A DNA stretch of 32,253 nt from a virus: IMG/VR virus record IMGVR_UViG_3300048115_000581, positions 1 through 32,253 of that record. One strand, given 5' to 3'. Each line of letters begins with the position of its first letter. The first letter of the stretch is position 1. This document shows, piece by piece, positions 1 through 32,253 of this stretch. The notes beneath the pieces are model-generated. The model was not told where the DNA came from and made no database searches. It worked only from the letters and a program-made list of their open reading frames with translations. The translations under genes and the position numbers were made by a program.

Positions 1-42
1 TCCACCATTCAAAGGAGTGCACCCACGAAAGAAGCACTCCAT
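1..42 (-). CDS. possible 5' end of a gene running off the window
   Basis: An ATG at 42 opens a frame that stays open for 14 codons to the window edge (MECFFRGCTPLNGG). An in-frame GTG lies just before it and an in-frame TAA four codons upstream. It follows the nuclease gene, whose stop is at 61-63, by about 20 bases, matching the tight packing of this operon. No clear ribosome binding site is visible. The peptide is too short to assign to a family. Confidence 0.35.
   Translation of the reverse strand, partial: MECFFRGCTPLNGG
14..40. repeat. inverted repeat, 7-bp perfect stem
   Basis: GGAGTGC at 14-20 is the exact complement of GCACTCC at 34-40, with a 13-base loop. It lies inside the possible gene start at 42-1. 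There is no T-tract beside it, so it is not a convincing terminator. It could fold in mRNA and affect translation of that gene, but this is only a possibility. Confidence 0.4.
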
Positions 43-60
43 CACAATCTGTTAATATAA

Positions 61-306
61 TCATTTCCTATTTTCGTAATAATATTCTATTTCTTTAACT
101 AATGGTTCTATCCAATCTTTTGTCTTCTCTTTGAAAACAATTGGTTTATCATCTCCATCAACAACCATTAACGTTACGAGTTGATGAATCGTAATTCCTG
201 TTCTTTCTTCAAACATAAGAGCATAAGCTGCTTCTTGCATGAAGTAAGATTTAATCTCATCGCGTTCTTTGACACGACCAGATGTTTTAAAATCTACAAT
301 TGATAA
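61..306 (-). pseudogene. C-terminal remainder of PD-(D/E)XK exonuclease, after an in-frame TAA
   Basis: Reading on past the TAA at 309-307 in the same frame gives 81 more residues up to a TGA at 63-61. They contain what the upstream part lacks. LSIVDFKTSG supplies the D-x-K half of the PD-(D/E)XK active site, and about 25 residues later QEAAYALMFEE matches the Q-x-x-x-Y motif of RecB/Cas4-like nucleases. There is no in-frame ATG before the catalytic DFK, so this part is unlikely to be translated alone as an active enzyme. Changing one base (TAA to AAA, Lys) would restore one protein of 229 residues. It is either a nonsense mutation, a readthrough site or a sequencing error. Confidence 0.75.
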
Positions 307-750
307 TTAATTATAAAATTCTGCTATGCAATCGACTCTACCTGCAACTTTAAGTTGATTAGAATAAAGAGGACATTCTTGCATATATACCTTTCCAATA
401 CTTTTATCAATTACCTTTTGTAATGTTGCCCAACTGTGTAAAACGTGCGGCATTTTATCTGCAGCTGTTTTGATGTATTCTTCTTCGTTATTGATATACC
501 TTTCTGCAATGTTATGAACGTTTGTTCCACGTGTAGTAGCGTGTCGTGTACGACGATTAGCTTCTTCTTCACCAATTTCTTTACGCCATTTTGCCCACTT
601 CCATCGATCGCGATATCCTAATGCTGTTGTGATTGAAGGATATTTTTCACCATCGGGTGTGAGATAAGTTCTACCTGACTTTAGTGTTACGGCTTCTAAA
701 TCTTCGTAACCCAAATCAACATTTTCGTGAATAAACTGTGTTCTTAACAT
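307..750 (-). CDS. PD-(D/E)XK exonuclease, N-terminal fragment ended by an in-frame stop
   Basis: The 147-residue product has the front half of a RecB/Cas4-type PD-(D/E)XK nuclease. It shows a YPSITTALG segment typical of these phage proteins, RGTNVHNIAERYI (the G-x-x-x-H motif) and AGRVDCIAEF, which holds the first catalytic Asp. It then stops at TAA (309-307), just before the frame continues with the D-x-K motif at 297-286. The full enzyme would degrade or process DNA ends, perhaps in recombination or host DNA turnover. The fragment lacks the D-x-K lysine and Q-x-x-x-Y, so it should be inactive unless the stop is suppressed. The ATG at 750 lies one base after the stop of the zinc-ribbon gene upstream, so translation is coupled. 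Family assignment is by motif. Confidence 0.75.
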   Translation of the reverse strand: MLRTQFIHENVDLGYEDLEAVTLKSGRTYLTPDGEKYPSITTALGYRDRWKWAKWRKEIGEEEANRRTRHATTRGTNVHNIAERYINNEEEYIKTAADKMPHVLHSWATLQKVIDKSIGKVYMQECPLYSNQLKVAGRVDCIAEFYN

Positions 751-751
751 A

Positions 752-1006
752 TTAATAATGGTCTATCTTTGCGTCTTTTCCTGATGCTTTTTTAATGCTC
801 TTAAGAACATCATTCCATTCAGATCCCGCTTTCTTAACTGCGCTTACTGCTCCGGAATAATTCAATCCCGGTGCAGTAATACCTCGAGAGATTTTTCCTT
901 CTTCACAATGTGGACAAGAGTCTCCAACAATTTTATCGCGATCATCGATTGGAAAGCTTTCTTCCCATTCAGCATTACAAGCATGACATGTGTATAAGTA
1001 AATCAT
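752..1006 (-). CDS. FmdB-like zinc-ribbon protein
   Basis: An 84-residue protein beginning MIYLYTCHACNAEWEESF. It has two CxxC knuckles (CHAC near residue 7, CPHC near residue 31) followed by ISRGITAPGLNYSG. This order of zinc knuckles and a [ST]-A-P-G segment is that of the FmdB-type zinc ribbon family, whose molecular role is poorly defined. The start at 1006 is chosen because its ATG overlaps the TGA of the gene upstream (ATGA at 1006-1003). A longer frame back to 1045 would run deep into that gene. The C-terminal 40 residues are Lys-rich and polar. It may bind nucleic acid or a protein partner; function unknown. Confidence 0.8.
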   Translation of the reverse strand: MIYLYTCHACNAEWEESFPIDDRDKIVGDSCPHCEEGKISRGITAPGLNYSGAVSAVKKAGSEWNDVLKSIKKASGKDAKIDHY

Positions 1007-1554
1007 GTGTTTATAAACCAAGATGGTGTTTCGCGTTTTGTCCACGCCATCTTGAATCTTTCCTGTTTTGTTTTGTAGAATGCACGATATGATTTCACTG
1101 GGTCTTCAAACATGCATTCTGGATTTGATTTCATGGCCAATGGAAATTTTGTCAATGGACCATGAGGAATGTTTTTTGGTAATTGCAATAATGCACCACG
1201 CAGTAGTTTATCAGTTGCATGTACCTTTTTGTATCGATAAATAAATTCATCACAAAGAGAGTTGAACAAATCCCAATGCCAATTGTAATTTTCATTGGAT
1301 TGCATTGTCCACACTGTACAAGGATGATATTTATGAACAGCTTTGTAAAGCAGATCTTCACGGCTGTCGGGTAAAACATAATATTGTTGCATAGTTTTAC
1401 CGGTTGATGATGGTCTACGTTCTGGTGTACCATCAAGCATTCGATGAGCAGTTGATAACATTTGTGCTGATTCGATAATCATTTTGACTACGTGCTTATC
1501 ACAGTGTTGTCGAGCTGCTTCTTTTGGATTGTTGTCTAAAACAAAAACATTCAT
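1003..1554 (-). CDS. conserved phage protein of unknown function
   Basis: A 183-residue protein starting MNVFVLDNNPKEAARQHCDK. It has a conserved-looking core of HCDKHVVKMIIESAQML, then HRMLDG, KYHPCTVW and a Trp/Tyr-rich middle. I recognise this pattern from hypothetical proteins of T4-like marine phages but know no biochemical role. His and Cys are clustered (HCDKH near 17-21, YHPC near 76-79), so a metal site is possible. It is the first gene after the promoter at 1561-1589. The -10 box ends only six bases before the ATG, so the mRNA should begin at or next to the start codon. The stop overlaps the next start (ATGA). Confidence 0.8.
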   Translation of the reverse strand: MNVFVLDNNPKEAARQHCDKHVVKMIIESAQMLSTAHRMLDGTPERRPSSTGKTMQQYYVLPDSREDLLYKAVHKYHPCTVWTMQSNENYNWHWDLFNSLCDEFIYRYKKVHATDKLLRGALLQLPKNIPHGPLTKFPLAMKSNPECMFEDPVKSYRAFYKTKQERFKMAWTKRETPSWFINT

Positions 1555-1560
1555 AATATA

Positions 1561-1589
1561 ATTATAACACGGTTACGTCAATTGTACAC
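1561..1589 (-). promoter_or_regulatory. T4-early-type promoter, leaderless type
   Basis: On the minus strand GTGTAC (1589-1584), a 17-base spacer and TATAAT (1566-1561) match the T4 early layout (GTTTAC / TATAAT). The ATG of the next gene is at 1554, seven bases from the end of the -10 box. The predicted transcription start therefore falls on or beside the ATG. Confidence 0.75.
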
Positions 1590-1591
1590 CG

Positions 1592-2035
1592 TTACTGCAA
1601 CAAACTAGGGAATGTTGCTTCAACTAAGCTTTTGGTTATTTTAGAGTATTTTTTACTTTGAATCGTAACCAAGTTTCCATCTTTTGCTGCAATTAAAATT
1701 TTAGCAGTATCTTCTGGAATTGTTTCTAGAATTGAGATGAATAGTTGTTCTTTTTTAACTTGAGTTAGTTTACTGCCTTTTACAATTCTGGCAAGATTAT
1801 CAAATGCTTTCGAAAGAGGCACTGGTGTATTGTGATCTTGACATGGAGTAAAAGGTGGTTTACCTTTTGGTACGTCCAATATAATTTTGTCGTTATATGC
1901 CAATTGAAGTATTGTACGAACTTGTCTATCGCCATTTTCTTTTAGATATGCAATACGTTCATCGCGATCTTCAATTTCACATATTTTTCCAAATACCACA
2001 TGGACTGGTTGTTCTATTTTTGGTCTATTTGACAT
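1592..2035 (-). CDS. conserved T4-like phage protein (possibly DUF6433-like)
   Basis: A 147-residue protein, MSNRPKIEQPVHVVFGKICE... . It contains a helical repeat-like pattern (IAYLKENGDRQVRTILQLAY), a segment DVPKGKPPFTPCQDHNTPVP and a Lys-rich second half (SKLTQVKKEQLFISILE). Its layout resembles a small conserved protein encoded beside RNase H or other replication genes in many T4-like phages (DUF6433 as I recall it; not verified). It starts three bases after the stop of rnh, so the two are co-translated. No catalytic motif is visible. A role in replication is suggested only by the neighbour. Confidence 0.75.
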   Translation of the reverse strand: MSNRPKIEQPVHVVFGKICEIEDRDERIAYLKENGDRQVRTILQLAYNDKIILDVPKGKPPFTPCQDHNTPVPLSKAFDNLARIVKGSKLTQVKKEQLFISILETIPEDTAKILIAAKDGNLVTIQSKKYSKITKSLVEATFPSLLQ

Positions 2036-2038
2036 AAT

Positions 2039-2911
2039 TTAGCTTTCTGTTACAAAGAAGTCTTTTGCTGATTCTACCAACATGTTCATTCTTTTTGTTA
2101 TTAAATAATTTAAAACTTTACTATTACTTTTGTTTTGTTGAGATTTATATTTATTCATAATATTTTCTCGTATATCTTCAGGTATGCAATCTAAGTCAAT
2201 CATCAATTTATTTCGACAATAATTACGATACTGTTCTTGTGTCATTCCACCTTCGTCGCAAAGATTAGGATATAAGTCATACCACTCTTTAATCTTTTTA
2301 GCACGCATTGGTGTTTGGCGACCACCTTCTGCAAACGTATTATCTGCGCTAAGCATATTTGGTACACCATCACTGACATCGCCTTTACAAACATGTTCAA
2401 ACTTGTAGAATACAGGATCGTCTACTTTGAGTTCACCTCTTTTCATAGGACTAAATTGTTTAACATTTGAGTAACGATGAAGTTGTATAAAATCTTTATC
2501 TGATGAAACAATCATCACTGGTTCGTTTTTGCCAAACTCCTGTGTTGATTCTACCAGTGTAGCAATAACATCATCAGCTTCAGCACGATCTACATGAACG
2601 ACAGGATAAGGCATTTCTTCTGCGATCTCATCTCGTATACCATTCAATAATGTAAAGAAGTGACCCCAATCGAGAGGTGATTCTTCACGCGCTGTTTTAC
2701 GTTTGGCTTTATAAAATTCGAATTTTTCTTTACGCCAAGATGTCTGGTCACACGCAATAATCATTTGACCATATTTATCACGAAATTTAGTATTATATCG
2801 CCGTATGGAATTTAATATCATGTGACGAATAAGACCTTCCTGGATTTCCTCCGGACGATCTTGTGAAAAAATGGCTGCGATTGCAATGCCTGAATAATCA
2901 ACAATAATCAT
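2039..2911 (-). CDS. rnh: RNase H, FEN-type 5'-3' exonuclease (T4 Rnh family)
   Basis: The 290-residue protein has the Asp ladder of the T4 RNase H/FEN family: D5 in MIIVDYSG, D55 in IIACDQTSWR, the cluster E111/D113/D114 in RAEADDVIATL, D138 and D140 in VSSDKDFIQL, then GDVSDGVPN (178-184), the start of the helix-3-turn-helix DNA-binding part. The basic stretch KFEFYKAKRK (63-72) fits the helical arch region. In T4 the enzyme removes RNA primers and some adjacent DNA from lagging-strand fragments. T4 Rnh is about 305 residues, so length fits. It has its own promoter (2947-2976) with a leader of about 29 bases. The next gene starts three bases after its stop. Confidence 0.93.
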   Translation of the reverse strand: MIIVDYSGIAIAAIFSQDRPEEIQEGLIRHMILNSIRRYNTKFRDKYGQMIIACDQTSWRKEKFEFYKAKRKTAREESPLDWGHFFTLLNGIRDEIAEEMPYPVVHVDRAEADDVIATLVESTQEFGKNEPVMIVSSDKDFIQLHRYSNVKQFSPMKRGELKVDDPVFYKFEHVCKGDVSDGVPNMLSADNTFAEGGRQTPMRAKKIKEWYDLYPNLCDEGGMTQEQYRNYCRNKLMIDLDCIPEDIRENIMNKYKSQQNKSNSKVLNYLITKRMNMLVESAKDFFVTES

Positions 2912-2946
2912 AATATAATTTAGCTTTCTTTAATTTTTCTATATCT

Positions 2947-2976
2947 ATTATACCTTAAGATTTGTGATTTGTACAC
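2947..2976 (-). promoter_or_regulatory. T4-early-type promoter of rnh
   Basis: On the minus strand GTGTAC (2976-2971), an 18-base spacer ending CTTAAGG and TATAAT (2952-2947). The rnh ATG is at 2911, giving a predicted leader of about 29 bases. The CTTAAGG just before the -10 recurs in the promoter at 30846-30876. Confidence 0.8.
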
Positions 2977-2982
2977 CGTTTT

Positions 2983-3396
2983 TTACTTCTTTTTTAATAC
3001 GTGAGAACGATGTATTTTGCAGCCAATAAAGGCATTATAATACTCATCTGGCTTAAATAAAACTTCCCTGTCGATTTGCTCCTTTGTTTCATAATAACTC
3101 ATTTCTCCTAACGTTTTGCATAATCTAAGGATTTTTCTTTTGAATCGCCATTCTCCAGTATTTTCTACAAGTTCTTTTACGGTTTCACTTGATCCGTAAT
3201 ATGATTGCCAATCAGATTCTTTTAAAGATCGACGTTTACGCTTTTGTCCTTTTAAAGGTGGACGCGTAACTTTAGACCAAAATTTCTTTTTACCTATGTA
3301 AAACATTTTAGCTTCTGTGTCATATATTTCATACACAAAGCCAACATATTTTTCAATCATTTCACTGGTAAATTCTTCACCATTATATAACCACAT
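2983..3396 (-). CDS. GIY-YIG-like putative endonuclease (SegE-like)
   Basis: A 137-residue protein, MWLYNGEEFTSEMIEKYVGF... . VGFVYEI supplies the GIY-like strand and MFYIGKKKF the YIG-like strand. Then come the basic KGQKRKRRSLKESDWQSYYG block, a Glu in YYETKEQ and an Asn in YYNAFIG, in the order of GIY-YIG nucleases as found in small T4-like phage endonucleases. The ATG at 3396 is preferred, eight bases after the stop of the upstream gene; a frame back to 3414 would need a TTG inside that gene. Such proteins are often free-standing homing endonucleases, and its place between rnh and the nrd genes would fit, but activity is not shown. Confidence 0.75.
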   Translation of the reverse strand: MWLYNGEEFTSEMIEKYVGFVYEIYDTEAKMFYIGKKKFWSKVTRPPLKGQKRKRRSLKESDWQSYYGSSETVKELVENTGEWRFKRKILRLCKTLGEMSYYETKEQIDREVLFKPDEYYNAFIGCKIHRSHVLKKK

Positions 3397-3404
3397 ATAG
3401 TTAT

Positions 3405-4052
3405 TTATTCCCAAACTTCTGGCTTATCTCCAAAATTATCTCCAGCAAAACCAGCATCAAGCCAGGCTTTCTCCGATATAGTATTTACTCTTGGTTCTGT
3501 TAAAAATACTTCTGAACCTTTATAAATCTTTACGTATTGTTTGTGTGTTGCAAATATTTTTTTCCATGCAAATGGTCCAGTAATTTGAACTGGTTTAGGA
3601 ACATCAACATAATCTACTTCTAATGCTTTTTGATTATTTTCCCAAACCTTTTCGATAAATTTATTTCCTTTAGGAAAGTAACTACCTCCATTATAAGGTT
3701 TATTGGCAGGTGCACTTTTTATACTTTGCCAAACAATATATCCTTTTTCTTTGGGTAAAGTATTAATAGCATTCTTAATAGCATCAGCGTTTATCGGCGA
3801 CATATCAGCGCCTAACCCTAAACCTCCATACAAATATTGAGCTCGAGAAAGAGTAATATCACACCTCATTGCTGGAGGAATTTTAGGGTGAAATTCAATT
3901 GGTACATTAGTATCGTCCCAAAGTGTTATATCAAACCCTTCAGCTTTCCACGATTCATAATTTCTTAACGCACGAGGTGGTGCTTTATCCCACCCTTGCA
4001 TCCAATACATATGTGCTTTAATTTTTTTATTCGTCGTATTCTTCGATATCAT
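3405..4052 (-). CDS. GT32-like glycosyltransferase, altered DXD motif
   Basis: A 215-residue protein (MISKNTTNKKIKAHMYWMQG...). It follows the GT32 sugar-transferase order: an N-terminal strand ending HMYWMQG, PPRALRNYESWKAEGFDITLWDD (about 25-47), then RCDITLSRAQYLYGG and LGLGADM. In GT32 enzymes the last segment is usually GGIYLDLD with a metal-binding DXD. Here the first Asp is replaced (GAD), so catalysis may be changed or lost. The ATG at 4052 overlaps the end of the zinc-ribbon gene by 26 bases in another frame; an ATG at 4010 (MYWMQG) is an alternative start. Target unknown: DNA base, virion protein or host glycan. Confidence 0.65.
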   Translation of the reverse strand: MISKNTTNKKIKAHMYWMQGWDKAPPRALRNYESWKAEGFDITLWDDTNVPIEFHPKIPPAMRCDITLSRAQYLYGGLGLGADMSPINADAIKNAINTLPKEKGYIVWQSIKSAPANKPYNGGSYFPKGNKFIEKVWENNQKALEVDYVDVPKPVQITGPFAWKKIFATHKQYVKIYKGSEVFLTEPRVNTISEKAWLDAGFAGDNFGDKPEVWE

Positions 4053-4185
4053 AATAATCGTCGGCCAATTCATGACCACACATTGGACAAAAATCTGGTT
4101 CAAGATAATCTATCTGAGAATCTTCATCCCATTCAACTGAATAAGTCGTTTTACAACATTTGCAATATAGTTTTTCCAACGCCAT
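4027..4185 (-). CDS. small zinc-ribbon protein downstream of nrdA
   Basis: A 52-residue frame, MALEKLYCKCCKTTYSVEWD... . It has CKCC (8-11) and CPMC (35-38), spaced as in a two-knuckle zinc ribbon, between acidic stretches; it ends DDYYDIEEYDE. Its ATG (4185) is one base from the nrdA stop (4187), and it overlaps the next gene by 26 bases. The paired knuckles, the coupling and the lack of any other start for this interval make it a real gene. Small zinc ribbons next to ribonucleotide reductase in phages have no settled role; a redox or regulatory link to NrdA is only a guess. Confidence 0.8.
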   Translation of the reverse strand: MALEKLYCKCCKTTYSVEWDEDSQIDYLEPDFCPMCGHELADDYYDIEEYDE

Positions 4186-4186
4186 A

Positions 4187-5821
4187 TTAACCTTCGCAAG
4201 ATGTACAAGTGAGTAAGTTACGAGATAATTCCTGTGAAGGATTTGTTCCTCGATGATAATACAATGTTTTTACTCCTTGTTCCCAAGCGAAGATAAGAAG
4301 TTGATTGACGTCTTTAACTGGTGTTTTAGGATGTATCATTAAGTTGATACTTTGTGATTGGTCAATATACTTTTGACGTATACCTGTTTGAAGTATAATT
4401 TCCTTCTGTGATATTTCACCAAACGTTTTGAAAACTTCTTTTTCATGGTCCGATAAAAACATAAGGTGCTGAACACTTCCACCAGTAACAAGGATTGATT
4501 TCCATACGTCACCTGTGTCGTTTCCATGCGCCTTTAAGACTTCTTTCAAATAAGGATTCTTATAAGTGAATTTCCCTTTTGCTAAGTCTTTAACAAAATA
4601 ATTACTATTCAGAGGTTCAACACTTGGTGAAACTTGACCAAGAATAAATGAACTTGAAGTTGTAGGTGCAACTGCTTGTGTTGTCATATTCCTACGACCA
4701 GAACCTTTTAACTTTTCGGGTTCACCTAATGTTTTTGCAAGTTCTGCAGATGCTAACATACTTTCTGATTCAATATGTTTAAAAATTTCATTAGTTAGCA
4801 TTTTAGCTTGTAAGTCTTCAAATGCTATACTTTTACTTTGAAGATATGAATGCCAACCAAGTACGCCAATTCCAATTGCGCGTTGTGCCATTGAGAATTT
4901 ACGTGGCGCTTCCATAAATGGTAAACCTTCTGTCTTTTCGATAAACTCTTCAATAACAGTATCAAGGAATTTAGTCATTACTTGAACTGCATCGCTATCT
5001 TTCCATTCATCGTAATGTAATAAATTCATTGACGATAAGCAACAAACAAATGATTCATCAGGTGTTGTTGATAAACAAATTTCAGAACATAAATTTGAAG
5101 CGTAAATTTTACCACTTTCTTTTGGTTTATTCTTATTCACAGTATCACTAAACATGACGTAAGGATAACCACTTTCATAACGTTTTTGAATTACCTTAGC
5201 CCATATTTTACGTTTATCTTTGTCGCCATCAATCATTCCTTTCATAAACTCATCTGATACTGTAACACCAAATGACATATTTTGAATAGGATTACCATCA
5301 TCACGTATTTGTAAAAATTCTAAAATATCGGGATGATCGATTGGTAGATAACCTGCGAAAGAACCACGACGAACGTTTGATTGAGATACTACATTCGTCA
5401 TGGTTTCAAATAATTCCATAAAATGGACTGGACCATTCGATTTACCACCTGCTGAAATTTCAGAACCACGAGAACGTAATGCACCAAAATAAGCAGATGT
5501 TCCTCCACCCATTTTTGTCATCATACCAATTTCAGCTTGTTTACCTAAGATCGATTCCATTGTGTCATCAATGTATGATCCGAAACAAGAAATCGGTAAG
5601 CCACGTTTAAGTCCATAGTTAGCCCATATCGGAGAAGCAAGTGAGTACCAACCTCTTGACATGTAATCTTCAAATTTGTCTGCAAATCCATCTTCACCCA
5701 AAATTCTTTGAGCCTTCAGTGCTATTTGCCTTACGCGCTTTTCAGGCGTGACACCTTCAGATAGGTAGCCACGTTCTAAGAAAAGACGCGAGTCTTTATT
5801 CAACCAATAATATTTTTCCAT
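4187..5821 (-). CDS. nrdA: ribonucleoside-diphosphate reductase, large subunit (class I)
   Basis: A 544-residue large subunit that reduces ribonucleotides to deoxyribonucleotides with NrdB. Key residues are in order: C79 (SCFGS, first redox Cys), N243-C245-E247 in ASNLCSEI (radical site), C260/C261 (partner redox Cys), the YY pair in TLYYHRG for radical transfer, and a C-terminal C539-x-x-C542 (CTSCEG) for re-reduction by thioredoxin or glutaredoxin. At 544 residues it is far shorter than T4 or E. coli NrdA (about 750). The N-terminal ATP-cone is missing, so dATP feedback inhibition through that domain is not expected. AGGAG lies upstream at 5835-5831, overlapping the nrdB stop. Confidence 0.95.
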   Translation of the reverse strand: MEKYYWLNKDSRLFLERGYLSEGVTPEKRVRQIALKAQRILGEDGFADKFEDYMSRGWYSLASPIWANYGLKRGLPISCFGSYIDDTMESILGKQAEIGMMTKMGGGTSAYFGALRSRGSEISAGGKSNGPVHFMELFETMTNVVSQSNVRRGSFAGYLPIDHPDILEFLQIRDDGNPIQNMSFGVTVSDEFMKGMIDGDKDKRKIWAKVIQKRYESGYPYVMFSDTVNKNKPKESGKIYASNLCSEICLSTTPDESFVCCLSSMNLLHYDEWKDSDAVQVMTKFLDTVIEEFIEKTEGLPFMEAPRKFSMAQRAIGIGVLGWHSYLQSKSIAFEDLQAKMLTNEIFKHIESESMLASAELAKTLGEPEKLKGSGRRNMTTQAVAPTTSSSFILGQVSPSVEPLNSNYFVKDLAKGKFTYKNPYLKEVLKAHGNDTGDVWKSILVTGGSVQHLMFLSDHEKEVFKTFGEISQKEIILQTGIRQKYIDQSQSINLMIHPKTPVKDVNQLLIFAWEQGVKTLYYHRGTNPSQELSRNLLTCTSCEG

Positions 5822-5836
5822 AATATATCTATACTC

Positions 5837-6814
5837 CTAAAATAAGTCGTCTTCGTCGTATGATTTGTCTTTCTTTGAGTATTCCGTTGGGCGTTTAAAG
5901 AAGAAGTCAGTTGCTGTATTGCCTAACACATCTTCGTCAAACCATTCTGTTTTTGCAAGTAATTCTTGATCGATATCATTAAACACTGGTTCAATACCAA
6001 TTTGTTCTAATGATTGATTTAATCTGTTTTTAATAAAAGTATGCATGATTGGAGAACTTAAATTTTCTGATTCATATCCATTCACTGACCACTCAATAAT
6101 TTTTGCTTCAGCCTTGAATGCTTCTAAACATTCTGAACGAATACGCTCAATAAGTTCATCATCAAATAATTCTGGATGTTCTTCTCGTATAACGTTTACA
6201 AGTTTAATACCAACCATTGCATGAATCATTTCTTCTTTAGATGTATATGCTACTTGCTGTGCAACATCTTTTAATTGATTCTTGAAGCGATTAAAGTAAT
6301 TAATAGTGTAGAATTGTGAAAACAGCGAAACATTTTCAACGTATAAAGTAAACAATATAAGTGAATAAACATATTGCTTTTTGGAATCCTTATAGTACTT
6401 ATGCAAATACTTACGCAAATACTTTACACGATTTTGAATAATTGGTAATTGTAAATTTGATTCAAACACATCTTCCATGTCTAAGATGTCAATTAAACGC
6501 TCATACGCATTGTTATGAATCACTTCTACGTTTGCCATCACATAACCTAAATCGGTAATTGATGGATGTGGTAAATTCTGACCTACATTGGCCCAAAATG
6601 TTTTAACTGCTACTTCGATTTGTGCAATTGCTGAAAGACAACGTGTTACCATTTCACGTTCACCTTCAGTCATATTTACTTTGAAATCCTGGACATCAGA
6701 TTGGAAATTGAATTCTTTATCTGTCCAAAATCCATTGTGCATTGCTTCAATGAATTGTTCTGTCCAAGGATAACGATCTGGTTTTCTTGATATTTGTTCT
6801 GCGAATATTGACAT
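5837..6814 (-). CDS. nrdB: ribonucleoside-diphosphate reductase, small subunit (class I)
   Basis: A 325-residue ferritin-fold subunit that carries the radical used by NrdA. The metal ligands are visible in order: E67 (QIEVAV), E97 and H100 (VEVIH), E160 (LYVENV), E195 and H198 (EEMIH). Y104, seven residues after E97, sits where the E. coli tyrosyl radical is, so a Tyr-radical enzyme is expected. The first ligand is Glu rather than the Asp of E. coli. The acidic tail ending YDEDDLF fits the C-terminal peptide that docks into NrdA. First gene after the promoter at 6845-6874; nrdA follows after 15 bases. Confidence 0.95.
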   Translation of the reverse strand: MSIFAEQISRKPDRYPWTEQFIEAMHNGFWTDKEFNFQSDVQDFKVNMTEGEREMVTRCLSAIAQIEVAVKTFWANVGQNLPHPSITDLGYVMANVEVIHNNAYERLIDILDMEDVFESNLQLPIIQNRVKYLRKYLHKYYKDSKKQYVYSLILFTLYVENVSLFSQFYTINYFNRFKNQLKDVAQQVAYTSKEEMIHAMVGIKLVNVIREEHPELFDDELIERIRSECLEAFKAEAKIIEWSVNGYESENLSSPIMHTFIKNRLNQSLEQIGIEPVFNDIDQELLAKTEWFDEDVLGNTATDFFFKRPTEYSKKDKSYDEDDLF

Positions 6815-6844
6815 GGTTACTTTTTTTCTTTAAATTAAGGGTTA

Positions 6845-6874
6845 ATTATACTAAATATAGAGGACTTTGTAAAC
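6845..6874 (-). promoter_or_regulatory. T4-early-type promoter of nrdB-nrdA
   Basis: On the minus strand GTTTAC (6874-6869), an 18-base spacer and TATAAT (6850-6845). The -35 is an exact match to the T4 early consensus. The nrdB ATG is at 6814, giving a leader of about 24 bases. It separates the late block from the nrd operon, so the nrd genes can be expressed independently of the late promoters. Confidence 0.8.
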
Positions 6875-6888
6875 AACAAAAATGATTA

Positions 6889-7179
6889 TTATTCATTTGC
6901 TGCACGTGGTCGTATTGCCCTTAAAGCACCAGTCTTTTCATTTCTTAAATATATCGTTGCACCACTATTGAGGCGATGGAAGTCGTAAATAGATTTTTCT
7001 ACTTCGTCTTGAAGATTAAGGAATTTACTCCATCTTTCAAATTTGGTACGTCCTGTTTGAAAACGATTAAAAGTTTCATCAGAAATAGTTACTTCTAAAT
7101 ATTTCTTTTTCTTCTTTTTCGCTCCTAGAGGACGATCCACCATTGCGACTGAAGCGGTTGTAGTATCGTCGTTTATCAT
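6889..7179 (-). CDS. conserved small protein ending the late block
   Basis: A 96-residue protein, MINDDTTTASVAMVDRPLGA..., with a run of six lysines (21-26) followed by a folded-looking part (YLEVTISDETFNRFQTGRTK). It resembles short conserved proteins in the virion-gene region of T4-like marine phages; function unknown. Its ATG overlaps the TGA of the upstream gene (ATGA, 7179-7176), so it is translationally coupled. It is the last gene before the nrd promoter and thus the 3' end of the late transcript. The Lys run is coded by alternating AAA and AAG codons. Confidence 0.75.
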   Translation of the reverse strand: MINDDTTTASVAMVDRPLGAKKKKKKYLEVTISDETFNRFQTGRTKFERWSKFLNLQDEVEKSIYDFHRLNSGATIYLRNEKTGALRAIRPRAANE

Positions 7180-7754
7180 TTGATGATATCCTCCTGTGTG
7201 ATATAGATTGTTTGATGAGTTTTTAGATGTGTTGCTTTAAAGACCGGATGACCTAATACATTGCCATACGGTGATGATTCCGTGATATTAACCCAAGAGC
7301 TTTTCTTCGCGAGTAATTCTCCTGTCTTGGGTAATGCAATGTCACGGGCCAATGCATATTTTCCTGTTTCTATATCTCCACTTTCAGTTAAGTACCATTC
7401 ATTGAGTTCTGGTTTATAATTACTAAAATCGCAACCAGTAGCTTCCCTAATGACCTTTAATAATTTTTTATCGCTAATGCCAGTATGCTCTTTAATTAAG
7501 AAAAGAGCAGCTGCATAGGATGCAAGGGTCGACTTGCCAAGTGGAATTTTATTTATCAACCTTTTGATATTGTATACTAATTTGTGGAATATGTTATACG
7601 CAGACTTTTCTTCAGACGATTCGGGTTTTTTTAACTTTTTACCATTCTTATCTACAATACCTAACTTAAAAGCGTTAGTCTTCTCCCATGGAGTTGTTAA
7701 CAATCGTAAGAAACGTATTGCGTAGAAAAAATCTGGTCCTTTTAGTAATCCCAT
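7176..7754 (-). CDS. conserved T4-like phage protein, probably virion-related
   Basis: A 192-residue protein with strongly conserved-looking blocks: GPDFFYAIRFLRLLTTPWEK (6-25), then EKSAYNIFHKLVYNIKRLIN and GKSTLASYAAALFLIKE, with a C-terminal HLKTHQTIYITQEDI. I recognise this from T4-like phages of marine bacteria, where it is encoded among virion genes. GKST here is not in a full P-loop context, so no ATPase is claimed. A TATAAATA late promoter lies about 40 bases upstream inside the preceding gene. The ATG is one base after that gene's stop, and the stop overlaps the next ATG. A role in head or tail is inferred from position only. Confidence 0.75.
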   Translation of the reverse strand: MGLLKGPDFFYAIRFLRLLTTPWEKTNAFKLGIVDKNGKKLKKPESSEEKSAYNIFHKLVYNIKRLINKIPLGKSTLASYAAALFLIKEHTGISDKKLLKVIREATGCDFSNYKPELNEWYLTESGDIETGKYALARDIALPKTGELLAKKSSWVNITESSPYGNVLGHPVFKATHLKTHQTIYITQEDIIK

Positions 7755-7755
7755 T

Positions 7756-8124
7756 TTATAAGTCTTTCAGTTTGTTTGCTATATTCAAATCAATATTTAT
7801 ATTTTTATGTAAGTTCTCAGGTAAATAATTTAAATAAACTAAAAATGTTTTTAATGCTGGCCACAAATCTACGTCGACTTTATAAAAAATCATACGATTT
7901 GCTGCAGCAATTTGAAAAACATTGAAAATTGTAATCAAGTGGTTCAAAACAAGTCTTTCTTGAAGATTACCGGTTTCCCGATATCTTCGCAAAAGTCTTA
8001 CTACATATTTAAATTTTGCTACATCGTCATAAAAATCTTGCGGTTCTAAACACGCAGGATTCTTATAGTGTTTTGCAGCATATAATTCAAAGTTAGCATT
8101 ATTTAGTTCATCAAATAACTTCAT
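7756..8124 (-). CDS. conserved T4-like phage protein
   Basis: A 122-residue helical protein, MKLFDELNNANFELYAAKHY..., with KFKYVVRLLRRYRETGNLQE and RLVLNHLITIFNVFQIAAAN followed by LWPALKTFLVYLNYLPE. The pattern is a family I recall from many T4-like phages, always uncharacterised. No signal peptide is visible; the hydrophobic stretch is amphipathic rather than a clear membrane helix. It follows the acidic gene at 8147 after 22 bases and ends one base before the next ATG. Its 3' end contains the TATAAATA element at 7794-7801. Confidence 0.75.
   Translation of the reverse strand: MKLFDELNNANFELYAAKHYKNPACLEPQDFYDDVAKFKYVVRLLRRYRETGNLQERLVLNHLITIFNVFQIAAANRMIFYKVDVDLWPALKTFLVYLNYLPENLHKNINIDLNIANKLKDL
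7794..7801 (-). promoter_or_regulatory. T4-type late promoter (TATAAATA)
   Basis: The minus strand reads TATAAATA from 7801 to 7794, an exact copy of the T4 late -10 element. The next ATG is at 7754, giving a leader of about 33-35 bases. It lies within the 3' end of the upstream gene, as late promoters often do. Use would need a T4-like late sigma factor (gp55 type), which is not in this window. Confidence 0.55.
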
Positions 8125-8146
8125 GATAAAGTTATTTATTAAAATT

Positions 8147-9304
8147 TTATTCGGATTGCGCGGATTGTTGTCCTAAAATGTAAAGATGAAAATCAGCGGT
8201 ATCTTTCTTATAAGGGTTCTTACCTTTGCCTTTCGCTTTGTAACCTGCCTTATATGCTTTAGAACCTTCTACTTGTTTTGCAAGTTTATTATCCATAAAG
8301 ATTTTTGAAAGAATAGCATCAACATCACGCTTAGTTGCTTTAGTATTTCCGCCTAATGCAAATTTACGTGGATCGATTGCTTCTTCAATTGATTCTTCTA
8401 ATTCTAAGTCACCATATTTTTTTAAAAGTTTTTTCAAATTAGATTTGGTTGTATCCAGTGTGAAACGATACTCATCACCAAATTGAGTTTCAACATTTGT
8501 TAGTTTGGCTCTCATCTTTTTCGCATCTTGTTTAAGATAAGTCCAATCTGATTTATATCCATCAAAGAACATATCAAACTTTTCTTCTTGAAGTTTTTCT
8601 TCTTCAATTTCATCTTCATCTTCATCTTCGGCATAAAACATTTTTGTTTTTTTACCTTTTTCATCTTTAACATTGATGGCTTTAACTTTACCACCAAATT
8701 TCTTTGCAATCTGATTAGCAGGTGTTAAAGCTGGACCAACGTATTCTTTAAGATCTTCATCTTTACCTGTAGCCTCATTGGCTCGTTTAAGTAAATCGGC
8801 AATCTTTGTTAAAGTATCTCTATCCTTTTTGCTAATGCTTTTCATCTTACGATCATTAGCAATTTTTTCTAAAGACTTAGCGTATTCAGCGGTTGATTCG
8901 TCGAAATCAACTTTTGATAAGTCAAAATCGTCTATGTCAAGATCATCTTCTTTCTCTTCTACAGATTCTTCTACTTCTTCAGTTTTTTTTTCTTCGGATT
9001 TACCTAGAATTTTTTCTGCAGCGTCTTGGCTAATTTCAGTTGGATAAGTTTTACCATCGAATTCAAATTCGTCTTCACCGGCAAGTTTAGCTTTAGCTGC
9101 TGCTTTGGTAAATTCATTACCTTCTTCAACATCTTTTTCTTCAACTTGTTTTTCCGCTTCAGGGTCTTTTTTCTTATCAACTGAGTGAGCATCGATAAAG
9201 TCCTTTTCGCCTTTTGTCAATACTTCAGTTTCATTTTTCTTTTTACCTATGACCTTTTTAACAGCTTCGGCCACAGATAATGTTATTTTGTCGTTTAGTT
9301 CCAT
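8147..9304 (-). CDS. acidic, Lys/Glu-rich late protein with an RMF-like tail
   Basis: A 385-residue, highly charged protein. Residues 1 to about 130 are low-complexity Glu/Lys/Asp, with runs such as EEVEESVEEKEDDLDIDDFD. A globular middle includes GPALTPANQIAKKFGGKVKA and an acidic stretch AEDEDEDEIEEE. The C-terminus reads AYKAGYKAKGKGKNPYKKD then FHLYILGQQSA. That tail (A-x-x-x-G ... NPY ... LG) resembles the ribosome modulation factor type motif seen at the ends of some phage proteins; this is tentative. The acidic composition would suit a scaffold or internal head protein. It lies in the late block, between the capsid-targeted basic protein and conserved virion-region genes. Confidence 0.7.
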   Translation of the reverse strand: MELNDKITLSVAEAVKKVIGKKKNETEVLTKGEKDFIDAHSVDKKKDPEAEKQVEEKDVEEGNEFTKAAAKAKLAGEDEFEFDGKTYPTEISQDAAEKILGKSEEKKTEEVEESVEEKEDDLDIDDFDLSKVDFDESTAEYAKSLEKIANDRKMKSISKKDRDTLTKIADLLKRANEATGKDEDLKEYVGPALTPANQIAKKFGGKVKAINVKDEKGKKTKMFYAEDEDEDEIEEEKLQEEKFDMFFDGYKSDWTYLKQDAKKMRAKLTNVETQFGDEYRFTLDTTKSNLKKLLKKYGDLELEESIEEAIDPRKFALGGNTKATKRDVDAILSKIFMDNKLAKQVEGSKAYKAGYKAKGKGKNPYKKDTADFHLYILGQQSAQSE

Positions 9305-9315
9305 GATTGTGTTCC

Positions 9316-9687
9316 TTAATTTTGCGAGGTTGTGGCCTCTTCTTTAGATTTTTGAAGGCGTTCAGCTTCCGCTCTTTTTACCTTCGGTATTAATTTTTTT
9401 GTAAGTTTATCAACAAGTCCTTTTTTCGCTTCTACTTTTCTATCTATTTGTGCTTTAGCAGAAAATGATAGTGAATTATACTTGTTCTTTGAAAATTTTG
9501 CTCTAACCATATCAATGGCTTGTTTTCTTGCTCTTGCTTTAATTTTTTCTGGTGATGCCTTTTTCTTTGCAGCTAATTTACGTTTTAGCGCAAGTTTTGG
9601 CGCAAGTCTTTTCATAACTCTTGAACGAGCTATACGCTGTTGAGGCGTTAAAGGCTTTTCAATTAAATATTCTTTAAACGTAATCAT
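9316..9687 (-). CDS. basic late protein with a capsid-targeting-like N-terminus
   Basis: A 123-residue, very Lys/Arg/Ala-rich protein starting MITFKEYLIEKPLTPQQR. The first ten residues follow the M-x-x-F-K-x-[YF] pattern shared by several neighbours and resemble the T4 internal-protein targeting peptide (MKTYQEFIAE). LIE at 8-10 fits the L/I-x-E consensus of the gp21 prohead protease. The rest (VMKRLAPKLALKRKLAAKKK) is strongly basic and should bind DNA, as expected for a packaged internal protein. The ATG at 9687 overlaps the TGA of the upstream gene (ATGA); a frame extended to 9753 is not needed. Function inferred, not known. Confidence 0.75.
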   Translation of the reverse strand: MITFKEYLIEKPLTPQQRIARSRVMKRLAPKLALKRKLAAKKKASPEKIKARARKQAIDMVRAKFSKNKYNSLSFSAKAQIDRKVEAKKGLVDKLTKKLIPKVKRAEAERLQKSKEEATTSQN

Positions 9688-9983
9688 AATCCTTGTCCTC
9701 CCCAAAATGTCATTGCAACTCCACCTGTAATTAATGCAGTGATTGCAATCCAAAATATTTTATTTAGAATACCAACGGCACCTTCAACATCGTGCACCTT
9801 TGTTTCAACTTGTCTCATTCTATCGTCAAGATCTTGAAGCTTACGATGCTGTTCTATATTTAGTTGTTCAAGACCTGACAATTTTTCTTCTGCTCTTGCA
9901 ATAGAAACTACAGCATCGGCGAGTTTATCTATTTTCTCTTCGATGCGGTCTAGTCTCGTTGATTCCCCTTTATTCATAGTCAT
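9684..9983 (-). CDS. small coiled-coil membrane protein (XhlA-like)
   Basis: A 99-residue protein. Residues 8-70 form a heptad-rich coiled coil (LDRIEEKIDKLADAVVSIAR, LDDRMRQVETKVHDVEGAVG), followed by one C-terminal membrane helix at about 74-93 (FWIAITALITGGVAMTFWGG). This layout is that of XhlA/haemolysin-type and similar small phage membrane proteins. It could be a holin accessory or another envelope protein, but also simply an uncharacterised membrane protein. Its ATG overlaps the upstream stop as TAATG (9985-9981), and its own TGA overlaps the next ATG. Confidence 0.75.
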   Translation of the reverse strand: MTMNKGESTRLDRIEEKIDKLADAVVSIARAEEKLSGLEQLNIEQHRKLQDLDDRMRQVETKVHDVEGAVGILNKIFWIAITALITGGVAMTFWGGQGL

Positions 9984-10879
9984 TATATTTTAGATCTCTC
10001 CTGCCAATCATAAGATGTTTCATCATCTGTTATAGGTCCACCTTTTGCCCATGTATGACATGAACGTGCAGAATGGCATTTAAAATGGTGCATCCAACAA
10101 TATCCAAGTTCTCCGTCTTTGTCAGATGTTTTTCCTGGCATGCAATCTTTCATACGAGGAGATATATCAAAGGCTACACAGTTTTCACATAGTGATTTCT
10201 TTGCAGCCTCTTCTGTTGTTTTCCAATACTTAGCAATGTCTTTCCAATAACTACCTGGCTCATCAACATTCAATGGTCCGTAGTTGAATTTTTTAATTGT
10301 AGCATCGCGGTTTGTTGTATTAACTTCTAAATCTTGTGTAGCGGTTGGACATTTAGCATCTTCTTCAAGTTCTACTGATTCTTTTTTACCTTTATGCTTT
10401 GCCCATAAATCTGCATCAGCAGTTGTACGTGTTTTACCACCCGTAATAAATGAATTGACTCGTGCATAAGCCCATTGATGAGGTGTTGCACCTGGTCTGT
10501 GACCTGTTTTCCATGCGGCCATTCCACGATCAAACACTTTCTTCAAAATACCATAAGAAATACCCGATGCATCAGCTTTTTTCTTTAAACCAGCGAGTTG
10601 CTTTTCATCAAGTGTTGATTCAAATACCCCTTGACTAGAATTACATTTTTTTTCTGGGCATATACCACCATTCTTTTGCCATGCTTTTACGGTGTTTACT
10701 TCATCGCATTTTACACAAGCAATGTTATTACCGCGACGTTCGTAAATTTTATATGCTTTTTGTATTGAACTAGGAGTTGAAAAGTCTACATCTTCGTAGA
10801 TAAAGTCCTCATCAAATTCACCTAAGGCGATTTGACACTGCTTTATTAATCTTTCTTTTCTAATATCCATAGTTCCCAT
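9983..10879 (-). CDS. late protein with a DUF5824-like and a Cys-rich, HiPIP-like domain
   Basis: A 298-residue protein with three parts. The N-terminal third has CVKCDE and CPEKKC, a probable zinc knuckle pair. The middle (GISYGILKKVFDRGMAAWKT then HRPGATPHQWAYARVNSFI) is a domain I recall from T4-like marine phages (DUF5824-like, unverified). The C-terminal third has eight or so Cys: CENCVAF, MKDCMPG, LGYCWMHHFKCHSARSCHTW. That spacing resembles high-potential iron-sulphur or zinc clusters. An exact late promoter lies 14 bases upstream. Two ATGs, 10879 (MGTMDIRKE) and 10870 (MDIRKE), are possible starts; the second gives a more normal leader. It ends TAATG with the next gene. Confidence 0.75.
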   Translation of the reverse strand: MGTMDIRKERLIKQCQIALGEFDEDFIYEDVDFSTPSSIQKAYKIYERRGNNIACVKCDEVNTVKAWQKNGGICPEKKCNSSQGVFESTLDEKQLAGLKKKADASGISYGILKKVFDRGMAAWKTGHRPGATPHQWAYARVNSFITGGKTRTTADADLWAKHKGKKESVELEEDAKCPTATQDLEVNTTNRDATIKKFNYGPLNVDEPGSYWKDIAKYWKTTEEAAKKSLCENCVAFDISPRMKDCMPGKTSDKDGELGYCWMHHFKCHSARSCHTWAKGGPITDDETSYDWQERSKI

Positions 10880-10892
10880 TAAATTATAATTC

Positions 10893-10900
10893 TATTTATA
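10893..10900 (-). promoter_or_regulatory. T4-type late promoter (TATAAATA)
   Basis: The minus strand reads TATAAATA from 10900 to 10893, in the 27-base gap between two late genes, which is the expected place for a late promoter. The predicted start near 10887 leaves about 8 bases before the first ATG (10879) or 17 before the second (10870). Confidence 0.7.
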
Positions 10901-10906
10901 CGATTA

Positions 10907-12349
10907 TCATCCTCCAAATTCGTGTCCAGCAACTCTTTTCATTTGTTTTTTGAACTCTTCAAAGTCTGGTTTTTTCTTATATAGTTTGATTGAAATTTCG
11001 TCTCGATCTTTACCTTTGATACGCCATTTAAAACCTTTTTCTAAATGTTCTGGTTTAGTGGTTTTAACAACACGTCTTTTAAAACCATCTTCCCAAGGTT
11101 CACTTTTACCTTCACCCTCCTTTAAAGTAGTTCCAACAGTTTGTTTCTTACTTACTTTCTTGAACTCTAAATCTTTTACATCTACGTTATTACCTCTTGC
11201 ATAAGAACCTCTTCGAGCAAATAGACTTCGAGAGTTACTTCCTGTTGCAAGAACTTCTTTAGTCTTTTTATGAAAGACCACATAAGGTTCTTTGAGTTCT
11301 TCTAATTCTCCTGGTGTATCTTTTTTGTATTTTTTAGTTGTCTTTTTTGTACCAAATTCTAAATCTTCTTTTTCTACATACTCACCAAATTTTTTACGAT
11401 AAGCGATTGTATGTTTTGAAAGTTTTGTTTTTGCTCTTACATCTCCAGGCGCAGGTTTATATGCCCTTGGGTCGTCGTCAGCCATTTTGGCTTGTTTATT
11501 GAATTGAGCTTGGCGTTTATCTTTTGTTGATTTTGATAAACCTTTGCCGTAAGTTTTATTTAACTTTTCAACAAAATATTTGTTACCATCTTCGGCAATA
11601 ATGAAATTAGATTTTCTTTCAGCGATTATAATTTCTACGTTATTTTCTGTATATGCTTTATCGCCTTCGTTAAATATTTCACCTAAAATATATTGTTCAC
11701 GTTTTTCTGATATAGATGGAAGTTGTATGTGTTTTCTAAAGTTAGTCATTTCCTTTAAACCCATTCTTTTACGAATAAGATTAAAGAGTGTCATATCCTC
11801 GCCATAAGCCTTTGGAAGCCCTGTCGTAAATAATTTAAAGTCACCATCTACAGCAGCTTGACGCATTTTAGATGCACTCATTCCAGTTACACCTTCAGCA
11901 TCGGGATCACGTTCACCAGCAGATGCAATTTGTATTCCATCTTTAAAGTTATAATAGCCATGTCTCCCTTTAGAACCGTTATATTGATTCAAAAGTTTTT
12001 TAAATTCTTTTACTCTATCCGAACCTACTACCATTGTAATTTTAGTAAATCCTTGTTCAAATAGTATGCTTGCTATATGTAAAGCAGTTTTTGCGTTTTT
12101 ATCTTCTACTATGTTTCTTCCATGTTTAGGAAACATCTTACGCATTACTTTAATTTTTTCTTTATATTGCAATGGGTTCTTTTTAGAATCGCTCGATTGA
12201 GATGCGTATATTCGATAATCATTGCCGAACGCTAAAGAAGCAACTTTCGCTAATAGTTTACCATGACCAGTTGTTGGAGGATTAAATCTTCCAAATGTAA
12301 AGACTATGTGTCTTTCCTTTTCTTCATTAAACTGCTTAAACGATTTCAT
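10907..12349 (-). CDS. NMNAT-like nucleotidyltransferase with capsid-targeting-like N-terminus
   Basis: A 480-residue multi-part protein. Residues 1-10 (MKSFKQFNEE) match the M-x-x-F-K-x-[YF] start of its late neighbours. Residues 14-180 form an adenylyl/cytidylyltransferase-like domain: FTFGRFNPPTTGHGKLL (17-33) with the T/H-x-G-H nucleotide site, and GMSASKMRQA (156-165) matching the I-S-x-T/S-x-x-R signature. Related enzymes join NMN or FMN to AMP, so NAD synthesis is the likeliest chemistry. From about 210 a second unit starts with MTNFRKHIQLPSISEKREQY, again like a targeting peptide, suggesting fusion of two genes; the rest is Lys-rich. Starts with TAATG overlap to the upstream gene. Confidence 0.8.
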   Translation of the reverse strand: MKSFKQFNEEKERHIVFTFGRFNPPTTGHGKLLAKVASLAFGNDYRIYASQSSDSKKNPLQYKEKIKVMRKMFPKHGRNIVEDKNAKTALHIASILFEQGFTKITMVVGSDRVKEFKKLLNQYNGSKGRHGYYNFKDGIQIASAGERDPDAEGVTGMSASKMRQAAVDGDFKLFTTGLPKAYGEDMTLFNLIRKRMGLKEMTNFRKHIQLPSISEKREQYILGEIFNEGDKAYTENNVEIIIAERKSNFIIAEDGNKYFVEKLNKTYGKGLSKSTKDKRQAQFNKQAKMADDDPRAYKPAPGDVRAKTKLSKHTIAYRKKFGEYVEKEDLEFGTKKTTKKYKKDTPGELEELKEPYVVFHKKTKEVLATGSNSRSLFARRGSYARGNNVDVKDLEFKKVSKKQTVGTTLKEGEGKSEPWEDGFKRRVVKTTKPEHLEKGFKWRIKGKDRDEISIKLYKKKPDFEEFKKQMKRVAGHEFGG

Positions 12350-12723
12350 TATCTTTGTCTTTTGGCTAATGTAATTTTTCTTTTATATGCTCCACTTGCC
12401 ATTTTTGCTTCAACTTGTATGAGTGTACGAATATAAGCCTGTAAAGGTGATTCATAAGACGTACTAAAATCGTCTAATTTACCCATTTGCTTATATAAGA
12501 ATTTAAAGTCTCCTCTTTTTGCGAGTTTTTCTAAATCTTTACATTTCTTTTCAACATCTTTTTTCAATGATTCATAATCCCATTTACCAATACCTACTAC
12601 AACAATTGCAGGATTTTCAGGAGTTGCCTTTGTCTGAGGATCGTTCATATCGATGTAGCCTGAAATCTCCGTTGTTTTTCCAGCTTCACTTAATATGTTT
12701 ATTGCTCTATCTATCGTTCCCAT
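12349..12723 (-). CDS. small late protein with an LSE cleavage-like site
   Basis: A 124-residue protein, MGTIDRAINILSEAGKTTEI... . LSE at 11-13 followed by Ala-Gly fits the T4 gp21 prohead-protease consensus (L/I-x-E, then a small residue). The body (PAIVVVGIGKWDYESLKKDV, then KKCKDLEKLAKRGDFKFLYK) is mixed alpha/beta with a basic C-terminus (AYKRKITLAKRQR). I do not recognise a named family. It overlaps the end of the upstream ligase-like gene by 13 bases and the next gene by TAATG, so it belongs to the same late operon. Packaging into the head is inferred from the cleavage-like site and its company. Confidence 0.7.
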   Translation of the reverse strand: MGTIDRAINILSEAGKTTEISGYIDMNDPQTKATPENPAIVVVGIGKWDYESLKKDVEKKCKDLEKLAKRGDFKFLYKQMGKLDDFSTSYESPLQAYIRTLIQVEAKMASGAYKRKITLAKRQR

Positions 12724-13952
12724 CCTTTTATTACGTCCTTTGAAAAATTGTTCATTGAAAATTCTAATCGGTCAACCAACTTAACTGCGCCACCATTATT
12801 GTCAATAGCAACAAATCCTTCAGAACCTGTAACTTTAAATCCATTACGAGTTCTAACGAATGTGTCAATTTGTTTTACCTTATCTAATTTATTTATAATG
12901 ATTAATTTGGCATCAACGATTGCGTTCATTAAGTCAAACATCAATACGAGATTTTTACGATTATCTTTTGAAAAGAATTTAAGTAATTCATCACGCTTTT
13001 TCATTACTGCCGCTTTACCTTTTTCGCTTGAACGCTTTTCAAACTCTTTTGCAAATTTACTATCAAACCAAGACAATAAATCTTTTACGTGTTTTGTTGT
13101 ATTTGAAATACGTTCACCTTTACGTACAAGTGTATTATTAAAAGTTTCAATCTTAATTGCAAGATCAGGATTATTTTCTAATTCATATAATGTTGTTGAT
13201 TTAATTTTTTGAAATATTTTACCTGCTTTTGAAAGTTGTTCAGTTACTTCGTCAGTATCAATCTTTGTTAAAGATGCTGTACCTGACATGTCTTTATATT
13301 CTGCATCTTGGTACCAAACACTTGCTTTCTTTTTTAATCCTTTAAGGTTTACTCCAAAGGATGCTTTCATTGATGAAAAGTCTTTTCCTTTATAAGTCGT
13401 ATGCCATACAACACCTAAGTTTGCCTTTGTAATTTGTTTTGCTAAATCTGATTTTGCAGGAACAGCATAAACAATTGTATTAGGCTGAAACGTAATAAAT
13501 TTTTCACCATCAATTGTTTCGGTGTTTAAGTCACCTTTAGTAAACATAATGTCACCTTGTATAACGTCCTTAATACCTAAATCTTTAAGTTCATCAAATG
13601 CGTATTTAAGTTTAGTTGATAAGTCACCACTTGTATCTGCATCAATATCAGCGTGGCTTTTATAAACTTTAGGGTCTTTATTGAATATACCTTTTTTAGC
13701 AACAAAGAATTCACCATCACTAGGATCGATGCCAGCAAAAACCGCAGGTGCACCATCCCATTTAACTGTAACGTTTGTTGATGAACTAGTATTTCCTGCA
13801 AGCATATCTCTTAATGAACGTAATGCTAGGATTGCTTCCCTTGCTCCTTTCACACCGCCATAGATAACGCGGTCTTCGATATGTGTCATATGCACATTCT
13901 TTCCAGACTTCGCAGCTTCTAAAACTTCTATGTATGAATTAAACGATTTCAT
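12711..13952 (-). CDS. ligase-like nucleotidyltransferase with capsid-targeting-like N-terminus
   Basis: A 413-residue protein starting MKSFNSYIEVLEAAKSGKNV. A conserved HMTHIEDRVIYGG (21-33) is followed by the covalent nucleotidyltransferase signature K64-W-D66-G67 in TVKWDGAPAVFAG. Further motifs fit the order of DNA/RNA ligases and capping enzymes: EFFVAKKGIF (81-90), VIQGDIMFT (130-138) and GVVWHTTYKG (180-189). K64 would be the residue that carries AMP. The C-terminal half is helical and Lys-rich and may bind nucleic acid. A nick-sealing or RNA-repair enzyme, or a relative with another use, is plausible. The N-terminal peptide suggests that it is packaged in the head. Its ATG overlaps the cupin stop (TAATG). 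Confidence 0.75.
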   Translation of the reverse strand: MKSFNSYIEVLEAAKSGKNVHMTHIEDRVIYGGVKGAREAILALRSLRDMLAGNTSSSTNVTVKWDGAPAVFAGIDPSDGEFFVAKKGIFNKDPKVYKSHADIDADTSGDLSTKLKYAFDELKDLGIKDVIQGDIMFTKGDLNTETIDGEKFITFQPNTIVYAVPAKSDLAKQITKANLGVVWHTTYKGKDFSSMKASFGVNLKGLKKKASVWYQDAEYKDMSGTASLTKIDTDEVTEQLSKAGKIFQKIKSTTLYELENNPDLAIKIETFNNTLVRKGERISNTTKHVKDLLSWFDSKFAKEFEKRSSEKGKAAVMKKRDELLKFFSKDNRKNLVLMFDLMNAIVDAKLIIINKLDKVKQIDTFVRTRNGFKVTGSEGFVAIDNNGGAVKLVDRLEFSMNNFSKDVIKGWER

Positions 13953-14248
13953 TAAATAAACTCTTTAAATGATTTTACTTTAGGTTCTTCTATTTCTAAT
14001 ACTAAATTAGTATCACCGGCTTTATAAATTCTATGATATTCCATTTTAGGAATAGTTAAAACGTCACCCTCTTCTAATTCAATAGGGATGTTGTTGTCCA
14101 TTTGAAAAAACCAACCTGTACCTTCAAGGACAGTTACAATACGATCGGCTTTATCTCTGTGCCAAACTAATTCGTGAGAATCGGTATTTGACTCAAATAC
14201 GCGTGTTTTAAAACGTCCTTTTATTGTGTCTGTGTATGGTTTGCTCAT
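13952..14248 (-). CDS. cupin-domain protein
   Basis: A 98-residue single-domain cupin. The first cupin motif is ELVWHRDKADRIVTVLEGTG (26-45), with the G-x(5)H-x-H site reduced to WHRDKAD, and the second is LEEGDVLTIPKMEYHRI (58-74). Cupins bind a metal and a small ligand or sugar; here the reduced metal ligand set makes enzymatic activity uncertain. Its C-terminus, KVKSFKEFI, looks like the capsid-targeting-like starts of its neighbours, though at the wrong end. It begins one base after the upstream gene ends and its TAA overlaps the next ATG. Role in the virion or in host metabolism is unknown. Confidence 0.8.
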   Translation of the reverse strand: MSKPYTDTIKGRFKTRVFESNTDSHELVWHRDKADRIVTVLEGTGWFFQMDNNIPIELEEGDVLTIPKMEYHRIYKAGDTNLVLEIEEPKVKSFKEFI

Positions 14249-14249
14249 A

Positions 14250-14774
14250 TTACCAGAAAAAATTTCCGCCTCCTTTTAGACCAAGTTCGGATGCGTATCG
14301 TGGAAGATTACACGACCAATATCCTGGTTTTGTTTTATCTTTTTTAGCAGCGCAGTTGTGACGTGCTGCAAATGATTTACGAGCAGCTGGATTGTTTATC
14401 TTTGCTGATAAACCTGATGTATCGCCAAACTGAACTTTAATTACGTTACCTTTATCATTCTTAACATAAACGAAAAACTTTTTCTTACCACCTCGTTTTG
14501 GTTTGTTAAGTTCAACCTTTTTACCTTTATACTCAGCAGCTTCATCGATGAAGGGATGATCTAATGGTACTTCTTCACCTTCGTATAAACCAAATTCACC
14601 AATATCAGTTGATAGTAAATAATCATCAAACTCGGTCAATTGAACAGATTCTTTTAAACTTCTAGCATAAGAAAATAGCTTATAGTAGTTTTCAGAATGA
14701 GGACGAAAGATATTATGAGCCAATGGAATTTGGTTCTCCTTATGGAATCTTAATGCTGCTTCAAGTTTACTCAT
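14250..14774 (-). CDS. conserved phage protein with a C-terminal basic Cys/Trp domain
   Basis: A 174-residue protein with two parts. The N-terminal half, SKLEAALRFHKENQIPLAHN then IFRPHSENYYKLFSYAR, is a motif I recall at the start of virion-region proteins in T4-like marine phages. LTE and IGE sites (near 46-48 and 57-59) match the prohead-protease consensus. The second half (YKGKKVELNKPKRGGKKKFF, PAARKSFAARHNCAAKKDKT then PGYWSCNLPRYA) is a compact basic domain common in T4-like phages, of unknown function. Cys, His and Trp are conserved-looking in ARHNC and YWSCNLPRY. It shares an ATGA overlap with the upstream gene. Confidence 0.75.
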   Translation of the reverse strand: MSKLEAALRFHKENQIPLAHNIFRPHSENYYKLFSYARSLKESVQLTEFDDYLLSTDIGEFGLYEGEEVPLDHPFIDEAAEYKGKKVELNKPKRGGKKKFFVYVKNDKGNVIKVQFGDTSGLSAKINNPAARKSFAARHNCAAKKDKTKPGYWSCNLPRYASELGLKGGGNFFW

Positions 14775-15322
14775 ACTTTTTTTAATCTATTCCTAAAACG
14801 GGCTATTATGAACTGCTGATGCTCTTTACTCATTACATTTTTGTTTACAGCGTATATGATTGTGATATTAGACTTTTCGCGGATATAAGGTTGCCATTTA
14901 TATTTTGTAAAATAATTACTCCAGCTTTTAGCAAATCTCGTGTATAACTTCGATCTACCTAAATCGCCTGCACTTTTATCAGCAGAAAATTTTATCATCT
15001 CAATTTCGTTACCATAACGTTTAATATAATCTCGTGTCATTGCTTGAATAGTTGCGAATACTCTAAAAGGATTACCGCTATCCATTTTATCTTTGGTTTT
15101 AACTGTCCGCGAACCTGTGCTTCCTCTAAATACGATTTCGTGATGTTGAAAATTGTCGGGATTAGATTTACTTTCTTTTTCAAGATGAAGCTCTACATCA
15201 AATGTGATAAGAGCATTATTTTCAGTGGTAAATTCTCCTTGAGCATCTTCGCTGTCAATCCTTTTCCATTTGTACTCATAAGGTTTTGCAGTAACTTCTA
15301 ATATTGTTTCTAATATGTTCAT
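14771..15322 (-). CDS. conserved late protein of unknown function
   Basis: A 183-residue protein, MNILETILEVTAKPYEYKWK... . ILE at 7-9 could be a prohead-protease site. The middle has IEMIKFSADKSAGDLGRSKL then YTRFAKSWSNYFTKY, a pattern (F-S-A-x-K ... R-x-x-L-Y-x-R) that I recall from uncharacterised T4-like phage proteins. It is mixed alpha/beta with a basic tail (ARFRNRLKKV). It is locked into the operon by four-base ATGA overlaps on both sides (15322-15319 and 14774-14771). Function unknown; a packaged or structural role is inferred from its neighbours. Confidence 0.7.
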   Translation of the reverse strand: MNILETILEVTAKPYEYKWKRIDSEDAQGEFTTENNALITFDVELHLEKESKSNPDNFQHHEIVFRGSTGSRTVKTKDKMDSGNPFRVFATIQAMTRDYIKRYGNEIEMIKFSADKSAGDLGRSKLYTRFAKSWSNYFTKYKWQPYIREKSNITIIYAVNKNVMSKEHQQFIIARFRNRLKKV

Positions 15323-16812
15323 TTAAATAATTCTTTAAATTGTTTTGTCATACCTGCTTGAAACGAAGGAGCTGAACCAAAGTTACCTTTATACCTTAAT
15401 TGTAATTGTACAATCGGTGTTTTACCTATAACTAAAAAGTAATTTAAATTTGCTGCAGTTGCTCCAAATTCGAATGCTTGTTTAACGTTTTTATTTCTTA
15501 CAATTTTTGGTTTACCCTGTGAGAATAAATCGTCAAGTACAGTAGTCATAATATCGATATCTTTATACTCGCCTTTTTCGATCTTTGGTCCATTTTTTAA
15601 GTAACGACCAATTCCTGTTACTAATGCAAAATCAAAGTTAACTTTTTGTAAATCTTTTAATTCTGCTTTAAAAATTAATTGTGTTAATTGTTCTGCAAAT
15701 AAATCAGAGTTTTTCAAAAGTATACTATCTATTTCTTTAAAAATACTTTTAGATGAAACTAAAGATGAGTTGATAATTTTATTATCTAGTGCACTAACAA
15801 ATTGTTTCCATGGACGCTTTTTACCAGAACCTTTTAGACCTTCTATTGCCTTTTTACCTTTTAATTTAGTAAATGGTTCTAAAGATTTTTGCGCTTGTGC
15901 TGATAATTTTTTTGCATTGTTAATAATAACATTACTATAAAATTCTGCGATCTTATCTTCTAATTCATCTTTTGTTTTTCCAAACTTTGAATCAGCTTCA
16001 CTTGCAAATGCAATTAACATTGATGCGAATGATTTATTAATTAATGTTGGATCTGATTCAGAAGGAAGTTTCTTTTTCTTAAGAGAAACACCTAAAAAGT
16101 TTTTACCTTTTTTAACAATGAAGTCAGATGAGTTAAAATCTTTCATTCCATATTTTGTTCTTTGGAATTGTTTAACGTCGTTATCCCAAGCTTGTCCTGT
16201 AAGATAAACTTTATCTGCACCTAAGTATTGTTTTGGTAATGTTGATGCTGCTGAAATTGCTTGTGCAAGATTACCATAGTCCTTTTCCATACCTTTTACT
16301 TGACCATCTGTATGTCCTACAACTTTACCACCTGCAACTAATTTTTTAACATCTTCGATAATGACATCCATTTCATCAGAAGTTGTAGGAATAGTAATTT
16401 TAGGAAGAAGCATTAGCGCTGCAGTCATAAGTTCGTTAGGATCTGCATCTGATTTAAATCCTGCCTTTGGTCTATTCTTTACGTAAATAGTTTTAACATC
16501 ATTCGTTGTACTAACAAATGCAAAATCTTTTGCAGCTCTTGCAGGTTTAACTTGAACAAGTTCCCAATCTTTAGAATTTTTAATTACGTCCAATGCACCA
16601 GAAACATAAGCTGCACGCTGATTGCCTGGCATATACTGATCAACATAAACTGTTTTGCTATTTGTTTTTGTGTTAATAGCAATATCTTCTGCTTTAATAG
16701 AACCAATTGTAGAATCAATCTCTTCTAAAAAAGCAATAACATCTACTTCCAATTCATCTAATGGATCGCGTGAAGCTTCAGTTAATGCTGAATATTGTTT
16801 AAAGTTAAGCAT
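15319..16812 (-). CDS. large late protein with capsid-targeting-like start and possible nuclease motif
   Basis: A 497-residue protein starting MLNFKQYSALTEASRDPLDE. It has the shared M-x-x-F-K-x-Y start and an LTE-Ala site (10-13) that fits gp21 cleavage well. The middle contains KYGMKDFNSSDFIVKKGKNF followed by LGVSLKKKKLPSESDP. The order S-D-F-I then S-L-K resembles the D ... x-x-K core of some PD-(D/E)XK restriction-type nucleases, but this is a weak match from one sequence. A phage-conserved C-terminus (VQLQLRYKGNFGSAPSFQAG) follows. It overlaps the ATPase gene upstream by eight bases and the next gene by ATGA. A packaged DNA-acting protein is a reasonable hypothesis. Confidence 0.7.
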   Translation of the reverse strand: MLNFKQYSALTEASRDPLDELEVDVIAFLEEIDSTIGSIKAEDIAINTKTNSKTVYVDQYMPGNQRAAYVSGALDVIKNSKDWELVQVKPARAAKDFAFVSTTNDVKTIYVKNRPKAGFKSDADPNELMTAALMLLPKITIPTTSDEMDVIIEDVKKLVAGGKVVGHTDGQVKGMEKDYGNLAQAISAASTLPKQYLGADKVYLTGQAWDNDVKQFQRTKYGMKDFNSSDFIVKKGKNFLGVSLKKKKLPSESDPTLINKSFASMLIAFASEADSKFGKTKDELEDKIAEFYSNVIINNAKKLSAQAQKSLEPFTKLKGKKAIEGLKGSGKKRPWKQFVSALDNKIINSSLVSSKSIFKEIDSILLKNSDLFAEQLTQLIFKAELKDLQKVNFDFALVTGIGRYLKNGPKIEKGEYKDIDIMTTVLDDLFSQGKPKIVRNKNVKQAFEFGATAANLNYFLVIGKTPIVQLQLRYKGNFGSAPSFQAGMTKQFKELFK

Positions 16813-18355
16813 ACGTTTCGATCATTCTTGTTAAATCGCCATCTGATATATTTACTCCTGATTTAAGAGAACCTGCTTGCATGTTCAAAGCGCGGGAAAG
16901 TTTACGTAAGTTTGCAGTTTGCTTAGACTTACCTTTACGAAGTAAATCAACTGTCTTTTTACGAGTTGCTGAATCTAAATGTAAGCCACCATCTAATTTT
17001 ATTTTGTCAACGATAGTTTCCATAAAGTCATAGATTTCAACATCAGTTGGATCGATCTCAATCATAAATGCTCGAGTACGTATTGCGCCATCAGGGTCAA
17101 GTTTATCTATCTTTAAGTTAGAGATGAAAATAACTTTACCTGTAAATTCAAAGAAGCGCGGAATCTTCCCATCATCAATAAGTTCTTGCGGATCCTCGTA
17201 ATCGTCGGGTTCAACAACGTTTTTACCCATTTTATTCCATACAAGTTTCCTTACCTTTTTTGTATCAGTTGCTGCTTTAAACATGTTTCGTGATTCTTGA
17301 TCTTTTAATGCATCGTCAGAATCATCAAAGAAAACAATTTCGTTTTGATGTTTAAAGAGAAGTGAATAGATACCTGCAGCTGATGCAGTACCTGTGTTTT
17401 TAAAATATCCATTCCCATCGGAAAGTCCGATATCAGAAAGAATTTTTTCAACGGTATATGTTTTACCAATACCACCTCGACCAGCAACAAAGAGTGCATT
17501 CGATGCACCTGATACTGTCATCTTAATTAAATTTTCTAAATCGGCAAGTTGTTTTTCATACGTTAGTTTTTCTTTATCAGCTTCAATTTCTGCTAACTGA
17601 GGATTTTCTGCGTACGTTTCTTTTGAAGAACCACTTCTTATAGTACCACTCACAGCACCAATTGCTCCAAGTATATTTGACTTTTGTGAAAGAAGTTTAG
17701 TTACATCTTTCTTAGTTCCTTTCCAAATATATTGTCTACCTACCTTTTTAATAATAGCAGGATTCTGTGCTTCTATTTCGTCAAAGATTTTGATACCTAC
17801 AGACTTCCAAACTTTAAATACCTTTTGCTTATTAAATCCTGGACTTGAAATAAGACTTATCACATTGTCGTAAGCATCGTCAGGATCAACTGCTTCTGTA
17901 ATATATTTAAGATCTTCAGGGGCAAAATCTTCTTTTAACGAAATATCGCTTGGATAAGAAACAAATTTACCACTTTTCACTTTACCGCTTTTTACCATAT
18001 CAGCGACTTGAGGAAGTACTTGGACCAATGACACGTCTCTATCAAATGAGATGTGATATGTTGGTCCTTGTGTTGAACCATTCCACATATCAATCGATGT
18101 TAAGTTTTGTGAACTAGCTCCACCAACACTTTTCCAATTAAAGCGAATTGATTCAATCTTTTTACCAGGCGCATAATATCTTAAGCCGTATCCTGCACCA
18201 TTTGAGTTCTTATATTTTTCTAATCCTAAATTAGCAAACATGGACTTAATGCCTGTTTTCTTTCTTAAATATTTTAGTATAATATTGCCGGCTTTTTCTA
18301 ACGAGCCTGTAGCGAGTTCTTCTGTAAGATAATCTTTAAATTGCATAGTTCCCAT
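16805..18355 (-). CDS. AAA+ ATPase with capsid-targeting-like N-terminus
   Basis: A 516-residue protein. The N-terminus MGTMQFKDYLTEELATGS contains the F-K-x-Y peptide and LTE (11 area); ITE-Ala recurs near 152-155. The C-terminal half is an ATPase: Walker A GRGGIGKT (292-299), Walker B EIVFFDDSDD (339-348), a sensor-1-like VIFISNL and a following IRTRAFMIEI with candidate Arg finger residues. A linker (IEADKEKLTYEKQLADLENL) looks coiled-coil. AAA+ ATPases remodel proteins or move nucleic acid; a packaged one would be unusual. An exact late promoter lies 22 bases before the ATG at 18355; the second ATG at 18346 is an alternative start. It overlaps the next gene by eight bases. Confidence 0.8.
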   Translation of the reverse strand: MGTMQFKDYLTEELATGSLEKAGNIILKYLRKKTGIKSMFANLGLEKYKNSNGAGYGLRYYAPGKKIESIRFNWKSVGGASSQNLTSIDMWNGSTQGPTYHISFDRDVSLVQVLPQVADMVKSGKVKSGKFVSYPSDISLKEDFAPEDLKYITEAVDPDDAYDNVISLISSPGFNKQKVFKVWKSVGIKIFDEIEAQNPAIIKKVGRQYIWKGTKKDVTKLLSQKSNILGAIGAVSGTIRSGSSKETYAENPQLAEIEADKEKLTYEKQLADLENLIKMTVSGASNALFVAGRGGIGKTYTVEKILSDIGLSDGNGYFKNTGTASAAGIYSLLFKHQNEIVFFDDSDDALKDQESRNMFKAATDTKKVRKLVWNKMGKNVVEPDDYEDPQELIDDGKIPRFFEFTGKVIFISNLKIDKLDPDGAIRTRAFMIEIDPTDVEIYDFMETIVDKIKLDGGLHLDSATRKKTVDLLRKGKSKQTANLRKLSRALNMQAGSLKSGVNISDGDLTRMIETYA

Positions 18356-18377
18356 AGTGTTAATGATTGTTTAAATC

Positions 18378-18385
18378 TATTTATA
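18378..18385 (-). promoter_or_regulatory. T4-type late promoter (TATAAATA)
   Basis: The minus strand reads TATAAATA from 18385 to 18378, inside the 42-base gap between the metallopeptidase gene and the ATPase gene. The predicted start near 18372 leaves a leader of about 17 bases to the ATG at 18355. It marks the switch from the recombination/replication block to the late block. Confidence 0.75.
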
Positions 18386-18397
18386 ACAAAACACACT

Positions 18398-18874
18398 TTA
18401 ATAATTTGCCCAATTGCATTTTTTCCATTGACTTTGCTCGAACCATGCTATAAATAAACCCCGTTCGCGGCCATGTGCTTCAATTTCCCAAGGTTGATCG
18501 TAATACTTCATTTTTTCCCATTCTACAGTTTTACCTTTCCATTTACATAGTTTAGTCGTCCTTGCAAAATCTTTTAATTCCCCACGAGCGTATTGTTTTA
18601 CATGCACCATTTCATGAGCAATTGTTTCTAGCATATCTTGCATATTTTGCGATGAATCAATACGAACTGTAAATTCTCTAGGACGTGTGCACGTATCATC
18701 TTCCCATATACAATCACCGGCTAAACTTTCTTTACCGCGTAAATTGTTTATTAATCTTAAATTGACATATAATTTATTTTCAAGTCTAGGCATTAGGTTC
18801 AAGGCACAGAAATGTGCTATGTCACATGCTATTTCACGCTTTCTTATGCCTGAACCTGTTGCCGTAATAAACAT
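18398..18874 (-). CDS. zinc metallopeptidase, SprT-like
   Basis: A 158-residue protein with the zinc-protease motif H87-E-M-V-H91 in ETIAHEMVHVKQYARGEL. A later Glu in QPWEIEAHGRE (about 128-138) could be the third zinc ligand, as in SprT-like and related minigluzincin folds. Such phage proteins are usually annotated as SprT-like peptidases; cellular SprT/Spartan proteases cut proteins crosslinked to DNA, but phage substrates are not known. It is encoded directly after helicase gp41 (TAATG overlap at 18876-18872), which is consistent with a DNA-linked job. It is the last gene of the uvsX operon. Confidence 0.8.
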   Translation of the reverse strand: MFITATGSGIRKREIACDIAHFCALNLMPRLENKLYVNLRLINNLRGKESLAGDCIWEDDTCTRPREFTVRIDSSQNMQDMLETIAHEMVHVKQYARGELKDFARTTKLCKWKGKTVEWEKMKYYDQPWEIEAHGRERGLFIAWFEQSQWKKCNWANY

Positions 18875-20238
18875 TATATCTTGAATGCGCTAAAGTCGTT
18901 ATTGTTTGTAGGTGCGGTGTGTGTTATTTCATCGCTTGATAACGTTTGCGCCGAATCTTCTACATCATATAATCGCATTTTAGATCGATCAATACCAACT
19001 ACAAATCTTTTATCTTGTGTTGGATCGTTGTAACGATTTTTTAATTGTTTTACCATTAACTGATTCATACCTTCAAGTTGTTCAGTTGAAATAAGAGCAA
19101 CCATTAAGTCTGCAGTTGCTGGTAAACCAAATGATTCTGATGTATCAGTGAGTTCAACATCGGTATTACCAAATCCTGTACGAGTAACTTGAGTTGCAGA
19201 CCAAATAGGGAGATTGTTTTCAACTGCAAGGCCCCGTAATTCTTCAGCAATGGCTTTAATAAGTGAATAAGTATTCACTGAACCACCTAATCCTTTCATA
19301 CGTGAACTTCCGCAAATATTTAAGTAATCAATATAGACTACATCTGGTTTGAAATCTTTTTTTAACTTAAGTTCATCTAAGAGCGCTCGGAAATGTCCAA
19401 CGTGAGCTGTTGCGGTTGGATATTCCTTAACGATAAGTTTACCTCGTGTTTTGCCTTTGAGGTTATTAACTTTGGAATCAAATAATTCGCGAGGCAACGT
19501 CTCAAGTTGATCAATCGGCACGTCAAATAGATTTGCGTCGATTCTTTCGGCAATACGTTCTTCAGCCATTTCAAGTGTAATATAAAGCACGTTTTGTCCT
19601 GCAGCGAGATTGGCAGAAGCAAAGTGACACATCGCCAAACTTTTTCCAACACCTGTACCTGCAAGTATGATATTAAGAGTCTTATTTGAAACACCACCTT
19701 TGGTGATAGTGTTAAACATAGATAAGTCAAAAGGGATTTTATCTTCTTGTAGATGATAAAAATCGTATCGGTTGTTTGAGTTTTCAAAATAATCGTGGCC
19801 AACATTAGTATCAAAAGACACGCTTAATGCCTTTGATAAAATACCGGGGATAGCACCGTCAGTTAATTGTTTATCCTTTCCATCTATGATGCCAATTGAT
19901 TTTATGATTGCAAGGTACACTGCCCTTTGCTTACACCATTCCTCGGTCGAGTTCAGTAGCCATTCTCGTTCCACTTCCTCATTATTTTTCAAATCAACTA
20001 TGAGATTATGAATTTCATTACGATTAGTTTTATTTATATAATCTGACTTTTGAAATTCTACCTCAAGAGCTGCTGAAGTAGGAAGTTTATTGTATTTACT
20101 TAAGAATTGTAAAACCAATTCGTAAACTGGTTTGTGTTCATTTTCAAAATATTCAGCCTTTATGTGAGGCAAAGCTTTTCTGCAATATTCTTCATCATTA
20201 GTTATCGTCTTTAGTATCAGTGTCTGTAGATTCGTCAT
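18874..20238 (-). CDS. 41: replicative DNA helicase, T4 gp41 (DnaB family)
   Basis: A 454-residue ring helicase that unwinds the fork and works with primase. It has a short N-terminal helical domain (MTNLQTLILKTITNDEEYCR), Walker A AGTGVGKS (193-200), a catalytic Glu in YITLEMAEER, Walker B DVVYIDYLN (299-307) and WSATQVTR with the family's sensor Gln. Length fits T4 gp41 (about 475). The ATG at 20238 is preferred; the frame extends to a TTG at 20253. It overlaps the upstream 106-residue gene by 41 bases, so expression is coupled to uvsX. An in-gene TATAAATA at 20038-20031 is only the codons for Y-I-N-K. Confidence 0.93.
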   Translation of the reverse strand: MTNLQTLILKTITNDEEYCRKALPHIKAEYFENEHKPVYELVLQFLSKYNKLPTSAALEVEFQKSDYINKTNRNEIHNLIVDLKNNEEVEREWLLNSTEEWCKQRAVYLAIIKSIGIIDGKDKQLTDGAIPGILSKALSVSFDTNVGHDYFENSNNRYDFYHLQEDKIPFDLSMFNTITKGGVSNKTLNIILAGTGVGKSLAMCHFASANLAAGQNVLYITLEMAEERIAERIDANLFDVPIDQLETLPRELFDSKVNNLKGKTRGKLIVKEYPTATAHVGHFRALLDELKLKKDFKPDVVYIDYLNICGSSRMKGLGGSVNTYSLIKAIAEELRGLAVENNLPIWSATQVTRTGFGNTDVELTDTSESFGLPATADLMVALISTEQLEGMNQLMVKQLKNRYNDPTQDKRFVVGIDRSKMRLYDVEDSAQTLSSDEITHTAPTNNNDFSAFKI

Positions 20239-20518
20239 CAAATTTTTCTTCAAATAATTCTTTTAATATATCACCCAATAAGTTTCTGAAATTATAAGAT
20301 TCTTCCAAATCTTTTTCATTCAAACCTTCTGGAACGTATTCAATTTTATAATCAAACTTTAAAACAGCTTGAAGTTCTTCTTCATCTTCGGTGATGTTGA
20401 CTTTACCATAAGTATATATTACGTCTTTGTATTCACCTTTAAGAAGTTTTACCCCGTACAATTCGCTGTCCGAATGTTCAACGAATTGTACCATTTCATC
20501 TAAGTTTAAACGTCCCAT
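20198..20518 (-). CDS. conserved small acidic protein between uvsX and gene 41
   Basis: A 106-residue acidic protein, MGRLNLDEMVQFVEHSDSEL... . Its core VKLLKGEYKDVIYTYGKVNI, then LQAVLKFDYKIEYVPEG, is beta-rich, and the tail (EEKFDDESTDTDTKDDN) is very acidic. A small protein at this spot is common in T4-like phages; it is not obviously T4 gp40. Its ATG overlaps the uvsX stop (TAATG) and its 3' end overlaps gene 41, so it is made together with the recombinase and helicase. A helper of either is plausible but unproven. The acidic tail lies where helicase translation starts. Confidence 0.8.
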   Translation of the reverse strand: MGRLNLDEMVQFVEHSDSELYGVKLLKGEYKDVIYTYGKVNITEDEEELQAVLKFDYKIEYVPEGLNEKDLEESYNFRNLLGDILKELFEEKFDDESTDTDTKDDN

Positions 20519-21567
20519 TATTCTACTTCCTCCTGTGGTTCTTCACTAAGAATTGATTTATAAGCAACTTTATAACGTTGTTCAATGTGTTGTGCAAAAT
20601 CAGTTTTTTCGAATATATTATCCCAAAATTCTTTTTTCAACGTATCTTTCATGCGTACATTGCCTGTAAGCTCTTCACCTGTTTCAGGATTTTTCGCTTG
20701 ATACCAACCATTCTTTGGTTTGATAACGTATCCTGTTTCAAGTGCAACTTCTGTAAGACCTGACCATTTTTCGATACCGCCTTCCCAAGAAACTGAGATT
20801 GGAATTTTTGATTTTTCTTTAACGAATCTTGACTTTTCAACGTTAACTACAAAGTCGTATCCTACAACTTCTGTGCCAACTTTGTCTTGACGACGGCCAA
20901 TAATCCATACATTATCTGCTGAGTACATTACACCTGTACCACCTGAAACAACTGCTTTTGGAAACATTCCTTGTTCCATGTAAGTGTGATTGATTGCTAG
21001 CAATGGTACATCCTTAAGCGTAAGCATAGGAGTAATCATACGGAACAATCCTTTAAGCGCTTTAGCACGAGTCATATCAGCAACCGACTTTTCATTCATT
21101 GCATCTTCAACTTCCTTCTTTGAGGCAATATTACCAACTGAGTCAATCACAACAATTACTCTATCTTTACGATCGATTTCATTAAGTTGATTGACTAAAT
21201 CAAATTTTAATTCTTCAATATTTGTTACTGGTGTATGAAGAACACGATTTGTATCTACATCAAATGCTTCGAAATAAGATTGCGGTGAACCAAATTCTGA
21301 ATCATAAAAAAGCAATACAGCATCATCATGTTTTTTCAAATAAGCACTTGCCATAAGTAACGCAAATGAAGTTTTGAAATGTTTACTTGGACCTGCTAAA
21401 ACCGTAAGACCTGAAGCAAGTCCACCATCGATTGAACCAGAAAGCGCAACGTTTACCATTGGCACTGGTGTTGTGGTGAGTTCTTTTTCACCGAATAATT
21501 TCGAATCAGATAGTACATCTGCACCTGTGACTCGACTTGATTTTTTAAGTTTTTCTAATAGTGACAT
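20518..21567 (-). CDS. uvsX: UvsX, RecA-like strand-exchange recombinase
   Basis: A 349-residue RecA-family protein that coats single-stranded DNA and drives strand exchange, needed in T4 for recombination-dependent replication and repair. Walker A is GPSKHFKTS (59-67), the form typical of UvsX rather than host RecA. A catalytic Glu lies in FYDSEFG (88-94), Walker B is VIVVIDS (137-143), and a loop region follows (VSGGTGVMYSADNVWIIGRR). The acidic tail SEEPQEEVE matches UvsX/RecA C-termini. It has its own early-type promoter at 21592-21621 and a GGA-type ribosome site (AAAGGAAAACT) before the ATG. It leads an operon with gene 41 and the SprT-like peptidase. Confidence 0.95.
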   Translation of the reverse strand: MSLLEKLKKSSRVTGADVLSDSKLFGEKELTTTPVPMVNVALSGSIDGGLASGLTVLAGPSKHFKTSFALLMASAYLKKHDDAVLLFYDSEFGSPQSYFEAFDVDTNRVLHTPVTNIEELKFDLVNQLNEIDRKDRVIVVIDSVGNIASKKEVEDAMNEKSVADMTRAKALKGLFRMITPMLTLKDVPLLAINHTYMEQGMFPKAVVSGGTGVMYSADNVWIIGRRQDKVGTEVVGYDFVVNVEKSRFVKEKSKIPISVSWEGGIEKWSGLTEVALETGYVIKPKNGWYQAKNPETGEELTGNVRMKDTLKKEFWDNIFEKTDFAQHIEQRYKVAYKSILSEEPQEEVE

Positions 21568-21591
21568 AGTTTTCCTTTAATTTAAGATATA

Positions 21592-21621
21592 ATTATACTC
21601 CAAGTTTCAGTGTTTGTACAC
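21592..21621 (-). promoter_or_regulatory. T4-early-type promoter of the uvsX operon
   Basis: On the minus strand GTGTAC (21621-21616), an 18-base spacer ending AAACTTGGAG and TATAAT (21597-21592). The uvsX ATG is at 21567, so a leader of about 18 bases is expected, with a GGA ribosome site in it. It lies in the 56-base gap after the methyltransferase gene. Confidence 0.8.
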
Positions 21622-21623
21622 CC

Positions 21624-22814
21624 CTAAATGAAAGATTCAATAGTTTGTGGAGCTTCTTCATAGTGTACAGTTTTTGTTTTATTGTCGAAAACTGCGAATG
21701 CAGCTTCTCTCGTATCTAATTTTCCATCTAACCAATCTAGGATATTTTGAGCCATATCTTCTGCGGTTGTAACCGGAACATTTTGGCAAATCATATTTAG
21801 ATTTTTCCTTCCACCTTGAAGTTGAAAATCGCTTGGCATTTTCATAATTGCTAAACATTCACGTATGGTAAGATATCGATCTTCATCAGGGTGTGTTATA
21901 CAGCCAGGCATATGACCTACAAATGCGCCAATATAATCTTTAGCAATTTCAGTAGTTTTTCTCATGATATTTCCGCCTGATTCTAGTTTTTTGTGCATAC
22001 GTAAAGCACGATCTGCTTCTTTTTCATATCCTTTTTCTCTTAGCCAAGGTTCTACCTGATTATATTTAATGCCTTTCGATTCAATGTAAACCAAGGGGTT
22101 TGTGCTTTTATCTATTTTTTGAAAAAACTCTTGGTGCGTAATATTTCCTTCGATTTCTTCTAAAACGTAACGATAAAATGCATCTTCACTTGGTTTTTTC
22201 TCATTAACTAATATGTTCATCGGATCATCGTCAGATACAAACGCGTTTCGAATAGTATCTTCAATCTTCTCATAAGGACGTTCGTAAAAATTCATATGAG
22301 GAATACGATCGCCTTTCCAAAAGAAGTAAAAAGATCTATCACGCGTTTGACTTAATCCATGAAGTTTTGATTTTGTTTTGTAAAGTGACATTACGTAACC
22401 ATTTTCTTTTGCAATAGCACGCAACTTTTTAACAATAGGTTCACCCATTTTGGATGCTAATCTTGGTGCGTTTTCACCCCAAAAGACTTTAGGTTTCACA
22501 TGACTTAACACGTACTTTGCTGATTCAATCATCCAATCATTTGCTTTATTATCTGTAGATGCCGATGGACTTAGTGAGGATAAACCAGCACAAGGACATA
22601 CAGTATTAACTACATCAACTTCGCGTAAATGTCCTGTAAAATTATCAAGTATTTGATAAGGCATTGAATGATTATAGTGTTCCATTAATTGAGAATCATT
22701 AGCTCCAAATGCTTCGTATGACATTACGTATTTAGGCCTTGAACCAAATACATTTTCCATTGCTAAAGTTTCACCACCTATAAGTGGTACACATGATGCG
22801 TAACTATATGACAT
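21624..22814 (-). CDS. DNA (cytosine-5)-methyltransferase
   Basis: A 396-residue C5 methyltransferase that would move a methyl group from SAM to cytosine in DNA. Motif IV is CPCAGLS with catalytic C75; motif VI is ENAPRL (114-119) and motif VIII QTRDRSF (156-162). A C-terminal motif IX/X region is seen in LTIRECLAIMKMP and NVPVTTAEDMAQNIL. The SAM-binding motif I is divergent (PLIGGETLAM instead of F-x-G-x-G-G). Target site unknown. The gene overlaps the end of the alpha-glucosyltransferase gene by 11 bases, and GGAGA lies before the ATG. Methylating C5 is at odds with a genome in which C5 carries hydroxymethyl; see findings. Confidence 0.88.
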   Translation of the reverse strand: MSYSYASCVPLIGGETLAMENVFGSRPKYVMSYEAFGANDSQLMEHYNHSMPYQILDNFTGHLREVDVVNTVCPCAGLSSLSPSASTDNKANDWMIESAKYVLSHVKPKVFWGENAPRLASKMGEPIVKKLRAIAKENGYVMSLYKTKSKLHGLSQTRDRSFYFFWKGDRIPHMNFYERPYEKIEDTIRNAFVSDDDPMNILVNEKKPSEDAFYRYVLEEIEGNITHQEFFQKIDKSTNPLVYIESKGIKYNQVEPWLREKGYEKEADRALRMHKKLESGGNIMRKTTEIAKDYIGAFVGHMPGCITHPDEDRYLTIRECLAIMKMPSDFQLQGGRKNLNMICQNVPVTTAEDMAQNILDWLDGKLDTREAAFAVFDNKTKTVHYEEAPQTIESFI

Positions 22815-24009
22815 TTTTTATATTCTCCATTATATCTTTAAACGTATAAGATGCGTCTTGGTGTAGTTTATAAAACTCATAAGCATCGTTTCTCATTTTA
22901 TCACGTTTTTCAGGGTTATCGTAAAGTTCTAACATTTGGCTAAGTGTTTCATCAAAATTATTTTCATCAAACCAAATGGTTCCAGAGTTTTCGTGTTCTG
23001 AAAGTTTACCTCCAAAGTGTCTATGAGTACAAGCATCACCATACCTTTTATTAAATACTGGTATCGTTCCTGTGCATACAACTTCGCAATGAGTATATTC
23101 AATAGACCTTTGAATAAAGTGAGGTTTCATTCTTGAAAGCTGATACCCAAAACCAACGTTCGACATTCTTTCAAGCATTTGCTCTTGAATGTATGGGCCA
23201 AACACCTGAACATGCGAGCCATAAGCTTCTGATAAATCATATTCGTTAGGGTCTTCTGCAAGTAAGTTTTCAAATTCAGATAGTTCTCTAAAGCCTAAGA
23301 AAGCAGGTGAACGTTCAATACCTTCGTATGTAGTAAGCATATCATTTAGCATTAAGTAATTGTTGTGGTACTTAAACATCTCGATGTAGCCTTTCCAAGA
23401 TGTAGTTCTACCAATCCACTTATGGTGATGTTGATCTTCGCAGGATTCTTTCCAATACTTTTCTTTTACTTCATCGAAATACATTCCTGGTTGGAATGCT
23501 ACAATAGGTGTTCCTTCTTCTTCACCAAATAGTGTAACACTACTTCCTACTTTTTCGCCGGCATATTTTGCAAAATCATTTGTTATTGAATGTACAAATA
23601 TAATATCAGCTTTTTCAATAGCTTCATCTAATGCGCCATTACGTCTTATAGATTGCATTGCATGATCGTGTTGTATTAAAGCAACTGGTACTTTAATTTC
23701 ACTCAACATTCTTTTGAAGTTTACAATTGCTTCCTCTTTTAAACTTAACGCAGGTAATGAATTAATAATTGCAACATCACTTGCGTTTATTTCTTGAATC
23801 ATCGCATCAACTTCTTCGTCTTTGGCAAATTTGAGTTGATGGATGTTATCAGTATTGTGAGCATTTTTTCTTGTCCAAGATTTATCTTTAGACGCAAACA
23901 CTTTATATGTATATCCATTACGTTCGTAATACTTACATTGTTCAAGTGTAAATTTAGTCACTCCACAACCTTCGATGCCGCGGCCCATTATAATTGTAAC
24001 GTTTTTCAT
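22804..24009 (-). CDS. agt: DNA alpha-glucosyltransferase (T4 AGT homologue)
   Basis: A 401-residue protein matching T4 AGT (about 400 residues) along its length as I recall it. MGRGIEGCGVTKFTLEQ (8-24) parallels T4 MARGLEGCGVTKFSLEQ. IQHDHAMQSIRRN carries the His-Asp pair of the AGT active site. WIGRTTSWKGY, GIERSPAF, MLERMSNVGFGYQLS, EYTHCEVVCTGTIPVF and SGTIWFDEN all have near-identical T4 partners. The enzyme moves glucose from UDP-glucose to hydroxymethylcytosine in DNA, shielding it from restriction. The ATG at 24009 overlaps the TGA of a 24-residue upstream gene (ATGA); a frame to 24027 exists but is less likely. It overlaps the methyltransferase gene by 11 bases. Confidence 0.92.
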   Translation of the reverse strand: MKNVTIIMGRGIEGCGVTKFTLEQCKYYERNGYTYKVFASKDKSWTRKNAHNTDNIHQLKFAKDEEVDAMIQEINASDVAIINSLPALSLKEEAIVNFKRMLSEIKVPVALIQHDHAMQSIRRNGALDEAIEKADIIFVHSITNDFAKYAGEKVGSSVTLFGEEEGTPIVAFQPGMYFDEVKEKYWKESCEDQHHHKWIGRTTSWKGYIEMFKYHNNYLMLNDMLTTYEGIERSPAFLGFRELSEFENLLAEDPNEYDLSEAYGSHVQVFGPYIQEQMLERMSNVGFGYQLSRMKPHFIQRSIEYTHCEVVCTGTIPVFNKRYGDACTHRHFGGKLSEHENSGTIWFDENNFDETLSQMLELYDNPEKRDKMRNDAYEFYKLHQDASYTFKDIMENIKNVI

Positions 24010-24080
24010 AAAGTCATTAGATAACATATCGCAACTGCTAACGCTACGAATAATGCTATTGTAAATTCTATCTCAATCAT
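24006..24080 (-). CDS. 24-residue single-pass membrane microprotein
   Basis: A short frame reading MIEIEFTIALFVALAV then AICYLMTL: an acidic N-terminus and one hydrophobic helix of about 18 residues. Both ends are locked to neighbours. Its ATG (24080-24078) lies in the last codons of the gene upstream, whose TGA is 24075-24073. Its TGA (24008-24006) overlaps the ATG of agt as ATGA. Such a double overlap with a clean membrane helix argues for a real gene. It may serve in translational coupling or as a membrane peptide; function unknown. Confidence 0.7.
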   Translation of the reverse strand: MIEIEFTIALFVALAVAICYLMTL

Positions 24081-24363
24081 TTTCTTCTTCCGTCTCGATT
24101 TCTTCATCAACTATCATTCCGCTTAAATTTTCCCAAATGGTTCTTTCGAAAATAAGATCTCCCCAATCGTCTTCACCAATTTCACGGATCCACACAGGTG
24201 GTTCTTCGCTCCAACCATCATTATGTTTATAATGGATGTGTCCTTCATTTGAATCTTCTTCAACACGAATCGTTAAAGGTTTACCATCAACACTGAGTTC
24301 GTAGTTTGTAGTTTTTTTAAAATAAACCTCTCTAGGTTCTATTGTTAATTTAATTTTTGCCAT
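24073..24363 (-). CDS. small acidic protein of unknown function
   Basis: A 96-residue protein, MAKIKLTIEPREVYFKKTTN... . It has a beta-strand-rich first half (YELSVDGKPLTIRVEED), a Trp-rich middle (DGWSEEPPVWIREIGEDDWG) and a strongly acidic end (VDEEIETEEEND). I do not recognise a family. It sits between the two glucosyltransferase genes and overlaps the microprotein gene by eight bases. Small acidic phage proteins often act as DNA mimics or inhibitors, but nothing here shows that directly. A TATAAT lies about 17 bases upstream (24385-24380) without a convincing -35. Confidence 0.7.
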   Translation of the reverse strand: MAKIKLTIEPREVYFKKTTNYELSVDGKPLTIRVEEDSNEGHIHYKHNDGWSEEPPVWIREIGEDDWGDLIFERTIWENLSGMIVDEEIETEEEND

Positions 24364-24380
24364 AAATTTATTTATCGTTA

Positions 24381-25475
24381 TTATAAAATTATATTTTCGT
24401 GGTTAAGATGTCTTTGTAATTCTTCTTTTTGTAAATCGATTAAAGACTTGTCATATTTATTTATGAGCTTTTTAACATCATACTTGTTGTATACATAAAG
24501 CAAATCTTTTAAAATAGGGTTTTGAATAAGTTCTTTATTCGGATCATACTCAATTGAAATTGCAGCTAAAGCATCAGATGCTAATGCTTCATAAAATCTA
24601 AATGTCACTACGTTGTCTAAATGTTCTCTATCTCCTAAAATAAGAGATACTTTACATTTATCGATTGTTTTTCGAAGTTCATTGTTTGGAAGAGTATTAA
24701 TAAAATCAGTTTTAACATTATTTGTTTTATAAGACACCATTAAGTTATTCATACCTTCTGGCATATATTTTTTTACTTGGTCTTCTCTAAATTTTTTCCT
24801 GTTTCTTCCATAGTAAACTATATCCCACTTCTTTTCAGTTGTAGTATCTTTTACTTCAATTTCGTGTTTCCAAATGTATTTAAACCAATCAACTTTAATA
24901 ACTTTATTGATCTTTGAGTTTGGGTGCCATTTTTGAATATCCTTTCCAGGAAAAACGTGCACACAATTTTCAATGTGATTTTCCCAAACATCGTAAAGTT
25001 TTTTGTAATAGTCTAATGAGTTTGGTTTATAATAATCCAAAGATGTCCATTCCTTTTTCTTTATATCCCATCGCAATAATCTTTTTTTATCAAGTAAAGG
25101 TTTAATTGGATTATCAAAAGGTATTAACGGATCCGCAGACATGAAATAAAATTCTCCTTCATAAGGAGTTAAAAAATCAATCATTGGTAAGTAGTTATGA
25201 TTTGGACCACCTCCAAAAAATACTGGCGATGAACCTTGAATTACAATTCTATCGTATTGATTTGCGTCTTTACAATCTTTTATATGTAAATAGTTTTTTG
25301 ATACTTTTTTTGTTTTACCTACCCAACCGATAAAATCAACTTCATAACCATTATCTTCAAGCATTTTTTGCTGATAATAGGATTCTAATTGTCCTGCGGC
25401 TGAAACATTTGTTGAAGATATCACAGGTGGTCTTGATGGAAGATATATTGAAACTATTGCTGCTTTCTTTTTCAT
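24381..25475 (-). CDS. bgt: DNA beta-glucosyltransferase-like protein (T4 BGT homologue)
   Basis: A 364-residue GT-B protein; T4 BGT is about 351. QYDRIVIQGSSPVFFGGGPN (73-92) parallels T4 DYDRLIVVNSSINFFGGKPN. FYFMSADPLIPF (109-120) aligns with T4 IYYLFTDIRLPF, placing D115 at the catalytic Asp. LILGDREHLDNVVTFRFYEA aligns without gaps to T4 LIIGDKNYNDNFITLRVWET, keeping the Arg (293) and Glu (296) of the UDP site, followed by ASDA in both. It should add sugar to hydroxymethylcytosine in DNA, or to glucose already there. The ATG at 25475 overlaps the stop of dCMP deaminase (ATGA). Homology is by eye; the sugar and linkage are not proven. Confidence 0.82.
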   Translation of the reverse strand: MKKKAAIVSIYLPSRPPVISSTNVSAAGQLESYYQQKMLEDNGYEVDFIGWVGKTKKVSKNYLHIKDCKDANQYDRIVIQGSSPVFFGGGPNHNYLPMIDFLTPYEGEFYFMSADPLIPFDNPIKPLLDKKRLLRWDIKKKEWTSLDYYKPNSLDYYKKLYDVWENHIENCVHVFPGKDIQKWHPNSKINKVIKVDWFKYIWKHEIEVKDTTTEKKWDIVYYGRNRKKFREDQVKKYMPEGMNNLMVSYKTNNVKTDFINTLPNNELRKTIDKCKVSLILGDREHLDNVVTFRFYEALASDALAAISIEYDPNKELIQNPILKDLLYVYNKYDVKKLINKYDKSLIDLQKEELQRHLNHENIIL

Positions 25476-25903
25476 AGGTACGTTACTTTTACTTGTGCTT
25501 CGTCTAATAAATTCCTTGCTAATGTACACGAATCGTTCCAACGTGGATCTGAGGATTTATGCATTACTACTTCTTTTACGCCAACTTGTATCATTGCTTT
25601 TGCACATTCATGACAACACGGAAGTCCAAAGACATAAGCAGTTGAATTTTTTAATGATACGCCTGTTCTACAAGCGTTGTAAATTGCGTTCATTTCAGCA
25701 TGACAAATTCTTTCATACTTTGTTTCTCTATCTAAATAATATTCTTTAGTATCGTCAATGCCACGAGGAAAACCATTATATCCTTGTGATAAAACTTGTC
25801 CAGCTTCTCCTACAAACACTGCACCACATTGTGTTGACGGGTCTTTAGACCAAGAAGAAACTTGTCTTGCAAGTTCTAAATATCTTTTATTCCATTTACT
25901 CAT
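25472..25903 (-). CDS. cd: deoxycytidylate (dCMP) deaminase
   Basis: A 143-residue enzyme of the CMP/dCMP deaminase family that turns dCMP into dUMP for dTTP supply. Zinc site: H68-A-E70 (CHAE) and C97-H-E-C100 in LPCCHECAKAM. The N-terminal KDPSTQCGAVFV and GYNGFPRG are family hallmarks. T4 Cd is about 193 residues; this form is shorter, nearer to bacterial and other phage dCMP deaminases. In a phage that makes hydroxymethyl-dCMP it shares its substrate with dCMP hydroxymethylase encoded two genes upstream. It overlaps the DUF1599-like gene by eight bases and the glucosyltransferase gene by ATGA. Confidence 0.92.
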   Translation of the reverse strand: MSKWNKRYLELARQVSSWSKDPSTQCGAVFVGEAGQVLSQGYNGFPRGIDDTKEYYLDRETKYERICHAEMNAIYNACRTGVSLKNSTAYVFGLPCCHECAKAMIQVGVKEVVMHKSSDPRWNDSCTLARNLLDEAQVKVTYL

Positions 25904-26321
25904 ACTGTGTGCCTGGTCTAGAACCTATGCTAATTGGTGGTTGTTTTTTTAAATCGTAATGGTCTTCTGCCATGTATTTACTTTTTTTTAATTCTCGATT
26001 CAAAAAGTCTTTTGTACCATCTTGGCCTTCAATACCACCTCGACAATACGATGCGATAAACGAAGAATAGTTGATTAGATCTTTTGCTGAATCTTCGATT
26101 GATTCAAAGTTTTGTTGGTACTTTTCATCACCTTCCATTGCTTCAATTACAGAATACATTCGCAATACTTTAGCATAAACGATATCTAAAATAGTAAGAA
26201 CACCACGAGGATAATAATCTGCTTGCTTAATTCTTGAGTTTGGATTTTGATAATCGTTTGATTTTTTGATTTGTAGTTCGGCACATTCTTTGAGTACCTT
26301 TAAAGATTCTTTTTCTATCAT
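25896..26321 (-). CDS. DUF1599-like protein (nucleotide-modification-associated)
   Basis: A 141-residue helical protein, MIEKESLKVLKECAELQIKK... . It shows KKSNDYQNPNSRIKQADYYP then RGVLTILDIVYAKVLRMYSV and ESIEDSAKDLINYSSFI. The pattern, with DYQ, K-x-x-R-x-x-S/Y-x-x-E and E-S-I-x-D-x-x-x-D-L-x-N-Y, is that of the DUF1599/Nmad-type family often found near base-modification genes and related to all-alpha NTP pyrophosphatases. A role in nucleotide or modified-base handling is thus likely but unproven. A promoter (26328-26358) ends six bases before the ATG, so the mRNA may be leaderless. It overlaps dCMP deaminase by eight bases. Confidence 0.75.
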   Translation of the reverse strand: MIEKESLKVLKECAELQIKKSNDYQNPNSRIKQADYYPRGVLTILDIVYAKVLRMYSVIEAMEGDEKYQQNFESIEDSAKDLINYSSFIASYCRGGIEGQDGTKDFLNRELKKSKYMAEDHYDLKKQPPISIGSRPGTQYE

Positions 26322-26327
26322 ATCTAT

Positions 26328-26358
26328 ATTATACCATTAGTTGTTTTGTTTGTGAAAC
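26328..26358 (-). promoter_or_regulatory. possible early-type promoter, weak -35
   Basis: On the minus strand GTTTCA (26358-26353), a 19-base spacer and TATAAT (26333-26328), then six bases to the ATG at 26321. The -10 is perfect but the -35 differs from GTTTAC. The box overlaps the stop codon of the upstream gene. Confidence 0.5.
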
Positions 26359-26928
26359 TTTTTCTTTGTTTAAAATAACACAAGACGGATTATGATGATT
26401 GTAATAATGCGGTTTGTAGTTATCGTATTTAGAACGTTTTATATTTCTGCTAAAATCTTTTGCATCAATTATGAAGCGAGGATATACATCCCAACCGCTT
26501 TCTGTTGGAATATTAGTTGCAACAATTATGCGATCATAATGTGCTTTTCTATCTTCAACATTCATGATAAGTTTATCGTTAAAAGAATACCAATCTGAAG
26601 TTAAACTCATCCACTTAACTTCAAAGAAAGCGTCTTCTTGAAATCCTGGAACTACAACATCCCACGCGTAAGATGATGGTTGTTTATGATTAAATTCGCA
26701 ATTGTTACAATGACCTCCTAAAGCATCTGCAATACCAACTTCACAAACTGAAGAGTCAAGTGTTACTAATTCAATTCTTTCTTCTGAACGCTTATCTCCA
26801 CTTCTTGGATTACGTGCCCACTCTTTTATTCCTTCAATTTGAGCATCTTTGCGTGCATGTCCTGCTTCGCGAGATACGTGTATTACTCTACTAAGTTTTT
26901 CTACTAATTCTCTATGTGTTAATTCCAT
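26329..26928 (-). CDS. PD-(D/E)XK-like putative nuclease in the modification operon
   Basis: A 199-residue protein. YAWDVVVPGFQEDAFFEVKW (about 87-106) has the spacing of a restriction-type PD-(D/E)XK core: Asp in W-D-V-V, then F-E-V-K. A conserved-looking CNNCEF follows GGHC upstream, a possible zinc pair, and the C-terminus is Tyr/His-rich (NYKPHYYNHHNPSCVILN). The protein starts with TAATG overlap to dCMP hydroxymethylase. If active, a nuclease made with the hydroxymethylase could attack unmodified, cytosine-containing host DNA, as other T4 nucleases do. The catalytic motif is seen; activity and specificity are inference. Confidence 0.7.
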   Translation of the reverse strand: MELTHRELVEKLSRVIHVSREAGHARKDAQIEGIKEWARNPRSGDKRSEERIELVTLDSSVCEVGIADALGGHCNNCEFNHKQPSSYAWDVVVPGFQEDAFFEVKWMSLTSDWYSFNDKLIMNVEDRKAHYDRIIVATNIPTESGWDVYPRFIIDAKDFSRNIKRSKYDNYKPHYYNHHNPSCVILNKEKVSQTKQLMV

Positions 26929-27680
26929 TATGTTATAAATTTTTTAGAAGTTATTGCGTCTATAGTGTTGCCAAATGCTTGATCTGCAAGAGAGATTGTT
27001 TCTTGTCGTTTGTTTTCAAGATCAATATAGTCATCAATAAATTTGAAGTGACGTTCGTAAACGTGCATTGAGCCAACATTCCAATAGATATTACCAAGTT
27101 CAACTTTGAGTTCGTGACACATCATATCTGCCATGTACTTTTGCCAAGCGAAATCGTTACGATAGCCAAAGACTACATCATTACTACGCATTTGAACAAC
27201 TACTTCGAGTTTGTTGTCGCGGATCATATATTGAACTGCATTAGTGCAGATAAAGTCAGACATACCATTTTTGTCGTATTCTTTCCAAATACTTGGACGC
27301 GTATAAATCATAACTGCACGACGTGAGTCTGGATTCTTGTGAAGTTCCATTGCGCAATTATAGTATTGACTGAAGTTATCTTCGTGAAAAGTAAGATAAC
27401 CATAGTTGGAATTAATCATACCTTTTTTATCAGATATCATTTGCCAAATTTGTGGAACATCACCTGCGATGTCATTGACATTAAGTGAACGAGATAAGTA
27501 CCAATCGAGTTCACGATTGATATAGTCTTGATTAATTTTACCAAAAACTGTGGGTTCGTCTGCTACAAAATTAGCATTAACGATTTCAATTGTTTTTACG
27601 CCAGTTTTATCTTGAACGTAATCTTCTGATTTGCGTTTACGAACAAATTCGTTGCGTATATTTTTTACTGAGTTTTGCAT
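26928..27680 (-). CDS. 42: deoxycytidylate 5-hydroxymethyltransferase (T4 gp42 homologue)
   Basis: A 250-residue member of the thymidylate synthase fold; T4 gp42 is 246. It matches gp42 closely as recalled: DKTGVKTIEIVNANFVADEP (24-43), SNYGYLTFHEDNFSQY, PDSRRAVMIYTRPS and GMSDFICTNAVQYMIRD with catalytic C145. RSNDVVFGYRNDFAWQKYM keeps D176 where true thymidylate synthases have Asn; this Asp selects cytosine over uracil. It converts dCMP and methylene-tetrahydrofolate to hydroxymethyl-dCMP, the precursor of modified phage DNA. The promoter at 27688-27718 ends seven bases before the ATG, suggesting a leaderless mRNA. The stop overlaps the next ATG (TAATG). Confidence 0.93.
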   Translation of the reverse strand: MQNSVKNIRNEFVRKRKSEDYVQDKTGVKTIEIVNANFVADEPTVFGKINQDYINRELDWYLSRSLNVNDIAGDVPQIWQMISDKKGMINSNYGYLTFHEDNFSQYYNCAMELHKNPDSRRAVMIYTRPSIWKEYDKNGMSDFICTNAVQYMIRDNKLEVVVQMRSNDVVFGYRNDFAWQKYMADMMCHELKVELGNIYWNVGSMHVYERHFKFIDDYIDLENKRQETISLADQAFGNTIDAITSKKFIT

Positions 27681-27687
27681 ATGATAT

Positions 27688-27718
27688 ATTATAATCTAGG
27701 TTTAGATAATTTGTAAAC
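27688..27718 (-). promoter_or_regulatory. T4-early-type promoter of gene 42, leaderless type
   Basis: On the minus strand GTTTAC (27718-27713), a 19-base spacer ending AAACCTAGAT and TATAAT (27693-27688), then seven bases to the ATG at 27680. The exact T4 early -35 and the short distance predict transcription starting on or next to the ATG. Confidence 0.78.
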
Positions 27719-27721
27719 TTA

Positions 27722-27991
27722 TTAATGCTTTTTTTGTACAAGCGTATAGCTTGGAATAATTGGAGCATTTTCTCCATTAAAAAATGCTTCTACCCATTCA
27801 AGACGTTTTTCTTCTGGAAGGCGATCAAAAACGCGATCTGCCAAAGGTGTAAAGTGTGTGACTTCAACTGTGACACTTCCAGTTTTTTTGTTAGTATCTA
27901 CAATAATGGAATGATCTCGAGTTGAGTATTCGTCTCGAGTTTTAGTAAGTGTTTCAAATTTTATGTGTTTTACTTTTGCTGTATTTTGCAT
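27722..27991 (-). CDS. small protein of unknown function
   Basis: An 89-residue protein, MQNTAKVKHIKFETLTKTRD... . It has a likely beta-hairpin part (STRDHSIIVDTNKKTGSVTV) and PEEKRLEWVEAFFNG in the second half. No known family is recognised. It stands as a single-gene unit between two promoters: its own at 27998-28028, whose -10 is six bases from the ATG, and that of gene 42 just downstream. The first bases, ATGCAAAA, and the region before them are nearly the same as those of gene 42. Confidence 0.7.
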   Translation of the reverse strand: MQNTAKVKHIKFETLTKTRDEYSTRDHSIIVDTNKKTGSVTVEVTHFTPLADRVFDRLPEEKRLEWVEAFFNGENAPIIPSYTLVQKKH

Positions 27992-27997
27992 AATATA

Positions 27998-28028
27998 ATT
28001 ATAATCTAAGTTTATGGCGGTTGTAAAT
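27998..28028 (-). promoter_or_regulatory. T4-early-type promoter, leaderless type
   Basis: On the minus strand ATTTAC (28028-28023), a 19-base spacer ending AAACTTAGAT and TATAAT (28003-27998), then TATATT and the ATG at 27991. The first base of the -35 differs from GTTTAC; the rest matches the other copies. Confidence 0.7.
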
Positions 28029-28049
28029 TTATTTATGATTTTATTAAAG

Positions 28050-28124
28050 TGGTATCTCCGAGGGGGATCGAACCCCTGTTGCCAGGATGAAAACCTGGAG
28101 TCCTAACCACTAGACGACGGAGAC
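28050..28124 (-). tRNA. tRNA-Glu (anticodon UUC)
   Basis: The minus strand folds as a full tRNA. The acceptor GTCTCCG pairs with CGGAGAT (first pair G-U). The D arm is TCGTCTAGTGGTTAGGA. The anticodon stem CCAGG/CCTGG encloses the loop TTTTCAT with anticodon TTC. The T arm AGGGG-TTCGATC-CCCCT is standard. CCA is encoded at 28052-28050 after discriminator A. D-arm sequence and anticodon identify tRNA-Glu reading GAA and GAG. It lies in the early region between small genes; its 5' 22 bases are shared with the end of the gene at 28103-28297. Confidence 0.95.
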
Positions 28125-28297
28125 TTTTTTACGAAACACTTTGGCTTTTCAGCAAATACGTTAATCGGTGCGGCAGGGCTTCCCCACCACTTTTCAGCTT
28201 GGAGTTTTACTTCATCAGTAAGAGAACGATCACAATCTTTTCCAAAGCTTATGCAACCGCGTTCGGTGCACCAACATCTATCTTTATATCCTATCAT
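28103..28297 (-). CDS. small Cys-rich protein whose end overlaps tRNA-Glu
   Basis: A 64-residue protein, MIGYKDRCWCTERGCISFGK... . Cys at 8, 10, 15 and 22 and one more near 54 suggest metal or disulphide binding; LQAEKWWGSPAAPINVF follows. No family is recognised. The ATG at 28297 is three bases after the stop of the gene upstream, supporting reality. The final seven codons (ending SPSSSG) and the TAG stop lie inside the tRNA gene, in its acceptor and D arm, so tRNA processing would cut the 3' end of its mRNA. Confidence 0.6.
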   Translation of the reverse strand: MIGYKDRCWCTERGCISFGKDCDRSLTDEVKLQAEKWWGSPAAPINVFAEKPKCFVKKSPSSSG

Positions 28298-28300
28298 AAT

Positions 28301-28588
28301 TTACGTACACCAATAAGTTTCAGATGAAGGAGAACAATAATAAGGTGTATCGTATCGTTCCCAAAAGTTTTTATGTGACATCATATTTGTTTTTTCAACG
28401 TAAGTGGTGTGTATTTCAAATCGATCTTTCGGTCCGATCCACGATTGAACTTGTTCTTCAAGCATTTCACGTGTAAGAACTGAATTCAGTTCAACGTCTT
28501 CTTTACTCAAAGGCCTTTCACCTTTTTTCTTGCGTTTATCTTTTCTAAAGACTTCAATAGTGACTAAATTTGGATTAGGGTTTTCCAT
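28301..28588 (-). CDS. small conserved-looking phage protein
   Basis: A 95-residue protein, MENPNPNLVTIEVFRKDKRK... . It has a basic patch KDKRKKKGERPLSKED, VLTREMLEEQVQSWIGPKDR and a Tyr/Trp-rich end (RYDTPYYCSPSSETYWCT). No known family is recognised. The start at 28588 overlaps the upstream TAA (TAATG), which is the usual joint in this operon; a frame back to 28621 would run inside that gene. It belongs to the small-gene early cluster driven from 29373-29402. Confidence 0.65.
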   Translation of the reverse strand: MENPNPNLVTIEVFRKDKRKKKGERPLSKEDVELNSVLTREMLEEQVQSWIGPKDRFEIHTTYVEKTNMMSHKNFWERYDTPYYCSPSSETYWCT

Positions 28589-29061
28589 TATGCGCAAATC
28601 CCTTCTAACATCTCTTGGCATTCTTCAGCGCTATTTGCGATTCTGCCATCTGTAAGTTCATACCGTACGCTGTACTTGTAATTTCGTCCTTCCTTGCAAT
28701 CAACCGCATTAGCATATTCGTAAGTGTGATGATATGATTTGATTCCACGTAGTAAGCAATCTTCTTTACCATTACGTTTTTCTACAAGCCATGAGCCGTC
28801 TTCAGCTTTGATGTAATAAATTCGTTCTTCCCAATCTTCCCATACGTCATTAGTGTGGATAACTGTTTCGTAACTCATGATGTACTCTTCGCTGTAGTCG
28901 TTAGAGTAGCCAATTACTGACTCAATTTCATCAGCCGAGGCGTTGAAAACAAGATAAGTGTTTCCACCTTTTGACTTCCAATACTGAGGGCATTCACCCT
29001 TGCCATCCCACTGGTGGGCGCCATAGTTTTCGCGATATTGTGTTCCTACGATCGTTGCCAT
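28588..29061 (-). CDS. conserved phage protein of unknown function
   Basis: A 157-residue protein starting MATIVGTQYRENYGAHQWDG. A striking block follows: GKGECPQYWKSKGGNTYLVF. I recall this from uncharacterised phage proteins. The remainder is acidic and Tyr/Trp-rich (DYSEEYIMSYETVIHTNDVW, EDWEERIYYIKAEDGSW) with four Cys in the second half, including ECQEMLEGICA at the end. It is coupled on both sides by TAATG overlaps. No function is suggested by motif; an early host-takeover role would fit the operon but is a guess. Confidence 0.75.
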   Translation of the reverse strand: MATIVGTQYRENYGAHQWDGKGECPQYWKSKGGNTYLVFNASADEIESVIGYSNDYSEEYIMSYETVIHTNDVWEDWEERIYYIKAEDGSWLVEKRNGKEDCLLRGIKSYHHTYEYANAVDCKEGRNYKYSVRYELTDGRIANSAEECQEMLEGICA

Positions 29062-29342
29062 TACGCTACCTCCTTTGTTAACATTCCCATTGGTACGTTA
29101 TAAACTGTACCGTTCAACATTACGTCTGCTTTGGTGCGTTTGATTTTCATAACCTCGCCAACAATTTTTCCACCGAATTTTCTGTGGACGAGAGATACGA
29201 TATCACCGACTGATAAGCCAGTTTTGACTGTTGTTCTAAGTGCCTTTTTGCGATCGTTAAATGCTACACGTACGATTTCTAATTCGTCGTTTGATGCTTT
29301 AGCGATGAGAGATTTGAGTTTATTAATTTCTGTTTTTGTCAT
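29061..29342 (-). CDS. KOW-like conserved phage protein
   Basis: A 93-residue protein. A helical N-terminus (KTEINKLKSLIAKASNDELE) is followed by GLSVGDIVSLVHRKFGGKIV then GEVMKIKRTKADVML. That is a G-D-x-V ... G ... G-x-V pattern like KOW/SH3-type nucleic-acid or protein binding domains found in small T4-like phage proteins. It leads the early small-gene operon. A good ribosome site (AAGGAAGG) lies nine bases before the ATG, and the promoter at 29373-29402 gives a leader of about 25 bases. Its TAA overlaps the next ATG. Confidence 0.75.
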   Translation of the reverse strand: MTKTEINKLKSLIAKASNDELEIVRVAFNDRKKALRTTVKTGLSVGDIVSLVHRKFGGKIVGEVMKIKRTKADVMLNGTVYNVPMGMLTKEVA

Positions 29343-29372
29343 AATTTAACCTTCCTTAATTGTTATAATACT

Positions 29373-29402
29373 ATTCTACTATAAGTTTCAGCATTTGTAC
29401 AC
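29373..29402 (-). promoter_or_regulatory. T4-early-type promoter with upstream A-tracts
   Basis: On the minus strand GTGTAC (29402-29397), an 18-base spacer containing AAACTTATAG and TAGAAT (29378-29373). The -10 is one base off consensus. Two seven-A tracts lie directly upstream of the -35 (29411-29432). The ATG at 29342 follows after a leader of about 25 bases with a strong ribosome site. Confidence 0.72.
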
Positions 29403-29410
29403 AAGAAAAT

Positions 29411-29432
29411 GCAGTTTTTTTGCAGTTTTTTT
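29411..29432. repeat. tandem 11-bp repeat with phased A-tracts
   Basis: GCAGTTTTTTT occurs twice without gap (29411-29421, 29422-29432). On the transcribed direction this gives two A7 tracts one helical turn apart, directly upstream of a promoter. Such DNA is curved and A-rich like an UP element, so it may boost the promoter. Confidence 0.7.
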
Positions 29433-29450
29433 GCTCAACTGTTGGTAATC

Positions 29451-29484
29451 AACAACTTATGATAGAAAATAATTCTAAGTTGTT
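29451..29484. repeat. 9-bp inverted repeat flanked by GTTGGTAAT repeats
   Basis: AACAACTTA (29451-29459) is the exact complement of TAAGTTGTT (29476-29484), with 16 bases between. GTTGGTAATCAAC (29441-29453) and GTTGGTAATTAAC (29482-29494) are near-identical direct copies. It lies just after the stop of the primase-like gene. There is no T-tract after the stem on the minus strand, so a simple terminator is doubtful; a protein-binding site or folded 3' end is possible. Confidence 0.55.
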
Positions 29485-29489
29485 GGTAA

Positions 29490-30434
29490 TTAACTATTTA
29501 CGCTTCGAAGGGCGAAATCTATGGCTCGTTGAGCCTCAAGCCTCACAGGACGGTTTTTGTACCATCCGCCGGTTTCCATATCTATTTCACGCACAAGTCC
29601 CTCTACCTCCTTAGAAGTGATTGGATATCCTCGCTTGATTGAATTTGCTGCGATGGACATCATAATCTGATACATTTTGTGGTACCAGCCAGATTCGCCA
29701 ATAGTCATATATTCGTTAACTAGTGTTTTATTTACGAATGGACAATCGCGATATGAATTCCAAGAATAGCTCGTATTCGTAAGTTGTGTTTTACGGTATT
29801 CGTCAATTTGTTTTTGTATTGCTTCAGGAAATTGAGATCCGAAACTATTATTGACATTTTCGTTTACGAAATGGTGTTTATCCATTAATTCATCTGGATC
29901 GAGAATTGGTGCGTTATGTGTAAAGATAAATTGATACGAATCAGGATATTGCGCTGGTACATAATACATGCGAGATAAATCTTTGGTTTGCGGATCACCA
30001 AGAGAATTAAATTCTTGATTTACCGCAAACCAAAGGTGTTTGATTTTATTCGCTTCTACGTGTTTTGTTAACGGAAATACTATTCTAAATTTTGGTTTTT
30101 CTTTTGTTGAAGATGCTGAGCTATAACAGACGAATCGATTTCTTTCGAATGTTTTGATTGCTTCTTCAAATGTTCCTTCGTATTCATCGATATCGAGTGC
30201 AACCCAACCTCCCCAAGAAAGTACGTTTCTATTGGCGCGGGTTGTTCCTTTTTCATAAACCGCAGGAGTGATTAGAGCTGATCCGTTTTTTCTTTCGCCT
30301 TTCTTTGGCTTGTAACCAGGTTGTTCACTTAACATATATAACAACTCCTCGAACTTTTCCCAAGAAGAAAAAGACATTTGACGATGTGTCTTATTGTCAA
30401 AAATAGAGTTGAAGATTGTTAAATTATATTCCAC
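29490..30434 (-). CDS. primase-polymerase (AEP)-like replication protein
   Basis: A 314-residue protein. GGWVALDIDEYEG (75-87) gives a catalytic-type D81-x-D83. YSSASSTKEKPKFRIVFPLT (104-123) has the small-residue motif and Arg that follow it in archaeo-eukaryotic primase/RepB-type enzymes. A C-terminal helical part (YHKMYQIMMSIAANSIKRGY, then KEVEGLVREIDMETGGWYKN) resembles the PriCT-like tail of such proteins. It could make primers or act in replication start. T4 itself uses a DnaG-type primase (gp61), which is not in this window. It overlaps the MazG-like gene by 11 bases. The motifs are seen; the activity is inferred. Confidence 0.65.
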   Translation of the reverse strand: MEYNLTIFNSIFDNKTHRQMSFSSWEKFEELLYMLSEQPGYKPKKGERKNGSALITPAVYEKGTTRANRNVLSWGGWVALDIDEYEGTFEEAIKTFERNRFVCYSSASSTKEKPKFRIVFPLTKHVEANKIKHLWFAVNQEFNSLGDPQTKDLSRMYYVPAQYPDSYQFIFTHNAPILDPDELMDKHHFVNENVNNSFGSQFPEAIQKQIDEYRKTQLTNTSYSWNSYRDCPFVNKTLVNEYMTIGESGWYHKMYQIMMSIAANSIKRGYPITSKEVEGLVREIDMETGGWYKNRPVRLEAQRAIDFALRSVNS

Positions 30435-30837
30435 TTAGTTTACCGTGATTTCCTGTGTGATTAGGTGCTTTCCAACCTTCTGGTTTTACCAAATCAGGTA
30501 AGCCATAAGGATTAGGACGTGATTCTTTTACGCCTACTTCTTTATTTAAATTAGCAACTAAAACTTCTTTCCAAGCTTTATGCGCGTCAATACCGAATGC
30601 GTCTAATGTTCCAATAGCAACAACACATAAATCAATTAATGCATCGACGACTTCTTCACCATCGATAGGTTGATTTGGTGTTGCTGCTTTTTTCATTTCA
30701 TCAAGTTCTTCTTGTAAAAAGTTGATTCTAAATTGAAGAAAAGCTTTAAGTTGTGCTTTATCCAATTTGTCAACTGCTTCTTGTACACCATACTTTTGGT
30801 GCATTTTTTCCATGTCTTTTGGCCAATTGATACTCAT
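30424..30837 (-). CDS. MazG-like nucleotide pyrophosphohydrolase
   Basis: A 137-residue all-alpha protein. LQEELDEMKKA (about 36-46) and EEVVDALIDLCVV (about 61-73) form the E-E-x-x-E ... E-x-x-D metal site of the MazG/dUTPase-like pyrophosphatases, which cut NTPs or dNTPs to monophosphates. In hydroxymethylcytosine phages T4 gp56 removes dCTP to give dCMP; this gene is a candidate for that role, though homology to gp56 is not claimed. It has its own promoter (30846-30876) whose -10 lies eight bases from the ATG, so the mRNA has almost no leader. It overlaps the primase-like gene by 11 bases. Confidence 0.8.
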   Translation of the reverse strand: MSINWPKDMEKMHQKYGVQEAVDKLDKAQLKAFLQFRINFLQEELDEMKKAATPNQPIDGEEVVDALIDLCVVAIGTLDAFGIDAHKAWKEVLVANLNKEVGVKESRPNPYGLPDLVKPEGWKAPNHTGNHGKLSGI

Positions 30838-30845
30838 AATTATAT

Positions 30846-30876
30846 ATTATACCTTAAGTTTATTGTTATTGTAAAC
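30846..30876 (-). promoter_or_regulatory. T4-early-type promoter, near-leaderless type
   Basis: On the minus strand GTTTAC (30876-30871), a 19-base spacer ending AAACTTAAGG and TATAAT (30851-30846), then eight bases to the ATG at 30837. It lies in the 41-base gap after the DNA polymerase gene. Confidence 0.78.
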
Positions 30877-30878
30877 CC

Positions 30879-32252
30879 TTAAAAGAAGAATTGTTGTAAA
30901 TCTGCTCTAGGTTCTGCTGACCAACCGATAGCATTAAGTATGATATCAATTGGATCGATAAAAGTTTTTTGAAATTGTAAGTTGTAGTCAATATATTTAT
31001 TGAGTTCTAATTCTTCTGGTAAAAAATCAGGAAAAGCAATTACATTTTCTTGAATCGAATTTGGAACGAGAAGATAAATAAACTTGACTTTATCGCCATT
31101 GTGAATAAGCTGATACTTTTTATCAAGAGCTTTTGCTTTTAAGTGATGATTATAGAGAAGTGAACCACGCACGTGAATCGGCGTACCTTTACGATAAATA
31201 CCACCTTTTTCTGAGTACGATGAGACGTCTGTTACGCCACGAGGAAAAGCGATTTGATCAGCTGATAACGTTTTAAAGTGTTCTTTGAAAAGTGCAATTG
31301 CCTTTTGAGTCTTTTCTTCGTCGCCAGTTACAATAACTTTAAAAAGGTTTTTCATAGCGTCGCGACACGGCATTGGTGTAGAAGATTTAATAGCCTCAAT
31401 CCCCATGATCTTAATCTTAGGTTCAGCGTATTGAACCCCTTCGTTATTATGTACATTCAATATGTAACGTTTCTTTGCAGTCCAAATACCACGATCAGCA
31501 ATTGCTTCACGTTTCATAACCATACGATTTGAATAGGCTTTAGTACGTTCTGCAAACTGATCAAAGGCTTTTTCCAACATAGGTTCAATTGCTTTAGAAC
31601 CGAATTCGTCAAGGAATGATACAGGATTATTTGGCTTGAATTTATCAACAACATCTTTTACGCCAATGTAAAGAGAGTCAGTATCCATCGCAATAACGCG
31701 ATCTTTAGATTCACCAAGGAAGTCATCGAGGTATTTGTTGACGTTTGTTTCAGCGTATTTGATAACCTCTTGGCCCGTTAAAGTAATTGCTGACGCGATT
31801 CGTAAATCGAAATAACGAAAGTATTTGTTGCCCATTGCACCATATAGACTATTAAGAAGAATCTTAATCGCAGTTTGAAGTGTTTCAAGACGAGCAACTT
31901 GGCCTGAAGTTTGAGCATACTCGTTGCGTTGACGTTTTGAAATAGTTTCGAGTTTTGTTTTTGCTTGAAGCATATCACCTTTAATCGTAACACGTTTAGC
32001 ATACAATTCTTCCACAATTTCAGGAATAATACCTTTCTTATCTTTACGGAATACGGCACCATTAGACGCAGTTGCACCATCGGCGTTAGTAACACCAATC
32101 AAAGTTTCTGGCGACATATTGTATTGAACAATAAGATTAGGATAAAGCGAGTTTAAGTCAAAAGACATTACCCAATCGTGCATACCTACATGCGGATCTT
32201 TTACATAGCCGCCTGGAAACTGTTCGGTTTCTTTAGGCGCACTTGGAAGAAT
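30879..32252 (-). CDS. 43: DNA polymerase, family B (T4 gp43), C-terminal part
   Basis: The polymerase domain of the replicative enzyme; the 5' part, with the proofreading exonuclease, lies beyond the window. The frame is open from the edge: residues ILPSAPKETEQFPGGYVKDP precede MHDWVMSFD, so the ATG at 32183 is internal. Motif A is SFDLNSLYPNLI, motif B KILLNSLYGAMGN, motif C AMDTDSLY with the catalytic Asp pair, then KKRY. The final residues LQQFFF match the sliding-clamp-binding tail of family B phage polymerases, so the 3' end is complete. No intron or intein interrupts the visible part. Confidence 0.95.
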   Translation of the reverse strand: MLPSAPKETEQFPGGYVKDPHVGMHDWVMSFDLNSLYPNLIVQYNMSPETLIGVTNADGATASNGAVFRKDKKGIIPEIVEELYAKRVTIKGDMLQAKTKLETISKRQRNEYAQTSGQVARLETLQTAIKILLNSLYGAMGNKYFRYFDLRIASAITLTGQEVIKYAETNVNKYLDDFLGESKDRVIAMDTDSLYIGVKDVVDKFKPNNPVSFLDEFGSKAIEPMLEKAFDQFAERTKAYSNRMVMKREAIADRGIWTAKKRYILNVHNNEGVQYAEPKIKIMGIEAIKSSTPMPCRDAMKNLFKVIVTGDEEKTQKAIALFKEHFKTLSADQIAFPRGVTDVSSYSEKGGIYRKGTPIHVRGSLLYNHHLKAKALDKKYQLIHNGDKVKFIYLLVPNSIQENVIAFPDFLPEELELNKYIDYNLQFQKTFIDPIDIILNAIGWSAEPRADLQQFFF

Positions 32253-32253
32253 A

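Follow-up and report, generated by a model that had tools for sequence, protein, structure and literature searches.

An AAA+ ATPase of T4-like aquatic phages that is probably made late, targeted to the head and processed there

The 32,253 nt of virus DNA analysed here (the whole of record IMGVR_UViG_3300048115_000581, in the following called the window) come from a T4-like, aquatic phage and encode an AAA+ ATPase which is, with good probability, a head-targeted precursor made late in infection, packaged and processed. Loading into the capsid, trimming there and delivery to the next host cell probably make up its life cycle. The single steps, judged from sequence, differ in strength: it is very likely that the protein is packaged in the head, and a cut after residue E12 is expected just as firmly; a cut in the linker is likely, and ejection of the ATPase together with the genome is the somewhat favoured outcome. 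Late expression, a targeting-like start, conserved candidate protease sites, a gp21 gene in long relatives, the scarcity of further sites and a location in a genome block with cyanophage counterparts that occur in virions together point to such a packaged and processed protein.

A preliminary description of this DNA had placed an open reading frame at 16805-18355 without naming its strand. These borders proved exact; the gene starts with ATG, encodes 516 aa and lies on the minus strand, as do almost all other genes on this 32-kb piece of virus DNA. The features are as follows.

16805..18355, minus strand: whole precursor, 516 aa, 57 kDa
18378..18385, minus strand: TATAAATA, T4-type late promoter, 22 nt upstream of the start codon; 77 of 78 homologues have it
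18320..18355, minus strand: propeptide of residues 1-12, MGTMQFKDYLTE, resembling a capsid-targeting sequence, with a cut predicted behind E12
17930..18319, minus strand: N-domain, residues 13-142, 14.3 kDa, pI 9.8, alpha+beta, model pLDDT 81
17894..17929, minus strand: residues 143-154, acidic variable linker between the predicted cuts after E142 and E154
17624..17893, minus strand: middle region, residues 155-244, mostly helical in the model
16808..17623, minus strand: AAA+ core of the NrdC.10 family, residues 245-516, matched by phrog_1250 and T4 NrdC.10
17459..17482, minus strand: Walker A GRGGIGKT, residues 292-299, key residues invariant (34 homologues)
17321..17338, minus strand: Walker B IVFFDD, residues 340-345, key residues invariant (34 homologues)
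17117..17119, minus strand: sensor-1 Asn N413, invariant
17072..17080, minus strand: Arg-finger candidates R426 and R428, invariant
16892..16906, minus strand: sensor-2 candidates R484 and R488, invariant
15319..16812, minus strand: next gene, phrog_3060, 8-nt overlap with the ATPase gene, tag-like start MLNFKQYSALTEA
12711..13952, minus strand: DUF6267 protein, tag-like start MKSFNSYIEVLEAA, syntenic in Kyanoviridae
10907..12349, minus strand: cytidyltransferase-like protein, tag-like start MKSFKQFNEEKE; such cyanophage proteins occur in virions

The exact late promoter that had been noted before the ATPase gene is indeed present. Counted over the whole window, TATAAATA is about as frequent as expected by chance (6 found, 4.3 expected), therefore the promoter assignment rests on the homologues and on the position near gene starts. 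The element is found at most 60 nt upstream in 77 of 78 homologous genes. In the 174-kb relative G001 it lies near the starts of 34 of 253 genes, compared to 2.4 at random positions, and in a second long relative, G002, near 21 of 176 (1.4 at random positions). Thus, the ATPase gene has the late promoter that is characteristic of genes for T4-type internal head proteins. Two tandem copies of TATAAATA occur upstream of the gene in L042 and other freshwater homologues; the nearer one, about 6 nt before the ATG, would yield a nearly leaderless late mRNA.

A full ATPase core had been described, and all of its elements could be located: Walker A, Walker B, N413, R426/R428 and R484/R488, with the key residues invariant in 34 homologues. 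The AAA+ motifs thus stand; what had been missed is membership in the NrdC.10 family. In a profile search phrog_1250, the family of T4 NrdC.10, matches residues 245-419 (E 6.4e-27), and T4 NrdC.10 itself matches the core with a phmmer E value of 5e-15. It shares with our protein the Walker, sensor and Arg motifs, but it is a stand-alone 325-aa protein from the nrdC region, whereas here a 516-aa fusion to a tag, an N-domain and a predicted cleavable linker stands behind a late promoter. By its size and fusion the protein thus departs from the stand-alone form of about 325 aa seen in T4. Relatives of the core were found in 1202 phage records, none of which reached 80% coverage of the 516-aa protein. 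As a stand-alone protein of about 325-355 aa the core occurs in T4, KVP40, Vibrio phages D479 and VAP7, Xanthomonas phage X1 and Bacteroides phage DAC19, and most of the sampled stand-alone members have no tag-like start. The related ATPase of T4 lies outside the head-gene set; in the lineage studied here it appears to have moved into the virion. The predicted structure of the core has pLDDT values mostly of 40-70, and structural comparison of this poorly modelled part gave Z scores of about 7.3 for Clp (D1), 6.5 for DnaA/ORC and 6 for NorQ, a range of 6-7.3 in which no AAA+ clade stands out clearly. The earlier statement that the ATPase is not the terminase is supported by the lack of any terminase-family match and by a separate gp17 terminase in the relatives. 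A terminase, baseplate or tail ATPase can be dismissed: no such profile matched, and the core is an AAA+ domain of T4 NrdC.10 type. In G002 three separate ORFs (130804-134720) match gp17, perhaps an interrupted gene.

The gp21 protease of T4 cleaves after L/I-x-E, and the IP proteins of T4 carry N-terminal targeting propeptides of 10-19 residues (PMC9026906). The preliminary description had pointed to an LTE within a targeting-like start and to a second site near residue 154. Both were recovered, with L or I at position -2 in 34 of 34 sequences: MGTMQFKDYLTE↓ELATGS at E12 and KYITE↓AVD at E154 (arrows mark predicted cuts). A third (L/I)xE site, overlooked there, ends at E142 and reads SLKE↓D here; homologues have PLYE↓G or PLNE↓S. 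As in T4-type internal head proteins, the short targeting-like start (FKDYLTE) ends in (L/I)xE. The residue after E12 is E in our protein rather than A, G or S; A is found in 14 of 34 homologues, and a comparable candidate, LLTE↓E, exists in gp21 of S-CREM2.

Conservation of these sites is striking when set against their surroundings. [LI]x precedes E12, E142 and E154 in each of the 34 aligned sequences and none of the other 11 conserved glutamates, and mean column identity is 0.31 around E154 and 0.42 around E142, compared to 0.58-0.90 at the other conserved glutamates. The linker carries indels and is highly variable, yet the sites at E142 and E154 persist. [LI]xE[AGSN] is present in the linker of all 42 representatives but only in 0.4% of 20-residue windows of the rest of the protein. 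Three homologues (L034, L036 and L037) have an unrelated leader of about 80-90 aa in place of the tag and keep LNE↓S or LNE↓A directly before the N-domain. Such conservation of E12, E142 and E154, the latter two amid variable sequence, is not expected by chance and fits the pattern that one would predict for conserved protease sites.

Outside the three sites, [LI]xE is depleted in the fusion family to 0.25-0.34 of expectation, with 28 instances in the core where 83.5 were expected and 4 in the N-domain where 16 were expected. For the stricter [LI]xE[AGS] the numbers are 3 versus 19.4 and 0 versus 3.9, respectively. Stand-alone NrdC.10-like proteins without tag give a ratio of 0.94 for [LI]xE. 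The depletion is absent from the other tagged proteins of G001, which excludes it as a general trait of tagged proteins. Since it was furthermore measured on related sequences, we regard it as supportive but not as proof.

Neither head genes nor a prohead protease gene of its own were found in the window, which is a fragment. The two longest relatives, G001 and G002, encode gp20, gp21 (S77, E 2e-44 and 1e-42), gp22 and gp23, so that in these two phages an S77 prohead protease accompanies the ATPase; the gp21 gene of G001 lies at 98270-98914. Candidate sites in their gp21 and gp23 read YISE↓A, YLSE↓A, LAE↓A, YLAE↓G and FLSE↓A.

The N-domain is less easily placed. The model of residues 1-143 has a pLDDT of 81, and its best solved match, a weak one, is P1 DarA residues 70-204 (Z 6.2, 3.6 A over 100 residues), with CapZ tying at 5.9. 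A Foldseek search with this model gave no significant match. In P1, a head protease removes the propeptide of DarA, an antirestriction protein, and the part behind the propeptide, the DarA_N domain, binds the inner capsid surface (PMC12810830). Our N-domain likewise lies right behind a predicted propeptide cut and its predicted fold is weakly similar, but it lacks a profile or sequence match to DarA_N, and P1 DarA is not an AAA+ ATPase. Kinship at the sequence level is unsupported: DarA_N (PF18788) was not hit in a Pfam search that allowed E values up to 10, hhalign gave no match, and pairwise scores were about those of shuffled sequences. The modelled resemblance to the capsid-binding domain of DarA is therefore weak and serves as a lead only. 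Phages, plasmids, Pfam and PHROGs gave no useful match to the N-domain; phrog_27157 was hit at 5.5e-4 by 2 of 43 members only. Among predicted viral structures, a 494-aa 'ATPase' of Phage sp. ctL4h4 came closest (probability 1.00, E 1.9e-3), hence the pairing of N-domain and ATPase may be wider still.

The genomic context was also informative. Neighbours of the ATPase gene in the window are UvsX, a gp41-type helicase, a DUF6267 protein, a cytidyltransferase-like protein and ribonucleotide reductase; a family-B DNA polymerase and NrdB were recognised by inspection. The order UvsX, helicase, a block with DUF6267 and cytidyltransferase, nrdB, nrdA is the same in Kyanoviridae such as S-CRM01 and S-SZBM1, where the two block genes lie between helicase and nrdAB as in the window; Melnitz and C48C1 match the gene order in part. 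T4 NrdC.11 was considered as a relative of the next gene (15319..16812) and discarded for lack of a match. Directly upstream of the ATPase gene, at 18398-18874, lies the gene of a putative metallopeptidase with the motif HEMVHVKQ and a weak match to DUF6782. At 14307-14611 the nucleotide sequence is 72-75% identical to that of Flavobacterium phage immuto, which hints at gene exchange and at the group to which the host belongs. No Rfam family matched at 8000-20600.

Around the ATPase gene of G001 (40230-52479) several genes for different proteins have tag-like starts. A GIY-YIG homing endonuclease-like ORF in this genome (50223-50924, plus strand) overlaps the 3' end of the ATPase gene (50881-52479, minus strand), whose product extends 22 aa beyond its closest relatives at the C-terminus.

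The published virion proteome of Synechococcus phage S-CREM2 (PMC10665884) was compared with a strict tag motif, [FY]xx[FYWLIM][LIVM]xE within the first 16 residues, which was fixed before the S-CREM2 sequence was fetched. After removal of the genes listed as structural, 194 remained. Three of these carry the motif, a SAM hydrolase (MKDFDSFLEE), an APH-like kinase (MKRFDAFLTEE) and a cytidylyltransferase (MKNFSSFLTEA). Each of the three appears in the virion list, compared to 25 of the 191 without motif (Fisher p 0.0027; 0.0007 outside structural regions); since the motif occurs in few proteins, this test rests on three. A looser CTS pattern performed more weakly on the same list (p 0.06 and 0.012), and the 25 virion proteins lacking the strict motif weigh against the packaging reading. 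The Cas9-like nuclease gp12 of S-CREM2 (OR473000, 7704-10313), reported in virions, has RFASFMAEAA at about residues 18-27, just beyond the tested range. According to the available data for S-SZBM1, the only motif gene of the syntenic block, a cytidylyltransferase, was detected in virions; its DUF6267 protein has no tag and is not among the virion-detected proteins given there. A cytidylyltransferase is also contained in S-SM1 virions (PMC3037559).

The authors of the S-CREM2 and S-SCSM1 studies warned that such virion enzymes might be contaminants, and cyanophage proteome authors were unable to separate true cargo (NMNAT-like enzyme, kinase) from highly expressed contaminants. The tag, as a sequence criterion, speaks for real cargo. 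Virion-associated enzymes of Kyanoviridae (cytidylyltransferase/NMNAT-like, APH-like kinase, SAM hydrolase) have tag-like starts as in our case. Differently from here, the available portions of these papers report no ATPase of this kind, and they give the presence of the enzymes in virions without a stated link to an N-terminal targeting motif.

The fusion is not confined to one phage. Among viral_contigs we found 139 relatives, of which 80 were kept, nearly all full length and with identities down to 54%; another query retrieved more distant ones, and 222 ORF fragments, a redundant set, contain all three regions. A scan of genome_contigs found no relatives. A version of 439 aa, with the tag-like start MKIKKYQAFYEA, N-domain and core, is encoded by the phage genome LR756502 (642 kb); its N-domain scores 37 bits against the family profile (hhalign probability 97%); a scan of viral_contigs for relatives of this huge-phage protein found none. 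In the first 320 kb of LR756502.1 (L253-L268), starts of the MKHLKxYKIFES type are found on 28 of 466 called ORFs, compared to 2.3 in internal windows, and are possibly the targeting code of this huge phage. An S77-like protease ORF of 699 aa lies at 225272-227371 of the same genome; it contains about 12 repeats of YSEYIAENLDKN which resemble the tag core. Tag-like starts also occur on NrdC.10-like ATPases without N-domain (L334, L335, L337, L332 and L329; MKILDFESFINEA, MKLLDFNDFVNEA, GFKDFLVTEA, LNFKTFQEA), and the tag may have joined such ATPases more than once.

We propose the following course of events. The ATPase gene would be transcribed by T4-type late transcription, and the first approximately 12 residues of the product (FKDYLTE) would act as a capsid-targeting sequence that brings it to the prohead scaffold core. 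Once the prohead is complete, a gp21-type protease would cut after E12, E142 and E154, removing the tag and the acidic linker and leaving a basic N-domain of 14 kDa and a 40-kDa piece that contains the ATPase. These would remain in the head beside the DNA until at least the ATPase is ejected along with the genome and goes to work as the next infection begins. The nearest parallels are IPI-IPIII and Alt of T4, head proteins that are CTS-targeted, processed by gp21 and ejected, and that share the late gene and, at the N-terminus, a short targeting-like sequence with (L/I)xE at its end (PMC9026906). Here, however, the cargo would be an AAA+ ATPase with two extra conserved candidate sites inside the chain. 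Its working mode would be that of a T4 internal head protein; the ATPase as cargo and the doubly cut linker would be new, and for neither did we find a description in the literature.

Other explanations have to be weighed against this one. The ATPase could work only in head assembly, for instance by remodelling the scaffold, the protease or the portal, be trimmed in the prohead and be inactive in the next cell. The late promoter and the protease sites would fit this equally well. However, stand-alone relatives lie amid non-head genes in T4, KVP40 and others, which argues against the core as a general assembly factor, and tag and cassette are common to unrelated enzymes; we consider such a role unlikely. 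Still a little less likely is a packaged protein that loses the 12-residue tag only, the linker motifs being structural and the N-domain anchoring the ATPase to capsid or DNA. The basic nature of this domain (pI 9.8) and its weak likeness to the capsid-binding part of P1 DarA agree with such an anchor, but two LxE sites, 5-13 residues apart, which persist in a variable, indel-bearing linker are more in keeping with cleavage than with a folded structure.

An ordinary late intracellular ATPase, in which the LTE and ITE-A motifs arose by chance, could be imagined from the wide distribution of the core family without tag, seen in 1202 phage records and in the untagged majority of sampled stand-alone members. 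The conservation and placement of the three sites, the site depletion, the clustering of tagged starts and the S-CREM2 test all argue against it and make it very improbable.

Going beyond the packaged and processed ATPase itself, one may tentatively picture a capsid-targeting code on a swappable enzyme cassette in marine and freshwater T4-like phages. The member described here would then be an injected AAA+ machine, its precursor split by the prohead protease so that a DarA-like domain stays bound to capsid or DNA and the ATPase is set free to remodel a host complex before phage gene expression, and the same design might possibly exist in the 642-kb huge phage. We give this wider picture less than an even chance.

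If the packaged and processed ATPase is real, NrdC.10, a widespread ATPase of the T4 family, would obtain a place and a time of action, the virion and the very beginning of infection. The three invariant sites allow a precise prediction for mass spectrometry, and the tag motif is a possible rule for which enzymes Kyanoviridae pack.
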